Assembly: GCF_030996345.1 (NCBI RefSeq)
Contig: NZ_CP118747.1
Coordinates: 124,001-188,000 of the forward strand
From: Acidithiobacillus sp. AMEEHan
Lineage (GTDB): Bacteria > Pseudomonadota > Gammaproteobacteria > Acidithiobacillales > Acidithiobacillaceae
Length of the DNA: 64,000 bases
Reading direction: 5' to 3'
The first letter of the stretch is position 1. Every line of letters begins with the position of its first letter. Position numbers and translations under genes: made by a program. Shown here piece after piece: positions 1 to 64,000 of the stretch. A model generated the notes under the pieces. It saw only the letters and a program-made list of their open reading frames with translations. It made no database searches and was not told the DNA's origin.

Positions 1-1
1 G

Positions 2-124
2 GCCGAGATCGAGCACATCGAGCGGAATGACGCTGCCTCCGGCAGCAGTTCCCTGGAGGAAATGAAGAAACAGCGTCTCGCCCTCAAGGACGAGCTCTAT
101 CGGATCCTGCAGTCGGAAAGTTGA
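2..124 (+). CDS. DUF465 (YdcH-like) small protein, 3' end only
   Basis: The window opens inside this gene; 40 codons remain before a TGA at 122-124. The visible C-terminus (LEEMKKQRLALKDELYRIL) matches the conserved end of the DUF465/YdcH family, small cytosolic helical-hairpin proteins of unknown biochemical role. The N-terminal helix lies outside the window. The PLD-like gene follows 25 bp downstream on the same strand. The family call rests on this short tail alone. Confidence 0.6.
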   Translation, partial: AEIEHIERNDAASGSSSLEEMKKQRLALKDELYRILQSES

Positions 125-149
125 GCCAGCCCATTGCGGAAGCCCTCTC

Positions 150-1178
150 ATGCTCTACATCGAACCCAACGCGGGCGTGCAACCGGTGCTCCAAATCATT
201 CGCGATGCGCGCCGCGAACTGGACATTGGTGTCTATTACCTGAATGATCGGAAAATCCTCGCGGCGCTGGCAAACGCCCAGGAACGAGGGGTGCGAGTGC
301 GGGTGATCATCGCCGCCAAGCCCTACGGCATGAAGCCGTGGCAGGTACAGAAAGAAGAGCGCGCCATAGCCGCGACGGGAGTGCAGTGGAAAACGGCGCC
401 CTATCGCTTCACCTCCCATGGTGAGCACTACGCTTTCTACCACGCCAAATATTGCGCCAATGGCCATGAAGCAGAAATCGGCAGCGCCAATTTCAGTTGG
501 TCGGCCTTTCACCACAACCGGGAATATCTGTATGTCACCCGAGATCCCGCCATTGTCTCGGCAGTGCATGCGGTTTTCGACGCTGACTGGGACAATCGGC
601 GCGCGCCCCAAGAGAGCGCAGAGCGTCTGGTCCTTTCCCCCGGCCACAGTCTCGGGCCCATCCTCGACGTCATTCGGCAGCCAGGGGCCATTGCCATAGA
701 AAGCGAGGAACTCGGGCCCTATCGTCCCATTCTCGATGCGTTGGCCGCCAAGGGTAGCGAGCTGCGTCTCCTGCTGCCGGCGACGCTGAATCCCGATGAT
801 CTGCAGAATGTCGAACTCCTGCGCCAGCACGGTTGCCAGGTGCGCTTCTTGCCAAGCAAACCGCTCTATCTCCACGCCAAGATGATCGTGGGCACCAATC
901 TGGCCTTCGTGGGCTCCGAGAATTTCAGCCAGACCAGTTTGGAAGACAACCGGGAGATGGGGGTCTTGCTCCGCAGTGCGGCCGTCTCCACCCTGCAGCA
1001 GCAGTTCGACGCCGACTGGCAGCAAGGGCAGGAGCATCCGGAACATGCCGCCCAGACACCTGCGTCAGACACCCATCATTTACCAAATGGCATGGGTTGG
1101 GCCATAGGCAAGGCGGTCGTCGAAGGCGGGCGATTGGTCGTGGATGCAGCCGGTGACGCCTTACGCCACGCGCGTTAG
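150..1178 (+). CDS. phospholipase D-like domain protein with two HxK motifs
   Basis: The 342-residue protein has two PLD-like half sites. The first runs HAK at residues 98-100 to GSANFS at 111-116; the second is LHAKMIVGTNLAFVGSENFS. In PLD-superfamily enzymes the paired His act on a phosphodiester bond. Both sites keep His, Lys and the GSxN loop, but the Asp of the usual HxK(x4)D motif is replaced (Gly105 in the first, Thr in the second). No signal peptide or membrane segment is obvious, so a cytosolic nuclease or phosphodiesterase-like role is more likely than cardiolipin synthesis. Substrate unknown. The start at 150 is the first ATG after the upstream stop. Confidence 0.75.
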   Translation: MLYIEPNAGVQPVLQIIRDARRELDIGVYYLNDRKILAALANAQERGVRVRVIIAAKPYGMKPWQVQKEERAIAATGVQWKTAPYRFTSHGEHYAFYHAKYCANGHEAEIGSANFSWSAFHHNREYLYVTRDPAIVSAVHAVFDADWDNRRAPQESAERLVLSPGHSLGPILDVIRQPGAIAIESEELGPYRPILDALAAKGSELRLLLPATLNPDDLQNVELLRQHGCQVRFLPSKPLYLHAKMIVGTNLAFVGSENFSQTSLEDNREMGVLLRSAAVSTLQQQFDADWQQGQEHPEHAAQTPASDTHHLPNGMGWAIGKAVVEGGRLVVDAAGDALRHAR

Positions 1179-1259
1179 CGATCTGGCTATCGATGCTGAG
1201 GCAGCGACAGCGGATCGGCTCATGACGCCCTCGCGGGCCGCCGCCACACGTTTCACATT

Positions 1260-4103
1260 CTACTCGTCCTCCCCCGCCTGATAAGCCGCGAGGGGTGCGT
1301 GATGGGCCGCCGCCATCTTCTGCAGGTAGGCCATGACCTGCTCATAGGACTTCACCCCTTTACTCGCAATCCACTCCTGCTTCATCTGCTCGGGGCCGGG
1401 CACCTTAAGTAAGGTGGTGGGGCTGTAGCTGACATCCTTGGCCGGCGGTGGTAACTGGGCACCAAGCTCATTCTGATGACGACGGAACCAGGCGCCACTC
1501 AGGGAGTGACCGGCCATACCGGCTTCCCGACGTAAGAGTTTGATATCGCCGCATTGCCCGGGATTGAAGGCTAAGGGCACCTGAATGGGAATGGGCTTGG
1601 GCGTGGGAGCAAAGTCCGGATGGTCGGTCCAAATTCCGCTGAAGACGCTCGCATTCTGGTCCCACTGCGACATCGGCGGCAGGTCGAGGATGGCCTCCGT
1701 CGTCTTCAGGATGTTCACCTGGGAGTAGAGATTGGTTTCCAGAAAACCCTTTTTGACCCAAGGCCCCATGGCCAAAGCAAAGGTACGGTGCGCATTGATG
1801 TGGTCGGCGCCGGACTGGGCGTCATCCTCGGTGAGGAACACCACCATGTGTTTCCACTCGGGGGTGGTGGAGAGGTAATGAATGAACTTGGCAGTGGCGT
1901 AATCGTTGTTGGCCACATAATAGTCCGGGGTGTAGTAGCAGGGACTGCGTCCGGCAGTGTGATCGTCGGGTAACCAGATATAGATGAAACGCGGAAACTT
2001 GGCGCCAGGATGGGCCTTGAGCCAGTTCTCTGCCAGTTGCTCGCGCTGGGTATCCAAGAGCATTCGATCCCAACCAGGGAAATCGGTTGCCAGATGCTTT
2101 TTCATCGCTGGCGAGATGTTGCCTTCCTGAGAACGCGATACGAACTCGCCAAAATCCTCGAAGGACACGTGATGATGCAGCAGATCGTTGAAAAGAAAAA
2201 GCCGCTGCGGATAGCTGATCCAGGGATTACTCCATTTGCCCAAGGCGGATAGATTGCGATAGATAGAGTAGGGGTTGTCGGAGCTGGGATGGAAATCGGG
2301 CTTGCCCGGCTCGCCGACGGGAATGAGAGGCTGGGTCCAGCCGGGATTGCCCACCAGCCCGCGGCCGGAGTAATACATGGGCCAAGTGCGCTGCACGAAG
2401 TCGGAATCCGAGGCCGCCGTTGTCCATTGGTGTCCTTGGGCAGTGACCTCACCATCAGCCATGAAATTCACAAAGAGGGTATTGCGACTGGCGAGAGCAT
2501 AGAGATTGGGTAGTTCTTTCTCGCCGTAGAGATCGAGCTTGGGATCGGCCCAGACCCCCGCCGGCCGGTAATCGCCCAAGTCCTCATCGAAGGTCTTGTT
2601 CTCCCGCAGGATGAAAACCACGTACTGGATGCGCTTGCGTAGGAAAGCCGTGGTTTTGGCATCCTCAGCCCGGCGCGCCGCTTGCTGTTGCGGGCTGAAG
2701 CCGTCGTTGTGCAGGGCCGCCGTAGTCCACTCGGGTAGCTTGGCGGCAAGGTCCGCAAGAGGAATCTTCTGCAGCACGCCGCCCATCATCGTCCCCACCC
2801 ACTGGTGCTGGACGTTGGGGCCGGTCCCCAGGCCCTTGGCAGCTACCACGTAGAGGGCATCGTCCGTGGCCGTCATTCCGGTGGGATACCAGGCCGTGGG
2901 AATCAGCCCCAAGGCCTTGCCAGTGGCCAGATCATAGACCGCGACGTCGTTGTTGCCGGCATTGGCAACGAAGAGCTTGCCTTGGGCAATGGCGAGGGCA
3001 TTGGGATAGGACCCCGGCGGCGCATCGGGATACGGGCTGTCGTTGAGTACGCCTTTGAGTTGCAGACTGCGACTGTCCACCTTGGCCACTTGGTCGACAT
3101 TGGCGAGGGCAACGTACACATCCGGCCCCTCCGGAGCAGCGACCAAGGCCGTGGGATGGACCCCGGCGGCATAGTGATCGGGGCCGGTCTGGGGTCCCAC
3201 TGCCACCGTACCCAAGAGTCGGAAAGTCTCCGGATCCAGCACCGCCACGGCATCGGCTCCCCAGAGGCTCACCACCAAGCTCTTGCCGCCATCCGCCAGA
3301 GTCATGGCGAAGGGATAGGGCCCGACATTCCGATACTCCGTCTGCCCGGTCTGCAAATCGATGCGGGCAATGCTGTTGCTCAGCATCCCAGTCACGAAGA
3401 GATGCCGCTGCCGCGGCCCGAGGACGACGGCATCGGGATAGAACAGGCGCGGCTCATTGGCGCGATGCTCGCCCTGGTAGTAGTAGGGGTATTGGTCCTT
3501 GGGAAAAGGCTGCCATTGCAAGGGATAGCGGCGCAGTAGCTCGACCTTGCCGTCGTGGTAACGGAATTGCACCACGTCGTTGCTCGCGCCACCGGCGGTA
3601 AAGAAGGTGTCATCGGGGCCGGGGGTAATGCCTTGGTAAAAACTCTGGTGACCGATGGGAGTGGAATCCTTGGCAACAGCCGCGTCCTTCGCCTCCGGCT
3701 CTTTCTTATAGGCTGCTACTTGCGCAACAGGCTTGAGGCTCTGAGTGTCATAGAGGGTAACGGTCTGCGCCGCCGTGGCACCATTGGCGAGCACCGCCAC
3801 CACGCCCGTACCCAGAGGCACGACATTGGCGGCAAAGTTTGGGGTCCCGTTGACAGTCCCGACCGGCGAAACAATGCGCCCTGTGGGCAGGACATGGGTA
3901 ACCCAGTCGCGATTGGCGGCATTCACCGTAACCGGCGCCAGCAAATCGCGGTTGTCCCGCTCAGGGATCAAGGACGGCGCCGCAATCCCGCCGGCATTGT
4001 CGTACACCGCTACCGTTGGCGAAGCGAGAGCGGCAGGGGAGGCAATCACAGAACCCGAAGCCGTGAGTACCGCGAGGACGAGGGAACGACAGAAACGTGG
4101 CAC
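1260..4103 (-). CDS. secreted YVTN beta-propeller / phosphoesterase fusion protein
   Basis: A 947-residue protein with an N-terminal Sec signal peptide (hydrophobic stretch, then SPAALAS). Roughly residues 60-430 carry repeated propeller blades (PNALAIAQGKLFVANAGNND, YDLATGKALGLIPTAWYPTG). From about residue 490 a phosphoesterase domain of the PF04185 type follows (YVVFILRENKTFDEDLGDY, later LTEDDAQSGADHINAH). That family includes phospholipase C and acid phosphatases acting outside the cytoplasm, so organophosphate release in the periplasm is a reasonable inference. It is transcribed away from glnE, and a Pho-box-like array lies just upstream at 4155-4183. Substrate cannot be read from sequence. 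Confidence 0.82.
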   Translation of the reverse strand: MPRFCRSLVLAVLTASGSVIASPAALASPTVAVYDNAGGIAAPSLIPERDNRDLLAPVTVNAANRDWVTHVLPTGRIVSPVGTVNGTPNFAANVVPLGTGVVAVLANGATAAQTVTLYDTQSLKPVAQVAAYKKEPEAKDAAVAKDSTPIGHQSFYQGITPGPDDTFFTAGGASNDVVQFRYHDGKVELLRRYPLQWQPFPKDQYPYYYQGEHRANEPRLFYPDAVVLGPRQRHLFVTGMLSNSIARIDLQTGQTEYRNVGPYPFAMTLADGGKSLVVSLWGADAVAVLDPETFRLLGTVAVGPQTGPDHYAAGVHPTALVAAPEGPDVYVALANVDQVAKVDSRSLQLKGVLNDSPYPDAPPGSYPNALAIAQGKLFVANAGNNDVAVYDLATGKALGLIPTAWYPTGMTATDDALYVVAAKGLGTGPNVQHQWVGTMMGGVLQKIPLADLAAKLPEWTTAALHNDGFSPQQQAARRAEDAKTTAFLRKRIQYVVFILRENKTFDEDLGDYRPAGVWADPKLDLYGEKELPNLYALASRNTLFVNFMADGEVTAQGHQWTTAASDSDFVQRTWPMYYSGRGLVGNPGWTQPLIPVGEPGKPDFHPSSDNPYSIYRNLSALGKWSNPWISYPQRLFLFNDLLHHHVSFEDFGEFVSRSQEGNISPAMKKHLATDFPGWDRMLLDTQREQLAENWLKAHPGAKFPRFIYIWLPDDHTAGRSPCYYTPDYYVANNDYATAKFIHYLSTTPEWKHMVVFLTEDDAQSGADHINAHRTFALAMGPWVKKGFLETNLYSQVNILKTTEAILDLPPMSQWDQNASVFSGIWTDHPDFAPTPKPIPIQVPLAFNPGQCGDIKLLRREAGMAGHSLSGAWFRRHQNELGAQLPPPAKDVSYSPTTLLKVPGPEQMKQEWIASKGVKSYEQVMAYLQKMAAAHHAPLAAYQAGEDE

Positions 4104-4154
4104 GCGATTTCCTCCTTCTGCGCCGCTAGCAACCGATTTCCATCCCTCGACGTT

Positions 4155-4183
4155 AGCACAGAAATGTTACATTCTGATGAACA
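4155..4183 (-). promoter_or_regulatory. possible Pho box upstream of the phosphoesterase gene
   Basis: Read on the minus strand, three 7-mers are spaced by 4 bases: TGTTCAT, ATGTAAC and CTGTGCT. This 11-bp period is the layout of PhoB sites. The match is weaker than the arrays at 12028 and 32286, and it overlaps the start of the divergent glnE. Confidence 0.4.
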
Positions 4184-7026
4184 TGAACGTATCCCCTCCT
4201 CTGTCCTCCTGTCTGCAAAACCTACCCGTGCACTGGCCCGAGGAGTGGGAGCGTGTGGACGAGGCTATCGCGGCCCTGCGGGAGGGGCTGGACAAACCCT
4301 GGCGCTGCTGGCCCCTGGATCTGCCGAGGAGTTACGCCTACGGCGCCTGCTTTTTGCCAGCCCCTATGCCCGGCGGCAGCTTCTACAGCATCCAGAATGG
4401 CTCGCCGCCCTGCCGGAGCCGCAAGCAGCTCCCCCTCCGCCCGACCTGCACGGCAGCGAGGAGGAATTTCTTGCCGCGCTGCGCCGCTACCGCCAGCTAC
4501 GCATGCTGCAGATTCTCTGGCACGACCTATCCGGCCCCGAGGCGCTCGAAGACACCCTTGCCGCCCTCAGCCACCTCGCCGAGAACACCCTGCAATGGGC
4601 CCTCGACTACGGCCAGCGGCGTATACAGGAACGCCATGGCCTCGCCCGCAGCGAGGAGGGTGCCGCGGTCCCCTTCGTCGTTCTCGGCATGGGCAAGCTC
4701 GGCGGCGAGGAGCTCAATCTCTCGTCGGATATCGATTTACTCTTCGTCTATGGCGCCAGAGGCGAGAGCGATGGCCCCCTCCCCCTCGACAATGCCACCT
4801 ACTTCCAGCGCCTCGGCCAATGGCTGATCCGCGCCCTGGCAGAAAACCGCCCCGAGGGATTCGTCTTTCGCGTCGATATGCGCCTGCGCCCCTTTGGCGA
4901 CGCTGGCCCCTCTGCGTTACCGGCGATGCCCTGGAACAGTACTACCATCGCCATGGCCGCAGTTGGGAGCGCTACGCCCTGCTCAAGGCCCGCCCGGTAG
5001 CCGGCGACTTGGACTTTGGCGCCGCGCTGCTCGAGCGCCTGCAACCCTTTCTCTACCGCCGCTATCTCGATTTTACCGCCCTCGCCGGCCTGCGCCGGGT
5101 AAAGGCCCTGATGGATGCCGAACAAGGTCGGGCGAGCCAAGACATCAAAAAAGGCCAAGGCGGCATCCGGGAAATCGAGTTCATCGTCCAGTCCCTGCAA
5201 TTGATTCATGGTGGCCGCTTGCCCCAGCTACGCCAGCGCAACACCCTGCAGTCGCTAGCGCAGATTGGCGCTGCCGGACTGCTGCAGGCAAACGCCATAG
5301 CGACCCTGCGGCAACAGTATTGCCTTTGGCGCCGGGTAGAACATGCCCTACAGATGATCGACGACCGCCAGACCCAAGCGCTCCCCAACGATCCCCTGAG
5401 CTGGGCGCGCCTCGCCTGCGCCCTCGGCCTGGACAGTGCCGACGGACTGCAGGAGGAAATCGCCAGCGGACGAACCGCCGTCCATGCCTTGTTCCGCGAA
5501 GTGCTACCGACAACCCCAGGAGAGAACCAAGACGACCCTGCCAATCTTGCCTGGCTCGCAGCGCGTCATGCCCTCGACGAGAACCCGCCCGAAGGCTGGC
5601 AGCAACTGCTGCCCGGGGACGGCGACGGCATGGCTTGGCAGGAATTGCGGCGTTTTGCTCGCAGCCGCCGGGTGCTGCAGCTCTCCCAACGCGGTCAAGC
5701 CAGGCTGGATGCCCTCGTTCCGCCGCTCTTGCGACGCCTCGCTGCCGCCGACCATCCCGGCACCCTCTTGCACCGCAACCTCGAACTCCTCGATGCCCTC
5801 CTCGGGCAGCCGCAATATCTCGCCCTGCTCGCCGAAAATCCCCACTGGCTCGGCCGCCTCGAAGAACTCCTTGCCAGCCCCTGGCTCAGCCAAGAACTCA
5901 CCCGCTTTCCGACCCTCCTCGAAGACGTCCTCTGCCAGCGCTCGGCGGCAGCGCGGGACTGGCCACAGCTATTCAGCAGTACCGAAGACGAGGGCCGCGA
6001 TCTGGAAGAACGCATGGACCTCCTGCGCCGCTTCAAAAATACCGAGACCCTGCTCCTCGCCAGCGATTTCTGGGCGGAAAGCAAAGACATCGACAGCCTG
6101 CTGACGGAACTCAGCGAACTCGCCAGCTTTTGCCTGCAGCGCGCCCTACCCTGGGCAATCGAAGCCATGCTGCAGCAGCATGGCCCCCTGCCCGGCTACC
6201 CCGAGATTCCCTTCGCCATCATCGCTTACGGAAAACTGGGCGGCATGGAGATGGGGCTGGCCTCGGATCTCGATCTCGTCTTTCTCTACGACATGGCGCC
6301 GGAGCTAGAAAGTGCGGGGCGGATCCCGCTGCCTGCCGCCACCTGGTTTGCGCGCCTGGGGCAGAAGCTGATCCACATCCTCAGTGTCCTCACCCGCGCC
6401 GGCACCCTCTACGAAATCGACATGCGCCTGCGCCCGAGCGGGCAGTCCGGTCCCCTGGTCAGCTCCCTCGCCGCCTTCCAGAAATATCAGCGCGAATCCG
6501 CCTGGACCTGGGAACACCAGGCCCTCACCCGCGCCCGCTTCATTGCCGGCGACCCCGGCTCGGGCAAAAATTCGCCCAACTGCGCGAGGAAATCCTCTCC
6601 CAACGCCGCGACTCCCGGGTATTGGCCCAAGAAGTCATCGCCATGCGCCAACGCATCGCCCAGGAAAAACCCGTCCCTCGCAACGCCTTTCACCTCAAAT
6701 GGAGCCCCGGCGGACTGGTGGATATCGAATTTCTCGTACAGTTTGCTATTCTCTCCCTTTCTGCCGACAATTCCGCGCTGCTGCACCACCCCGGTACGCG
6801 CCCGGCCTTGCAGGCGATCGCTGCCCTCGGTCTTTGGGAGGAAGACGCGGTCAACACCCTGCTGCGGGCTTGGCGTGCCCTGCGCGAGGCAGAAAATCGC
6901 CGCTGGCTGCGCCTCGAGTCTCCCGTACTCGAAAGCGCCGACGCAGAATTTGCTACCCTGCAGGGTCTCACCGAGCAGGTGCGGCAATGGACTTTACGAC
7001 TGGGCCTAGGGCCCACTGAGGAGTGA
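4177..7026 (+). CDS. glnE: bifunctional glutamine synthetase adenylyltransferase/deadenylase, apparently frameshifted (3 breaks)
   Basis: GlnE adds or removes AMP on glutamine synthetase in response to nitrogen status. The full span fits a product of about 950 residues, the usual length. Both nucleotidyltransferase domains are visible: GKLGGEELNLSSDIDLLFVY near 4690-4755 and GKLGGMEMGLASDLDLVFLY near 6230-6290. The reading frame breaks near 4297-4320, near 4906-4912 and near 6550-6560; each break needs one extra base to restore GlnE, and each lies at or beside a C run. The protein is otherwise intact on both sides of every break, so sequencing error is more likely than inactivation. Start is ATG 4177 or 4183; ilvE follows directly. 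Confidence 0.85.
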
Positions 7027-7953
7027 ATGATGTCGATGGCAGATCGTGATGGATTCATTTGGTTCGATGGTCAGCTGGTGCCCTGGCGCGAGGCGACGGT
7101 GCACGGCCTGACCCACAGTCTGCACTACGGTCTGGGCTGCTTCGAAGGCGAACGCGCCTACGCTACGGAGCGCGGTGCGGCCATCTTCCGACTGCCCGAG
7201 CACACCAAGCGCCTTTTCAACAGCGCCAAAATCCTGCAGATGGACGCACCCTTCACCCCGGAAGAGATCAACGCCGCAACCAAGGAAGTGATTCGCGCCA
7301 ATCGTCTCGAATCGGCCTACATTCGCCCCCTCTTCTTCTACGGCGCCGAAGGCATGGGCCTGTCGGCGCGCGGGCTCAAGGTGCATGCCCTCATTGCCGC
7401 CTGGCCCTGGGGCAGCTACTTGGGGCAGGAAGCCCTGGAGCGCGGCATTCGCGTCAAGATCAGCTCCTTCAGTCGGCATCATGTCAACATTCACCTGTGC
7501 AAGGCCAAGGCGAGTGGCAACTACATGAACTCCATGCTGGCGCACCGCGAAGCCCATCATGCCGGCTACGACGAGGCCCTGCTCCTCGACCGCGAAGGCT
7601 ATGTCGCCGAGGGTTCTGGCGAGAACATCTTCATGGTCCGCGACGGCATCCTCTACACCCCGACCCTGACCAGCGCCCTCGAAGGCATCACCCGCGATAC
7701 CATCCTGCGCTTTGCCCGCGATGCCGGTATTCCCATTGTCGAGAAGCAGCTCACCCGCGACGAATTCTACATTGCCGACGAGGCCTTCTTTACCGGAACG
7801 GCGGCCGAGGTGACCCCGATCCGCGAAATCGACGACCGCAAAATCGGCAATGGCCGCCGCGGCCCCATCACCGAGGCCCTGCAGCAGCGCTATTTCGACA
7901 CCGTTGCGGGCCGGCGCGATGACCATCCGGAGTGGTTGCACTATGTCGACTGA
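7027..7953 (+). CDS. ilvE: branched-chain amino acid aminotransferase
   Basis: A 308-residue fold-type IV PLP transaminase that carries out the last step of valine, leucine and isoleucine synthesis using glutamate. Hallmarks are FDGQLVPW at the N-terminus, HYGLGCFEG, the PLP-lysine region KAKASGNYMNSM, EGSGENIF, and FFTGTAAEVTPI near the end. Length is normal. The first ATG (7027) abuts the glnE stop; ATG codons at 7030 and 7036 are alternatives, and GAGGAG at about 7018 fits either of those better. The next gene overlaps its last 11 bases. PabC at 55870 is a paralogue of the same fold but lacks the IlvE signatures. Confidence 0.95.
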   Translation: MMSMADRDGFIWFDGQLVPWREATVHGLTHSLHYGLGCFEGERAYATERGAAIFRLPEHTKRLFNSAKILQMDAPFTPEEINAATKEVIRANRLESAYIRPLFFYGAEGMGLSARGLKVHALIAAWPWGSYLGQEALERGIRVKISSFSRHHVNIHLCKAKASGNYMNSMLAHREAHHAGYDEALLLDREGYVAEGSGENIFMVRDGILYTPTLTSALEGITRDTILRFARDAGIPIVEKQLTRDEFYIADEAFFTGTAAEVTPIREIDDRKIGNGRRGPITEALQQRYFDTVAGRRDDHPEWLHYVD

Positions 7954-8164
7954 GGTTGCCAACGAAATCCACTGCTGTGCAAAGGGGTTCGTCGAGATCG
8001 ACCCCAAGGAGCTCCCCCTCGCCTGCCCACGCCCGGCAGGCGGGTCCTGGAATGGACACCCGCGGGTATTCCTGAAAATAGAGGAGACCGGCGAGGCGCG
8101 TTGCCCCTACTGCGGCACACTGTATCTGCTCAAAGGTGGCCCGCTCGCCAAGAGCGGGCACTAG
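7943..8164 (+). CDS. zinc-finger (CHCC type) domain protein
   Basis: A 73-residue protein overlapping the end of ilvE by 11 bases. Metal-ligand candidates are in EIHCCAKGF, in HPRVFLKI and in ARCPYCGTLY, the arrangement of the zf-CHCC family related to the NDUFS6 subunit of mitochondrial complex I. In bacteria it is a common small cytosolic companion of ilvE; its biochemical role is not known. Translation is probably coupled to ilvE. Confidence 0.8.
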   Translation: MSTEVANEIHCCAKGFVEIDPKELPLACPRPAGGSWNGHPRVFLKIEETGEARCPYCGTLYLLKGGPLAKSGH

Positions 8165-8174
8165 CAGCCTCGAA

Positions 8175-10031
8175 TCACTGTCGGGAAGACCTGTCCAGCC
8201 AGCGCAAAAAGGCATCTGGGCCCAGATATCCTTCCTGTACAGCAGCCACCTGCCCACTGCGGTCGATGTGAATGAAGGCAGGAGGTCCCGCCAGTTGATA
8301 GCGTTTCAGCAACGCCTGGCTATTGGCATCGCTAGCCGTCACGTCCACCCGAATGAGCGTATACCCTGCCAAGGCCTTTTTCACCGCGGGATCACGAAAG
8401 GCAATCTGGTCCATACGCGCGCATTCCACGCACCAACTGGCCCAATAATCCACCAACACCGGCTTCCCTCGGGCGGTCTGCAAGGCGGCTTGCAAGGCCG
8501 CGGGACTTTTGACCACCTGAAACGACAATTCGACAGCGTTGTTACTGGACGCCGGGCTAGAAGTATTGACAGCCAAGGGATGCAGAGGGTCGGACTGCCC
8601 CTGCAAGGCTCCGACCCCCATCACCAGTCCATAGGCCAGTAGGGTAACGCCCAAGGCCTTGCGAAACAGATTCCATCCCCCCGTAGCCGCAGGCTCGAGG
8701 GCGCGCAGGTAGACCCCAGAAAATATTGCCAGCAACGCCCAGAGCAGTAAGGTAACGCTGCCTGGCAGGATCCGGCTCAAGAACCAGATCGCTACGCCCA
8801 GCATCAAGACCCCAAAAATCGCCTTGATGCCATCCATCCAGGCACCGGCCTTGGGCAAAAAATGTCCGGCAGAGGTGCCGATGACCAGCAGTGGCACGCC
8901 CATTCCCAGACCCAGCGCGAACAGCGCCAAAGCACCGAGCAGCACATTTCCGGTTTGCGACACGAAAAGCAGACCGCCCGCGAGCGGTGCAGCCACGCAC
9001 GGGCCGACAATCAGCGCCGACAAAATGCCCATGATGAAGCTGCTGAAGAGATGCCCACCCTTGCCAACGCGGGATAAGCGGCTCTGGATGGCAGAGGGCA
9101 TCTGCAAATCATAAAAACCGAACATCGACAATGCCAGCAGCAGGAAAATCAGAGCAAAGGCGCCGATTACCCACGGGCTTTGGAAAAAGGCCTGTAGATA
9201 GGCGCCCGTCAAGGCTGCCGCAATACCAGCAATGGTGTAGGTCAGGGCCATACCCAAAACATAAGCCAGCGACAAGGCGAAAGCGCGGGTACGCCCCGGC
9301 CGCTCCTTTTGGCCCACGATGATGCCGGACAGGATCGGGATCATCGGAAATACGCAAGGAGTAAAGGCCAGACCCAGCCCCGACACAAAAAACAGCACCA
9401 GGGTCCAGCCAAAGCTTTCTCGCAAGGATCTGGCGAGGCTCTGGGCATTGTTCTGCGGAGGACTTGCTGGTGAACTCAGCAGGGATGAGCTGGTCGCTGC
9501 ACTACTGCTGGAGGAAGCCAACGGTGCGCTCTCTGCGAGAACTTCTGGGGCGAGAGAAACGCTGATGGTCTTTTTCTGCTGTGGATAGCAGACACCGGCG
9601 TTGGCGCAACCCTGGAATTCGCTAGTTACCTGGATTTCCTTTGGCGCCGGCCCCTGAATGCGGTAAGGCAGGAGGACCCGATTGTCGCCTTCTAGCACCT
9701 GCACCTTGCCAAAGGCCGGGTCATCGAGCAGCTTGCCCGGCGGCAGTTGCAATTTCCCCATCTGGACATTGCTTGGCGCCAGTTGCACCCGGACCATGGA
9801 ACGATAGAGATGATAACCAGGCGCCACCCTCCATTGGAGGGCCAGACGCCCTGCGCCAGCGCTCTCGGCGGAAAAGCGGAACGCCTGATCCGGCGAAAGA
9901 AACTGCCCCGCCAAGGCTGTGCTGCCCCAAAGCGCGCAGCAGAGCACCAGCAGGGCCAACACACTGGCTCCCAGACGAGATCGAAGCTCCCACCAGGATC
10001 TCTGCCATCCGCCTGAATTCCCTACTCTCAT
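8175..10031 (-). CDS. dsbD: thiol:disulfide interchange protein DsbD
   Basis: An inner-membrane protein that moves electrons from cytosolic thioredoxin to periplasmic thiol proteins. All three modules are present in 618 residues: signal peptide then the periplasmic alpha domain with C142/C148 (GCANAGVCYP); a central eight-helix membrane domain with C226 (TPCVFPMIP) and C345 (VGPCVAAPL); and a C-terminal thioredoxin-like domain with C534/C537 (WCVEC). GGGGAGCGG-like Shine-Dalgarno bases precede ATG 10031. It follows cutA with a 63-bp gap, an order common in proteobacteria where cutA-dsbD are linked. Confidence 0.95.
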   Translation of the reverse strand: MRVGNSGGWQRSWWELRSRLGASVLALLVLCCALWGSTALAGQFLSPDQAFRFSAESAGAGRLALQWRVAPGYHLYRSMVRVQLAPSNVQMGKLQLPPGKLLDDPAFGKVQVLEGDNRVLLPYRIQGPAPKEIQVTSEFQGCANAGVCYPQQKKTISVSLAPEVLAESAPLASSSSSAATSSSLLSSPASPPQNNAQSLARSLRESFGWTLVLFFVSGLGLAFTPCVFPMIPILSGIIVGQKERPGRTRAFALSLAYVLGMALTYTIAGIAAALTGAYLQAFFQSPWVIGAFALIFLLLALSMFGFYDLQMPSAIQSRLSRVGKGGHLFSSFIMGILSALIVGPCVAAPLAGGLLFVSQTGNVLLGALALFALGLGMGVPLLVIGTSAGHFLPKAGAWMDGIKAIFGVLMLGVAIWFLSRILPGSVTLLLWALLAIFSGVYLRALEPAATGGWNLFRKALGVTLLAYGLVMGVGALQGQSDPLHPLAVNTSSPASSNNAVELSFQVVKSPAALQAALQTARGKPVLVDYWASWCVECARMDQIAFRDPAVKKALAGYTLIRVDVTASDANSQALLKRYQLAGPPAFIHIDRSGQVAAVQEGYLGPDAFLRWLDRSSRQ

Positions 10032-10094
10032 GCACCGCTCCCCAATTTGATGATTCGCGCCATTCCCTATCGGCTAGCAAGACTCAGACCGGGA

Positions 10095-10418
10095 TCATCC
10101 ACGGAGCACGTCCCCCATCCAGCCACGATAGGAGGTGAGCGCGGCGGTAACGGGAAGTGCCAGAATTTCCGGGACATCGTAGGGGTGCAACGCAGTCAAG
10201 CGCTGCTCCAAGGCAGAGTAGCGGCTCGCGAAGGTTTTACAAAGCAACAGCTTTTCTGCCGCGACTCGTACCTGCCCTTCCCAGAAAAACACCGACTGCA
10301 TGGCCGGCAAGACCTGCACGCAAGCGGCGAGTTTCTCCTCTACCAAAATCCCGGCGAGCTGTTCAGCAGCTGCGTCTCCCGGCAGCGAACAGAGCACCAC
10401 GATCATTTCTTCTGCCAT
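10095..10418 (-). CDS. cutA: divalent cation tolerance protein CutA
   Basis: A 107-residue CutA1 protein, a small trimeric ferredoxin-like-fold protein linked to copper and divalent metal tolerance. Conserved parts include CVQVLPAMQSVFFWEG, the KLLLCKT strand and the LHPYDVPEI loop. ATG 10418 is preferred because GGAG lies about 10 bases upstream; an in-frame ATG at 10430 would add four residues. It is the first gene of a probable cutA-dsbD unit. Confidence 0.93.
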   Translation of the reverse strand: MAEEMIVVLCSLPGDAAAEQLAGILVEEKLAACVQVLPAMQSVFFWEGQVRVAAEKLLLCKTFASRYSALEQRLTALHPYDVPEILALPVTAALTSYRGWMGDVLRG

Positions 10419-10527
10419 ACCCTGCTCCATCCAGATCTTCTAAACTCAGTGCAGCATAGCAGAAGAGGAGCGGGCAAATCGCCCGGAAGCCAGCGTTGAC
10501 CGGGCACAAAGCGGGGCGCGAAGCTGG

Positions 10528-10556
10528 TTGACGTCAACGCCCTCCATCGCTATCCT
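10528..10556 (+). promoter_or_regulatory. sigma70-like promoter of tRNA-Asn
   Basis: TTGACG at 10528-10533 and TATCCT at 10551-10556 are separated by 17 bp and lie 12 bp before the tRNA, a good fit to a housekeeping promoter. Confidence 0.6.
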
Positions 10557-10567
10557 ACGCGAACTTT

Positions 10568-10643
10568 TCCCCGGTAGCTCAGTCGGTAGAGCGGGTGACT
10601 GTTAATCACTAGGTCGGCAGTTCGAGCCTGTCCCGGGGAGCCA
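10568..10643 (+). tRNA. tRNA-Asn (GTT)
   Basis: A complete 76-nt cloverleaf. The acceptor stem TCCCCGG (10568-10574) pairs with CCGGGGA (10633-10639), the anticodon loop CTGTTAA gives anticodon GTT, the T arm closes with one G-U pair, and CCA is encoded. Its 3' part, from the anticodon loop on, is repeated at 18930-18972, which marks it as an integration site. Confidence 0.97.
10599..10641 (+). repeat. attL-like direct repeat (tRNA-Asn 3' part)
   Basis: These 43 bases, from the anticodon loop to the discriminator region, recur at 18930-18972 in the same orientation with 40 of 43 identical. Tyrosine integrases often recombine at tRNA anticodon loops. Confidence 0.8.
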
Positions 10644-10651
10644 AATAACTT

Positions 10652-10687
10652 AGGCACTTAGGCTAACTTCTAAGTGCCTTTTTTATT
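10652..10687 (+). terminator. intrinsic terminator after tRNA-Asn
   Basis: The 9-bp stem AGGCACTTA (10652-10660) / TAAGTGCCT (10671-10679) has a 10-nt loop and is followed by a T-rich tract. It ends the tRNA transcript. Confidence 0.9.
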
Positions 10688-10694
10688 GTCTTAG

Positions 10695-10740
10695 CTTACC
10701 TGTGGCGTACCTACAGCCAAGATGGGTTGAATTCCAACTT
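10695..10740. repeat. imperfect repeat, copy 1 (partner at 18794)
   Basis: About 46 bases resemble 18794-18840 in the same orientation; the first 26 agree at 21 positions and the last 10 again resemble each other. Both copies lie near island ends. It may be debris of an integrase or att-arm region, but neither copy encodes a recognisable protein. Confidence 0.4.
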
Positions 10741-10850
10741 ATATCCAGCACCCCAAGTAGCAACGGATATGGTTTGCAGATTGTCTTTCTGGCTTACCTG
10801 AAGCCAACGAACTTTGGTCGAGAATAGGGGGGTGCGAACATTCGGACGGA
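10722..10850 (-). pseudogene. possible remnant of an OmpR-type winged-helix C-terminus
   Basis: On the minus strand an open stretch ends WGAGYKLEFNPSWL and stops inside repeat copy 1. It resembles the terminal RGVGYRL segment of OmpR/PhoB-type DNA-binding domains, preceded by a helix-like stretch. No start codon or full domain is present. The rest of the gap up to 11086 shows no convincing gene. Confidence 0.3.
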
Positions 10851-11086
10851 GAATCGCCTTGCTCAGTACGCCTTTTCGCGCATTTATACGAGAACGGCCT
10901 CGCGCCGGCGATTTGATCTGGTGGTCGGTCTGCCGTGGAACTTTTGGAAAACCACATTCCAGCCCGCAACTCTTGGGTGGAGCGGGAGTGGTGATAGCGC
11001 GACATCAGATTGCGAAAAGCGCTCGCCCGTGGATCAGATCTACGGCTCCAAGGCCCGTTCCAGACCAAAAAACTGTCATCCTCTTT

Positions 11087-11536
11087 TCATGAACAGCAGG
11101 TTTTTTCCGCTGGCCGCTTGGGCGAACAGCATGCTGCGGCTTCCCCCACTACAGAAAATTTATCGTTGAATGTCGGGATACTGCTTAGCGAGTGAAAAGC
11201 TTCCCAAGCAACCCCCTGCGGATCAGTCGACCAGTATTTATTCGATCGTGAGTAACAGCATGAGGTATTGGATTCCTCGATAGATGGCAACTCCGCCGCT
11301 GCCAAACGCTGATTGATTTCATCTAATTCTTCATCCGACTCCACTTGAAAGCCGAGGTGGTCCAGGCCTGGGCGGGCTCCCCGTTGGGATATGGCAAAGT
11401 TCACGCGAGGATCTTCGAGCATCCACTTGGCATAGTCTTCTTTCAACACGCTAGGCTCGCTAGCGAACAGCGCGCTGTAGTAGCGGATGCTGGCATTGAG
11501 GTCCGTTACGGCGAGATGAACATGAAATCTTTTCAT
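11087..11536 (-). CDS. arsI: ArsI/CadI family metalloenzyme (C-As lyase-like)
   Basis: A 149-residue vicinal-oxygen-chelate protein starting MKRFHVHLAVTDL. ArsI enzymes cleave the C-As bond of trivalent organoarsenicals with Fe(II) and O2; CadI relatives are metal-induced. Likely metal ligands His5 or His7, His60 and Glu112 are present, as is the adjacent Cys93-Cys94 pair that binds the arsenical in ArsI. An extra Cys-rich tail (C136/C137, C147/C148) is notable. It overlaps the arsR stop by 4 bases, so the two genes are co-translated. The substrate could instead be another metal compound. Confidence 0.82.
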   Translation of the reverse strand: MKRFHVHLAVTDLNASIRYYSALFASEPSVLKEDYAKWMLEDPRVNFAISQRGARPGLDHLGFQVESDEELDEINQRLAAAELPSIEESNTSCCYSRSNKYWSTDPQGVAWEAFHSLSSIPTFNDKFSVVGEAAACCSPKRPAEKTCCS

Positions 11537-11883
11537 TGACCCTTTACTCCTCTATGGTCTGCCTGGCACAGCTTTTCGCTCACCAAATCGCAAGAGCTTC
11601 CCTGGCAGCAGTTTTCGACAAGGTATTGTAGCAACTCATTCATAGTACTGAAATTTACCCGATAGCGAATGGATCGCCCGTCCTTCTGGCTGTGCAGCAA
11701 TCCAGACCAAAGCAATTCCTTGAGGTGGAATGATAGCGTGGGCGGGGGGAGCTTGAGCTCGTCGCTGAGATCACTTGGCGTGAGCCCTTGGGCCCCCTCG
11801 ACAACTAGCCGCCGGAAAATCGCCAGACGATTCTTCTGCGCCAAGGCTGCGAGCGCACTAACCGCAAGGTCATCGTTCAGCAT
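11533..11883 (-). CDS. arsR: ArsR/SmtB family arsenic-responsive repressor
   Basis: A 116-residue winged-helix repressor of the ArsR family (LPPPTLSFHLKELLWSGLL recognition region). The arsenite site is not in the helix-3 position used by the E. coli protein. Instead C92, C93 and C98 form a C-terminal NCCQGSSC motif, close to the Cys95/96/102 site reported for A. ferrooxidans ArsR. It would block its own operon until As(III) binds. The inverted repeat at 11891-11908, directly before the start codon, is a likely operator. Confidence 0.9.
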   Translation of the reverse strand: MLNDDLAVSALAALAQKNRLAIFRRLVVEGAQGLTPSDLSDELKLPPPTLSFHLKELLWSGLLHSQKDGRSIRYRVNFSTMNELLQYLVENCCQGSSCDLVSEKLCQADHRGVKGQ

Positions 11884-11890
11884 ATCAATA

Positions 11891-11908
11891 TTTCCATAAG
11901 TCTGGAAA
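11891..11908. promoter_or_regulatory. candidate ArsR operator
   Basis: TTTCCA, six bases, TGGAAA: an 18-bp inverted repeat in an AT-rich stretch 8 bp upstream of arsR. The position suits autorepression. Confidence 0.5.
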
Positions 11909-12027
11909 CTTAATATCTCATCCTAACGCAAAGACCCGAGGGTGGCAAGGTCACAGCCTGCAGTCACAACCTGCGCTTTGCTTGCTGCCGCCCTGCCCGC
12001 CAGCAAAGCATACAGCTGGCTGTCAAG

Positions 12028-12071
12028 CGTCATAAAAGATTCATAAAAGTGTCACACTAGTGTCATATTAG
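12028..12071 (+). promoter_or_regulatory. Pho-box-like array before the phosphate transporter
   Basis: Four tandem 11-bp units (CGTCATAAAAG, ATTCATAAAAG, TGTCACACTAG, TGTCATATTAG) run from 12028 to 12071. The best pair, GTGTCAC and GTGTCAT (12049-12066), is separated by ACTA, the classical PhoB spacing of 7+4+7. The transporter starts 57 bp downstream, which supports control by phosphate starvation. Confidence 0.75.
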
Positions 12072-12128
12072 CGTGCTAGACTCTTCGACGGTTTTGGAAA
12101 TACCACTTCAATATCAGCAGGAGTACGC

Positions 12129-13544
12129 ATGGACCGTACAGCAACCAAGCTCGATGTAATCGACAACCTCAATAACGCCCCTATCAGTTTCTTTCACCTT
12201 CGCGCCGCCTTCACCGCGGGTATGGGCTTCTTCACCGACGCCTATGATTTGTTCATCATCGGATCTGCCCTGGTGTATATCAAGCCACAATGGCATCTGG
12301 GTACTGACCAAATCGCCCTCCTCGGCAGCGCCTCACTAGTAGCCGCTTTTCTTGGCGCCTTCGTCTTCGGCCGGTTGGCTGACGTCGTGGGCCGCAAACG
12401 CATTTATGGTATGGAAGCCCTGCTCATGGCGATTGGTGCCCTTGCCTGTGCTTTCGCTCCCAGTTTTCTGTGGCTCCTCGTGTTCCGCGTCATTCTCGGC
12501 ATTGGTATCGGTGGTGACTACCCCATGAGTGCCGTGCTGATGGCAGAGTACGCCAATGCCAAAAAACGTGGCGCTATGACCTCGATGGTTTTCGGCATGC
12601 AGGGTCTGGGTCTGGCCTTTGGTCCTATTGTGGCATTGACTTTGGAAGCTTCTGGACTTCCGCCAGACTCCGTCTGGCGAATCATGTTGGGTTTGGGCGC
12701 ACTGCCGCCCCTTGCCGTACTCTATCTACGGCGCACCATGCCGGAATCACCGCGCTACAAAGCCTTGGTTCGAGGTGACGTCGACGAGGCAGCCAATGAT
12801 ATGGCGGTGTACTCTTCTGGGCAGCTGCAATCAAAGGTGGAGCAGAAAATCAAGCCCAAGCGTATCAGTCTTGGCGAAATGCTGAGCAATCCCAAGTATC
12901 TGATCCTCATTTTGGGTACGGGTGGCGCATGGTTCCTCAATGACTACGCCTTTTACGGAAATGCCATCTCCACGCCTGAAATCCTGAAACTGGTTGCTCC
13001 GACATCTAACCAACTTGCAGGGAGTGCATGGGCGTTGATGATCTTTGCCATTTTCGCCATTCCAGGGTACTTAGCATCGATCTTCTTCATGGATGCAGTG
13101 GGTCATAAGCGGCTCCAAATGATCGGCTTTGCAGTCATGGCAGCGGCATTTGCCGCAATTGCCTTGGTGCCCGGGATTACCAGCGAGGTTGCTCCCTTCC
13201 TCATCCTGTACGGAATCAGCTTCTTTTTCATCGAGTTTGGACCCAACTGCACAACCTTCGTTATGCCCGCAGAAGTGTTCCCAACCAGCATCCGGACTAC
13301 AGGCCATGGTATGGCTGCCGGCATTGGCAAATTCGGGGCTTTTGTAGGCACCTTCGTGTTTCCCTTCATCAGCGCTGCCGGAGGCGTCAAAGGTGTCATG
13401 CTCTTTTCGGCAGGGGTATCGGTAGTCGGTGTCATCCTTACCAAACTGACTTTGCCAGAACCCAGCGGTAAGACTTTGGAAGAGATCAGTGGGGAAAGTA
13501 GCATTTCAGTGCCTGCGGGTATTGCTTCCAACCCTAGTGTCTAA
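12129..13544 (+). CDS. MFS transporter, phosphate:H+ symporter (PHS/Pho84) family
   Basis: A 471-residue inner-membrane protein with 12 predicted helices. PHS-type markers are GFFTDAYDLFIIG in helix 1, GRLADVVGRKRIYG after helix 2, LGIGIGGDYPMSAVLMAEY in helix 4, and GPNCTTFVMPAEVFPTSIR. Family members import inorganic phosphate with protons, plausible in an acidophile with a large inward proton gradient. The Pho-like array just upstream agrees with this substrate. It is divergent from arsR, so arsenate/phosphate competition could link the two, but that is speculation. Confidence 0.85.
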   Translation: MDRTATKLDVIDNLNNAPISFFHLRAAFTAGMGFFTDAYDLFIIGSALVYIKPQWHLGTDQIALLGSASLVAAFLGAFVFGRLADVVGRKRIYGMEALLMAIGALACAFAPSFLWLLVFRVILGIGIGGDYPMSAVLMAEYANAKKRGAMTSMVFGMQGLGLAFGPIVALTLEASGLPPDSVWRIMLGLGALPPLAVLYLRRTMPESPRYKALVRGDVDEAANDMAVYSSGQLQSKVEQKIKPKRISLGEMLSNPKYLILILGTGGAWFLNDYAFYGNAISTPEILKLVAPTSNQLAGSAWALMIFAIFAIPGYLASIFFMDAVGHKRLQMIGFAVMAAAFAAIALVPGITSEVAPFLILYGISFFFIEFGPNCTTFVMPAEVFPTSIRTTGHGMAAGIGKFGAFVGTFVFPFISAAGGVKGVMLFSAGVSVVGVILTKLTLPEPSGKTLEEISGESSISVPAGIASNPSV

Positions 13545-13621
13545 GCCCTAATCAGCGAATCAGTTGAGAGTTTGCCTTCTGCGGCAGCTCTCTGCTGCCT
13601 GCATGTAGTGAGAAGTTAACC

Positions 13622-13942
13622 ATGAGTCACAAAGTAAGTGATAAATCAAAATCTTCAAAATCCCCTCTGGTGATTTATGAGAAGGATATGATGGTTTTCA
13701 TTTATGGAAAAGCAATAAAAATATCAACGCCAAATTTTAGGCTTCTCTATTATCTATATAAAAACAGGTACCGAGTAATCTCTTTGGAAGAGCTAAATGA
13801 TTTATTTCATTATCCGCGCGACAAGATAAATACCGTGGTTGTTCGTATCTATCGGTTAAGAAAAGTACTGAGCGAGTATCATGCGGAAAGCTGGATAGAA
13901 GCAGTTAGAGGAGTGGGTTATCGATTATTACTGCCTGACTAA
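13622..13942 (+). CDS. stand-alone OmpR/PhoB-type winged-helix protein, no receiver domain
   Basis: A 106-residue protein that is nearly all DNA-binding domain: PNFRLLYYLYKNRYRVISLEEL, then TVVVRIYRLRKVLSEY as the recognition region, ending AVRGVGYRLLLPD. It lacks any phosphorylatable receiver and any membrane segment. The gene is clearly more AT-rich than its neighbours, which suggests recent transfer. It sits 77 bp after the phosphate transporter, so it might act on that promoter, but no direct evidence exists. Confidence 0.75.
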   Translation: MSHKVSDKSKSSKSPLVIYEKDMMVFIYGKAIKISTPNFRLLYYLYKNRYRVISLEELNDLFHYPRDKINTVVVRIYRLRKVLSEYHAESWIEAVRGVGYRLLLPD

Positions 13943-14159
13943 AGAAGACTTCGCCAGAGGACTCGCATGGCGATCTTTTAATTGGCCACACCACCAAAAG
14001 CCGAGTGACATTGGCAATGATTTATAGAGAAATCTTATAAATGGTTTACTGGCACTTTTTAGGCGTAGGAAAATGTCGGATACAGCATTCACCATTTTAT
14101 ACCAAAGAAATAATCCGCCAAAGGTTGTCCGGCTATCCTGAACGGCTGCTTCCGCCGCA

Positions 14160-14500
14160 TTGCCGCCGCTCCGCCTTGGCTGTGTTTGCGCGGAGTGTCT
14201 TCCGGAAATCTGCGCAGTGCACTGGTGGCCCCTTGAGGGCGAGCAGGTGCAGGGATTATCCGCGGCCGCGCTGGGGCGCCTGAAAGCCGAGTGGGCGCGA
14301 GAGCACGCCGAGTGGCAGCACCGATCTTTACTGCGGAAACGGTACGCATGCCGGCGGGCCGATGGCATCTACACCAACTTGCGGGCGGAGGATGATCCGC
14401 GCATCTGCCTCTTGGTGATCATTGGCGTGACCGCCAAGGGACAGAAAGTGCCTCTGGCTCTACGCAAGACGCTTACCTCTGACCAGAGTGGGGGGATGGC
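14160..14500 (+). pseudogene. IS256-family (mutator) transposase fragment
   Basis: An open stretch contains QGLSAAALGRLKAEWAREH and ADGIYTNLRAEDDPRICLLV, matching the middle of IS256-family transposases including the first catalytic Asp (ADGIY). The N-terminus and C-terminus are missing. It joins the IS30 fragment downstream. From 13943 to 14159 I see no gene. Confidence 0.75.
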
Positions 14501-14529
14501 TCGGCACGAAGAACAGGAAAATCGCACCC

Positions 14530-14713
14530 ATTGGCGAGTCTACTTTGCCGACCCTCTCACAACCCTTGGTAAGGGTCCGCGAACGAGAACACCGATGAGC
14601 TTCTGCGCCAGTGCTTCCCCAAAGGAACTGATTTGTCGCAACACTCCCGGCAATACTTGACCAAAGTGGCCGAGGGGATGAACAATCGACCACGAAAATC
14701 CTTGGACTTCTGA
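14530..14713 (+). pseudogene. IS30-family transposase C-terminal fragment
   Basis: After VYFADP the frame shifts, then reads ENTDELLRQCFPKGTDLSQH and ends NNRPRKSLDF with a TGA. This is the conserved C-terminus of IS30 transposases (NENTNGLLRQ, FPKGTDLS). It is broken and lacks the front half, so it is inactive. Confidence 0.75.
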
Positions 14714-14761
14714 CACCAACCAAAGGAATTGCACAGAAACTCAAGGAGCTAACTAGCAGTA

Positions 14762-14779
14762 TTGCATTTCAAAATGCAA
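14762..14779. repeat. 18-bp perfect palindromic arm repeat before the antiporter
   Basis: TTGCATTT, two bases, AAATGCAA: 8-bp arms with a 2-bp centre, 50 bp upstream of the antiporter start. The geometry suits an operator for a dimeric regulator; it may equally be transposon debris. Confidence 0.4.
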
Positions 14780-14828
14780 ACCGCCGATTTCCATCAATGG
14801 CGCCATGACATAAACCTGGGAGCCTTCC

Positions 14829-16148
14829 GTGAGTATTTTTAGTCATATTTTCGATCTGCCTGCACAGAGGTCCGAGCTGCTGATCTATTTCACATTGATT
14901 CAGCTCAGCGTCATCATATTGGTTGCGCGCATTGGTGGAGAGATCGCCCGGAGGATCGGCCAAGCGGCAGTCGTTGGCGAAATCATCGCCGGAATTGTTC
15001 TGGGTCCGTCACTGCTTGGCCTATTGCTGCCAGACACCTTCCATTACATTTTTCATTCAATTTCTGCCGGGCCTCTAGATGCCCTTTCCCAACTGGGACT
15101 TACTCTATTGATGTTTCAGGTTGGCCTGGAATTCGATTTTTCCCATCTGAAAGAAAAGGTCAATCGGAATGCGGTGTTATGGGTGGCAGTAGCAAGCATA
15201 CTGGCACCATTCATTCTTGGTCTAGGGTTCGCCCTGGTCAGCGCTCCCATACTCTCTCCCCAGGCCGGGCGGTGGACATCGGCTCTCTTCATCGCTACAG
15301 CATTTGCCATTACGGCCGTACCTGTCCTCGGCCGTATCATGATGGAATTAGGCATGACCAGATCCAGACTCGGAGTCATCGCCATCAGTGCTGCCGCGAT
15401 CAACGACGTCGTCGGCTGGTTGTTGCTCGCGCTTGTGACGACCCTGGCGCTGTCCCATTTTGAGGCGGTTGCCTTCGTGATCAAGATTCTTTTAGTAATA
15501 TCCTTCATCATCATCTGGATACTTGGCATTCGGCCGCTAATGAAATGGATGATCCGGCGCTTCAGCACAGGAGGAAAACTGACTCCGAATTTATTGGGAA
15601 TCATCCTGATCAGCATATTCGTTTCCGGACTGGTCACCTCTTCATTAGGCATTTTTACGATCTTTGGCGGCTTTATCATGGGGGTCATTCTCCATGACGC
15701 AGATGAGTTCGCCAATGCGTGGGCTGAGCGGGTCTCCCCCTTTGTGCTAGTCTTCTTTTTGCCGATTTTCTTTACTTATACGGGCCTGCGTACCAATATT
15801 GGCGGATTGGATAGTGTGTCACTCTGGGGTTGGTGCGGACTGACCTTACTCTTTGCGACCGCAGGCAAGTTCGCCGGTGCGTATGGGGCGGCAAGGATTT
15901 CCGGCTTGAATCACCACCAGGCGAAGGTTATCGGCATCATGATGAATACCCGGGCGTTAATGGAATTGATCGTCATTAATGTGGGCTATGATCTTGGTGC
16001 CATATCCCAGCAGGTTTTCACCATGCTGGTGATCATGGCCATCTTCAGCACCATCATCACGACGCCTTTTCTCCGTGTCTGGTTACCCCGGGCCGGGATG
16101 CAACTACCCGCTCCCTCTCCCATATCCAATGGTCAAAAAACTATTTGA
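14829..16148 (+). CDS. cation:proton antiporter, CPA2 family
   Basis: A 439-residue membrane protein with about 12 helices. Typical CPA2 parts are GEIARRIGQAAVVGEIIAGIVLGPSLLG near the N-terminus, LFIATAFAITAVPVLGRIM and AAINDVVGWLLL (the region of the ion-binding Asp), and MMNTRALMELIVINVGYDLG near the end. Such proteins exchange Na+ or K+ for H+ and support pH homeostasis. It has no C-terminal TrkA-N domain, so it is of the short NapA-like kind. Start is GTG 14829 behind GGGAG. It is cargo of the tRNA-Asn island. Confidence 0.88.
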   Translation: MSIFSHIFDLPAQRSELLIYFTLIQLSVIILVARIGGEIARRIGQAAVVGEIIAGIVLGPSLLGLLLPDTFHYIFHSISAGPLDALSQLGLTLLMFQVGLEFDFSHLKEKVNRNAVLWVAVASILAPFILGLGFALVSAPILSPQAGRWTSALFIATAFAITAVPVLGRIMMELGMTRSRLGVIAISAAAINDVVGWLLLALVTTLALSHFEAVAFVIKILLVISFIIIWILGIRPLMKWMIRRFSTGGKLTPNLLGIILISIFVSGLVTSSLGIFTIFGGFIMGVILHDADEFANAWAERVSPFVLVFFLPIFFTYTGLRTNIGGLDSVSLWGWCGLTLLFATAGKFAGAYGAARISGLNHHQAKVIGIMMNTRALMELIVINVGYDLGAISQQVFTMLVIMAIFSTIITTPFLRVWLPRAGMQLPAPSPISNGQKTI

Positions 16149-16443
16149 CTCAAAGTTTACTGTCTTGACCAGCGACGCTGAAGCGATAGACGAACTCGCT
16201 CAGCTATTCCTGCGGACAGTTGCCGGATATCCCGTGGAGTATACCCACGACAACCACTCGTCCACTTGGTGCGATTTGGTCACGCGCCCCTCACTCCTGG
16301 CTCTCTCCCAGAACCTGCAGCGTTACCAAGCCATTGAACCCCGCGGGTTTAGTGGAAGGCGTCTTTTGTTTCTTTTGCTGCCGCTGGCGGCTGTTCACTC
16401 AGTTAGCCATAGTAGTTTGCTGTTACCGCCGGTGCAAAAATGA
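16129..16443 (+). CDS. unrecognised reading frame after the antiporter, likely truncated
   Basis: An ATG at 16129 overlaps the antiporter end by 20 bases and opens MVKKLFDSKFTVLTSDAEAI. The first 70 residues look protein-like, but I do not recognise them. The rest runs through the tail of an IS3-family remnant and into the IS21 end, so the original C-terminus has probably been lost. Low confidence that it is expressed. Confidence 0.25.
   Translation: MVKKLFDSKFTVLTSDAEAIDELAQLFLRTVAGYPVEYTHDNHSSTWCDLVTRPSLLALSQNLQRYQAIEPRGFSGRRLLFLLLPLAAVHSVSHSSLLLPPVQK
16403..16420 (-). pseudogene. last codons of IS3-family transposase, cut off by IS21
   Basis: On the minus strand these bases complete the C-terminus of the remnant at 18391-18534: joined through the 6-bp duplication they read AEAEANYYG and a TAA stop, the usual IS3 OrfB ending. 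Bases from about 16345 to 16402 are probably the IS3 terminal region. Confidence 0.7.
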
Positions 16444-16506
16444 CCCACTAGCGCCGGGGGAAAATTGACCCACCTTGGGCGAGAATGGCGGCTTTGAGCT
16501 GCCGAC

Positions 16507-18308
<1,802 letters not shown>

Positions 18309-18390
18309 CCATCACCAAGGAGCCAGGGTGGGTCAGTTTTCAACCGGCGTTTTTCGCCCAAAGTGGGTCAATTTTCAACCGGCGTTGACA

Positions 18391-18534
18391 GTTTGCCTCT
18401 GCTTCCGCCGTAGAGATGTATCCCAAGGGTCCGTAGGGCCCATGGCTGTTGTACCTTCGAACCCACTCCAACGTAGCCCATTCCACAGAAGAGCGCGTCT
18501 TCCAAGGTGTCAGCGATCGGCAATACGGCGCCAT
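18391..18534 (-). pseudogene. IS3-family transposase (OrfB) C-terminal remnant
   Basis: The minus-strand frame reads SSVEWATLEWVRRYNSHGPY then LGYISTAEAEAN, the conserved end of IS3-family OrfB. The N-terminal catalytic core is absent, and IS21 has cut off the last codons, which continue at 16403-16420. From 18535 to 18793 no gene is visible. Confidence 0.75.
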
Positions 18535-18793
18535 TTCGGGATCGGCGTAAAGGAGCCATCATGACAACACTATCCACTCCGTGAAAAAACGCCGCAGGGA
18601 TACCGGTTACATCGCTACTCCCAGAGAAAAAACCAAGCATAGCGTCAGGGAAAACTCAGCGACTGTGAAGGTGGGTTGGACGATTACTGGCAGCGGGCTG
18701 ATTCCTAACCGAGCTTGCGAGCTGATGTCCAAAGACAGTTGCTCCTAGCGAGATGAACGACTGCTAAAAAATCAGTGGGCTTTCTGTCCGTGG

Positions 18794-18840
18794 CTTAGCC
18801 GTGGCATACCTAGAGCGAAAATTCTGTCCGATTGCAACTA
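18794..18840. repeat. imperfect repeat, copy 2 (partner at 10695)
   Basis: Same orientation as copy 1 near the left island end, 21 of the first 26 bases identical. It lies 90 bp before the attR-like repeat. Function unknown. Confidence 0.4.
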
Positions 18841-18929
18841 CTGAATAATCACCGGAAACAAGCTTTACCCTACGATTTACATAGGTAACCTGGATTTGCT
18901 GAGAAGTCATGAGAAGCGAGGGATTTTCG

Positions 18930-18972
18930 CTGTTAATCACTAGGTCGGCAGTTCGAATCCGTCCCGGGGAGC
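18930..18972 (+). repeat. attR-like repeat of tRNA-Asn 3' part
   Basis: A 43-bp copy of the tRNA-Asn 3' part with three differences, all in or beside the T stem. It has no promoter, D arm or encoded CCA, so it is not a tRNA gene. It marks the right boundary of the island; tpm begins right after it. Confidence 0.8.
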
Positions 18973-18990
18973 GGAAGATCCATCGCCTCG

Positions 18991-19644
18991 TCAGGCTTCA
19001 CCTCGGCGCAACAGAAAGGTCAATTCGTCGAAGCGTACAAGCTCCTCCTTACCCTCCTGGCTGCGAAGGTCTCTGGTCTCCAGTGTTTCTACAGACCATG
19101 CGGGTTCGTACAAGTTTCTGACTTCACTTTCCTCCACGGCAAAGGGCGGACCAGCTCGGGTGCCTTGCGGATAGTCCAGCGTAATCAGCAGCATGGGCGG
19201 ACGATTGGGCAACAGATGGTGCAGCATTCGGGCGTATTCAGAACGCACTTCCGGCGGCAGGGCAATGAGCACTGCCCGATCGTAAACCGCCACGGTGTCA
19301 GTGAGATCCGCTCGCGAGAGGGCAAAAAAATCTCCGCAGAAAATTTCCAAAGCCCCACAATGGTATCGTTGAAAGGCGCCTTGGCGTTCAGATTCGGGTT
19401 CCAGGCCGTGCTCGGCAAAAAATGCCTCGACGGCAATTGGGCTGAGTTCGACCCCCCGTACCTTGTATCTCTGCTTGGCAAGCCACAGTAGGTCCAGGCT
19501 CTTGCCACAAAGCGGCACGAAAACCCAACCATTGCTACTTGCTCCCAGCTGACTCCAATGGCGTACGAGCTGTGGATGGAATTCCGAGCGATGAAAACCA
19601 ATCCGATTTTCCTGCCAACGTTGCAACCAAGATTCTGCGCTCAT
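18991..19644 (-). CDS. tpm: thiopurine S-methyltransferase family protein
   Basis: A 217-residue SAM-dependent methyltransferase of the TPMT family. The start WLQRWQENRIGFH and motif FVPLCGKSLDLLWLA are family signatures; YDRAVLIALPPEVRSEY is another. Bacterial members methylate thiols and have been linked to selenite and tellurite tolerance. The start codon is 4 bases after the stop of the EAL protein gene, so it is the last gene of that long minus-strand operon, though its link to the signalling genes is unclear. Confidence 0.93.
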   Translation of the reverse strand: MSAESWLQRWQENRIGFHRSEFHPQLVRHWSQLGASSNGWVFVPLCGKSLDLLWLAKQRYKVRGVELSPIAVEAFFAEHGLEPESERQGAFQRYHCGALEIFCGDFFALSRADLTDTVAVYDRAVLIALPPEVRSEYARMLHHLLPNRPPMLLITLDYPQGTRAGPPFAVEESEVRNLYEPAWSVETLETRDLRSQEGKEELVRFDELTFLLRRGEA

Positions 19645-19648
19645 TACC

Positions 19649-21715
19649 CTATTCCATTTTCCGCTGATTGGCCCTCAGCCAAGTCTCCAACTCACTGCGG
19701 GGCATGGGCTTGGCAAATAAATAACCCTGTAAACGGTCCACCCCTGCTCCGCGCAGGGCCTCGGCCTGATCCAAGTTTTCCACGCCTTCAGCAACCACTT
19801 TCAGGTTCAGGGCACGGGCAATCGCGATGATGGCTTCGATCATACGCCAGATTTCTTCTTGAGAATCGAAATCGCGTACAAAACTTTGATCAATCTTGAG
19901 GGTATCGAACGACAAGCGATGGAGAGTACTCAGGGACGCGTATCCGGTACCAAAATCATCCAGCGCCAGATGAAAACCGGCCTTCCCCAAGCGCTGCAGG
20001 CAATCACCGGCGGTTTGTAGGTTGGTCACCGCTGTGGACTCGGTCACTTCCACGCAGAGATTGTGGGGACCGAGTCCATGCTGGCGCAGATGTCCGATGA
20101 GCTTTGCCGGCAATTGATCATCGAGAAGTCCCGGTGGGAAGTTGATGGCGACATAGGCATCCGCTGGCACTACATCACCTTGGATCCACTCGCGAATCAT
20201 CGGCAAGGAAGCATCGAGCATCTGCTCGGTCAACTTCCCGATCAATCCCGCCTCTTCCAGCAAAGGGATGAACTCGGCGGGAGAAACACGTTCGCCATCC
20301 TCGCGCTGCCAGCGGGCGAGAGCCTCGAAACCCACGAGCTGCCCATGGCCATGGACGATGGGCTGGAGCCAGGGTTGAAACGCACGATTTTTTACGGCAA
20401 GCGCCAATTCCGTACGCAGTTCTCGACGGCGTTTGCTGCGTTGCCGTAAGGCGTCATCGAAGCGATACAGGCCCAGTCCGAGTGCATCTGCTTCCTGCGC
20501 CGCCGCTTGGGCTGCCGCAAGGAGCACGTCTGCGGAAGGCACAAGTTCGCTCGGAGTCATCGTCGCGACGCCCGCCACCGCGGTACACGGTGGAAAGTAC
20601 GGGGACCCGGCATTGACGATCGCTATGGCCCGGCGCGCCAAGTTCTCGCCAGAGACCGCCCCACCCTGCTCGGGCTGGGGTAAAAGCAGCAGGTGTTCCA
20701 ACTGCTCTCCACTGCCGACCAGGCAACTCGGCAATTCCTGCGCGAGCGCTCTGCCCAGCGCAGCAACCGCGGCGCGGCGCCCTTCGTTTTTGTCCAAAAA
20801 ATTTTCAAGGTTGGTGAGCTGCAGCAAGATGAGAGTCTGCTCGCTCTGTCCCACTGCCCCTGCCAGCACCGCCCGGCGCGCCAGCTCGTCCGTGAGATAC
20901 AGGAGATTCGGCAAGCCGGTAAGCCGGTTGGTGTAACGCAGGTGACTGATGTGGGTATGCGTGCCAGCGCAATACGAACACGATCCATCGTCAGACCGCA
21001 GAGCGGCGCCGCGGGTGAGCACCCAGCGGTACCGGTCATCGTCGCCAAGCATTCGGTACTCGCAGTGGAAGTCGGTCTGTCCGGGCGTATGCAGAAACCG
21101 CACCAATTCCGCCTCTACCCGTGGGCGATCGTCCGGGTGAATACGTTGCAGCCACTCCGCGCTGGGATCCGTACGCGCGATAGATGCACCGCCGAGCAGT
21201 TCGCTCCAGCGCGCCGAATGCTCCATAAGATCGTCCGGCACGAACCACTCCCAGATGCCATCATTGGCTCCGGCCAAAATCAGCTCTTGGCGGACCCGTG
21301 CTTGCTGCAATTTCTGGTGGGAATGGCTGAGGCTCAAACAGGACCGAAGGCGGGCACGTAAGGTAGTAAAGTCGATGGGCTTACTGACATAGTCGTTGGC
21401 GCCCAGGGCGAACGCTTCGGCGAGATGGTCCTCTTCATCAAACGCTGTCACCATGAGGACCGGCAGGACATTGGCCGTATGCGTGCTGCGGATCCGCGCC
21501 AGGACCTCGAGCCCCGTCAGCCCCGGCAGACCGATGTCCAGCAGGATAGCTGCCGCTTGTTGTTTCTCCAGCCAAGTCAGGGCGGCTATACCGTCTGCCA
21601 CCCCCTGCGCTTCCCAGCCCTCACGGGAAAGCCTGCGCAGCAAAAGGGCACGGCTGGCGGAGTCATCCTCGACGACCAGAATGGGTGCCGGCAGGGAAAT
21701 CGATTCAAAAGTCAC
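19649..21715 (-). CDS. receiver-PAS-GGDEF(degenerate)-EAL protein, c-di-GMP phosphodiesterase
   Basis: A 688-residue cytosolic regulator. Residues about 10-130 form a receiver (ILVVEDD, LLDIGLPG, SKPID). About 145-255 form a PAS/PAC domain (GIWEWF). About 270-425 is GGDEF-like but lacks the GGDEF motif (SGEQL in its place), so it should not make c-di-GMP. About 435-685 is an EAL domain with FEALARW, LDDFGTGYASL and DQSFVRDF intact, so it probably hydrolyses c-di-GMP. It is co-translated with the upstream solo receiver (4-nt overlap). The receiver suggests control by the kinase of the same operon. Confidence 0.92.
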   Translation of the reverse strand: MTFESISLPAPILVVEDDSASRALLLRRLSREGWEAQGVADGIAALTWLEKQQAAAILLDIGLPGLTGLEVLARIRSTHTANVLPVLMVTAFDEEDHLAEAFALGANDYVSKPIDFTTLRARLRSCLSLSHSHQKLQQARVRQELILAGANDGIWEWFVPDDLMEHSARWSELLGGASIARTDPSAEWLQRIHPDDRPRVEAELVRFLHTPGQTDFHCEYRMLGDDDRYRWVLTRGAALRSDDGSCSYCAGTHTHISHLRYTNRLTGLPNLLYLTDELARRAVLAGAVGQSEQTLILLQLTNLENFLDKNEGRRAAVAALGRALAQELPSCLVGSGEQLEHLLLLPQPEQGGAVSGENLARRAIAIVNAGSPYFPPCTAVAGVATMTPSELVPSADVLLAAAQAAAQEADALGLGLYRFDDALRQRSKRRRELRTELALAVKNRAFQPWLQPIVHGHGQLVGFEALARWQREDGERVSPAEFIPLLEEAGLIGKLTEQMLDASLPMIREWIQGDVVPADAYVAINFPPGLLDDQLPAKLIGHLRQHGLGPHNLCVEVTESTAVTNLQTAGDCLQRLGKAGFHLALDDFGTGYASLSTLHRLSFDTLKIDQSFVRDFDSQEEIWRMIEAIIAIARALNLKVVAEGVENLDQAEALRGAGVDRLQGYLFAKPMPRSELETWLRANQRKME

Positions 21716-22068
21716 GACGTTACCAATTCCTTGATGGACTCCAGTAGCTGCTCAAAATCTATGGGTTTGCTCAGGTAGGCCTGAGCCCCCAAAGTCAGCG
21801 CCCTCTCCCGTTCACCGCCCAGGGAATGGGCGCTCAGTACGATGATCGGCACCTTTTGATCAGCCTCGCGAATGCGTTCGATGGCCTCCCAGCCATTCAT
21901 CTCGGGCATGGCAAGATCCATCAGGATGATCTGCGGGCCATGCGCCTTGACTGCCTGCACGGCGATGTGGCCATTTTCGGCCTCGATGACCGTAAATCCC
22001 CGGCGCTGCAAGCGACGGCTGAGCATATCGCGATTTCGTGCGTCATCCTCAGCGAGAAGCAGATTCAT
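21712..22068 (-). CDS. single-domain response regulator
   Basis: A 118-residue receiver without output domain: LLLAEDD for the acidic pocket, ILMDLAMPEMNG with the phospho-Asp, and YLSKPIDF with the Lys. A longer upstream reading frame exists, but the ATG at 22068 has GGAGAGG before it and overlaps the histidine kinase stop by 4 bases. It probably relays phosphate from that kinase, CheY- or Spo0F-like. It overlaps the next gene by 4 bases too. Confidence 0.92.
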   Translation of the reverse strand: MNLLLAEDDARNRDMLSRRLQRRGFTVIEAENGHIAVQAVKAHGPQIILMDLAMPEMNGWEAIERIREADQKVPIIVLSAHSLGGERERALTLGAQAYLSKPIDFEQLLESIKELVTS

Positions 22069-23405
22069 CGTCCCTCTCCTCCGGCTGTCGACGAGAGCGG
22101 CAGAAAAAGATGGAAGGAGGAACCGATCCCCAGATGGCTCTCCACCTCGATACGTCCCCCGAGCAATTCGATCAATTGACGGGTAAGAGCCAGACCAAGC
22201 CCGGTGCCGCCAAAGCGACGGTCGATGTCGTCCTCGGCCTGCACAAAGGCATCGAAGATACGATTCATTGCCTCGGGGCTGATACCAATACCCGTGTCCG
22301 AAACTGTCCATCGGACGTCGTCGTAAACCCGTTGCACGCGCAAAGTGACGACGCCATCGCGAGTAAACTTTGCTGCATTGCCGATCAGATTGAGGAGACA
22401 TTGGCGCAGTTTGCCGCTATCGGTGTCCAATATGGGGAGTTGCGCATCCAGCTCCAGCGCAAAGCGATTGCCATTGCCTTCCACCAGCGGCCGCGCAACA
22501 TTGCCCACCGCGCGCGCCAACTCGGCGGGGTGGACGGGTTCTCTATGTACCCGTGTCTGGCCAGCCTCGATCCGGCTCATATCCAGGACGTCATTGATCA
22601 GCCCCAGCAGATGCCGGCCGGCATCGCGGATTGCCTGGAGATCGCTGCGACTGTTTTCGGCTGCTACGCCATCATCGAGCTCCTCGAGGATCAGCTCACT
22701 GTAGCCGATAATGGCATTGAGGGGGGTGCGTAGTTCGTGGCTCATGCCGGCAAGAAAACGACTCTTGGCCAACGATGCCGCCTCGGCGGCCTGACGGCGC
22801 TCTTCCAGAGTTCTTTCTTGCGCCCGTTGCTCGCGAATGTCGCGTAACAAACCGACAAAACGGCGTTGCTCGTGGACACAAATTTCAGCGACGGCAAGAT
22901 GCACGGGTATCCGAGTCCCATCACGCCGACGAACCTCAACCTCTCGTCCGACGCCAATGACGCGTCTCTCACCGCTTTGCAGGTAGCGAAGCAGATAGTT
23001 ATCGTGCTCATGAGCGTAAGGCTCCGGCATGAAAACCTTGATGTTGCAACCCAGGAGGCTATCGTCTGTGGCCAGCAATTGCCTGGCCGCAGGATTGGCT
23101 TCCAGAATGGTACCGTGGGCATCGATCACGATCAGTCCATCGAGCAGAGTGTCCCAAGTTGCCTTGAGCAAAGCAGAGCGCTCAGCCACGCGCTGATCGA
23201 GATCACGGACATTGGCCTGTTCGCGATCGAGAAGCCGGGCTACGGAATCCAGCAGAAAATTGATCAGCAGCACCAGTTGTTCGATATCAGGATCGGCAAC
23301 TTGCGCGCGGACAGTGAAATCCACCCGACCGTCCACGGCCAGACAAAGCTGATTACTGATTTCGTGTAGCGCTTGGCGCAACGGATCTGGGTCACCAATC
23401 TTCAA
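22065..23405 (-). CDS. PAS-domain sensor histidine kinase, cytosolic
   Basis: A 446-residue kinase with no membrane segment. An N-terminal region of about 75 residues is followed by a PAS domain (LDGLIVIDAHGTILEANPAA), a dimerisation domain with phospho-acceptor His223 (AGMSHELRTPLNAIIGYSEL), and a catalytic domain with N box NLIGNAAKF, DTGIGIS and GGTGLGLAL. It is encoded between the H-NOX-like protein and a receiver, with 4-nt overlaps on both sides. In other bacteria H-NOX proteins inhibit the partner kinase on NO binding, so this is its likely partner (inference). Confidence 0.93.
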   Translation of the reverse strand: MKIGDPDPLRQALHEISNQLCLAVDGRVDFTVRAQVADPDIEQLVLLINFLLDSVARLLDREQANVRDLDQRVAERSALLKATWDTLLDGLIVIDAHGTILEANPAARQLLATDDSLLGCNIKVFMPEPYAHEHDNYLLRYLQSGERRVIGVGREVEVRRRDGTRIPVHLAVAEICVHEQRRFVGLLRDIREQRAQERTLEERRQAAEAASLAKSRFLAGMSHELRTPLNAIIGYSELILEELDDGVAAENSRSDLQAIRDAGRHLLGLINDVLDMSRIEAGQTRVHREPVHPAELARAVGNVARPLVEGNGNRFALELDAQLPILDTDSGKLRQCLLNLIGNAAKFTRDGVVTLRVQRVYDDVRWTVSDTGIGISPEAMNRIFDAFVQAEDDIDRRFGGTGLGLALTRQLIELLGGRIEVESHLGIGSSFHLFLPLSSTAGGEGR

Positions 23406-23974
23406 TGGGAGTCATCCTTGGCGCTGAACTGCAGCTGAAACGCACACTCGGTATCACCGCGCTTCCGACATTGGAGAACGTCGATCTGCACCTGCTGTCC
23501 ATAGTGTTTGCCAAACTCCTCGGCCAAGGCGATGTACAGGCCGCAATAGCGGTTGGGAGAACGATAAAAAACGAGCAATTTTCCTTCCGGACCTTCCTCC
23601 ACGGCAAACTTGTCGTTGACCGCATCGCGTTTTGCCGTATCGCGCAGGCCCGAGGCTAGCATGTTGTGGATCGCTGGCTGACGTGCCAGGAACTCGCGAG
23701 CATCGGCCGATACTTGGAAAAAAGTTGGGAAGCGGGTGAAGGTTTCCGCGAGAAAAAACCGCGCGTAGATACGAAATGCCTCGTCCTGATCCACGCCCAG
23801 CACGAGGCAGGCATTTTTCAGGAGCTCGTTGACTTCCTCGTTATCGTAATCGGTATCGAGGCGATATTGGAAATCCGGCGCGAGTCCGGTGCGTCGTTTG
23901 ACCTCCGCCAGCGCCTCGTCACCACCCACCTGCTGGACCATATCCAACAGCACTTTCTGAATCAGGCCAATCAT
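23402..23974 (-). CDS. H-NOX-like (haem NO/O2-binding, HNOB) sensor protein
   Basis: A 190-residue protein with the layout of bacterial H-NOX domains: start MIGLIQKVLLDMVQ, helical first half, and His103 at the expected position of the proximal haem ligand (QPAIHNML). The propionate-binding signature is altered: H-NOX has Y-x-S-x-R, here Y137-R-S139-P-N141-R142, with the Arg one place later. Its last third ends KRGDTECAFQLQF, a tail also seen in V4R-type domains. Sits between the GGDEF protein and the kinase with 4-nt overlaps. Haem binding is inferred, not proven. Confidence 0.72.
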   Translation of the reverse strand: MIGLIQKVLLDMVQQVGGDEALAEVKRRTGLAPDFQYRLDTDYDNEEVNELLKNACLVLGVDQDEAFRIYARFFLAETFTRFPTFFQVSADAREFLARQPAIHNMLASGLRDTAKRDAVNDKFAVEEGPEGKLLVFYRSPNRYCGLYIALAEEFGKHYGQQVQIDVLQCRKRGDTECAFQLQFSAKDDSH

Positions 23975-25842
23975 GCGCTGCCACCTGTGCCGTGCAGAAT
24001 GATGCGATTGCGTCCATCGCGCTTGGCCTGCAGCAAGGCTTGGTCGGCCGCCCGCAGCAGATCATCCGGGCTGGACATCTCTGGTGTACGTTCGGCAACA
24101 CCGCCGCTGAGGGTGATGGATGGGAAGTCGCCGGCCAATTTCTCTACCGCCCTGCGGAGCCGCTCGCCAAGCTGCGCGGCCTCCTCTGCGCTGCTATTGC
24201 TGCACACGACCACGAACTCCTCACCCCCCCAGCGTGCCACTCGGTCACTGCTGCGGACGTGATCTTTCAAGATCTTTGCCAGGGCTCGTAACGCACGGTC
24301 GCCGGTGTCGTGACCATGTTCATCATTGACCTGCTTGAAGTGATCGACATCGAGCATGACGACAGCCAGACGGGAAGCATAGCGCCGGGAGCTTTCCCAG
24401 GCTTCCTCGAGATACTGGTCGATACTACGACGGTTGCTCAGGCCGGTCAGGTCGTCCTGCGCGGCGGCCTGTCGCAGCGCCTCATTCAACAGAAGGAGTT
24501 CGCGCTGACTTTCACGAACTTGGTATTGTGCCTCTTCGAGCGATTGGGTGAGTTCGACGGCATCGCGCGCATTTTTGAGTTTGGCCAGTAGCAAGTTCCG
24601 GGAAACCGGCTTTTCCAGAAAGTCGTTGGCACCAGCATCCAAGGCCTGTACCGTGTGTTCACCATTCATGACGGCAGAAAGTACCAGCAGATATACCCGT
24701 CCGCCAAACTGTTTGCGCAGACACTGGCAGAGGCCCGCGCCATCCATGCCCGGTAGTACCCAGTCGAGAATCAGAATCCGGGGCAGGAATTGCTGAATGA
24801 GCTCCATCGCCGATTCCGCATCGCTGGCTTCCAGCACTTCATATCCGGCGGGCTCCAGCATGCGCCGAAGCAGCGTGCGGCTGGCAACGTCGTCGTCGAC
24901 GACCAACACCCGGACCGCGCGGCCGGCACCGCTGGCGCGCCCCACCAAGGGCATTGCTTCGGGATGACTAAGCTGCTGCAGTCGGCTGCGCACATCGGCT
25001 GGTGGATCGATCTCGAAAAGATCGGCGAGATCTTGCCACTCACCTTCGATCTCCGTGCGGATCCGGTCCATCAGGTCATTGTGCGGTCCGAATTTGGCGA
25101 GCAGCCGCTCTGGCGGCGGGGCATTCTCCGCACAACTGCCGTCAGCGTAGCCGCCAAACCAACGTGCGATATTCAGCATCGCCCGCAGCTCCTGACTCCG
25201 AAGCGTATGACTGCCGGCATCGGCGTCGTCGGAACTCACGGCCTCTGCCATGAAGCCGGGAAGCCCCCAACGCGTCAGCAGTGCGGCGCTGAGCTGTCGG
25301 TGATCAAAGCCAAACTCGGCCTGTTCCTTTTCCAGCCGCTCTACCAGATCGCTGCTGCTTTCCAGAATACGGCCATAGGGCTCGTGGACGGCACAGGCCA
25401 GAATCAGGGCACCGATGTCGGCCAGCAACCCGACAGTGAAGAGCTCGGTGGGCGACCAGGCACCAATTGCCTTGGCGAGCGCCTGCAAGGCCGTTGCGCG
25501 TATGAGGGCGGCACTCCAGTAACGGGGCAAATCGAAGAAACGGGAGAGGGCCGGTCGCTGCTCCGTCAGAGAAAGACCAATCGCCAGCCGAGCAAGCACC
25601 GCCAAGCCAATGCGCATGACCGCATCTTCGATGGCGACCACTGGACGCAAACCCCGGTAGAGCGCCGAGTTCGCGAGCTGCACAGCCTTGGCGGCAAGGA
25701 TGGGATCTCGCCGCACCCTTTCGGCAATGTCGCGTACGGATACCTCCGGCCGATCAAGCATCTCGAGCAGCTCCAAGGCCAAGCGGGGCGGCGAGGGGCA
25801 GTCGCAATCATCCAGATAGCGCAAAAAATCATCCATGGTCAT
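23971..25842 (-). CDS. HDOD-receiver-GGDEF protein, probable diguanylate cyclase
   Basis: A 623-residue protein. Residues about 10-230 are an HDOD domain (RDPILAAKAVQLANSA). About 312-430 form a receiver (VLVVDDD, ILDWVLPGMDG, LEKPVS). A coiled-coil linker leads to a GGDEF domain (DDLTGLSNRRS, DVDHFKQVND, RWGGEEFVVV) with intact GGEEF, so it should make c-di-GMP. It may oppose the EAL protein of the same operon. HDOD domains act as adaptors in signalling, without known enzyme activity. ATG 25842 or 25836; GAGGGTG lies upstream. Confidence 0.92.
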   Translation of the reverse strand: MTMDDFLRYLDDCDCPSPPRLALELLEMLDRPEVSVRDIAERVRRDPILAAKAVQLANSALYRGLRPVVAIEDAVMRIGLAVLARLAIGLSLTEQRPALSRFFDLPRYWSAALIRATALQALAKAIGAWSPTELFTVGLLADIGALILACAVHEPYGRILESSSDLVERLEKEQAEFGFDHRQLSAALLTRWGLPGFMAEAVSSDDADAGSHTLRSQELRAMLNIARWFGGYADGSCAENAPPPERLLAKFGPHNDLMDRIRTEIEGEWQDLADLFEIDPPADVRSRLQQLSHPEAMPLVGRASGAGRAVRVLVVDDDVASRTLLRRMLEPAGYEVLEASDAESAMELIQQFLPRILILDWVLPGMDGAGLCQCLRKQFGGRVYLLVLSAVMNGEHTVQALDAGANDFLEKPVSRNLLLAKLKNARDAVELTQSLEEAQYQVRESQRELLLLNEALRQAAAQDDLTGLSNRRSIDQYLEEAWESSRRYASRLAVVMLDVDHFKQVNDEHGHDTGDRALRALAKILKDHVRSSDRVARWGGEEFVVVCSNSSAEEAAQLGERLRRAVEKLAGDFPSITLSGGVAERTPEMSSPDDLLRAADQALLQAKRDGRNRIILHGTGGSA

Positions 25843-25935
25843 GGCTGGGCCGCACCCTCACTGTAGAGAAACCGCCGAATCATGCGTATCTTGGAAACGC
25901 ATTTCCATCCTGACAACTTGCAACTCCCCATTCGT

Positions 25936-26385
25936 TCACCAGCTTTCGGAGCAGGTCACGCCGTTTTCGTGATACTCCGAACGCAAGTGCAGGGTCACGA
26001 TTTTCCGACCCGTGACGGATTCCACGACCCCGTCGATGAGGCCAAAGCCAAAATGGCAGAGGGCGTGGTTGCCGGCAGGAATTCCCTGCTCGCGCAAGGT
26101 GAGCCCGATCTTGCAACCCACAAGCTCTGCTTGGCCATCCAGCAGACAGACTCCTTCCATGAATTCCTTGTTACGGAAGAAGTCGGACACCAGGGCCCGT
26201 GCCTCCTCGACGCTTTTACCGGCATGGCCTTCTCCAATTTTTTTGCCCAGTTGTCTGCCGGCAAAACGAAAGACGCTGACGGCGCCCTTATCGCCGATCA
26301 GCACGCCCACCTGATTGGCAATGCTGTAGAGGAGCTCGACCACGTCCTTGGTATCCATCGCACATTGCTTGACCTGCTCTGTCAT
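25936..26385 (-). CDS. V4R-like small-molecule-binding protein
   Basis: A 149-residue soluble protein. The second half (CHFGFGLIDGVVESVTGRKI then HENGVTC) has the conserved Cys-Gly-Gly-Cys layout of V4R domains, which bind small ligands or metal centres in sensors. ATG 26385 is chosen because GGGAGA lies just upstream; the frame opens 12 codons earlier. It lies 45 bases after the larger V4R-like gene and 93 before the HDOD-GGDEF gene. Family assignment is by pattern only; ligand unknown. Confidence 0.5.
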   Translation of the reverse strand: MTEQVKQCAMDTKDVVELLYSIANQVGVLIGDKGAVSVFRFAGRQLGKKIGEGHAGKSVEEARALVSDFFRNKEFMEGVCLLDGQAELVGCKIGLTLREQGIPAGNHALCHFGFGLIDGVVESVTGRKIVTLHLRSEYHENGVTCSESW

Positions 26386-26430
26386 CAAATGTCTCCCGCA
26401 ATCCGTTCCAGGACTCAACAACCCCCAAAA

Positions 26431-27777
26431 TCACAAACAATTCCGTTCTACAACCACTTCGGAATATGCGTCTCCTTGGGCAACACAACGGGTCTGTCGG
26501 CCCCAGAATCCCCCTTTGCTGCGGTTCACCTGATAATAGAAGTCCAGGGTGAGATCCGGTTTGGTGGTAATATCCGCCGTATAGAGCAGATTCATCAGCG
26601 AGGCGCCGATTCCGGTCATCAAATAATCGATGGGGTGGTCGGAGTAACTGCCGTAGATGCGCAGATAGCCGAGTGATTCATAGGGATACCAGGCGCGCAA
26701 CACCAGCCGTTCATTGGGGATGATCTCGGCAATACGCCAGATTCCCCAACCCAGGGCATTGATGCAGGCGATGATCCCTGCCAGCCAATCCTCTTTGCTA
26801 TGCAGCTGGGGGACAACGAGCTGGTACCAGGGATCGGAGCGCATGATCCCCCCCATCGTGTTGAAGCCGCAGATATGTCCTGCTTCGATCAGCAGGGTTT
26901 GCGCCAAGGCCTTGCCCTGTAGGTGGCAAAACTTGTCTTTGTAGTAAAACAGGGCGGGATACTCATACCAGAGCATCTCCCCCAGGTATTTGTGGGTGGA
27001 CAAGGCCTGCGCCAATGCTTCCTCGAAGCGAAAGGAGACCAGGTTGTAGTAGTCGGCATAGTGCCGGGTCAGGTAGACACCGAAGGCCGGGATCAGGCCG
27101 TTTTCGTCACCGGACAGAGGGAGTGTTCCCACGGCGCCGATGATGGCGTCCTCGTCTACATGGAGACTCTGCGTGCGCGGCGATATCTGCGCGGCCCCTT
27201 CTGGTAGAATCGGCTGCGAGATGGCCGGGGTCCGGAGCGGAAAATCTCCTTCGAGACGGGGGATGATCCGGAAAACCGTGGCATCGCCGCCTTTGGAAAT
27301 GGGTTCAGGGCTGGTCTGAATGGCTCCCTGCAGGGGACGCTCCTGGATGGCGGAAAGGCTGCCTACGGCAAAACCCAGGTCAAAATATTCGCCAGGACTG
27401 CGACGCACTCCATAGTTCAGGCGCAGGGCACTTCCATAGTGGGAGTGGGTCTCGCGGACATCCATCCATTCCCCTGTGCTCTGATCGACATGCGTGAAGT
27501 CCAGATTACCGAATCCACAGTAGCGGTAGAGCGTTTCTGCACAGGCAGTTCGCTCTTCCAGCCTCCATTCAGGATGCCTGGCAAAAATCCCTCGCAACTG
27601 GCGAAAGACGACTTCGGTAGCGGCGTCTTGCAGGATTGGCTCATGGGCAATGTAATGACAGTCTTCCACCACGAGCTGCAGAAAGCGGTTGTAGTGGTTG
27701 CAATGGAAGACCATCGGCTCTCCATCGAGAACCACCACCCCGCTGTGATCGTCGCGAACTGGTTGGCACGCGTACAT
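26431..27777 (-). CDS. large conserved protein with C-terminal V4R-like region
   Basis: A 448-residue soluble protein that I do not recognise as a named family. The N-terminal half is rich in His, Cys and aromatic residues (FHCNHYNRFLQLVVEDCHY, YRYCGFGNLDF). The C-terminal third (YLMTGIGASLMNLLYTADI then TRCVAQGDAYSEVVV) resembles a V4R domain like that of the next gene. The start is uncertain: ATG 27777 is used here, while an upstream frame to 27900 would overlap the Roadblock gene. Probably a sensor or metal/haem-binding member of this operon. Confidence 0.55.
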   Translation of the reverse strand: MYACQPVRDDHSGVVVLDGEPMVFHCNHYNRFLQLVVEDCHYIAHEPILQDAATEVVFRQLRGIFARHPEWRLEERTACAETLYRYCGFGNLDFTHVDQSTGEWMDVRETHSHYGSALRLNYGVRRSPGEYFDLGFAVGSLSAIQERPLQGAIQTSPEPISKGGDATVFRIIPRLEGDFPLRTPAISQPILPEGAAQISPRTQSLHVDEDAIIGAVGTLPLSGDENGLIPAFGVYLTRHYADYYNLVSFRFEEALAQALSTHKYLGEMLWYEYPALFYYKDKFCHLQGKALAQTLLIEAGHICGFNTMGGIMRSDPWYQLVVPQLHSKEDWLAGIIACINALGWGIWRIAEIIPNERLVLRAWYPYESLGYLRIYGSYSDHPIDYLMTGIGASLMNLLYTADITTKPDLTLDFYYQVNRSKGGFWGRQTRCVAQGDAYSEVVVERNCL

Positions 27778-27850
27778 AACAAGGGGACCCCTGGCATATC
27801 TGTGGACCAACGACTTAGATAGGCGAGATTTCGGGATCCTGCCGTTCGGC

Positions 27851-28195
27851 TCAGCCCTCCAGCGTCCTGATCTTTTGACCCAAACCTTGGACATCAGCAT
27901 CGGCGGGCAGCACGATCATCAGCAGGGTGTCAGCGCTCTGAGGAAGAAACAGGGCGGCATGATCCTGGCAGCGGATGATGATCTCCTGCGTTGCACATTC
28001 GGCAAGGCCGGAGCCAACATGTTCCGCCAGCCGCATTACCGCCGCTCCCGCCACGCCGATCAGCCGCTCGTCGGCCACTTTTTCCCCCGCGTAGTGCAGG
28101 ATGGCTCCATCACTGGAAATCACGGCAATACTGCGAACGCTCGCTACAGCAGCGTGGATCTTTGTCGACAGCTTTTGAAATCTCTCTGGATTCAC
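27851..28195 (-). CDS. Roadblock/LC7-domain protein
   Basis: A 114-residue Roadblock fold: IAVISSDGAILHYAGEKVAD and EIIIRCQDHAALFLPQ strands around helices. Bacterial Roadblock proteins usually modulate small GTPases (MglB) or act as scaffolds, but no GTPase is encoded nearby. It overlaps the ODP-like gene stop by 4 bases (ATGA). The position in a sensory operon suggests a scaffold or ligand-sensing role, which is inference. Confidence 0.78.
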   Translation of the reverse strand: MNPERFQKLSTKIHAAVASVRSIAVISSDGAILHYAGEKVADERLIGVAGAAVMRLAEHVGSGLAECATQEIIIRCQDHAALFLPQSADTLLMIVLPADADVQGLGQKIRTLEG

Positions 28196-28989
28196 AGCGC
28201 TTCTCCTGAGCGGATAGGAAATTGGAATGCTTCTTCATTCAGCAGGTCCGGACCACATTCCAGCTCCGCAAACCAATCGAGGAAGGCACGGACGGTCTCC
28301 TTGCCTTTGAAGGAAGCGCCATGTTGCGGCACGATCCAGTCGACATCCATACTGCGCAGCATCTGTGCCCAGAGTCGACAGACCTTGTTGCCACCCATGT
28401 AGCGGCGATGGAAGGCATCCATGCCCGATCTCGCGCGGTGCGCATGAAAGGCGTCGGCACCCTCGATGGGAGTCATGGCTTCCTTCCCGCTCACCAGATT
28501 GGCACCAATATCTCCGGAAAACAGGATCCTGCTCCGTGGATCGTAGACCTGAAAATTGCCCACCGAGTGCAGATAGTGGGCAGGAATGAGATGCAGGTCT
28601 TGTCCCGCGAGGGAAACCATGGCGCCTTGCGCGGGAATGCCAATGACCCGTCCGGCGGTCATTCCTTTGGAGCAGAAGTGTGGCAGAAAGCGTGTCCATT
28701 CCTGGGCAATGAGAATCTTGGCATCGGTGATCAGGAGCCAGCCATTGGCCGAGGCAACGATGTCCGGATCTTCGTGGGAGGCAAAGACATAGTCCAGATG
28801 TGCCGGCAAAAAATAGTCGGCCATGCCGGCAAGGAGGTTTTTGTAGGTCAGATTGCCTCCTGGGTCGAGCAGCATCCCCTCACCCTGGTGAACAATCAGA
28901 AACTGGTTGGCCTGAATGCCCTCCCCCTCCACCAGGTCCGTAAACGCGACACATTTATGTTCACCGTCATCGTACAGCAATACGCTCAT
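28192..28989 (-). CDS. di-iron oxygen-binding (ODP-type) metallo-beta-lactamase-fold protein
   Basis: A 265-residue protein with the fold of flavodiiron proteins but no flavodoxin domain. Likely iron ligands are H72, D74 and D76 (SHEDPD), H138 or H141 (PAHYLHSVGN), D160 (FSGDIGAN) and a late His (VPQHGASF). Known ODPs reversibly bind O2 at such a site and work as oxygen sensors in chemotaxis. It is the first gene of the sensory operon. A metallo-hydrolase or NO/O2 reductase part is the alternative. Confidence 0.7.
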   Translation of the reverse strand: MSVLLYDDGEHKCVAFTDLVEGEGIQANQFLIVHQGEGMLLDPGGNLTYKNLLAGMADYFLPAHLDYVFASHEDPDIVASANGWLLITDAKILIAQEWTRFLPHFCSKGMTAGRVIGIPAQGAMVSLAGQDLHLIPAHYLHSVGNFQVYDPRSRILFSGDIGANLVSGKEAMTPIEGADAFHAHRARSGMDAFHRRYMGGNKVCRLWAQMLRSMDVDWIVPQHGASFKGKETVRAFLDWFAELECGPDLLNEEAFQFPIRSGEAL

Positions 28990-29180
28990 ACATATCTTTC
29001 CTATTCCAGATAATCAGACGGCAAGATATTTAGTATAATCTAATATGATTGCAAGGCGGTTGGCAGCAGCTCCGCAGGCATCTTTCCCTGCCTCGAACAA
29101 ACCGGAAAGCACGGCGAGCAGCATCGACCGGCGTACGCGGGGTGATCCTGCAGCCAGACACCGGTGCCAGGGTATCGAGC

Positions 29181-29762
29181 TTATGTCTCCGGCACGAAAA
29201 TCCGCAGGATGCGAGGGTTCTTCCGTGCGTGCAGCAAGGCCATTGCGATGTGCCCACCCCAATATCCCCAGAGCAAATTGGCAACCAGAGAATGGATGCT
29301 CTTGGGTAGGGCATAATAGGTAGCGGCGGGTTTCACTCCGTGGGCAGAAAAAATCAAATAGAACATCAAAATGCCCGTAAGCCCCATCGCCGTAACCACG
29401 AGAATACCCAATCCATGCACAAAGCCGGGCAACCCGCCGCGCATCCCACCCTCGGGCAGGCTTCCTTGCAGGGCACCGCGCATATCCATCCAAATTCGTT
29501 CACGATGTATCCCCAGATAGGGAAACAGATGCAAGCGAAGCTCTCGCGACAGACAAATCTCTCGCCAGAACAGGAGGATGACCAGAAAGGTTGTGGTACC
29601 CAGAAGCATATGCGCCCAGTACAGCACATGCTGATACAGGGCAACACCCACATGCTTCCAGATCGCATGCATTTTCAATTGACTGAACAATTGGAATGTC
29701 ACTAGGATCGCCAGGGCCAAATGTAACCATTTTAATGATAAGGGCCAAGATTGCTCTTCCAT
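29181..29762 (-). CDS. cytochrome b561-type membrane protein
   Basis: A 193-residue membrane protein with four predicted helices and haem-ligand candidates in each pair (KWLHLALAI, YWAHMLLGTT, FVHGLGILVV, GGHIAMALLHA). Such b-type cytochromes pass electrons between quinol and periplasmic or membrane partners. It lies 62 bases after the TonB receptor stop on the same strand, so the two may be co-transcribed; a reductase role for imported metal is one possibility. Partner unknown. The 190 bases between 28990 and 29180 hold no gene. Confidence 0.82.
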   Translation of the reverse strand: MEEQSWPLSLKWLHLALAILVTFQLFSQLKMHAIWKHVGVALYQHVLYWAHMLLGTTTFLVILLFWREICLSRELRLHLFPYLGIHRERIWMDMRGALQGSLPEGGMRGGLPGFVHGLGILVVTAMGLTGILMFYLIFSAHGVKPAATYYALPKSIHSLVANLLWGYWGGHIAMALLHARKNPRILRIFVPET

Positions 29763-29824
29763 GGTTTTCTCTCAGCAGAAAAGGCGCCAACATCCACGAT
29801 ATCGGCGCCAAGCATAATACACGA

Positions 29825-32197
29825 TCAAAAGTGCGCGGAGATACTGCCGAACACCGTGAGTGGCGCACCTGGCAAGGCCAAAACCTGGCCGGCCGAATTC
29901 CCACCCAACAAGCCACCAGCCGTAATGTACTGGAATTCGTTGTAGTGATTATTGGTGAGATTGAGAATATTCAGGCTCAAATCGACATGCCGTAGGAACG
30001 GTACCATGCCAACCGTGGGGATTTTCTCGTCGATACCGAGATTGAGGGTACCATAGGCAGGCATTTTCTCCGTACTGGGCATACCAGCATTATTAAACAT
30101 CGATTGCGCACCCACATACTGATACCACAGACGCGGCTGCAGCACGGTTCCCGCCAAAGGCAGGCGATAAATCACACCAATGTTGAAGGTCTTGTTGGGA
30201 ACATTCGATACCGGCAGGCCATTATAGGAGACCCCACCGGTGACGTAGTGACCGAAAACCGCCTTCTCGAAGTTCGCATTCATGAACAGATCGAGGTTAT
30301 ACAAAATCTCGTCATCCAACGCCAGATTCACGCCCTGATAGATGGAATCGCCATTGGCATCGCCAATATAGTTCCCGTTGCTGTCATAGAGAGGAATATA
30401 CTGATTGGTATAGTGGAGATGATAGAAACTTGCGGTAAAGAGGAAATGATGCAGAAATGCCGCATGGTCAAAGTGGATCTTGACACCGGCATTATAATCA
30501 GCGCTGCGCTCCAGGTTATAGATGGGCGCTGTTGACTGATAAAGCCCACCGCCGCCACCCACTTGTGGCTCCTTGTAGGCTTCCGCGTAACTGGCAAAGA
30601 GCGCCAACCACGGAATGGGACGCCAATTGAAATCCAGCGACGGCTCCACCTGGGTAAAACTCCTACTTGCTGCTGGCAGAACACCCTGATTATTCTGCGG
30701 ATACAGGGCATACGCCTGTGCAAAGTCTGTCTGCCCAGAGGGGGTATAGCGGGTCTGATAATTGATGACACGGACTCCTGGGGTGATGTGCAGATTTTCC
30801 ATCGGGTTGATCCGATCCTGCACGAAGGCAGCGAGATCGGTCTGCTGGAAATAATCACTACGATAGTGGGCGTTGGGTACAAGTCGCGATCCAAAGTATG
30901 GCGCATTGGTGTTGTAGAACGCGTTTCGAGTGTTGTAGTCACTGTTCAGGAAAAATCCGCCAAAACTTACTTCGTTATACGGAAGCTTAGCGGTGAGGAA
31001 GAGCTTGTCTCCATACACCGCGTCATGGGGATTGTTGTACTCATAGAGGTTACTCGGGTTGCTTAGGCCATAGTTATTGTAATGGAAGTGTAAACGATGG
31101 CCGTAGCGGTACCAGATCATGTTGTGCAGCGACCAGATCTTGTCCAGGTCGACATTCAGCTTACTGTACAAGAGCCAAGTACTGTTGCTGTCCTGCTTAT
31201 ACCAAACGTCGTTGGGTAAGGAGGAGTAGAAGCCACTCGTTGCCTGACTGTACAACGGCGAGTTCGCAGTGCCATTCAAGGTCACACCGGCAATGGGATT
31301 GACTGGAATGGGTACCGGACGATAGCCAGAACCTTTTGCCAAATACGCACCCACAGAAAAATCACCATTACTGAAGGTCTTTCTCGTCTTCAAGAACCAC
31401 GCATAACTGTAACTGGGGTTATTGAAACCGTCAGGGCTTTGCCGATAGCTATTCGATGAACCAGCGCCTCCGGCCAGAATTGTCGACCATCCATCGACGT
31501 TGCCCGTGCGAATGTTGAAAACGATATTTTTCGAATCATAGCTGCCATAGGTGAGCTTGATATCGCCACCGGGCTTGGCAGTTGGCTGCAGCGGCACGAA
31601 ATTGATTTGACCGCCGATATTGTTATACCAGCGATTCTCTGGGTTACCTGGACCATAGGTAATGCCAATGCCCTGCAGGATCCCGGTCTGTGGAACCTGA
31701 GGTGATTGCCACAAGCCGGTAGACGGGTCAACCATCGGCACACCATCGAAGGTTACGGAAAGACTACCATCATCGATCTGACCGCCAGAAAAACCGCCCC
31801 AGCCCTGCTTGATGCCGTTGATACTGATGGAAGTCTTGGTCGCGCCACTGGAGCCATACCCAGATACACCAACACCGGGAGCGTAACTGAGGGCCTGGGC
31901 ACTCCCACCCATGGGACCCGCAGCGGCCATCTGCGCCTTGTCGAGCACCTTGATGGATTGTCCAGAAGTGAAATTGTGTTTCTGGGTGAGACTCCTGGCT
32001 TCCTTGCTGCCAAGGTCGCTAGTAGCGGCAACGGCGGCACTGACTTCGCCAATGGAAATCGTGGATTGCGTAGGAGCAGTAACGGAATCTTCAGCGTGGG
32101 CAACGCCGATGAACAGGAAACCAGCGGCAGCCATCGCCGCGCGCAGGACAGAGGGCGCCCCACGGTGGGGACGCGAAGATACAAAATTTGTTGACAT
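29825..32197 (-). CDS. TonB-dependent outer-membrane receptor
   Basis: A 790-residue receptor with signal peptide (AAMAAAGFLFIGVAHAE), a plug domain (about 75-200: SAQALSYAPGVGVSGYGSSG, GGQINFVPL) and a 22-strand type barrel ending in Phe (FGSISAHF). It imports a ligand using TonB energy. ATG 32197 has GAGAGG upstream, so it is preferred to the earlier frame start at 32260. The Pho-like array upstream suggests induction by phosphate starvation and an organophosphate ligand; a metal chelate is the alternative. The barrel sequence does not reveal the substrate. Confidence 0.9.
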   Translation of the reverse strand: MSTNFVSSRPHRGAPSVLRAAMAAAGFLFIGVAHAEDSVTAPTQSTISIGEVSAAVAATSDLGSKEARSLTQKHNFTSGQSIKVLDKAQMAAAGPMGGSAQALSYAPGVGVSGYGSSGATKTSISINGIKQGWGGFSGGQIDDGSLSVTFDGVPMVDPSTGLWQSPQVPQTGILQGIGITYGPGNPENRWYNNIGGQINFVPLQPTAKPGGDIKLTYGSYDSKNIVFNIRTGNVDGWSTILAGGAGSSNSYRQSPDGFNNPSYSYAWFLKTRKTFSNGDFSVGAYLAKGSGYRPVPIPVNPIAGVTLNGTANSPLYSQATSGFYSSLPNDVWYKQDSNSTWLLYSKLNVDLDKIWSLHNMIWYRYGHRLHFHYNNYGLSNPSNLYEYNNPHDAVYGDKLFLTAKLPYNEVSFGGFFLNSDYNTRNAFYNTNAPYFGSRLVPNAHYRSDYFQQTDLAAFVQDRINPMENLHITPGVRVINYQTRYTPSGQTDFAQAYALYPQNNQGVLPAASRSFTQVEPSLDFNWRPIPWLALFASYAEAYKEPQVGGGGGLYQSTAPIYNLERSADYNAGVKIHFDHAAFLHHFLFTASFYHLHYTNQYIPLYDSNGNYIGDANGDSIYQGVNLALDDEILYNLDLFMNANFEKAVFGHYVTGGVSYNGLPVSNVPNKTFNIGVIYRLPLAGTVLQPRLWYQYVGAQSMFNNAGMPSTEKMPAYGTLNLGIDEKIPTVGMVPFLRHVDLSLNILNLTNNHYNEFQYITAGGLLGGNSAGQVLALPGAPLTVFGSISAHF

Positions 32198-32285
32198 GCG
32201 ATTAACCTCTCGTAGCTGGGCGTTGTATTGCAACAAACCATTTGGTCGTACAACAACCAAACACGAGAGAAGCTAGCACATTATT

Positions 32286-32325
32286 ATTACAATTTTATGA
32301 ACCTTTTATGAACTTTTTGTGACAG
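32286..32325 (-). promoter_or_regulatory. Pho-box-like array before the TonB receptor
   Basis: Read on the minus strand: CTGTCAC, AGTTCAT, GGTTCAT and TTGTAAT, each separated by AAAA. The 11-bp period and the CTGTCAC unit match PhoB sites, and resemble the array at 12028-12071. It lies about 90 bp upstream of the receptor start and could also act on the divergent beta-propeller gene. Confidence 0.7.
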
Positions 32326-32495
32326 TCAATTGTTGCTGCGAGTTTTTCTATCCGCTGCTTCCGCGCGAATTTAGCGCCCATCAATTAGCAAAAAATTAGG
32401 AATCGTTCGGCACCCAGATGTATAGCCAATGGCATGGACCAGGGCCATCTTGCCTGCTATCGTTTCGCCACCCGCTACATTGCAAAGGATACCCA

Positions 32496-33527
32496 ATGAA
32501 ACTCTCTCTGCTCCGTCGTGGCATCGCCGTTGCCCTTGTTCTGCTCCCATTGAGCTCCATGGCCGATTCTGTCAACTTTGCCCTAGTGAAAAAAATCACC
32601 TTGCCTACGGTCGATGGCCATGGCGACCTACTTCGTTATGACCCCGGTAACCAACAAATCTACGCCTCCATGGCCCGTAGCGGTGGCGCCGTCATCAACA
32701 CCAAGACCCATAACATTTCCCATATCATTCAGGGCGGGATAGAGAATCCCTCGGGAATGTCTTGGGATAAAAACTACGTCTATTGGACATCTAATGCCAA
32801 ATCCCATGGTCATCCAGACGATCAGATTTATGTCGTTTCCAAGCAGAATTGGAAAGTCGTGTATCATTTCCATCCCGTCGGATTAACTCCCGATGCCATC
32901 TATGCCAATGAAAAAAACCATCGTTTGTACGTCGTGATGAACGATAGCAACTGGATCGATATCTACAGCCTTGGGGAAAAACCGGTGTACCTGGGCCAAA
33001 TTCCGCTCTACCCCACATCTGGCAGCGGCCCAGATGTCGGCGTGCTGCGCGCCAAGGCGAATCTTCTCTACATTCCTGATGACTCCTGGGAAGAGACCAT
33101 CGATCTAAAAACCAACAAGATCATCGCCAAGGTAAATACCGCGCTGCCGGGATCGGTGGGAGAAAGCTCGCACACCAAGGGTCAGGTATATGACGAAAAA
33201 ACCGGCGATCTGTGGGTCGGTACCACGAAGGGCGGCATTCTCGTCCTAAACGCCAGCAACCTGAAAATCATCAAACGCCTGCCCTCCAAAGCAGGAATCG
33301 ATGAGGTTGCCCTCGATCCCAAATATCAATTGATTTACGCCTTCGAGAGCAAAGGCAAGGGATTCAACGTGTATAACGCCAAGACCCTGCAACTCGTGGG
33401 TTTTGTCAAAACTGGATACCTCAGCACCCACACCGGTGCAGTCAATCCCCAAACCCACGAAATCTATGCCTATGCAGGGATGGATCACACAATATTCGTC
33501 TATCGACCAATCTCGTCCAAACCTTGA
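32496..33527 (+). CDS. periplasmic YncE-like beta-propeller protein
   Basis: A 343-residue secreted protein: Sec signal peptide (LLRRGIAVALVLLPLSSMAD) and repeated propeller blades (YDPGNQQIYASMARSGG, YANEKNHRLYVVMND, YDEKTGDLWVGTTKGG). ATG 32496 gives the signal peptide at the N-terminus, so it is chosen over an earlier in-frame ATG at 32418. It is divergent from the TonB receptor and shares its regulatory region. YncE relatives bind ligands or DNA weakly; the role is unknown. It ends 3 bases from the convergent multicopper oxidase stop. Confidence 0.82.
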   Translation: MKLSLLRRGIAVALVLLPLSSMADSVNFALVKKITLPTVDGHGDLLRYDPGNQQIYASMARSGGAVINTKTHNISHIIQGGIENPSGMSWDKNYVYWTSNAKSHGHPDDQIYVVSKQNWKVVYHFHPVGLTPDAIYANEKNHRLYVVMNDSNWIDIYSLGEKPVYLGQIPLYPTSGSGPDVGVLRAKANLLYIPDDSWEETIDLKTNKIIAKVNTALPGSVGESSHTKGQVYDEKTGDLWVGTTKGGILVLNASNLKIIKRLPSKAGIDEVALDPKYQLIYAFESKGKGFNVYNAKTLQLVGFVKTGYLSTHTGAVNPQTHEIYAYAGMDHTIFVYRPISSKP

Positions 33528-33530
33528 GTT

Positions 33531-35135
33531 TTAGGTAACGGTGAATTGCCCCATCATGCCGTTGTCCTCGTGCTCCAACATGTGACAGTGGTACATGTAC
33601 GGAAATTCCTCAGTGGCTTTCTGGCCAAAATGGGCAATGAAACGCACTGTTTCCTCGCGGCGGATGAGCAGGGTGTCCTTCCACCCACGCTCCGTCGCCG
33701 GAGGAGGTGCACCATCGCGCGCGAGAATCTGAAAGGATGTCCCATGCACATGGAACGTGTGCGCCATTTCGGCTTGATTTATTATTTCCCAGATCTCCGT
33801 GCTTCCGAGTCGTAATCGCTCGTTGATCACTGACATATTCATGCTAGCGCCATTGATTGAGAACAAGGGCTCCCCCCCAATTCCCAATGACATTCCCCCC
33901 GGGCCAGCATAGCGGACCTGCTGCATCGCTTTGCGCAATTCGGGCATGTCCTGGCGCATCGCCATGCCCCGCAGTACAAAACGACGCGCAGGTGCATCGG
34001 GGCGCAAACGCGGAATATCTACCAATTGCTCTGGCAACGTCCCTCCGGGCTGCTGCGCCGGGCGCACACGAATGGCCAAGAGAGGGAAGTTACTGCGATC
34101 ATACTGGTCGCTGTCCATGGGCCGCAGACTCAAGGCAGGGACCACACTCCCGGAATCACTGCGAAGGTAGAGCTCTTTCCCGGCCAGACGACGCAAATCG
34201 ATCAGGATTTCCGCTCGCTCCGCCGGCGCGAGAAGCAAGCGCTGTACGGCGACTGGTGCCGCCAGATAGCCCGCATCACTGGCAATAACGTAAAATTCGC
34301 GATCTTCGGAAAAGGCAAAATTGTAGAGGCGAGCGTTGGAGGCATTGAGCAGTCGCAGCCGCAGCCATTGGGCGGGCGCCTCCAGAACCGGCGATTCCCT
34401 ACCGTTGATCAGGAAACGATTGCCTTTCATGCCCATCACATCCATGGCCATTGGCATGTACTGCAAAGTTCCAGAGTCGTCTAGCAAGCGATCCTGTACG
34501 ATCACCGGAATGTCATCGACACCCCAGTCACGTGGCAACCCGAGAGCCGCGTCGGTACCGTCCTGCACCAGATACAAACCGGCTAGGCCGGCATAGATAT
34601 GGGGACCAGTGCGGGAGGCGGGGTGCGGGTGATACCAAAGCGTTGCTTCAGGCTGCGCAAGCTGATATTCGTAGCGCCAGACCTTTCCTGGAAGAATCAG
34701 GCTCTGCGGCCCTCCGTCCATACTGCCCGGCACGTGGGCGCCATGCCAGTGGGTCGTGGTGCTCTCCGCAAGGGTATTATGCACCCAGAGGCGCACCGGC
34801 TGATGACGGGGAATCAGCAATGCCGGCCCCAGAAGCCCGCCATTGTAGCCCCAGGTAGGCGTGTGCAAACCAGAGCAGAGCTGGCTCGTTCCCGCACCAA
34901 TCCGTAAGTGGAATTCCCGCACGCCATCAGCGGCCAGATGACCCGTATACTGCGGCGGAATGGGTAAGGGCGCAGAAAAGTGCGGTTTCGGTAGCGCCGC
35001 GGACGGAGCGGACATCCGCATCCCCTCCATGTTTTTCTTGCCAAGGGCCACAAGGGCAGTCAGACTCAGCAGACCACCGCCACCAAGGGTCAGAAACTGC
35101 CTACGAGAAAGCGGGAAAAGGGGTTCTTTCGACAT
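33531..35135 (-). CDS. Tat-exported multicopper oxidase (CueO-like)
   Basis: A 534-residue periplasmic oxidase with a twin-arginine signal (LSRRQFLTLGGGGLL). All four copper-binding motifs are present: HWHGAHVPG, WYHPHPA, HTFHVHG and HCHMLEHEDNGMM. These enzymes oxidise Cu(I), Fe(II) or phenols with reduction of O2 to water, and the CueO type protects against copper. Its Met content is modest and there is no long Met-rich insert. A PepSY gene and a two-component/RND system are divergent from it, so joint metal stress control is plausible but not shown. Confidence 0.92.
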   Translation of the reverse strand: MSKEPLFPLSRRQFLTLGGGGLLSLTALVALGKKNMEGMRMSAPSAALPKPHFSAPLPIPPQYTGHLAADGVREFHLRIGAGTSQLCSGLHTPTWGYNGGLLGPALLIPRHQPVRLWVHNTLAESTTTHWHGAHVPGSMDGGPQSLILPGKVWRYEYQLAQPEATLWYHPHPASRTGPHIYAGLAGLYLVQDGTDAALGLPRDWGVDDIPVIVQDRLLDDSGTLQYMPMAMDVMGMKGNRFLINGRESPVLEAPAQWLRLRLLNASNARLYNFAFSEDREFYVIASDAGYLAAPVAVQRLLLAPAERAEILIDLRRLAGKELYLRSDSGSVVPALSLRPMDSDQYDRSNFPLLAIRVRPAQQPGGTLPEQLVDIPRLRPDAPARRFVLRGMAMRQDMPELRKAMQQVRYAGPGGMSLGIGGEPLFSINGASMNMSVINERLRLGSTEIWEIINQAEMAHTFHVHGTSFQILARDGAPPPATERGWKDTLLIRREETVRFIAHFGQKATEEFPYMYHCHMLEHEDNGMMGQFTVT

Positions 35136-35299
35136 GTTGACACCCTATGAGTTGAGAAACGTGGCGATAGGTCCACCATAACACTTGAAAGAAGTAGAAA
35201 GTCAACTGTCGTTTTCCCGACTAATTGCTAGCTAATACTCCTGCTGCACACTCTGCACCGTGAACGCATGGGGCGTTCTCGGAAATGTTGGAGGGTAGC

Positions 35300-35599
35300 G
35301 TGAAAAAGCAGATCATCATTGGGTTGGTTCTCGTGGGTCTGGTTGCCAGTGGTTCCGCACTCGCGTTCAAGGGCGAGCAGTACAGTAAGGAGGCTAAGGT
35401 GAGTCTGACCGAGGCTAAAGCGATTGCCAGCAAGGCCTTCCCAGGCAAGATTACCGACGTGGAACTAGAGAAGGAGGCCGGCGGTAGCGGCCTGCGTTAC
35501 TCTTTCGATATTCAACGTGGTACGGTAACCCACGAAGTGGGAGTGGACGCGGTCACGGGCAAGGTCCTGGAAAACTCCATCGACAACGGCAAGGATTGA
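35300..35599 (+). CDS. PepSY-domain periplasmic protein
   Basis: A 99-residue protein with a signal peptide (IIIGLVLVGLVASGSALAF) and one PepSY domain (SLTEAKAIASKAFPGKITDVELEKE then HEVGVDAVTGKVL). The GTG at 35300 is preferred because GGAGGG lies 5 bases upstream; the frame also opens at an ATG at 35285. Small PepSY proteins often sit beside OmpR-type two-component genes and may tune their signalling. It is 41 bases ahead of the response regulator. Confidence 0.85.
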   Translation: MKKQIIIGLVLVGLVASGSALAFKGEQYSKEAKVSLTEAKAIASKAFPGKITDVELEKEAGGSGLRYSFDIQRGTVTHEVGVDAVTGKVLENSIDNGKD

Positions 35600-35640
35600 G
35601 TAACAGGCGTCTGTACGGTTGACGAGGGCAATCAAGGCCA

Positions 35641-36312
35641 ATGCGACTCTTGTTGGTAGAAGATGACGAAATGCTGGGAGAGGCCCTCGTCCTTGCCCTG
35701 CGCGAGGGTGGTCACGCGGTGGACTGGGTGCGTAGCGCCCGGGCCGCGGGTGCCGCCCTCACCCCTCCTGAGCACGAAGTCTTGCTCCTAGATCTCGGTC
35801 TTCCCGATGGGGAGGGTCTGGATCTCTTGCGTGCCTTGCGCGCCCAGGGAAGCGCGATTCCCGTACTTATTCTTAGCGCCCGGGACGCCGTCGAGACCCG
35901 TATCGAAGGCCTCGATACCGGTGCCGACGACTACCTGATCAAACCCTTTTCGAGCAGGGAGCTGCTGGCCCGCCTGCGCGTTTTGCAGCGACGGCAAGGT
36001 GGCAGTGGGCAAGTTCTGCTCAGCAATGGCAAGATTCATCTCGATCCGAGCAGCCACGAGGCCTGGCGGGAAGGAGCAGAATCCCAGCGACAACGCCTGG
36101 GGCGCCGGGAGTTTGCCCTGCTCAGCGCCCTACTGCAGAAACCCGGACGCATCCTCAGCCGGGAAGAGCTGGAGACGCGCATCTACGGCTGGGGCGAAGA
36201 GGTGGAGAGCAACAGTATCGACTTCCTCATCCATGGCCTGCGCAAAAAATTGGGCAGCGACGCCATCAAGAACCTGCGCGGTGCCGGCTGGCTGGTAGAG
36301 AAGTACGGATGA
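35641..36312 (+). CDS. OmpR-family response regulator
   Basis: A 223-residue regulator: receiver (LLVEDDEML, LLLDLGLPDGEG with phospho-Asp, LIKPFSSREL) and an OmpR-type winged-helix domain (GRREFALLSALLQKPGRILSREEL to IKNLRGAGWLVEKYG). It is most like the QseB/PcoR group. The stop overlaps the kinase start by 4 bases, and the efflux genes follow, so it likely controls that operon. Effector signal unknown; metal is plausible because of the neighbouring multicopper oxidase. Confidence 0.93.
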   Translation: MRLLLVEDDEMLGEALVLALREGGHAVDWVRSARAAGAALTPPEHEVLLLDLGLPDGEGLDLLRALRAQGSAIPVLILSARDAVETRIEGLDTGADDYLIKPFSSRELLARLRVLQRRQGGSGQVLLSNGKIHLDPSSHEAWREGAESQRQRLGRREFALLSALLQKPGRILSREELETRIYGWGEEVESNSIDFLIHGLRKKLGSDAIKNLRGAGWLVEKYG

Positions 36313-37667
36313 GCACTGCGGCTCCTTCGCTGCAGCGGCGTCTCTTCTGGACCTTGAGCTTTTGGCTCATCCTCGGCGGGGTCATTGCCGCCGCCGTAGA
36401 CTACGGTTTGGCCTACGAAGACGCCAAACACCTGCAAGATGCGACCCTGGCCGAAATCGCCCAATGGGTCGATCCGGCCCATCTGCCCCAGCACGATCTG
36501 CGTGCGCCTTGGTTTCGGCACAAGCAAAATCATATCGATCACGACGAAGAGTTTGGTAGGGTGATCGTGGAGCGGGTTGGCATCGATCAGAATAATGATG
36601 CGCTGCCGATCCCTTCGAAGTGGAAACCCGGCTTTCATCATCTGCAGGCAAAGGGAGAGCACTGGCGGGTATTCCTTGCTGCGTTGCCTAGCGGCGATCG
36701 CCTTGCCGTCGCCCAGCCCATCTCGGTACTACAGGAAGCCGCCTGGGACGGGGCACAGCAGAGCATCTGGCCGATCCTATTGCTGCTGCCGATCGTCCTT
36801 CTTGCCCTGCGCTGGCAGGTCTATTCCGTGTTTCGTCCTCTGCGCCGCCTGGCACGGGAATTGTCGGCACTACAGCCGGACAAGGCACAAATCCGTCTGC
36901 CAAGCACCCCGGTGCCGCGCGAGCTGTTGCCCTTCTGGCTCGCCATCCAAGAGTTGCTGCAACGGGTTGCCGATCTGATGCAGACGGAGCGCCGCTTCAT
37001 TGCCGACGCCGCCCATGAATTGCGCACGCCCCTGGCTGCCCTCTCCTTGCAGGTCGAAAATGCCGAACGCGCCGCCAGCTGGGATAGCTGCAGGCAGCGA
37101 TTGCAGCAGGTAGACGCGGGTCTGGCACGCAGTCGCCATCTCCTCGATCAACTGCTCACCCTCGAGCGCCAACTTGCCGGCACGGAAAAGCGGGAAAGCA
37201 TCGAACTTGGCGAATTGCTGCGGGAAATCCTTGGGGATCGCCTTCCAGTAGCGGAAAGCAAGGGCATCGATCTCGAATTGCAGATGCCCTCTGGCCCTTT
37301 GCCCCTTTACACCGAAGCCCTCGCGCTACGTGTACTGATCAGCAATGTTCTGGACAATGCGCTACGTTACGCGCCAGCCAAGAGTCTGGTAGCAGTACGA
37401 GTGCAGGCACACGAGGACACGTTGCAACTGGAGATTGAGGACGAAGGTCCGGGTATCCCCCCCGCCCAACGTGAGCTGATCTTCTCCCCCTTCCATCGCG
37501 CCGCGGATGCCGAGGGCGAAGGCACTGGCCTTGGGCTGGCCATTGTTGCCGCCGCCGCCAGGCGGCTGGGCGGCAGCATCGAATTGCGCGATGGTCACGC
37601 AGGTCGAGGGCTGCTGTTTCAGTACCGCCAGCCCTTAGCCGGAATGCCCCCAGCCGGTGTCGCATGA
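36309..37667 (+). CDS. membrane sensor histidine kinase
   Basis: A 452-residue kinase with an N-terminal helix (TLSFWLILGGVIAAAVDYGL), a periplasmic sensor of about 130 residues rich in His (HNHIDHDEEF region KQNHIDHDEE), a second helix (ILLLLPIVLLALRW), a short HAMP-like linker, phospho-acceptor His in ADAAHELRTPLAALS, N box NVLDNALRYA, and GEGTGLGLAIV. The His-rich sensor would suit metal sensing. Co-translated with the response regulator upstream and the TolC-like gene downstream (4-nt overlaps). Confidence 0.92.
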   Translation: MSTAAPSLQRRLFWTLSFWLILGGVIAAAVDYGLAYEDAKHLQDATLAEIAQWVDPAHLPQHDLRAPWFRHKQNHIDHDEEFGRVIVERVGIDQNNDALPIPSKWKPGFHHLQAKGEHWRVFLAALPSGDRLAVAQPISVLQEAAWDGAQQSIWPILLLLPIVLLALRWQVYSVFRPLRRLARELSALQPDKAQIRLPSTPVPRELLPFWLAIQELLQRVADLMQTERRFIADAAHELRTPLAALSLQVENAERAASWDSCRQRLQQVDAGLARSRHLLDQLLTLERQLAGTEKRESIELGELLREILGDRLPVAESKGIDLELQMPSGPLPLYTEALALRVLISNVLDNALRYAPAKSLVAVRVQAHEDTLQLEIEDEGPGIPPAQRELIFSPFHRAADAEGEGTGLGLAIVAAAARRLGGSIELRDGHAGRGLLFQYRQPLAGMPPAGVA

Positions 37668-39004
37668 GAGGAGCACGTTCTCTATCGCTTGCCACGGGGA
37701 TGCTGCTGCTCAGTGCTTGCGCCAGCTACCATCCGCTGCCACTGTCCACGCAGATCCCGCAGCCCAAGAGCCTCAGCGAGGCACTCGCCGCGGCCAACGC
37801 TGGAAATCATCTCCACACTGACGCAATCAATCTTCATGCCCCCCTGTCGGGCACGGCACTGGCGCAAATCGCTATCCTGCTCAATCCGCAACTGCGTGCT
37901 ACCCGCGCCAAGCTGGGAGTTGCGAATGCGCAGGTCTTCGCCGCAGGGTTGCTACCCGATCCACAGCTTTCCCTCAGTGCCGATCTGCCGACCACTCCCG
38001 GCTACTATTCTGCCTACAGCTTGGGTCTGCAGTGGAGTCTGGCTAGCCTCTTCACCCGTTCTGCCAATCTTGCCATCGCCCGTGCGCAGGCTCGTTCCGT
38101 CCGCTATGACGTGGCCTGGCAGGAATGGCTGCTGGCCAATCAGGTCCGCATTCTGGCGCGCAAACTCTATTTTCTGCAGGAGCAGGAATCCATTGCCGCC
38201 GCCGCGACGCAGATCAGCGAGGAACTTTACCAGAAATCATCGGAGAATCTCCGCGCCGGGGATACGACCCTGCCCAACCATGCCCTGCGCCAGATTGCCT
38301 ATGTGGACAGTCGGGATCGCGAACTGGCACTGCGCCGTCAGGTGGCCAAAACTCAACAAGAACTCAATGCACAGTTGGGACTACCTCCCAGCTTCCACCT
38401 CAACTTGGCGGCGCCACGAAGCCTGGCGAAACTGCCCCCCGAGAAGGAGCTCGTGCGCGAGGCACTACAGCATCGTCTCGATTTGGCGGCGCTGCGTGCC
38501 GGGTACGACGCCCAAGAGGCTCAGGTTCGGCGCGCCATCCTTGGTCAATACCCGGGCTTCAGCATTGGTGTCAACCACGCCGCCGACACCTCCAACGTGC
38601 AGACCTGGGGGCCGAGCATCACCTTCGACCTACCACTCTGGAACCGCAATCGCGCAGCCATCCGGCAGAGCGAGGCAACCCGCGCCGAATTGCACGCCGC
38701 CTATAGCGCCCGGCTTTTTCAGACACGCGCGGACATTGCGAGCCTGGTGCAGGACCTGCAGCGTTTGCGCCCGGAGATCACCCTCTTGCGCAGCCAATTG
38801 CCAGCGCTCGCGCAGGCGGAAAAGGTTTTGCGCCAGGCGGTAGCGGAGCACAACGCGACCCTCGTCGAATATGAAAGCGTCCGCAGCCAGCTGCTCGACA
38901 AAAAATTGCAACTCCTGAGCCTGGAAGGGGCGGCTACAGAAGATCAGGCCGCCCTGGAACTGGCCGTTGGCATTCCCTGGGAAAAATGGAGAAAAGCCCC
39001 ATGA
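37664..39004 (+). CDS. TolC/CusC-type outer-membrane efflux lipoprotein
   Basis: A 446-residue outer-membrane channel of the OEP family. The N-terminus has a lipobox (LLLSAC), so it is likely lipid-anchored like CusC. Two OEP repeats are visible from coiled-coil stretches (ANAQVFAAGLLPDPQLSLSA, LDLAALRAGYDAQEAQVRRA). It forms the exit duct for the adaptor and RND permease encoded next; the adaptor ATG overlaps its stop by 4 bases. Confidence 0.9.
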   Translation: MRGARSLSLATGMLLLSACASYHPLPLSTQIPQPKSLSEALAAANAGNHLHTDAINLHAPLSGTALAQIAILLNPQLRATRAKLGVANAQVFAAGLLPDPQLSLSADLPTTPGYYSAYSLGLQWSLASLFTRSANLAIARAQARSVRYDVAWQEWLLANQVRILARKLYFLQEQESIAAAATQISEELYQKSSENLRAGDTTLPNHALRQIAYVDSRDRELALRRQVAKTQQELNAQLGLPPSFHLNLAAPRSLAKLPPEKELVREALQHRLDLAALRAGYDAQEAQVRRAILGQYPGFSIGVNHAADTSNVQTWGPSITFDLPLWNRNRAAIRQSEATRAELHAAYSARLFQTRADIASLVQDLQRLRPEITLLRSQLPALAQAEKVLRQAVAEHNATLVEYESVRSQLLDKKLQLLSLEGAATEDQAALELAVGIPWEKWRKAP

Positions 39005-40035
39005 ACTGGCAGCGTGCGCTGCAACTCACTGCCCTCACCGCCCTGGTTGGGCTTGCATCTCTGGCGGGCAACGCCGCGCCCTCGGCGCTGGTGCAGATCA
39101 GCCCGGTGCAGAGCAGGCTCTTCACCCACACTTTGCGCGCCTATGGCACCGTAGCCTTTGCCAGCCAGGCGGCCCACCTGCTCAGCGCACGTTGTGAAAG
39201 TGTCGTGCAACAGGTCTTGGTGGTTCCTGGGGAAAAGGTACGGAAAGGACAGCTACTACTGCGCCTCAGCGCCTCGCCCGCCGAGCAACTGCAGGTGGAA
39301 CAGGCAAAAATCGATCTGCGATTTGCACAGAACGAATGGCAGCGCCAAAGCGATCTGCGGCAACGGCAGCTGGCCACCAATGCCCAGGTGCAGAGCGCGG
39401 CCCAAAATCTCGCCAAAGCCAAGGCACTACTGCAGAGCCTGGAGCAGCGCCAACAGTCCTTACAGGGAGGCGCCATTCGCGCCCCCATCGCCGGCGTCAT
39501 TACCGCCGTCCCGGTCCAGGCGGGCAATACCGTCGCGGCGGGGCAATCCTTTCTCACCATCAACCCTGCGTCGGCGCGCGTTGTCGCCCTCGGTGTGGAG
39601 CCGCAAGATCTCGCCGAGGTGCATCCGGGAGCCAAGGTCGTCTTGCGCAGCCTGGAAGATCGTGGGCGATCCTGGTCCGCCAAGGTGCAACAGGTCCTGG
39701 CGCAAGTCGATCCGAACACGCGTCTTGCCGGGGTAATCGTACCCTTACCGGCGGACGCCCAAGCCCTTCCCGGCACCCTGCTCAGTGGCGAGATCACCCT
39801 TGCCCAGCAGCAGTCCCTGGCCATTCCCGACTCCGCTGTCCTGCGCGAGCATGGACGGTCCTATTGCTTCGTCGATGCGCACGGTATCGCGCAAAAGCGC
39901 TGGATCGAAACCGGCTGGCAGGAGGGGAAATGGATCGAGGTACGGCACGGGCTCCACGCCGGCGAGGCGGTCGTGAGCCTGGGAAACTATGAATTACAGG
40001 AAGGCATGTCCCTGCGTCTGGAGGGGAAATCCTGA
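39001..40035 (+). CDS. RND efflux periplasmic adaptor subunit (HlyD/MFP family)
   Basis: A 344-residue membrane fusion protein with a signal-like N-terminus, split lipoyl domain (VVQQVLVVPGEKVRKGQLLLRL and IRAPIAGVITAVPVQAGNTV), a hairpin of about 60 residues between them, and beta-barrel parts. ATG 39001 overlaps the TolC-like stop as ATGA; the in-frame ATG at 38986 is less likely. No His/Met-rich metal-binding N-terminus like that of CusB is seen, so the substrate stays open. Confidence 0.9.
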   Translation: MNWQRALQLTALTALVGLASLAGNAAPSALVQISPVQSRLFTHTLRAYGTVAFASQAAHLLSARCESVVQQVLVVPGEKVRKGQLLLRLSASPAEQLQVEQAKIDLRFAQNEWQRQSDLRQRQLATNAQVQSAAQNLAKAKALLQSLEQRQQSLQGGAIRAPIAGVITAVPVQAGNTVAAGQSFLTINPASARVVALGVEPQDLAEVHPGAKVVLRSLEDRGRSWSAKVQQVLAQVDPNTRLAGVIVPLPADAQALPGTLLSGEITLAQQQSLAIPDSAVLREHGRSYCFVDAHGIAQKRWIETGWQEGKWIEVRHGLHAGEAVVSLGNYELQEGMSLRLEGKS

Positions 40036-43000
40036 TGGGTGACTGGCTGCTCCGACACCGTCGTTTCCTCCTCTTTTTGCTCCTGCTGCTCACCCTCGGT
40101 GGTCTGCTGGCGGCGCAGAAACTGCCGGTCGCACTCTTCCCACAAGTCTCCTTTCCGCGCATCGAAGTCTCGGTAGATGCCGGCAATATGCCCATTGGCC
40201 AGACCCAGATCGCCCTGACCCTGCCCCTGGAACAGGCCCTGCGTGCGGTACCCGGGGTACGCAAGATCCGTTCGACCACGGCGCGGGGCGCGGCAGATAT
40301 CTCGGTGCAATTCGCCTGGGGTAGTGACATGCAAAACGCCCTCCTGCAGGTCGAGGCCGCCATCAATCAGGAGCTGCCCAAACTCCCCGCTGGTACCCAG
40401 TTTCATGCGCGCCGCATGGATCCGACCGTGGATCCGATTCTGGGCTTGGCCCTGACCTCCGCGCAGCTGGATCCCGTGGCGTTGCGACGCGTCGCTTACT
40501 ATCAACTACGCCCACGCCTGTTGAGCATCCCTGGGGTCGCGCAAGTGACGGTACAGGGCGGCGCCCAGGAAGAGTTTGAGGTCTCCGTCGATCCCTGGCT
40601 CCTGCAACATTACGGTCTATCCTATGTCGACGTCGAAAAGGCCCTGGCGGGTGCGAATATCATCGAGGCAGTGGGGCGCAGCCAACGCCACTACCGCCTG
40701 TATCAGATCCTCAGCACGAGCCACTTGGTCAATGGCGACGAAATCGGCAAGACCATCCTCAAAAGCGGTCCCGAAGGCATTGTCGATCTCGCCGATGTGG
40801 CCAAGATCAAGCAGGGCACGCGTCCCGCGTGGACCACAGTCACCGCCAACGGCAAGAACGCCGTGCTCCTCAACATCTTGCAGCAACCAGGCGGTAACAC
40901 CGTCGCCATCGACCAGGCCCTGCGCAAACTTTTGCGCAGCAGTGCAGCCTCGCTACCCCCGGGCGTGAAGATCAGCACCTGGTACGATCAGAGCCAACTC
41001 ATCACCGCCGCTGCCGGCAGCGTGCGCGATGCGATCATCATCGGCGCCCTCCTCGCCGCCCTGGTGCTCTTCGCCTTTCTCCGTAATCTGCGCCTTACCC
41101 TGATCGTCGCCATCACCTTGCCCAGCGTGTTGATCGCCAGTGCGTTGGTCCTTTACGTACTGCATCAGAGTTTCAACATCATGACCCTGGGCGGTATGGC
41201 GGCAGCGGTCGGCCTGGTGGTGGATGACGTGGTCGTCATGCTCGAACACCTGATGCGGCGCATCAGCGAAGAGCGCAAAGACTGGTCGATCCTGCATCTG
41301 GCGCAGGAACTCAGCATCCCCTTGGCCGGCTCTTCGGCGGCGACGCTGATCATTTTTCTTCCGCTGGCCTTTCTATCAGGGGTGACGGGCGCATTTTTCC
41401 AGGCCCTGGCCATCGCCATTGCCGCTGCCCTACTCATTTCCTTTCTAGTTGCCTTTCTCGCCGTTCCGGTATTGGCGCAATTGCTGCTCCGGCAGAAAGA
41501 CGCCGACCGGGCCGAGCATCAGGGATCGCTGCAGCGCTGGGCCACCGAGCGCTACCGGCAGTTGCTCGCCCGTTTCCTGCAAAAACCCGGGTGGCTCCTG
41601 CTTTCCGTGGGCTTGCTGGTCGCCCTGTCCGGATGGTCCTACACCCAGGTGGGCAGCGGCTTTCTGCCCCCCATGGACGAGGGTGGCTTTGTGCTGGACT
41701 ATCGCGCCCCCCGGGGACTTCCCTCGCGGAGACCGATCGCCTGCTGGATCAGGTACAGCAGATTCTGGCACAGACACCCGAAGTCGCCGACTACTCGCGA
41801 CGCACTGGACTGCAGTTGGGTGGCGGGATTACCGAGGCCAATACCGGCGACTTTTTCATCCGTCTCAAGACCCAGCGCAAACGCAACATCTGGCAGGTCA
41901 TGGATAGTGTGCGGGCGCAGATCGAGAATCAGGTGCCAGGCTTACGAGTGGAAACCGGTCAGCTCATGGAAGACCTGATCGGCGACCTGACCGCCGTTCC
42001 ACAACCCATAGAAATCAAGATCTTTGGCAATCACCCCCGAGAATTGGAACCCATTGCGCGGCAGATCACCCGGACGATCAAGGGGGTTCCCGGGGTCACC
42101 GAGGCCTTTGACGGCATTACCATTGCCGGGGATGCCATCGACATCCACGTCGATCCCCTGCGTGCACGGGCCATTGCGGGTATGACACCCGCCGAAGTCA
42201 CCCAACAGCTGCGCACCCTGCTGCAGGGGCAGGTAGTCACCCAAATTCCGCACGGCGAGGAAATGATCGGTGTGCGTCTGCGCGCCCCGCAAGACCTCTC
42301 CCAGCGGATCGATCAGCTGCGCCACCTGCCGCTGATTGCGCCCAGCGGGCAGACCTTTTTTCTCGATCAGGTGGCCACGATCTCCATCCAAGCAGGCCAG
42401 GCGGAGCTGGATGCGGAAAATCTGCAACCGATGATCGCCGTTACCGCGCGCATCGATAACGGCTACGCCATGGGTACGGTCCTCGCGCAAATTCAGCAAC
42501 ATCTCTCCAAACTCCCACTACCACACGGGGTATACCTGGAATACGGCGGTCTCTATCAGGAACAGCAGCAGGCCATGCATGATCTGGCCTTGGTACTGCT
42601 GGCAGCAATTTTGCTCGTTGCGGCGCTGCTCCTCTTTCTCTACGAAAACTTTGCTATCGTGTTCAGTATCCTGATTACCGCGCTGCTGGCCCTGGGGGCG
42701 GTATTCGTCGGTTTGTGGCTGACGGGTACCGAGCGCAATCTCACCGCCATGATCGGTATGACCATGATCGTCGGCATCGTCACCGAGACGGCGATCTTCT
42801 ACTTTGCAGAGCTGCGCAACCATCATCCGGAAGAACTCGTGCGGGCTGGCGCCGCACGCCTACGCCCGGTCCTCATGACCGCCATCATCGCCATTCTCGC
42901 CCTGCTACCCCTGGCCCTGGGGATTGGCGCTGGCGCACAAATGCAGGCTCCGCTGGCCGTCGCCATCATCTCCGGCCTACTCGCCGAAATTCCCTTGGTG

Positions 43001-43075
43001 CTCTTGGTGATGCCGGGAATCTATGCCACCCTGCAGAGGATTCTACCGCGGCGTAACTCCCGGAGTTATGAATGA
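40035..43075 (+). CDS. RND efflux transporter permease, apparently frameshifted once
   Basis: The span fits one RND permease of about 1013 residues. Two frames join at the C/G run near 41707-41716: the first ends FVLDYRAP, the second continues PGTSLAETDRLL, which together give the canonical RND sequence, so one base is missing. In helix 4, GGMAAAVGLVVDDVVVMLEH carries the proton-relay Asp pair seen in HAE-type pumps rather than the typical CzcA/CusA pattern. Export of drugs or organic compounds, or of metals, are both possible. Start overlaps the adaptor stop by 1 base. Confidence 0.87.
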
Positions 43076-43214
43076 CGATCGATAGATGAATACCAATTGG
43101 CTGGAGCAGTTTCCAGACCTTCACGCTTTGCCGCAGACGAAGAATGGCGGGGCGCGCCGTCGATCTGCGGTCTGATGAAAGCGCTTTATTCTCAGCAGCA
43201 CAAGGAGTTCACCA

Positions 43215-44174
43215 ATGACTACCGCAACTACTGCAGCACCCACGATTGCCGAGTATTCTCCGCAACAACGCGCCTTCGCTGTGGTGCGCATCCTTTTTGG
43301 ATGCGTCTGGCTGATCAACGCCGCCCTGCAGCTCAGTCCCGCATACCGTGCGCATTTTTTGGATACCTTCAGTGCTGACTGGGTCAGCGGGCAATCCGCT
43401 TGGGTTATGGCCTACGGACATTGGATGGCATCCGTGGTTGCCAGTATTGGCCCGAACCTGGTCGCCTGGATCACCATCGTGCTCGACGCAATTCTGGCCG
43501 TCAGCCTGATCACCGGACTGTTGCTACCCTTCCTGGCTTACGTCGGGGTGTTCTACAACCTCTGGCTGTGGAGCACCGTCGGCGGCTTTGGCGGCCCCTA
43601 CACCCAAGGCGCCACAGATCCGGGCACTGCCATCATCTATGCGCTGGTTTTTGTGTTTGTCATCGCCAGTCGCTCCTGGGACTGCTGGAGTCTGTCTGGC
43701 ACACGCCCTGGGCGTCTTTCCCCGGCAGCCATGCACACCGCACGCATACTTTTTGGTCTGCTCTGGGCCTTCGATGCCTTCTGGAAGTGGCAGCCATTTT
43801 TCCTGCACAACGCCGTCAGCTACCTGCAGCAGGCCCTTCCCGGTGAGCCGGCATGGATTGCCGCTTATATCACCTTTTTCATCCATATCATCAACGCCGT
43901 GGGTCCTTTTCTCTTCGGCGTTTTCGCCGCGCTGGTGGAAAGCGTGATCGCCCTATTTCTGTTGGTGGGTGGCAAGCAGCTGCGCTGGATCATTCCCGTC
44001 GGCATCGCCTACAGCTTTGGCGTCTGGACCACCGCCGAGGGTTGGGGTGCACCCTATGCGCCGGGAAGCACTGCCAACAAAGGCGATGTCCTTGGCACCA
44101 CCAACATCTATATCTTCGCGTTTTTGTTTCTGGCGGCGTGGGTCTATTTCCGGCCACATAAGCCTAACCGATGA
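43215..44174 (+). CDS. DoxX/DoxD-like multi-helix membrane protein
   Basis: A 319-residue membrane protein with eight or so helices in two similar halves, each opening like VRILFGCVWLINAALQLSP / ARILFGLLWAFDAFWKWQP. The repeat is characteristic of DoxX/DoxD proteins; DoxD is the membrane part of thiosulfate:quinone oxidoreductase in sulfur oxidisers. No DoxA-type subunit is encoded next to it, so enzymatic function is uncertain. Conserved Trp and FGGPYTQG / WGAPYAPGS loops recur in both halves. The 139 bases before it hold no convincing gene. Confidence 0.75.
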   Translation: MTTATTAAPTIAEYSPQQRAFAVVRILFGCVWLINAALQLSPAYRAHFLDTFSADWVSGQSAWVMAYGHWMASVVASIGPNLVAWITIVLDAILAVSLITGLLLPFLAYVGVFYNLWLWSTVGGFGGPYTQGATDPGTAIIYALVFVFVIASRSWDCWSLSGTRPGRLSPAAMHTARILFGLLWAFDAFWKWQPFFLHNAVSYLQQALPGEPAWIAAYITFFIHIINAVGPFLFGVFAALVESVIALFLLVGGKQLRWIIPVGIAYSFGVWTTAEGWGAPYAPGSTANKGDVLGTTNIYIFAFLFLAAWVYFRPHKPNR

Positions 44175-44192
44175 ACGGCGCGGAAGGCTGAT

Positions 44193-44204
44193 ACCGATAT
44201 CGGT
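44193..44204. repeat. 12-bp perfect palindrome
   Basis: ACCGATATCGGT between the DoxX-like gene and the Old Yellow Enzyme gene, 15 bp before a second palindrome. No T run follows, so it is not a terminator; an operator is possible. Confidence 0.35.
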
Positions 44205-44218
44205 GGAGTTGCAAACAG

Positions 44219-44232
44219 ACTGACCGGTCGGT
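44219..44232. promoter_or_regulatory. TetR-type operator-like palindrome before the OYE gene
   Basis: ACTGACCGGTCGGT has a GACCGGTC core and one mismatched pair. Such sites are bound by TetR-family repressors (NemR controls nemA in E. coli). It lies 37 bp before the enzyme start. No TetR gene is next to it in this window. Confidence 0.45.
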
Positions 44233-44268
44233 ACCATTCTCTGCAGTTGATCCAGCTGAGGAGCAAGT

Positions 44269-45339
44269 ATGACGGACCTATTCTCTCCCCTGACGTTGGG
44301 CGCCATCGAACTTGACAATCGAATATGGATGGCTCCCCTCACTCGCTGCCGTGCCGAAGGCGAACACGTGCCCACACCGCTCATGGCCGAATACTATGCC
44401 CAACGGGCGAGCGCTGGCCTGATCATCGCCGAAGCGACCATGATTTTGCCCGGGAATTCGGCGTTCTGGCACGAACCGGGCATCTATTCCGCTGAGCAGA
44501 TCGCCGGCTGGCGCAAAGTGACCGATGCCGTGCACCAGGCCGGTGGAAAAATTGCCTTGCAAATCTGGCATGGTGGGCGTGCCTGCCATCCCGATCTCAA
44601 CCATGGCGCGATCCCGGTAGCACCGAGTGCCATCGCCATTGCCAATGAAGAGGTCTACACGCCCAAGGGGAAACAGGGCTATACCCTGCCACGCGCGCTA
44701 TCGGACGACGAAATCCCAGCCATCATCGCAGGCTTTGCGCAGGCGGCCCGCAATGCCAGAACGGCCGGATTCGACATGGTCGAAGTCCATGCGGCCAACG
44801 GCTACCTGATCGATGAATTCCTGCGCGACGGGAGCAACCATCGTGAGGGGCCTTACGGGGGCAGTCGGGAAAACCGCGCCCGCTTCCTTTTCGAGGTTCT
44901 GGACGCTGTAAGTACAGCCATAGGGGCGAACCGCGTCGGCGTGCGTCTGTCACCACTCAACAGTTTCAATGACATGAAGGATAGCGATCCTGTGGGACTC
45001 TCTGCCTGGCTGGCGACTTCCCTCAATGAACGGAACCTCGCCTATCTCCACCTCATGCGTGCCGATTTTTACGGGAAGCAGACGGGCGATGTGCTGACTC
45101 CTGTGCGTCAACACTATCGCGGCACGCTCGTGGTCAACATGGGATATACTCCAGAGGAGGCACAGAGGACCATAGCCGAGGGCAAAGCGGACGCCGTGGC
45201 TTTCGGCACTGCCTTTCTCGCCAATCCCGATTTACCCGCGCGTATTCGCCGCGGCGCCCCGCTCAACCAGCCCAACCCCAACACCTTTTATACCCCAGGA
45301 CCGGAAGGCTACACCGATTATCCAACCCTGGCCGGCTGA
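44269..45339 (+). CDS. nemA: Old Yellow Enzyme family NADH:flavin oxidoreductase
   Basis: A 356-residue FMN-binding TIM barrel that reduces activated C=C bonds and electrophiles. Hallmarks: NRIWMAPLTRCRA, LQIWHGGRACHP, FDMVEVHAANGYLIDEFLRDGSNHR with the substrate-binding His/Asn region, and a C-terminal FGTAFLANPDLP phosphate-binding loop. It belongs to the classical group like NemA and is likely part of an electrophile stress response. A TetR-type palindrome lies upstream. Confidence 0.9.
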   Translation: MTDLFSPLTLGAIELDNRIWMAPLTRCRAEGEHVPTPLMAEYYAQRASAGLIIAEATMILPGNSAFWHEPGIYSAEQIAGWRKVTDAVHQAGGKIALQIWHGGRACHPDLNHGAIPVAPSAIAIANEEVYTPKGKQGYTLPRALSDDEIPAIIAGFAQAARNARTAGFDMVEVHAANGYLIDEFLRDGSNHREGPYGGSRENRARFLFEVLDAVSTAIGANRVGVRLSPLNSFNDMKDSDPVGLSAWLATSLNERNLAYLHLMRADFYGKQTGDVLTPVRQHYRGTLVVNMGYTPEEAQRTIAEGKADAVAFGTAFLANPDLPARIRRGAPLNQPNPNTFYTPGPEGYTDYPTLAG

Positions 45340-45340
45340 A

Positions 45341-45949
45341 TCAGCGGGGACTTTCTGCGGCCAACAATCGCTGTAGCTGCGCGATGCTGCCCCGCGGCAA
45401 GGGTTTCCCATCGCGCGCCGAAGCCGGGCTGCGGCGGTCTTCGTCCAGAGCGAAGACCACCAGGCGCAGGGGCACACCTTCAAGCTCCAACAAAAAAGTG
45501 GGGTAATCCACGGCGCTGGCGTCGCCAAAGCGCAGGCGCTGCCAACCCTCTTCGTAGTCGACTTGGGCATCGAGAAGGAAAAACACCACACTTTCCGGGG
45601 CATCGGCAAACAGATGCAGGGTAATTTTGCTATTCTCCGTCGCATCCCCCTCCCAGACCGGTCCCACCAGGCGCGGTTGAAACGCCTGCAGCCACTCCAT
45701 CGCATGCAGGGCGATTTCCCGCAAATGGCGCAAGACCTGGGGCTGGGTGTCCGCATGGAAGAGCTGCAATCGCGCCTGCAGCTCACTGTGGATCTCGATG
45801 TTGCTCGGCCAGTGTTGCTGGGCATGGACGCCCAGCCGGCGTGCGGCCTTCTCCTTGGCGCTGCGAAAATCGCCCACGGCTTCGTCCACCATGATGCGAG
45901 CCGCCTCCACTGCCAATAACTGACGCAAGCGTTGTGGGGACTTAGCCAT
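45341..45949 (-). CDS. conserved hypothetical protein
   Basis: A 202-residue cytosolic protein, not recognised with confidence. The N-terminal 90 residues are helical and basic (RIMVDEAVGDFRSAKEKAARRLGV), while the second half looks alpha/beta (SKITLHLFADAPESVVFFLL, LLELEGVPLRLVVFAL). This reminds me of gammaproteobacterial proteins loosely annotated as nucleotidyltransferase-like, but no GSxxxD motif is visible. It converges on the Old Yellow Enzyme gene, with stops 1 base apart. Confidence 0.6.
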   Translation of the reverse strand: MAKSPQRLRQLLAVEAARIMVDEAVGDFRSAKEKAARRLGVHAQQHWPSNIEIHSELQARLQLFHADTQPQVLRHLREIALHAMEWLQAFQPRLVGPVWEGDATENSKITLHLFADAPESVVFFLLDAQVDYEEGWQRLRFGDASAVDYPTFLLELEGVPLRLVVFALDEDRRSPASARDGKPLPRGSIAQLQRLLAAESPR

Positions 45950-46002
45950 TTTTCGACTCCGTCGTTGTCCGGGAGGGCCCTAGGGGATAAGATAACGCAG
46001 AC

Positions 46003-46087
46003 GCGAGGATGGCGGAATTGGTAGACGCACTGGATTTAGGTTCCAGCGCCGCAAGGCGTGGGAGTTCGAGTCTCCCTCTTCGCACCA
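46003..46087 (+). tRNA. tRNA-Leu (TAG)
   Basis: An 85-nt class II tRNA. Acceptor GCGAGGA pairs with TCTTCGC (one G-U), the anticodon stem CTGGA/TCCAG encloses TTTAGGT (anticodon TAG), a long variable arm follows, and CCA is encoded at 46085-46087. No duplicated 3' end is seen, so no element is integrated here. Confidence 0.96.
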
Positions 46088-46114
46088 CATTGATGATCGA
46101 GGGACGCAGCGAGA

Positions 46115-46324
46115 ATGTCAGCAGAAGCGCAGGAAATCGACGACAGCCCTTATTGCTGTTGCTCGGCGGCCACTTTTCAGGAAATCCTCGAGCGCCAGCG
46201 CGCCCAACCCCTACCCTTCATGGAACTGCTGATGGTGCATGCGGGCTGTGGTTCCGGCTGTGGTAGCTGCATCGAAGAGCTGGAGCAGTACCTGCGGGCG
46301 CACGACGCCTACATCGAAGATTGA
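46115..46324 (+). CDS. BFD-like [2Fe-2S] ferredoxin
   Basis: A 69-residue protein with the Cys pattern of bacterioferritin-associated ferredoxin: YCCCSAATFQEIL near the start and GCGSGCGSCIEELEQYL near the end. The true Bfd helps release iron from bacterioferritin, but no bacterioferritin gene is nearby. The C-terminal half fits the family helix-turn-helix. The last bases overlap the next gene start. Confidence 0.75.
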   Translation: MSAEAQEIDDSPYCCCSAATFQEILERQRAQPLPFMELLMVHAGCGSGCGSCIEELEQYLRAHDAYIED

Positions 46325-47277
46325 CGTTCTCCTGCCGCTTTCGCCCTCCATTCTGGCTCCCCAACGGCGATTTCGAAACCATCTGGGCGCCGTTTTTTTC
46401 CCGCAGGGCGTCTATACCCCTGCGTCGCGAAATCTGGACGACACCAGATCAAGATCGCATTGCCGTCGACTGGGTGGATGGCCAGGGCGACAGCCCGGTG
46501 CTGGTCCTCTTTCACGGCCTCGGCAGTAGCAGTCGAGGACACTATGCCCTGTCCATCGGTGCCGCGTTGCAGCGCTTCGGCTGGACGGGCTGTTTCATCA
46601 ATTTTCGGGGTTGCGGCGGCATCGATAATCTCCTCCCACGCGCCTATCACGCCGGTGATAGCGCGGAAATTGCTTGGATCGTCGAGCGGCTGCAGGCGTT
46701 GCAGCGCCCGCTTTACGCCGTCGGCGTGTCTCTCGGCGGCAATGCCCTGCTCAAATATCTCGGTGCCGGACACCCTCAGCGCCTGACGGCGGCGGCTGCA
46801 GTCTGTGCCCCGGTCGATCTGGTGGCCACGGCCGCCCATATCGCTGCTCACCCCCTCTATGAGCAGTATTTTGTCCGCACCCTGAAACGACAGATGGGAC
46901 GCTATGCCCAGCGATTTCCCGACCTGGTGGATTGGCAGGCCGTGCACCGCAGCAAGAGTCTACGGGCATTTGACGATGCCTTCACCGCGCCGGTCCATGG
47001 CTTTCGCGATGCCATGAGCTACTGGCAGCAGGGCTCTGCCGGACCGGGTCTTGCACAGGTACGCACGCGCACGCTGTTGATCAATAGTCGCAATGATCCT
47101 ATCGTACCTCTGGATGCCGTTGCGAAATGGCCACGCAGTCCTGCCGTGCATCGCTGTTTCACCCAGCGCGGTGGCCATGTTGCCTACGTGCAAGGCAGAT
47201 TTCCCGGAGATACCGACTGGCTTCCGGAGCAAATCCTGCGTTTTTTTCAGGGAGAGAATCCAGATGCAGAAGCATAG
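46321..47277 (+). CDS. alpha/beta hydrolase, YheT family
   Basis: A 318-residue cytosolic hydrolase. Family features are WLPNGDFETIWAPFF near the start, LVLFHGLGSSSRGHY (oxyanion region), VGVSLGGNALLKYL with the nucleophilic Ser, and late His in QRGGHVAYVQG. Substrate is not known for YheT. The start is a TTG at 46321 that overlaps the upstream TGA, which is unusual but gives the best N-terminus; a later start is possible. Confidence 0.85.
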   Translation: MTFSCRFRPPFWLPNGDFETIWAPFFSRRASIPLRREIWTTPDQDRIAVDWVDGQGDSPVLVLFHGLGSSSRGHYALSIGAALQRFGWTGCFINFRGCGGIDNLLPRAYHAGDSAEIAWIVERLQALQRPLYAVGVSLGGNALLKYLGAGHPQRLTAAAAVCAPVDLVATAAHIAAHPLYEQYFVRTLKRQMGRYAQRFPDLVDWQAVHRSKSLRAFDDAFTAPVHGFRDAMSYWQQGSAGPGLAQVRTRTLLINSRNDPIVPLDAVAKWPRSPAVHRCFTQRGGHVAYVQGRFPGDTDWLPEQILRFFQGENPDAEA

Positions 47278-47656
47278 TCATGTCATCGCGCCGCGTTTGC
47301 GCATACTGCTGGCCGAGGCCATCGCCATTGGTCCCGGCAAGGCCGAACTTTTGCACCGCATCGAGGAAAAGGGCTCGATCTCGGCTGCGGCACGCGCCAT
47401 GAACATGAGCTATCGCCGCGCCTGGCTACTGGTCGACACCATGAATCGCTCCTTCGTTGCTCCCCTGGTGGGTACGGCAACGGGCGGCACGCGCGGTGGC
47501 GGCGCCTTTCTCACCGATCTGGGCAAAGCAGTCCTGGCCCACTATGAGGCAATGGAAAAGAAGGCCAGTGAGGTGTTGCGAGAGGACATTGATCAGTTCC
47601 GCCAGTGGTTGCGCCCCGACGGCCCCCTTCCCCCAAGCCACGGAACCCCCGAGTGA
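47264..47656 (+). CDS. ModE-type winged-helix regulator lacking the molybdate domain
   Basis: A 130-residue LysR-like/ModE N-terminal DNA-binding domain (GKAELLHRIEEKGSISAAARAMNMSYRRAWLLVD, then TATGGTRGGGAFLTDLGKAVL). The C-terminal TOBE/MOP molybdate-binding domains of full ModE are absent, so it may sense through a partner or act constitutively. The start overlaps the YheT stop, and ilvA starts at its stop codon as GTGA. Confidence 0.85.
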   Translation: MQKHSHVIAPRLRILLAEAIAIGPGKAELLHRIEEKGSISAAARAMNMSYRRAWLLVDTMNRSFVAPLVGTATGGTRGGGAFLTDLGKAVLAHYEAMEKKASEVLREDIDQFRQWLRPDGPLPPSHGTPE

Positions 47657-49221
47657 AAGACCTGCTCCGCGAAATTCTCTGCAGTCGGGTCTACGACGTC
47701 GCCCGTGAGACGCCACTCGAAGCTGCGCCCAAAATGAGCGCCCGCCTCGGGCGGGAGGTCCTATTCAAACGCGAAGATCTGCAGCCGGTATTCAGCTTCA
47801 AACTACGCGGGGCCTACAACCGGATTGCACAGTTGTCCAACGAGGAACGCCAGCGGGGCGTAATTGCGGCGAGTGCCGGCAATCATGCCCAGGGGGTCGC
47901 CCGCAGCGCCCAGTTCCTCGGCATTCGCGCTTGCATCGTCATGCCGCGCACCACCCCGGAGATCAAGGTCCGCGCCGTGCAGACCCTGGGTGCTGAGGTC
48001 ATTCTGCACGGCGACAGCTATTCCGACGCGCAGGCCTACTGTCAGCAGCTCATCGTCGAAACCGGCATGGTCTTCATCCACCCCTTCGACGACCCCCTGG
48101 TGATTGCCGGTCAGGGTACCGTCGGGGCGGAACTGCTCCGTCAACGCGGAAATGCCCTCGATGCGGTATTCGTACCCGTGGGGGGTGGCGGTCTGATCGC
48201 TGGCGTGGCCGCTTACCTGAAAAGTATCGTGCCGGAGATCCGCATCATCGGTGTCGAACCCTTCGAGGCCGACGCCATGTATCGGTCCCTGCAGGCTGGC
48301 GAGCGGATTGAATTGGAACAGGTCGGGATCTTCGCCGATGGTGTCGCCGTGCGCAAGGTAGGCGAACATACCTTCGCCCTTTGCCGTCAGTACGTCGATC
48401 AGATCGTGCGCGTCAGCAATGACGAAATCTGCGCCGCCATCAAAGATGTCTTCGACGAGACCCGTACGGTGATGGAGCCGGCCGGCGCCCTGGCGGTTGC
48501 CGGACTGAAGCGTCTGGCGCTAGAAGGACCCGCACCGGCCGGGCGGGGGGCGTGGGTGGCCATCCTCTCCGGCGCAAACATGAACTTCGACCGACTGCGT
48601 TTCATCGCCGAGCGCGCCGAAATCGGGGAAGCGCGCGAAGCCCTCTTTGCCGTTACCATTCCCGAACGTCCCGGGGCCTTCCAGGCCTTCTGTGCTGCCA
48701 TTGGCGGACAGCGCGTCATCACCGAATTCAACTACCGCTTGCATCATCGCGACGAGGCGCAGATCTTTGTCGGCGTTGCCGTACGCGACCGCAGCGACGC
48801 CGAGACCCTGCTGCAGGGATTGCGCGATACGGGACATACCGCGCTGGACCTCAGCGACGACGAGATGGCCAAGCTACACATTCGTCATATGGTTGGCGGC
48901 CACGCGGTGCAGGCCCGTAACGAGCGCATTTTTCGTTTTGAATTTCCCGAGCGCCCCGGCGCCCTCATGGAATTTCTCGACAAGGTCGGCGGGCGCTGGA
49001 ACATCAGCCTGTTCCATTACCGCAACAATGGCGTCGATTTCGACCGCGTACTGGCAGGATTTGAAGTGCCGATCGAAGATTCCGCAGCCTTCCGGGAAAT
49101 GCTCGATCGTCTCGGCCTGCCCTACGCCGAAGAGACCAACAATCCCGCCTATCGATTCTTTCTCGGACAGGGCGGAGAACAGACCCCGCGTCTACGCCTC
49201 GCGGGCGAACATCAGCCGTAG
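47653..49221 (+). CDS. ilvA: threonine ammonia-lyase, biosynthetic
   Basis: A 522-residue PLP enzyme that makes 2-oxobutanoate for isoleucine. The PLP lysine lies in FSFKLRGAYN, the Gly loop in GGGGLIAG, and two C-terminal ACT-like regulatory domains (about 335-420 and 425-510) sense isoleucine and valine. The start is GTG 47653, coupled to the ModE-like gene. It overlaps the convergent globin gene by 30 bases. It belongs to the same pathway as ilvE at 7027. Confidence 0.95.
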   Translation: MKDLLREILCSRVYDVARETPLEAAPKMSARLGREVLFKREDLQPVFSFKLRGAYNRIAQLSNEERQRGVIAASAGNHAQGVARSAQFLGIRACIVMPRTTPEIKVRAVQTLGAEVILHGDSYSDAQAYCQQLIVETGMVFIHPFDDPLVIAGQGTVGAELLRQRGNALDAVFVPVGGGGLIAGVAAYLKSIVPEIRIIGVEPFEADAMYRSLQAGERIELEQVGIFADGVAVRKVGEHTFALCRQYVDQIVRVSNDEICAAIKDVFDETRTVMEPAGALAVAGLKRLALEGPAPAGRGAWVAILSGANMNFDRLRFIAERAEIGEAREALFAVTIPERPGAFQAFCAAIGGQRVITEFNYRLHHRDEAQIFVGVAVRDRSDAETLLQGLRDTGHTALDLSDDEMAKLHIRHMVGGHAVQARNERIFRFEFPERPGALMEFLDKVGGRWNISLFHYRNNGVDFDRVLAGFEVPIEDSAAFREMLDRLGLPYAEETNNPAYRFFLGQGGEQTPRLRLAGEHQP

Positions 49222-49602
49222 CGACTCGCCAATTCCACTAGCCAGGCCCAACCAACGCTTGGCGAGGTCCGGATCAAGATGGTCGAGCATCGTCTCCTGA
49301 AAGAGCTGTAACCAGTCGTCTACCAAGGCATTGGTCACCCCGACAGGAGCGTGCTTATCGCCCAGGGCATAGCGAAAATCCTGGTAGGGCAAGCCCCCCA
49401 TCACCGTCCACCAGTAATGCGTGAGACGTTCCTTATGCAGGGTCCAGTCGCCAACAATGGCGAAGGGCTCCGCCAGAGTGGGATGGTGCTGAATACGGTT
49501 GTAGAAATCGTCCACCACGGCGCGAATGGTCGGCAGACCGATTTTTTGGCAGAGCGGTTCGAGCTTGCGCTTAGCAGGCAGAACCGGCAATTCGTCAGCC
49601 AT
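49192..49602 (-). CDS. group 3-type truncated haemoglobin
   Basis: A 136-residue globin. The proximal His is probably H84 (GDKHAPVG), with W96 in DDWLQLF and the TYWW-like helix THYWWTVMGG. The pattern VVDDFYNRIQHHP and GDWTLHKERLTHYW is that of group III truncated globins, which bind O2, NO or CO. ATG 49602 has AGGAGG upstream; an earlier ATG at 49662 is unlikely. Its end overlaps ilvA. Confidence 0.85.
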   Translation of the reverse strand: MADELPVLPAKRKLEPLCQKIGLPTIRAVVDDFYNRIQHHPTLAEPFAIVGDWTLHKERLTHYWWTVMGGLPYQDFRYALGDKHAPVGVTNALVDDWLQLFQETMLDHLDPDLAKRWLGLASGIGESLRLMFAREA

Positions 49603-49665
49603 AGCGGCCTCCTCTCTGTATCCGAAGGGTGCCATGATACGCCGCCGAAGAACGGCAACCAACTC

Positions 49666-50316
49666 CTATCCCTGTAGCAGCATTTGCGTATAGCGCCGTA
49701 CCCACGACTGCGCCTCCCGCAAGCGGTAGGTCATGATCCAGGACGGATGCGGCAGGTGAGAGACCCGCACGCTCCCATCTGGAAAAAGCCGTTGCACCGC
49801 GGCCTCCACCTCTCGCCCCAAGGCAATGATACGTTTCGGCTGAATCTGCGCCATCTCGGCCAAAAATCGCGCCTCAACCACCCGCTGCGCGGCTACTGGA
49901 AGCTCTGGATAATTGCAGTTTTTTCCGTCGCGCAGAAAGCCCACCGCGGCAACATTGCTGACATAGAACGCACGGTAGAACTTCCCAACGCCTATGTTCT
50001 GTACCACCCGATGGAAGAAGTTGGCCGAGGGCTCGGTATCGTTGCGCGGCAAAGGCGTATCTGGCAACAAATTTGCCAGACTGCGGAAATCAAGGAAAGG
50101 GATACCCGTCAACCCGGCCCCCAAACGCCCGGGATTGAGGCCCAGGATCACCGTCTGGGGTAAGGGCTCGGGAAGGTACTGGTGGATAAACTGCTCGGCA
50201 TAGGGTCGATACTCCAAAAAATCCTGCAGGATCGTGATGCCGTATTCCTGCAACAGATCGCTGAATGCCTCATCCTGCAAATATTGGTCTTGGGCGGAAA
50301 AAAGAGGGTTCTGCAT
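49666..50316 (-). CDS. uracil-DNA glycosylase-superfamily protein (SMUG2-like)
   Basis: A 216-residue protein with the superfamily motifs VILGLNPGRLGAGLTGIPF (motif 1) and SHLPHPSWI (motif 2). This pattern resembles SMUG2-type enzymes that remove damaged pyrimidines from DNA. It keeps the GLNPG and HPS elements, so activity is plausible. ATG 50316 is preferred; a GTG at 50325 would add three residues. The 148 bases up to 50464 hold no gene. Confidence 0.8.
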   Translation of the reverse strand: MQNPLFSAQDQYLQDEAFSDLLQEYGITILQDFLEYRPYAEQFIHQYLPEPLPQTVILGLNPGRLGAGLTGIPFLDFRSLANLLPDTPLPRNDTEPSANFFHRVVQNIGVGKFYRAFYVSNVAAVGFLRDGKNCNYPELPVAAQRVVEARFLAEMAQIQPKRIIALGREVEAAVQRLFPDGSVRVSHLPHPSWIMTYRLREAQSWVRRYTQMLLQG

Positions 50317-50464
50317 CGGGAACACGCCTTTGTTGATCAGCCGATCATAATCCTACATTGGCATTCCCAGGGCAATCGCCAGCAGCGAACCCTCCAGTCC
50401 AATCCCCTCGGCGCGGCGTAGGTCGGCGTTCGCTCAGAACGGGGCCGACACGCCGCCCCATACG

Positions 50465-51574
50465 CTATTTTTTCTGCATCTCCTTCGCCATATCGGCCAC
50501 CTTCATGAGCAAGGTGGAATCCGGGGTTTGGGGCAAATGTGGGAGTGTCACTTGCGGAAATTTGCCGGTCAAACCGTTCAAGAAGGCCACGATCTGCTTG
50601 GTCTGGGTATCCGTCAGAGTTTTGCCCAATTCGCAGGCGGCCATGACTCGGACAGCTTCTTGCAGACTGGGGACCGTGCCGTAGTTGAAATAGGGTGCAG
50701 TAAGGGCAACGTTACGCAAGCCCGGCACTCGGAACCGTTCCTTATCGGCGTCCTTATGTGTCACGTTGTACCGTCCCAGATCACCATGCAGGTGATATTT
50801 CTGCACATATTTCGCACAGGCGGCATTCTGCGGCTGAGCCGGAAACTTTTGGTAGAAACCCTGTCCCATGGGAAGCCCCGGGTTGTCGAACATAGGTCCT
50901 GCGTGGCAGGTGCCGCAGCCCACCGAGTTGAATAACTTCAGTCCCTCTTGAGCCGTCACGTGTAGCGCCTTTTTGTCGCCGTTCACAAAGCGATCATAGG
51001 GGCTATCCGGAGTCACGAGTGTACGCTCAAAACTGGCGATCGCCTCGGCCGCATGGTCAAAGGTGATCGGTTCCTTGCCACCAAAAACCTGCGCGAATTG
51101 CGCATGATACCCCGGAATCTTGCGCAAGACGTCGACCACCGCTTGCGCGTTTGGCATACCCATCTCCACCGGATTGAGAATGGGTCCTTTCGCCTGCTCC
51201 TCCAAACTGCTGGCCCGCCCATCCCAAAACTGGACCGTATTGAAGGCGGCGTTATATACCGTAGGCGTGTTACGCGGGACATCGACACGTCCGAATACGC
51301 CAAAGGACAAAGGAAGATTATCGCTGCCGTTACTTTGCACCATGTGGCAGCTGTTGCAGGACACGGTTCCAGAAAGAGAAATTCGGGGATCGAAATACAG
51401 CTGCTTGCCAAGCTCTATTTTGGCAGGAGTCATGGGGTTGTTGGCAGGGACTGGCACCGTGGCGGGAAACGCCCCGTCGGCGATCGCTAGGGGCGCAGCC
51501 AAAAGACCGGCACCAGCGAAAAGTAACGTCTGCCAGCTTCGCCATGAAGTCCGGATAAAGAAATAGGTATCCAT
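50465..51574 (-). CDS. ccpA: di-haem cytochrome c peroxidase
   Basis: A 369-residue periplasmic enzyme that reduces H2O2 with electrons from cytochrome c. A signal peptide (LLFAGAGLLAAPLAIADG) is followed by two CxxCH haem sites: C73-N-S-C76-H77 and CGTCHAGPMFDNPG. The bridging RVPGLRNVALTAPYFNYGT and ERTLVTPDSPYDRF regions are typical of the CcpA/MauG group. No Tyr axial ligand is obvious, which favours peroxidase. Confidence 0.92.
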   Translation of the reverse strand: MDTYFFIRTSWRSWQTLLFAGAGLLAAPLAIADGAFPATVPVPANNPMTPAKIELGKQLYFDPRISLSGTVSCNSCHMVQSNGSDNLPLSFGVFGRVDVPRNTPTVYNAAFNTVQFWDGRASSLEEQAKGPILNPVEMGMPNAQAVVDVLRKIPGYHAQFAQVFGGKEPITFDHAAEAIASFERTLVTPDSPYDRFVNGDKKALHVTAQEGLKLFNSVGCGTCHAGPMFDNPGLPMGQGFYQKFPAQPQNAACAKYVQKYHLHGDLGRYNVTHKDADKERFRVPGLRNVALTAPYFNYGTVPSLQEAVRVMAACELGKTLTDTQTKQIVAFLNGLTGKFPQVTLPHLPQTPDSTLLMKVADMAKEMQKK

Positions 51575-51716
51575 AAAAACGCTCCCTTTTGAGATTTTAG
51601 GACTTCAGTATAGAAATTCGTGACATCACCCACAAGCGGCAGTTCCGCCTTACCTCACTGGGCATCTTTGGAACGATGGTGCTACCCTTAGGGTAATCGG
51701 CTGAGTCGGAGAAAAA

Positions 51717-52076
51717 ATGCGCAGCAATGTTCTGGGAGAGGACTTGGCGTCCTGCAGCGAAAATCCCCGCACCGGTTTCCGTCGCGACGGCTTTTGCAGC
51801 GGTGGCCCAAATGATCTGGGCTCGCATACGGTTTGTGCGGTCATGACTGAAGCCTTTCTACGCTATACCTTGGAACGCGGCAACGACCTCATCACCCCGC
51901 ATCCGGAGTGGGACTTTCCCGGCCTGCGTCCCGGAGATCGCTGGTGCCTCTGTGCTGCGCGCTGGGAGGAGGCGCGCCAGGCAGGCGTGGCGCCGCCGGT
52001 CATTCTTGCCGCCTGTGACAAGCTCTGTCTGGAAGTCATTCACCGCGAGGATCTTTTCGCCCACGCGTTCCAGTAA
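51717..52076 (+). CDS. DUF2237 family protein
   Basis: A 119-residue protein that matches DUF2237 throughout: NVLGEDLASCSENPRTGFRR, HTVCAVMTEAFLRYT, RPGDRWCLCAARWEEA and GVAPPVILAACDKLCLE. Function unknown in the family. Several conserved Cys may bind metal. It is monocistronic as far as can be seen. Confidence 0.9.
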   Translation: MRSNVLGEDLASCSENPRTGFRRDGFCSGGPNDLGSHTVCAVMTEAFLRYTLERGNDLITPHPEWDFPGLRPGDRWCLCAARWEEARQAGVAPPVILAACDKLCLEVIHREDLFAHAFQ

Positions 52077-52183
52077 GTCTGCTCCCGGCCAGCCGCAGGC
52101 ACGCCAGCAATCTGCCCACTTGATTCTCCTTCCTTTCCTTCTACAATGTTCATGTGCTGGTCATGAACAGACAGGAGTAGACC

Positions 52184-52462
52184 ATGGCAACTGCAAGCGA
52201 ACGTATCCCGGTCCTGGTTACCCCGCAGGAAAAGGCTCTGATTTCCAAGATGGCCCACGATGCCCACATGTCGATGGGAGAGCTCCTCCGCCGGGCCGCC
52301 GCCTCTTTCCGTCCGCACGAAGAGGATGAGATTTTGGAGGGGATGATTGGCCAGATACGGAAGACCACTGCCCAGGCCAACGCCGCCGTCGATGAGGCAT
52401 TAGCCTTTGTCGAGGCCTCCGAACAGCGGATCGCCGCCATGGAATCCGAACGAGTCCGCTGA
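52184..52462 (+). CDS. small RHH-like protein
   Basis: A 92-residue protein with ERIPVLVTPQEKALISKMAH then MSMGELLRRAA, a ribbon-helix-helix-like N-terminus, followed by a helical tail. It has AGGAG 6 bases before ATG. It may be a DNA-binding autoregulator or antitoxin, but no toxin partner is visible. The stop overlaps the next gene start. Confidence 0.6.
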   Translation: MATASERIPVLVTPQEKALISKMAHDAHMSMGELLRRAAASFRPHEEDEILEGMIGQIRKTTAQANAAVDEALAFVEASEQRIAAMESERVR

Positions 52463-52671
52463 TGGCGATTGCCGACAAGATGTGGGATGCCCTGAGCACC
52501 GTCATCAAGATGAATGACCGGGTGGAGAGTTTGGCTGGCACGGTCAAAAAGCAACAGGAAAAAATCGAGAATCTCACCGAACGGGTTATTCGCCTGGAAA
52601 CGGCCTTGGCAATCGCCTTATCGAACCCGTCGCGCCCCCGCAGCGTATCCCGTCTGAAACACGAGGAGTGA
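52462..52671 (+). CDS. small coiled-coil protein
   Basis: A 69-residue protein with a predicted coiled coil over MNDRVESLAGTVKKQQEK to NLTERVIRLETALAIAL and a basic tail. It overlaps the previous gene by 1 base, so the two form a pair. I do not recognise either family; the pair could be a small regulatory module. Confidence 0.55.
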   Translation: MAIADKMWDALSTVIKMNDRVESLAGTVKKQQEKIENLTERVIRLETALAIALSNPSRPRSVSRLKHEE

Positions 52672-52786
52672 TAAGGTCGCCAAAACGGAGCCTTCTTTCG
52701 GGGATGTCGGCAACCCTATGTCAGACCGAAGGATACGGGCCATGCAAAAAATCGAAAGAATGTCCCGGGCAGGTACCAAGTGGGTT

Positions 52787-52877
<91 letters not shown>

Positions 52878-52923
52878 GTAGGGGCAGGAGTGTAGCCTAG
52901 TTGCCAGGTACAAGCAATCAAGG

Positions 52924-53274
52924 TCAGAAAGCCAGGATCTCGCGCTTCTGGCCCTTGGGCAGACTGCCAATGATGCTTTGAATGCGTGTCAGGATTCCAG
53001 AACGGTCGTTGGTGAAACGAATGCCGATGGCCGGCGGGTGACCTTCACGATTTTCCTTCGGCATGACCCAGATCACCTTGCCTTGCAGTGGGGTACGCTG
53101 GCCATTATCGGGCAACGTGATCATCAGTAGCACGTCAGTCCCCATGGGCAGCAGGTTTTGGGTCTCAACCAATATCCCTCCACCCCGTACCTGCGGCAAA
53201 AAATAGCGCTGGACTGACTCGGCGTCGCGCAGCACCACCGAAAGCGCACGGGCATTGGAATCCAAGGTACTCAT
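52924..53274 (-). CDS. PilZ-domain protein
   Basis: A 116-residue protein of the type IV pilus PilZ subgroup: GGGILVETQNLLPMGTDVLL, then GKVIWVMP and AIGIRFTND. It lacks the RxxxR c-di-GMP-binding arginines of classical PilZ domains, which is normal for this subgroup; the family is needed for type IV pilus assembly. It overlaps the holB stop by 4 bases and closes the fab operon. Confidence 0.85.
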   Translation of the reverse strand: MSTLDSNARALSVVLRDAESVQRYFLPQVRGGGILVETQNLLPMGTDVLLMITLPDNGQRTPLQGKVIWVMPKENREGHPPAIGIRFTNDRSGILTRIQSIIGSLPKGQKREILAF

Positions 53275-54236
53275 TCTTCTCTTTCTCCCCAAAACCAGCG
53301 CCAGAGCAGGCGCTCAAGACGCATTGGCATCTGCAGATTCTGGCGCAGATCGACGACGAGACGCAACCAAGCCTGACACTCTTGCCACAACTGTGCTGGC
53401 GACCAACTTGCCGCCCGCGTCGACAGCGCTCGCGCCCCCAAAGGGGCTTCCAGACCTAGTTGTAGTCGAAAAATTTGCGCATACAATCCCAACATCAAGT
53501 CTCGCAGCAATAAGACCCGTTCTTCATCCTTGCTCCACTGCTCCACCAGTGCCCATAACAACTCGAGTCGCGGTGTATCGCTGAGCAATTGCGCCTGTGC
53601 CGCTTGCAGCTCGGGCCACAAGCCGCTATTGACGAGCTCCAGGGCCCACGCTGGACGATCGGCATAGCGCTGGGCAAGGGTGTCCACATCAGCACCATCC
53701 ACCCCTTGTGCACGAAGATAACGAGCACAGGCGTAAGCTTCGCATGGAGGTGACTCGAGGCGCTGGCAGCGTGAACGAATGGTCGGCAAGAGACGCACCG
53801 GTGCGGCGCTCAGCAGCAGTATACGAGCCCGTTGCGGGGGTTCCTCTAGGCCTTTGAGCAGGGCGTTGGCAGCTGCCACACTCATCTTTTCCGCATCCAC
53901 GATCCGGAGCACGCGCAAGGACCCAGACTGAGGAGTGTAGGCAAGAATCTCCAGGCCTTCACGAATCGGCTCGATCCCCAGCGTCTTACCATGACTTGCT
54001 TGCAGATTCAGGTAGTCTGGATGATTTCCCGCATCCAGCAACCGACAGGAAGGGCAAGTACCGCAAGCCTCCGCACCAGGCCGGTGACAAAGCCAGAGAC
54101 GCACCAGTCGTTCTGACCAGGCAGCTGCGAGGCTATCCGACGCCGCCTCGAGCAGCAGGGATTGCGGAAGCGCCCGGGCACGATCCGCAGCCAGCCAAGC
54201 TGGTGGAGTACAATCGGAAAGTAAAACGTCATTCAT
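53271..54236 (-). CDS. holB: DNA polymerase III subunit delta prime
   Basis: A 321-residue clamp-loader subunit. The AAA+ fold shows a zinc module (ACGTCPSC), the region IREGLEILAYTPQSGSLRVL, ANALLKGLEEPP, and a sensor-like LLPTIRSRCQ. It has no functional Walker A, as expected for delta prime. The start overlaps the tmk stop by 8 bases. Standard order tmk-holB-pilZ. Confidence 0.92.
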   Translation of the reverse strand: MNDVLLSDCTPPAWLAADRARALPQSLLLEAASDSLAAAWSERLVRLWLCHRPGAEACGTCPSCRLLDAGNHPDYLNLQASHGKTLGIEPIREGLEILAYTPQSGSLRVLRIVDAEKMSVAAANALLKGLEEPPQRARILLLSAAPVRLLPTIRSRCQRLESPPCEAYACARYLRAQGVDGADVDTLAQRYADRPAWALELVNSGLWPELQAAQAQLLSDTPRLELLWALVEQWSKDEERVLLLRDLMLGLYAQIFRLQLGLEAPLGARALSTRAASWSPAQLWQECQAWLRLVVDLRQNLQMPMRLERLLWRWFWGEREE

Positions 54237-54873
54237 CTCGCAGACTGCGCACGGGTATCCTCGCCAACAAGGCCTGCCGCAGCTGCTCTTGGACCTGTGG
54301 CAGGGGCTGACTGGCGTCGATGCGGCAAAAACGCTCTGGCACCTCCGTGGCCCGCCGCGCAAAAGCGGCTTGCGCCCGGCGGAAGAAATCGATGTTTTCT
54401 CGTTCCATGCGGTCAGGGCGACGATCACGAATACGCTCGGCCGCCATCTGTGGGTCGATGTCGAGCCAAAAGGTCAGGTCAGGCTGGCGCGTGATTCCGG
54501 CCCAGCGCGAGAGCTCTTCGATACGCTCGAGAGCCACGCCACGCCCGCCTCCCTGATAGGCGATGGTGGAGTCCTCGTAGCGATCGCACAGCAAAACCCT
54601 GCCCGCTGCCAACGCTGGCAGAATACGGCCACGTAGGTGATTGCGCCGTCCGGCATAGAGCAGCAGCAGCTCCTCCTCCGCATCCAGTTGCAGGTCAGAA
54701 TTGAGAAAGATGGCCCGCAGGGCTTCTCCCAGTGGCCCACCACCCGGTTCGCGACTGCGCTCCACGGTATAGCCGAGTGCCTCGATCTGCTCGGCAAGGA
54801 AAGGTAGGACGGTACTCTTGCCAGCCCCTTCTATCCCCTCCAGGGTGATGAAAAAACCCGATTCGTCAGCCAT
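54229..54873 (-). CDS. tmk: thymidylate kinase
   Basis: A 214-residue kinase that phosphorylates dTMP. P-loop GIEGAGKST, REPGGGPLGEALR, the lid-type LLCDRYEDSTIAYQGGGRG, and LDIDPQMAAERI are present. ATG 54873 is used because it overlaps the mltG stop by 8 bases; longer upstream frames lack family similarity. Confidence 0.95.
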   Translation of the reverse strand: MADESGFFITLEGIEGAGKSTVLPFLAEQIEALGYTVERSREPGGGPLGEALRAIFLNSDLQLDAEEELLLLYAGRRNHLRGRILPALAAGRVLLCDRYEDSTIAYQGGGRGVALERIEELSRWAGITRQPDLTFWLDIDPQMAAERIRDRRPDRMERENIDFFRRAQAAFARRATEVPERFCRIDASQPLPQVQEQLRQALLARIPVRSLRDE

Positions 54874-55873
54874 TCTTGATACCCGCTTGAAGGTAGCGCT
54901 GGATCTGCCGCTGATGTTCCGCAAACCCTGCAGAATAGTGATATTCGTTGCCCTTGGCGATGAAGTAAAGATCATCACCCGCTGCCGGATGCAAAACCGC
55001 CTCCAGGGCCTGCTGCGACGGCATGGCGATAGGGCCCGGCGGCAGGCCGCTGTGCAGATAGGTATTGTACGGGCTTTGCACCTGCATCTGCGCTGGCTGG
55101 AGATGACCATCGTAGGCCTTGCCCAGAGCATAGATCACCGTGGGGTCGGATTGCAGAGGCATCCCTATCCGCAATCGATTGATAAAGACCGCAGCGATAC
55201 GTTTTTGCTGAGCTAACGGAGCGCCTTCGCGCTGCACGATGGAGGCGAGAATCAGCGCTTCATAAGGACTGTTCAACGGCAGCTTGGGCGCGCGCTGCAT
55301 CCACAACTTTTGCAAGGTCTGCTGCATGGCCTGAGCGGCTTGACGAAGCAGCATCACTGGCGCTTCACCAGGGACGTAGCGATAACTCTGTGGCAGCAGA
55401 CACCCCTCGGCATTCTCTCGTGCGGCGGCCATCGGCCCCAGCAATCTGGGCAATTGCCCTGCCGTGGGAATTCCCTTCGGGCCCAGATAGGGCGCGTGCT
55501 GAAGTTGTTGCAGAACCTGCGCCAGAGTCATCCCTGGTACAATGGTAAAATCCAGGGGTTGCGACCGCCCTGCTCGCAAGGTCTCGAGCACCTCGGCCAT
55601 ACTCACCCGGCCCCGAAATACATAGAGGCCGGCGTGTAGGGGCGGGCGTCCATCCACTTGCCAGAGGAGTCGAAACAAAATTGGGCTCGGCAACAAACCC
55701 ATGTTATGCAGCTCCTGGATGCTGGCATCGACGCTCGCCCCGAGCCGGATGGGTACCTCCGTCCCCTGTGCTGGCAACACGATGGGGCGGTAGAGGTCCC
55801 ATAGCGCCCAGCCGAGCAGCGCAGCAATCGCGCCGAGCAGCAGCAACGTCAGGCGTAGCAACCAGGATCTCAC
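54866..55873 (-). CDS. mltG: endolytic murein transglycosylase
   Basis: A 335-residue inner-membrane protein (YceG) that cuts nascent peptidoglycan and sets strand length. One N-terminal helix (LLRLTLLLLGAIAALLGWAL) anchors a periplasmic LysM-like and catalytic domain (LILASIVQREGAPLAQQ, INRLRIGMPLQSDPTVIYA, HSGLPPGPIAMP). The GTG at 55873 is chosen because GGAGG lies upstream and GTGA overlaps the pabC stop. Confidence 0.92.
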   Translation of the reverse strand: MRSWLLRLTLLLLGAIAALLGWALWDLYRPIVLPAQGTEVPIRLGASVDASIQELHNMGLLPSPILFRLLWQVDGRPPLHAGLYVFRGRVSMAEVLETLRAGRSQPLDFTIVPGMTLAQVLQQLQHAPYLGPKGIPTAGQLPRLLGPMAAARENAEGCLLPQSYRYVPGEAPVMLLRQAAQAMQQTLQKLWMQRAPKLPLNSPYEALILASIVQREGAPLAQQKRIAAVFINRLRIGMPLQSDPTVIYALGKAYDGHLQPAQMQVQSPYNTYLHSGLPPGPIAMPSQQALEAVLHPAAGDDLYFIAKGNEYHYSAGFAEHQRQIQRYLQAGIKNG

Positions 55874-56733
55874 GCTTCCTCCGGGAACAATCCCAAACCA
55901 CGATGCCAAGTAGCTAGACGCTGCGCCAAGCTACCCGCGGCGCCGGGAAGGCTGCGGTCTTGCCATCGTTGAACCGGCCAGAACCCAATCAGACTATTAC
56001 AAAAGAGGATCTCTTCTGCCTCTGCCAGCGCGCTCGGCGTTGTCCGTACGATCTGCACCGTGAGTCCCCAGCCCTCCGCCTGGCGCAGAATTGCACCAAG
56101 CTGAACTCCGCGGATTCCGCCATCATGCAGATCCGGGGTATAAAGCGTCTCCCCGCGACGCCAGAGGACGTTGCTCTGAATACCCTCGCGCAGGCATCCC
56201 TGCTGGTCGCAGAGCACTGCCTCCTGCCAACCTTCGGGCAAGGCGCGACGTGCCATAATCTGATTGAGGCGGTTCAAGGATTTCAGCGCCAAATAGGACG
56301 CACCGCATTGCAGAGGGACCGTGGATAAACCCGCGCGGACGCCATCGCGCCAATACGCTGTCGGGCGTGCGGGCCAGTCCTGCACGAGGAAGACGATCTG
56401 CCCCGCACTTTCCTTGGGAGTGACATAGCCTTGACCATCCCGACGAAACAACAGGATCTTCAGCACCAAACGCCGAGAGGTCGCAATATCGGGGTATCTC
56501 TTCTGCAGGTCCTGCCAATGGGCCAGCAGTATGGCAGCGTCCGGAACGGCAATTCCCAAAACGGCGGCGCCGTGGCGCAGCCGATGCAGGTGCTCCTGCC
56601 AAAATAAGGGCTCGGAGGAAATTACCGCAATGGTTTCGAAGAGTCCATCGCCATACTGTGCGGCACGTGCGAACGGGAACGAGGTTACGGGGTCCTGAAA
56701 GACGCCATCGACACTGCAGGCGAGGACCGTCAC
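55870..56733 (-). CDS. pabC: aminodeoxychorismate lyase
   Basis: A 287-residue PLP lyase (fold type IV) that makes p-aminobenzoate for folate. Markers are YGDGLFETIAV, the PLP-Lys region LKSLNRLNQIMARR, and ILFCNSLIGFWPV. It is close to IlvE in fold, but the LKSLNR motif and the fab-mltG context favour PabC. It starts 6 bases after the fabF stop. Confidence 0.92.
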   Translation of the reverse strand: MTVLACSVDGVFQDPVTSFPFARAAQYGDGLFETIAVISSEPLFWQEHLHRLRHGAAVLGIAVPDAAILLAHWQDLQKRYPDIATSRRLVLKILLFRRDGQGYVTPKESAGQIVFLVQDWPARPTAYWRDGVRAGLSTVPLQCGASYLALKSLNRLNQIMARRALPEGWQEAVLCDQQGCLREGIQSNVLWRRGETLYTPDLHDGGIRGVQLGAILRQAEGWGLTVQIVRTTPSALAEAEEILFCNSLIGFWPVQRWQDRSLPGAAGSLAQRLATWHRGLGLFPEEA

Positions 56734-56739
56734 AGGTCC

Positions 56740-57990
56740 TCAGTCGTGGAACTTGCGGAATACGAGAGTGCTGTTGGTACCACCAAAACCGAAGGAATTA
56801 CTCAACGCGACCTCGATAGACTGCCGCCGGGCCACGTTGGCCACATAATCCAGATCACAACCCTCCCCCGGCTGTTCCAGATTGATGGTGGGCGGCAGGA
56901 TGCCGTCGTGGATCGCCAGCGTAGTGAAGACCGCTTCGACCCCGCCGGCAGCGCCGAGAAGGTGTCCGGTCATGGACTTGGTCGAACTCATTGCGAGCCT
57001 CTTCGCGTGCTCGCCAAATACCGCTTTGACCGCTTCGGTTTCGGCCAAATCACCCAACGGCGTCGAAGTACCGTGGGCGTTGATGTAGTCCACGGCATCC
57101 ACCGGCAAACCGGCATTCCGCAAGGCTACCTGCATGCAGCGCGCGGCACCCTCTCCGCCGCTGGCGGGTTGCGTCATGTGATAGGCATCGGCGCTCATGC
57201 CGTAGCCAACAAGTTCTGCATAGATCTTTGCACCGCGCCGTTGCGCGAATTCAAGTTCTTCCAGAACCAGGATACCGGCACCCTCGGCGAGGACAAAACC
57301 ATCGCGCCCCTCGTCCCAGGGGCGACTCGCCTTCTCCGGGTCTTCATTTCGGGTCGACAACGCCCGGGCAGCAGAAAATCCTCCCAATCCCAAGGGGCTG
57401 ATGGCAGCCTCCGCACCACCGGCGATCATTACATCGGCATCGCCGTATTCAATGAGCCGCGCCGCATCGCCGATAGAGTGCGTTGCCGTCGAGCAGGCAG
57501 TCGCCATGGCAATGTTTGGGCCCTTCGCCCCATACAGTATCGATACATGACCAGACACCATATTGACGATACAACGCGGAATGAAGAACGGGGAAATGCG
57601 CCGCGGCCCGCTCTCAGTCACGACGGAATGCTCGGACTCAATGCCTGGTAGGCCACCAATACCACTGCCAATGGAAACACCTACGCGCTCAGCAATTTCC
57701 GGGGTAATCTTGAGCCCCGAGTCTTCCATTGCCTCCATGCTGGCGGCGAGACCGTAATGGATGAACAACTCCATCTTGCGCGCTTCTTTGACGGGCAAAT
57801 ACTGGCCGACATCGAAGCCTTTCACTTCGCCGGCGATCTGTGAGGCGTAGGACTCCGGATCAATGCGCGTAACCCGGGCAATACCACTGCGGCCGCGGAC
57901 GATGCTATCCCAAGAGGCGGCGACACCGATCCCGACCGGAGAGACGATCCCCAGACCGGTAACCACGACACGTCTTTTCAACGCAGGCAC
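56740..57990 (-). CDS. fabF: beta-ketoacyl-ACP synthase II
   Basis: A 416-residue condensing enzyme that elongates acyl-ACP with malonyl-ACP. The active-site Cys166 lies in [15 protein letters not shown], and the two His in [11 protein letters not shown] and [12 protein letters not shown]. Full length, starting [14 protein letters not shown]. It is 24 bases after acpP and is transcribed with it. Confidence 0.96.
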
Positions 57991-58014
57991 TCCAAAAGGT
58001 ACGGAGAAATGATC

Positions 58015-58263
58015 TCAGGCATCCTGCTTGGGCAAATGCGCACTGACGTAGTCGATAGCCTGCTGCACCGTGGAAATTTTTTCGGCTTCTTCGTCGGGAA
58101 TTTCGCAGTCGAATTCTTCCTCGAGAGCCATCACCAACTCGACGTTGTCGAGGGAATCGGCGCCCAAATCGTCAGCAAACGACGCTTCGTTGGTGACCTC
58201 ATCCTCATTCACACCCAGTTGCTCGACGACCACTTTCTTTACACGTGCTGCGATATCATCCAT
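58015..58263 (-). CDS. acpP: acyl carrier protein
   Basis: An 82-residue acidic helical carrier. Ser37 in [18 protein letters not shown] receives 4'-phosphopantetheine. It carries growing acyl chains between the fab enzymes encoded around it. An 81-bp gap precedes it after fabG, which could hold an internal promoter, as ACP is usually expressed at higher levels. Confidence 0.97.
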
Positions 58264-58344
58264 GGGAGAGACTCCTCAGTTGGTAAAAATTATTTTCGGC
58301 AGAATTGGACCACAGCTGGCGCCGTCCTGTAAAGGAAAAAGGCA

Positions 58345-59085
58345 TCATCCCATCCACAATCCGCCATTCACCTGCAGGGTTTCGCCGGTGATATAGGCAG
58401 CTTGTGCAGAGGCGAGGAAGGCGACGGCAGCCGCCACATCCGCCCCGCTACCCAGGCGGCCAGCGGGAATCTGCTGTAACAGATGTTCACGCTGTGCCTC
58501 GTTCAAGGCGGCGGTCATATCGGTGGCGATGAACCCCGGGGCGACACAATTGACGGTGACCCCGCGCGCAGCGACCTCGCGCGCCAGGGCGCGGCTGAAA
58601 CCCATGACGCCGGCCTTGGCGGCAGCATAATTGCTCTGTCCAGCGTTGCCCATCATCCCCACCACCGAAGTGATGCTGATGATGCGCCCGTACTGCGCCT
58701 TGATCATGTCGCGCACACAGAGGCGACTGAGGCGATAGACGGCGCGCAGATTGGTTTGCAGCACCCGGTCCCAGTCCTCGTCCTTCATACGCAACAACAA
58801 CTGATCGCGGGTGATTCCCGCATTGTTCACGAGGACGCTGGGGCTTCCCAGCTCGGCCCGGATCTGCGCCAACGTGGCATCCATGGCAGCGTCGTCAGTC
58901 ACATCGAGAACGTAGCCTCGTCCCTGCTCCCCCAACGTATCGCTGAGAGCCGCTGCCCCGGCTGCACTGGTCGCGGTAGCAGCCACCCGGGCACCAAGGT
59001 TGCGGAATTCTTCGACCAACGCAGCACCAATACCGCGACTGCCACCGGTAATCAGCACCAATTGCCCGGCCAATGCGTTGCTCAT
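58345..59085 (-). CDS. fabG: 3-oxoacyl-ACP reductase
   Basis: A 246-residue short-chain dehydrogenase that reduces 3-oxoacyl-ACP with NADPH. TGGSRGIGAA binds the cofactor, NNAG follows, and the Ser-Tyr-Lys triad lies in ITSVVGMMGNAGQSNYAAAK. Ends in YITGETLQVNGGLWMG, as is usual. It starts at the fabD stop. Confidence 0.96.
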   Translation of the reverse strand: MSNALAGQLVLITGGSRGIGAALVEEFRNLGARVAATATSAAGAAALSDTLGEQGRGYVLDVTDDAAMDATLAQIRAELGSPSVLVNNAGITRDQLLLRMKDEDWDRVLQTNLRAVYRLSRLCVRDMIKAQYGRIISITSVVGMMGNAGQSNYAAAKAGVMGFSRALAREVAARGVTVNCVAPGFIATDMTAALNEAQREHLLQQIPAGRLGSGADVAAAVAFLASAQAAYITGETLQVNGGLWMG

Positions 59086-60020
59086 CAGAGATCCTCCAGC
59101 GCCGTGACGAAACTCTTTTCGTCATCGAGAGACAACATGCGCAGACTGGGCTCAATGCGCTTGCCCAACCCGGACAGGACTTTACCCGGGCCCATCTCGA
59201 CGAAAGTAGTGGCCCCTTGTCGGGCCAGGAAGCGAATACTTTCGGTCCAGCGCACCGGGGAAAAGATCTGCCGGCGCAAGGCCTCACGAATGGCCGCCGG
59301 CTCGCGATGCGTTTGCGCGTCCACATTGTGCACTAGCAGCGCATTGGGACTACGGAATTCCACGTTGGCAAGGTCAAGCGCAAATTCCTCGGCCGCCTCG
59401 GTCATCAGAGAACAGTGGCTGGGGACACTCACGGGCAAGAGCACGACTTTTTTGGCCCCGGCATCCTTGGCCCGCTCGCTGAGCCGCTCGACGGCAGCGC
59501 GTTGTCCTGCCACAACGATCTGCCCCGGCGCATTGAGGTTTGCAAGCTCCAGGACCTGACCCTGCGCCTCCCGCTGACAAAGGGCGCGCAGATCCTCTTC
59601 GCTGATGCCGAGAACCGCGGCCATCGCCCCTTCGCCCTCAGGCACGGCGTTTTGCATGAGTTCTCCGCGGCGTGCAACCAGCCGAAGGGCGCTGGCAAAA
59701 TCCAAGCTGCCGGCGACCACCAACGCGGTATATTCGCCCAAGGAGTGGCCGGCAACGAAGTCGGGACTGGACCCGCCCTCCTCCTCCCAAGCACGGAACA
59801 TGGCATAGCCCGCGGTGAGCATCAGCGGTTGCGTCCAGCGGGTCTGGTTCAGCTCCTCGAGCGGACCTTCCTGCGCCAACTGCCAAAGATCGCGATGCAA
59901 CAGATCAGAGGCCTCGGCAAAAATCTCTCGCAGCACCGGGCGCCCGGCACTGATAGCGGCGAGCATGCCGATGGATTGCGATCCTTGACCCGGAAAAACA
60001 AAGGCAATCGAACCCTGCAC
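59085..60020 (-). CDS. fabD: malonyl-CoA:ACP transacylase
   Basis: A 311-residue enzyme that loads malonyl groups onto ACP. Signature FVFPGQGSQSIGM, nucleophile Ser in AGHSLGEYTALV, and His in VSVPSHCSLM. Normal length. A 36-base gap separates it from fabH. Confidence 0.96.
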   Translation of the reverse strand: MQGSIAFVFPGQGSQSIGMLAAISAGRPVLREIFAEASDLLHRDLWQLAQEGPLEELNQTRWTQPLMLTAGYAMFRAWEEEGGSSPDFVAGHSLGEYTALVVAGSLDFASALRLVARRGELMQNAVPEGEGAMAAVLGISEEDLRALCQREAQGQVLELANLNAPGQIVVAGQRAAVERLSERAKDAGAKKVVLLPVSVPSHCSLMTEAAEEFALDLANVEFRSPNALLVHNVDAQTHREPAAIREALRRQIFSPVRWTESIRFLARQGATTFVEMGPGKVLSGLGKRIEPSLRMLSLDDEKSFVTALEDL

Positions 60021-60056
60021 TGTACTCTCCTTGCTACGAATGTGGTGGCCGTACGC

Positions 60057-60998
60057 TCAGGTCCAGCGTAGCAGCGCCGAGCCCCAGGTAAAACCTCCGC
60101 CAAAAGCCTCCAGCAGCAGTAGCTGCCCTCGGCGGAAACAATTGCGCTGCACTGCATAGTCCAGGGCCAGAGGTACCGAGGCCGCCGACACATTGCCGTG
60201 CTCGCCCACCGTTATCACCACCCGCTCCATGGGCAAGGCCAGTTTTTCTGCGGTGGCTTGGATGATACGGATATTGGCTTGGTGCGGTACCAGCCAGTCA
60301 ATATCGCTCCCCTGCAAGCCATTGGCTGCCAAGGTTTCCTGCACAATTTCGCCCAGCGTGCGCACGGCCATGCGAAATACCGCATTGCCCTGCATGGTCA
60401 AGTGGGTCTCCGCTTGCGGGACCTGTAAAAGCTCGGCATAGCGCCCATCGGCATGCAGGTGGGTGGAAAGAATGCCGGGCTGTTGCGCCACACTGAGAAT
60501 CACGGCACCCGCCCCATCACCAAAAAGGATGCAGGTGCTGCGATCCTGCCAGTCGACGATGCGCGACATGGTTTCCACGCCAATGACCAGCGCCGTTTTC
60601 GCGGCACCGCTGCGCAGAAACTGGTCGGCGGTGGCCAAGGCATAAATGAAACCCGTACAGACCGCCTGGACGTCGAAAGCAGCCGCCCCTTGGTTGCCCA
60701 GGCGGGCCTGCACCAGACAGGCGGTGCTCGGAAAGATCTGGTCCGGCGTGGTCGTGGCGACGATGATCAGGTCGATGTCCGTGGCCTGCAACCCGGCAGC
60801 AGCAAGGGCACGCTCGGCGGCACGGGTGGCCATGTCCGTACTGCCCTGCCCTTCCGCTGCCAGATGTCGCGAATGAATCCCGGTGCGCGCGACAATCCAT
60901 TCATCACTCGTGTCCACCCAAGTGCTGAGCTCGTGGTTGTCGAGCACCCTTTCCGGCAGATAAGAACCGGTGGCAATCAACTGGCTGTAATTAGACAT
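60057..60998 (-). CDS. fabH: beta-ketoacyl-ACP synthase III
   Basis: A 313-residue condensing enzyme that starts fatty-acid synthesis from acetyl-CoA and malonyl-ACP. Cys114 lies in [12 protein letters not shown]; His and Asn are in VPHQANIRI and [11 protein letters not shown]. It overlaps plsX by 1 base. Confidence 0.96.
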
Positions 60999-62023
60999 CA
61001 GGCGCTGTTGCGAATCACTTGCGCCAAATCGTCTTGCACCACTTTGGCGATCTCTAGGGTGAGGCGGTGGCGGGCCTCGGCGATAGCCACTTCCACGGCT
61101 CGGGCAAAGGCCAGACGATCGGCGTTGCCATGACTCTTGATGATGATGCCATTCAGACCAAGCAAAGTCGCACCGTTGTATTGCCGCGAATCGAGCCGGC
61201 GTCGCAATTTTTGCAGGATGGGTCGATTGATGAGGTAGGCCATGCGCCCATAGAGTCCCTGCGTGTAACTGGCGCGGAGTTCTTGCCGCACCATGGCTGC
61301 CAAGCCTTCCGAGGTCTTGAGGAAGACATTACCGACGAAACCATCGCAAACCAGAACATCACAACCGTCTTGGTATACCTGGGATCCTTCCACGTTACCA
61401 ATGAAGTGCAGATGACTCTGCCGCAGCAAAGCACTGGCGGCCTTCACCAGCTCGTTCCCCTTGATTTCTTCCGAGCCGATGTTGAGCAGCCCGACCCGGG
61501 GCCTTTGCGTTCCCGTCACCTGCGCGAAAAGAATGGATCCCATCACCGCAAACTGCAGCAGATGCTCCGGGTGGCAGTCCACATTTGCTCCCAGATCGAG
61601 AACCAGCACCCGACCCTTCCGGGTGGGCAGAAAGGCAGCAATTGCCGGACGGTCAATTCCAGGGATGGTGCGCAGGAAGACCTTGCCCATCGCCATGAGC
61701 GCACCGGTGTTACCCGCGCTGACGACGGCATCGACCTGCCCCTCGCGCAGCAGACCGATCGCCACATGCATGGATGAATCACGCTTGCTGCGTAATGCCT
61801 GGGAGGGCGCGTCGTCCATCCCGACGACCTGGCTGGCATGCCGAATCTGCACCTGTGCCGTGTCCCTGAGACGACTGCGCTGCAGTTCCCGGCGGAGAGT
61901 CGTTTCATCGCCAACCAGATGAAACTGCACGTCCGGATAGTCCTTCACCAGGCCGGCAAGGGCGAGCAGAACCGTGCGCGGTCCTGAGTCGCCACTCATG
62001 GCATCAACGGCAATCTGCGGCAA
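60998..62023 (-). CDS. plsX: phosphate acyltransferase PlsX
   Basis: A 341-residue enzyme that makes acyl-phosphate from acyl-ACP for phospholipid synthesis. Starts [13 protein letters not shown], with [27 protein letters not shown] and [16 protein letters not shown] as markers. It precedes fabH, the standard order. Confidence 0.96.
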
Positions 62024-62047
62024 TTGAGTTAAGACCGGAGAATTCGT

Positions 62048-62233
62048 TCAGGCGTCTACGGACTTGCGCACCATCTCGCGCCCTTTGTAGTGACCACACT
62101 CTGGGCAGACGTGGTGGGGCAACTTGCTCGCTCCGCAGTGATCGCAGGTCGACCGGTTGCTTGCCGTCAAGAAATCGTGGGCGCGGCGCATGTCGCGCTT
62201 GGACTTGGAGGTTTTACTCTGGGGAACTGCCAT
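62048..62233 (-). CDS. rpmF: 50S ribosomal protein L32
   Basis: A 61-residue basic protein with the zinc ribbon Cys pairs in [20 protein letters not shown]. The N-terminus [19 protein letters not shown] is diagnostic of L32. It sits between yceD and plsX, which is conserved across bacteria. Confidence 0.97.
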
Positions 62234-62256
62234 GATCTCGATTCTCCATCAACAAA

Positions 62257-62724
62257 CTACTGATTCGCATCGAGGCTTGGCACCTCGATTCCAGACACCG
62301 GACAAATGCCGGATGACCATTCCATACAACGCGGCAGGAGTGGCAGCGCCAATAACGCCTCCTCCTCCAGCCAATCCTGTACCGCCAACTTTCCCTCCGC
62401 AGCCATCACCAGCTCGCGCTCAGCATCAATGGCTGCCAGGGCCGCTTCCGTGTCTGCCACACCCACTCGCACGTGCTGGCGGATGTCGCAAGACATGCCA
62501 CCCAAGCAGCGCTCACAGCGCAAGCGCCCCTGCAATCGCAGCTCTCCGTCGACCAGCAGCACCCGACCGCGCCGTTGCAAACGCAGATCCACGCGCACCG
62601 AATCGAGCTGCTGCACTGCTTGCAGCAAGCGCTCCCAACGGGCAAAATCCGGCTCTCCAAACAACTGATCCCCCGCCTCGGAAATTCGGGAAATCAGCAA
62701 GGTAGAAACGTGCGCCGCAATCAT
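62257..62724 (-). CDS. yceD: DUF177 (YceD) family protein
   Basis: A 155-residue protein with GRLRCERCLGGMSCDIRQHV, the Cys pair region of DUF177, and an acidic C-terminus. In E. coli it is linked to 23S rRNA precursor accumulation; the exact role is open. It is the first gene of the fab operon; the start ATG 62724 has little Shine-Dalgarno match. Confidence 0.88.
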   Translation of the reverse strand: MIAAHVSTLLISRISEAGDQLFGEPDFARWERLLQAVQQLDSVRVDLRLQRRGRVLLVDGELRLQGRLRCERCLGGMSCDIRQHVRVGVADTEAALAAIDAERELVMAAEGKLAVQDWLEEEALLALPLLPRCMEWSSGICPVSGIEVPSLDANQ

Positions 62725-62756
62725 GAGGGCGGCATATTACCGAGGCTCAACGCTGG

Positions 62757-62785
62757 AGTAAAGCAGTTTTCCACCCACGACTCAA
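62757..62785 (-). promoter_or_regulatory. candidate promoter of the yceD-fab operon
   Basis: On the minus strand TTGAGT (62780-62785) and TTTACT (62757-62762) are 17 bp apart, about 33 bp before yceD. It is back to back with the carA promoter. Confidence 0.5.
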
Positions 62786-62808
62786 TTGTGTTGGGGCTTT
62801 CCCAGGGT

Positions 62809-62837
62809 TTGACCCGATCGGGCAGGGTTATTTAGAA
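62809..62837 (+). promoter_or_regulatory. candidate promoter of carA
   Basis: TTGACC (62809-62814), 17 bp, TAGAAT (62832-62837). Transcription should begin near 62844, only about 6 bases before a terminator-like hairpin. Confidence 0.6.
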
Positions 62838-62849
62838 TGCTTTGGGTAC

Positions 62850-62876
62850 ATGGGAGGCATCCGCCCTCCCATTTTT
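62850..62876 (+). terminator. intrinsic terminator in the carA leader (possible attenuator)
   Basis: Stem TGGGAGG (62850-62856) pairs with CCTCCCA (62864-62870), 7-nt loop, then six T. It lies between the promoter and the carA start. No plus-strand gene ends upstream, so it is not an ordinary gene-end terminator. Confidence 0.7.
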
Positions 62877-62909
62877 TGCATCTTCAATTCTGGCAACCTG
62901 GGGTGGGAT

Positions 62910-64000
62910 TTGGACGCAGTCCTGGCATTGGCCGATGGGCGTATCTTTCATGGCGCGGGATTCGGCGCTACTGGCTTGCGCGCGGGCGAGGTCTGCTTCA
63001 ATACGGCGATGACCGGATATCAGGAGATCCTGACCGATCCGTCTTATCGCGGGCAGATCATCACGCTGACCTATCCTCATATCGGCAATGTCGGCATCAA
63101 TGCGGAGGACGCCGAAGGCCGGGAGATCTTTTGCGCCGGCCTCCTGCTGCGCACCTTGCCGCGGGCGGCGAGCAACTGGCGGGCGCAAGAAGAACTCGAC
63201 ACCTATCTGCGTCGTCATGGCATTCCCGGCATGGCGGAATTCGATACCCGCGCCCTGACCCGTCATTTGCGCGAACACGGCGCTCAGAATGGGGCCCTTG
63301 CCGTCGGGATCGATTTGGACGTCGAGGCCGTCTTGGCGGCGGCGCGCGCCTTCCCGGGCCTCGAAGGGGCCGATCTGATTGCCGAGGTGACCACGGGCGA
63401 GCGGCAGGAGTGGACACGTCAAAGCCCTAGTCCCAAGAACGATTATGTCAGCCAGGATGCAGCGCAGACGAGCCACCATGTAGCGGTGGTCGATTTTGGT
63501 GCCAAACGGAATATTTTGCGCCTCCTCGCCGATCGCGGCTGCCGCGTGACCTTGTTGCCGCCGCAGAGCAGTAGTGCCGAAATCCTTGACGTCGGTGCTG
63601 ATGGCGTCCTGTTCAGTAATGGTCCCGGCGATCCTGCAGCCCTTTCCCAGGCGCAGCGCACGATGTTGGCGGTCGTAGAGGCGGGCGTCCCCACCTTCGG
63701 TCTGTGTCTCGGCCATCAGTTGCTCGGGCTCGCCCTGGGGGGCAAGACGCAGAAGATGAAATTTGGGCACCATGGCGCCAACCATCCGGTCCGCGATCTG
63801 CGCAGTGGTCGCGTCCTGATCACCAGCCAGAACCATGGCTTTGCGGTGGCGGCAGAGACGTTGCCCGATAGCGTCGAGATCACGCACGTATCTCTTTTTG
63901 ATGGCAGTCTGCAAGGGATGCGTCACCGCCAGCTTCCGGCCTTCTCTTTCCAGGGGCATCCGGAAGCCGGCCCCGGTCCCCACGATGCCAGCATCATCTT
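62910..64000 (+). CDS. carA: carbamoyl-phosphate synthase small subunit, 5' part
   Basis: 363 codons are visible and the gene runs off the window. It is the glutamine amidotransferase subunit that feeds ammonia to CarB for arginine and pyrimidine synthesis. Markers: LALADGRIFHGAGFGATG, ILTDPSYRGQIITLTYPHIGN, FSNGPGDPAAL, and the nucleophile Cys in FGLCLGHQLLG; His in QGHPEAGPGPHDAS near the end. The start is taken as TTG 62910 after GGGGTGGGA; no suitable ATG or GTG gives the N-terminus. It is preceded by a promoter and a terminator hairpin. Confidence 0.92.
   Translation, partial: MDAVLALADGRIFHGAGFGATGLRAGEVCFNTAMTGYQEILTDPSYRGQIITLTYPHIGNVGINAEDAEGREIFCAGLLLRTLPRAASNWRAQEELDTYLRRHGIPGMAEFDTRALTRHLREHGAQNGALAVGIDLDVEAVLAAARAFPGLEGADLIAEVTTGERQEWTRQSPSPKNDYVSQDAAQTSHHVAVVDFGAKRNILRLLADRGCRVTLLPPQSSSAEILDVGADGVLFSNGPGDPAALSQAQRTMLAVVEAGVPTFGLCLGHQLLGLALGGKTQKMKFGHHGANHPVRDLRSGRVLITSQNHGFAVAAETLPDSVEITHVSLFDGSLQGMRHRQLPAFSFQGHPEAGPGPHDASII

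Follow-up and report, generated by a model that had tools for sequence, protein, structure and literature searches.

The nine adjoining minus-strand genes at positions 19649-28989 of the window, by which we mean the whole 64,000-nucleotide stretch of the Acidithiobacillus sp. AMEEHan genome analysed here, are two separable cassettes lying side by side, module A (genes 1-4) and module B (genes 5-9). We consider it reasonably probable that these are independent cassettes arranged head to tail, with module B being a c-di-GMP two-component circuit in which an H-NOX-like protein of a group marked by the motif YxSxN docks on a HAMP-like domain of the kinase, and module A an ODP-Roadblock pair that feeds a Ras-like GTPase pathway encoded elsewhere. 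The presence of nine consecutive genes had been predicted earlier for this DNA and was borne out by gene calls and Pfam matches; their order is ODP, Roadblock, V4R-fold protein, 149-aa orphan, HDOD-REC-GGDEF protein, H-NOX-like protein, PAS kinase, lone receiver and REC-PAS-EAL protein, as follows.

28192..28989, minus strand: gene 1, module A, ODP-family di-iron metallo-beta-lactamase protein, 265 aa (PF19583)
27851..28195, minus strand: gene 2, module A, Roadblock/LC7 protein, 114 aa, overlapping the ODP gene by 4 nt (Robl_LC7)
26431..27777, minus strand: gene 3 (X489), module A, V4R/TRAPP-fold protein by predicted fold, 448 aa; reading frame open to 27900, relatives start at about 27777
25936..26385, minus strand: gene 4 (V161), module A, 149-aa protein with no assigned family, perhaps V4R-like
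25843..25935, minus strand: leader of module B, common to relative G007
23971..25842, minus strand: gene 5, module B, HDOD-REC-GGDEF protein, 623 aa (Pfam, motifs)
23402..23974, minus strand: gene 6, module B, H-NOX-like protein of the YxSxN group, 190 aa (HNOB, tree)
22065..23405, minus strand: gene 7, module B, soluble HAMP-like-PAS-HisKA-HATPase kinase, 446 aa (Pfam, motif)
23151..23405, minus strand: N-terminal HAMP-like domain of the gene 7 kinase, where the YxSxN H-NOX putatively docks (co-occurrence)
21712..22068, minus strand: gene 8, module B, lone receiver, 118 aa (Response_reg; start by homology with G007)
19649..21715, minus strand: gene 9, module B, REC-PAS-(region without GGDEF match)-EAL protein, 688 aa (Pfam, intact EAL motifs)
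18991..19644, minus strand: TPMT-family methyltransferase (PF05724, 4e-72)

The junctions are less tight than the six 4-nt overlaps originally counted, as only five of the eight (1/2, 5/6, 6/7, 7/8 and 8/9) overlap in this way. The other three are gaps of 73, 45 and 93 nt, figures that assume ATG starts at 27777 for gene 3 and 26385 for gene 4; both reading frames are open further upstream, and these codons were chosen because the starts of the relatives lie near there.

It is the comparison with relatives that separates the two modules. In 19 genomes of the family, some of them incomplete, that were searched for both the ODP-Roadblock pair and an H-NOX, the pair was present in 11 and an H-NOX in four, and only the window genome had both. 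Relative G007 has module B at the same place and no module A, and its copy of the module B leader is 84% identical over 92 nt, while in G002 genes 1-4 are followed by remnants of genes 5 and 9, with module A kept and module B decayed. The gene order of module B was found in the window genome (G000) and in four others, namely G007, G003, G385 and G018, the contig of the last stopping within the EAL gene, and the predicted circuit of a soluble H-NOX-like protein, a kinase, a REC-GGDEF and a REC-EAL protein was recovered. The TPMT gene, which begins 4 nt downstream of gene 9, may be the last member of module B in the window lineage; G007 and G385 likewise have it beside the EAL gene, and in G003 the two are not adjacent. 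Module B together with TPMT also recurs complete in another family, with no module A beside it. The nine-gene order as one unit, the absence of which from relatives the original prediction had itself named as grounds for refutation, was not found in any relative examined, nor was the combination described in the titles and abstracts listed by our literature searches, which covered mostly papers outside subscription. Because the modules are contiguous on one strand and 93 nt apart, transcription could well run on from A to B, and because a decayed B also follows A in G002, their adjacency is older than one genome. A sigma-70 scan returned no consensus site in the module B leader or anywhere else in the region, and being empty throughout is therefore uninformative about promoters. 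The original proposal of one integrated multi-input switch, putatively for attachment to mineral surfaces, in which the ODP, Roadblock and V4R proteins would all act on one kinase or on the c-di-GMP enzymes of module B, is improbable. It can draw on the contiguity of the genes across that short gap and on the former union of A and B in G002, but has against it that the modules meet in only one of the 19 family genomes, complete module B occurs without an adjoining A, A survives where B is lost, and the B leader is common to a relative without A. The ODP, Roadblock and V4R proteins gain no support as inputs to the c-di-GMP circuit.

The enzymes of module B agree with what had been predicted. 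Gene 5 matches HDOD, REC and GGDEF in Pfam and has an intact GGEEF motif with an RSSD I-site five residues upstream; gene 7 is a soluble kinase (PAS-HisKA-HATPase_c, kinase motif SHELR); gene 8 is a solo receiver matching REC (Response_reg); and gene 9 is a REC-PAS-EAL protein in which the motifs EALAR, EVTE, DDFGTG and KIDQSF are all present. The H-NOX gene stands beside the kinase and REC-EAL genes, as in the HnoX-HnoK-HnoB pathway, an arrangement kept in relatives, and module B is in fact a variant of the H-NOX/kinase/c-di-GMP circuit. With the HnoX-HnoK-HnoB(-HnoD) system of Shewanella and Vibrio, as reviewed in PMC8846402, it has in common a stand-alone H-NOX-family protein, a soluble kinase and a REC-linked phosphodiesterase. 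Unlike that system, module B has an H-NOX of the YxSxN group, a kinase with a HAMP-like N-terminal domain, and in addition an HDOD-REC-GGDEF protein, a lone REC and a terminal TPMT; within the operon no gene for HnoD, the inhibitor of HnoB, lies beside the H-NOX gene, where the HDOD-REC-GGDEF gene stands instead. In Legionella (Hnox1), Dinoroseobacter and S. woodyi, H-NOX proteins are paired directly with GGDEF(-EAL) proteins, and this plan, with the H-NOX beside a c-di-GMP enzyme, is resembled by the loci of an Acidiphilium plasmid, G644 and G587.

The protein of gene 6 matches HNOB well (3.5e-22, 79.5 bits against a cut-off of 25.5), and its His103, kept in all four family orthologues, aligns with the proximal histidine of sGC beta-1. 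It lacks, however, the YxSxR motif, to which PMC8196705 assigns a haem-propionate role, and has YRSPN at residues 137-141, with Asn for Arg. An unrooted tree of 27 H-NOX proteins splits with 100/100 support into a group of 11 that includes gene 6 and the 16 others; YxSxN is found in 10 members of the group, the eleventh having no motif, and YxSxR in 16/16 of the others.

At all 11 loci of the YxSxN group, a count that leaves aside 19 more genomes of the phylum search and one plasmid with weaker H-NOX matches, the next gene begins with the same HAMP-like domain of about 85 residues, fused to differing outputs. Six of these loci lie outside the five training rows of the domain profile and were matched with E values from 2e-16 to 2e-9 among 7,414 ORF segments. 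The domain was found in none of 52 other kinase, GGDEF or EAL ORFs of the examined loci, 43 of them outside YxSxN-group loci (11 of these in loci with a YxSxR H-NOX) and nine inside, and the window genome has no second strong copy. Pfam matched no domain at this region, the HAMP character of which was assigned by pattern only. Six weaker profile matches, of 21-28 bits, were rejected as further partner proteins: four look by eye like HAMP domains behind membrane helices, the other two are poor, and no H-NOX was seen in the 3-kb stretches inspected.

Because the H-NOX group and the domain co-occur in 11 loci, we infer that the YxSxN H-NOX docks on the HAMP-like domain. In the mechanism that we propose, the stand-alone sensor would dock on the N-terminal domain of the soluble PAS kinase, filling the position usually taken by a membrane sensor, and would set the autophosphorylation of the kinase, which might in turn feed up to three receivers, those of the HDOD-REC-GGDEF diguanylate cyclase, of the lone REC protein and of the REC-PAS-EAL phosphodiesterase. 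If the kinase does phosphorylate the receivers of the cyclase and the phosphodiesterase, the state of the sensor would thereby set c-di-GMP.

What the sensor may respond to is a separate question, and both of the following readings are compatible with two modules. The original description of a haem sensor stands as far as the HNOB match and the proximal histidine go; its identity as a haem H-NOX is uncertain because the Arg of YxSxR is Asn, and haem binding by gene 6 is doubtful. An ordinary haem-NO pathway of the HnoX-HnoK-HnoB type, with the Asn compatible with haem, is possible, though we would not favour it. The proximal histidine is conserved in the alignment, the Tyr and Ser of the motif are retained, the parts are much as in the NO pathway reviewed in PMC8846402, and PMC8196705 ascribes the lack of haem in sGC-alpha to occlusion and not to the motif. 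The Asn, however, is present in all 10 members of the group that bear the motif, and in G330 the partner domain is still adjacent even though the histidine and the motif are both lost. Alternatively, the protein might be mainly a thiol/zinc redox sensor, like the haem-free H-NOX of V. cholerae, which has reportedly been described as such. We regard this as rather unlikely, even though a cysteine/zinc redox site is possible in gene 6: in a weak phmmer match to 4u9b its Cys144, Cys169 and Cys177 coincide, at an offset of 5, with the zinc ligands Cys139/164/172 of S. oneidensis (PMC7108781), and 8 of the 11 group members have all three. G330 and both plasmid copies from Acidiphilium, however, lack them, a fourth zinc ligand (His/Gln) does not occur where expected, and these cysteines are also present in many YxSxR proteins. 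More broadly, and tentatively, the YxSxN proteins might be a distinct branch of the H-NOX fold, probably not based on haem-NO, with a dedicated HAMP-like docking domain swapped among kinases, hybrid kinases and GGDEF/EAL enzymes; such a plug-in cytosolic sensor would take over from the membrane sensor in a HAMP protein, and horizontal transfer and plasmids would have carried it among acidophiles and other organisms.

In module A, the predicted ODP-like di-iron protein was confirmed at the level of family and motifs. Gene 1 matches PF19583 (3.2e-66, 223 bits against a cut-off of 27.2) and a solved oxygen-binding diiron protein (2e-58), and its HxDxD, H, D and H residues, which we take to be the ODP metal ligands, align with those of solved ODPs; iron and oxygen binding are predicted. 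The Roadblock assignment of gene 2 also held, with a marginal Robl_LC7 (PF03259) score at the threshold (5e-5, 23.3 bits against 23.0), and a Roadblock gene adjoins the ODP gene in 14 of the 16 ODP loci examined. An ODP serves as oxygen sensor in the chemotaxis of Treponema denticola, and gene 1 is of the same family, with the aligned metal-site motifs; here, however, the neighbour is a Roadblock protein in place of a chemoreceptor. Elsewhere in the window genome, its two further ODPs sit in what appear, by eye, to be chemotaxis operons.

Two V4R-like proteins had been predicted in module A, and the claim holds for gene 3 by fold. Its AlphaFold model (pLDDT 91.7), compared with solved structures by Foldseek and VIA-align, places the first half close to the sensor domain of PoxR (174 aligned, Z 17.6, rmsd 2.8) and to the V4R protein MJ1460 (144 aligned, Z 13.1, rmsd 4.2), and supports a V4R/TRAPP-fold protein, the fold probably being tandem. 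The second V4R-type domain is the weaker half of this claim because the C-terminal half was barely tested separately (VIA-align rows reaching residue 446 have Z 8.1 or less). No Pfam family, V4R included, matched gene 3 at E 0.1, and a sequence-profile search of the PDB gave weak matches only (2osd, E 0.39; MopR, 0.47), above which stood inositol polyphosphate multikinases (E 0.14-0.19) that we took as chance. Gene 4 is perhaps V4R-like: it has no Pfam match, profile searches gave nothing convincing, MsvR being sub-threshold at E 0.025, and a structure model from four sequences, with a pLDDT of 39, was of too low quality for a fold search.

Module A, an ODP-Roadblock pair accompanied by one V4R-fold protein and another sensor-like one, perhaps serves a Ras-like GTPase pathway; most probably it would relay the oxygen or redox state to Roadblock/Ras-like GTPase signalling whose genes lie elsewhere. 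The operon, unlike MglA/MglB-type systems, has no GTPase; a Ras-like GTPase of the window genome lies at G000:C1:1,508,828. Halothiobacillus MAGs recall both those systems and TRAPP, with one clear and one weak Roadblock protein close to a V4R/Bet3-fold protein and a Ras-like GTPase, and the window genome has a GTPase-Roadblock trio with a homologous counterpart in a Halothiobacillus locus where genes 3 and 4 occur too. Coupling of gene 3 to Roadblock by adjacency was rejected, since two small home-made profiles found a Roadblock gene within the fetched stretch in just 7 of 69 gene-3 loci. Their co-occurrence by genome is higher, the class genomes giving 34 of 48 compared with 48 of 274 (Fisher p 5e-13, a guide only because the genome sets seem to overlap and their choice was not random).

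These results are a warning against reading operons by adjacency, as what appeared to be a single switch fed by four gas sensors falls apart once relatives are compared. The V4R-Roadblock-GTPase neighbourhood is a secondary pointer to relatives of TRAPP components in bacteria. The default reading of H-NOX proteins is that they are haem-NO sensors, and the YxSxN branch, in which the haem-anchoring Arg is replaced and one small partner domain stands at every locus examined, provides a clean test both of how an H-NOX chooses and switches its partner and of whether some of them sense redox state instead.

The nine minus-strand genes, which lie in a 2.63-Mb Acidithiobacillaceae genome, fall into module A (genes 1-4: ODP, Roadblock, the V4R-fold gene 3 and the 149-aa gene 4) and module B (genes 5-9: HDOD-REC-GGDEF, H-NOX-like, PAS kinase, lone REC and REC-PAS-EAL), with a further gene 4 nt downstream:

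19649-28989, minus strand, modules A and B
18991-19644, TPMT-family methyltransferase, found also at loci L079 and L183

The gene and domain content of the original prediction was mostly borne out by Pfam, and the catalytic motifs are intact on sequence inspection; of the six 4-nt overlaps claimed, however, only five were counted among the eight junctions (ODP/Roadblock and all four within genes 5-9), the other three junctions having gaps of 73, 45 and 93 nt. As judged from their placement near the start in relatives, genes 3 and 4 most likely begin at 27777 and 26385. Downstream of the operon, two ORFs at 16507-18308 resemble, by eye, an IS21-type istA/istB pair, and module A is preceded on its own strand by genes for a cytochrome b561-type protein (29181-29762) and a TonB-dependent receptor (29825-32260).

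These genes had been read as one four-sensor switch feeding c-di-GMP. The genes are real, but their arrangement is a juxtaposition of two modules that are separable in relatives, and either half persists without the other. When each window protein was mapped onto the loci of relatives, module B was complete, in the same order and without an adjoining module A in genomes G007 and G003, and likewise in G018 up to the contig end. Its chromosomal position in G007 matches that in the window: the neighbouring cytochrome b561 gene is the same, and module A's place is taken by what by eye resembles a toxin-antitoxin pair. The 92 nt preceding gene 5 share 84% identity between G007 and the window. Acidithiobacillus sp. 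STE_117 (G002, locus L096) has module A intact; of module B it retains only 26 codons from the start of gene 5 and pieces of gene 9, with the TPMT gene next, so that the juxtaposition predates the loss of module B there. ODP and H-NOX were searched in one set of 30 genomes, of which 19 belong to Acidithiobacillaceae; among these 19 a close ODP with a Roadblock neighbour was found in 11, H-NOX in 4 and both in the window genome alone, single absences being soft as some family genomes are 61-91% complete. An H-NOX search over 29 family genomes likewise gave 4.

Module B also travels beyond the family, as the one-contig genome G385, from another family of the class, carries it whole, together with the TPMT gene. 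In the H-NOX tree G385 joins the window genome and G007 (95/89), to the exclusion of the family members G003 and G018, and this suggests horizontal transfer of module B, as far as one gene's tree can speak for it. Three genomes have the TPMT gene after module B, with a 4-nt overlap between it and the EAL gene in G007 and G385; inspection of the G003 locus revealed none after the EAL gene, and in G018 this region falls outside the contig, which ends in module B.

The H-NOX-like protein of the window has a good HNOB score and the proximal His, and its haem-propionate motif YxSxR is replaced by YRSPN. Our tree (n=27) comprised this protein, three family orthologues, 17 other class matches (the class search found H-NOX in 17 of 369 genomes, the window genome included), four of the 25 genomes matched in a phylum search, two of them taken because they scored high, and, out of three plasmid matches, two on Acidiphilium plasmids. 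It splits 100/100 into 16 proteins, all with YxSxR, and 11 others, namely ten with YxSxN and G330 without the motif; because the tree is unrooted, we speak of a YxSxN group with no root position implied. Three Cys matching the zinc ligands of the S. oneidensis H-NOX (PMC7108781), a correspondence read at an offset of 5 in a weak match to 4u9b, occur in 8 of the 11 members, and sequence comparison showed them missing from both plasmid copies and G330. The G330 protein (L168/L185) also lacks the proximal His, and a partner-domain gene still adjoins it. On the plasmids pACMV1 and pACRY01 (L212, L213) the H-NOX gene has a gene for an EAL protein as its neighbour and insertion-sequence genes in the vicinity. 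Although YxSxR stabilises the haem propionates, loss of the Arg alone does not prove loss of haem, since sGC-alpha is haem-free owing to occlusion (PMC8196705).

The N-terminal ~85 residues of the kinase have a counterpart opening the next gene at each of the 11 YxSxN-group loci, where the rest of the protein varies: a PAS kinase in G000 (the window genome), G007, G003, G018 and G385, a hybrid-type kinase in G070, an EAL protein in G644 and G587 (by similarity to gene 9), an EAL-annotated protein that also matches GGDEF on both plasmids, and a GGDEF protein in G330. A profile from the five PAS-kinase copies recovered the other six (E 2e-16 to 2e-9) among 7,414 ORF segments from 217 partly overlapping loci. 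Of 63 distinct kinase, GGDEF or EAL ORFs in the searched loci 11 carry this partner domain and 52 do not, 9 of the latter inside the group's loci and 43 outside, including 11 in YxSxR H-NOX loci. A reverse search of the 369 class genomes, scoring the best candidates per genome, matched ten; the strong matches (at least 98 bits) fell in exactly the four genomes with a YxSxN-group H-NOX and, as these were in the alignment, the informative part is the other genomes, none of which scored strongly. The six weak matches (21-28 bits) were rejected, four being HAMP-like after membrane helices by eye and two poor, and no H-NOX lies in the 3-kb stretch inspected for each. The only other match in the window genome had an E of 0.23. 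The domain has an invariant Cys and an LxxLxNF motif, gave no convincing Pfam match and is HAMP-like by pattern only; we infer that H-NOX docks on it in trans, where HAMP proteins normally take a membrane signal.

Of 35 ODP matches, the 16 closest (at least 42% identity, three families) include 14 in which ODP has an adjoining Roadblock gene, as in module A; of the 19 more distant ones, the two in the window genome were inspected. These (G000:C1:50478-51209 and 1058294-1059025; L197, L198) lie, by eye, in chemotaxis-like operons with cheY-, cheA- and cheV/cheW-like neighbours, and the ODP of T. denticola is an oxygen sensor for chemotaxis (PMC7666581). Elsewhere, L085 (6958-9192, G008) groups Roadblock, stand-alone protoglobin (PF11563), ODP and Roadblock genes, so that a Roadblock-centred cluster here includes a further oxygen sensor, and L088 (485-3942, G001) has, in an unbroken series on one strand, genes for Roadblock, a PAS protein, a gene-4 homologue, an HD-domain protein, ODP and Roadblock.

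Gene 3 has relatives at 69 loci; going by record titles, many are from sulfur oxidisers, and archaea and other phyla are also represented. In its predicted model (pLDDT 91.7) structure comparison matched the first domain to PoxR/MopR-like V4R (Z 17.6, rmsd 2.8, 174 aligned), and the second is probably Bet3-like (Z 8.0, rmsd 3.6, 149 aligned). Two Halothiobacillus MAGs have genes 3 and 4 at one locus together with genes for a Ras-like GTPase, two Roadblock proteins (one clear, one sub-threshold), a PAS protein and a protein of the phosphonate-binding type (Pfam assignments from L105). Away from module A, the window genome has a trio homologous to part of that locus: at G000:C1:1507783-1509371 (L195) the GTPase, the sub-threshold and the clear Roadblock stand in a row. 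Roadblock genes are present in 34 of 48 gene-3 genomes (from 50 of the 69 loci, one lacking a genome in the set and two sharing one) versus 48 of 274 class genomes. The link of module A to a GTPase is a lead, not a result, and the neighbourhood is worth pursuing because GTPase, roadblock and TRAPPC3/V4R proteins are treated jointly in Asgard archaea (PMC10933270).

A survey of nucleotide second messengers in acidithiobacilli counts GGDEF, EAL and HDOD proteins, and a word find in its main text returned no mention of H-NOX, HNOB or Roadblock (PMC6416229). The closest described pathway to module B is HnoX-HnoK-HnoB (PMC8846402). In module B the state of the H-NOX would probably set kinase activity, the kinase would phosphorylate the lone REC as well as the receivers of the cyclase and the phosphodiesterase, and the c-di-GMP level would track the signal. 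The novelty is the H-NOX group together with its partner domain.
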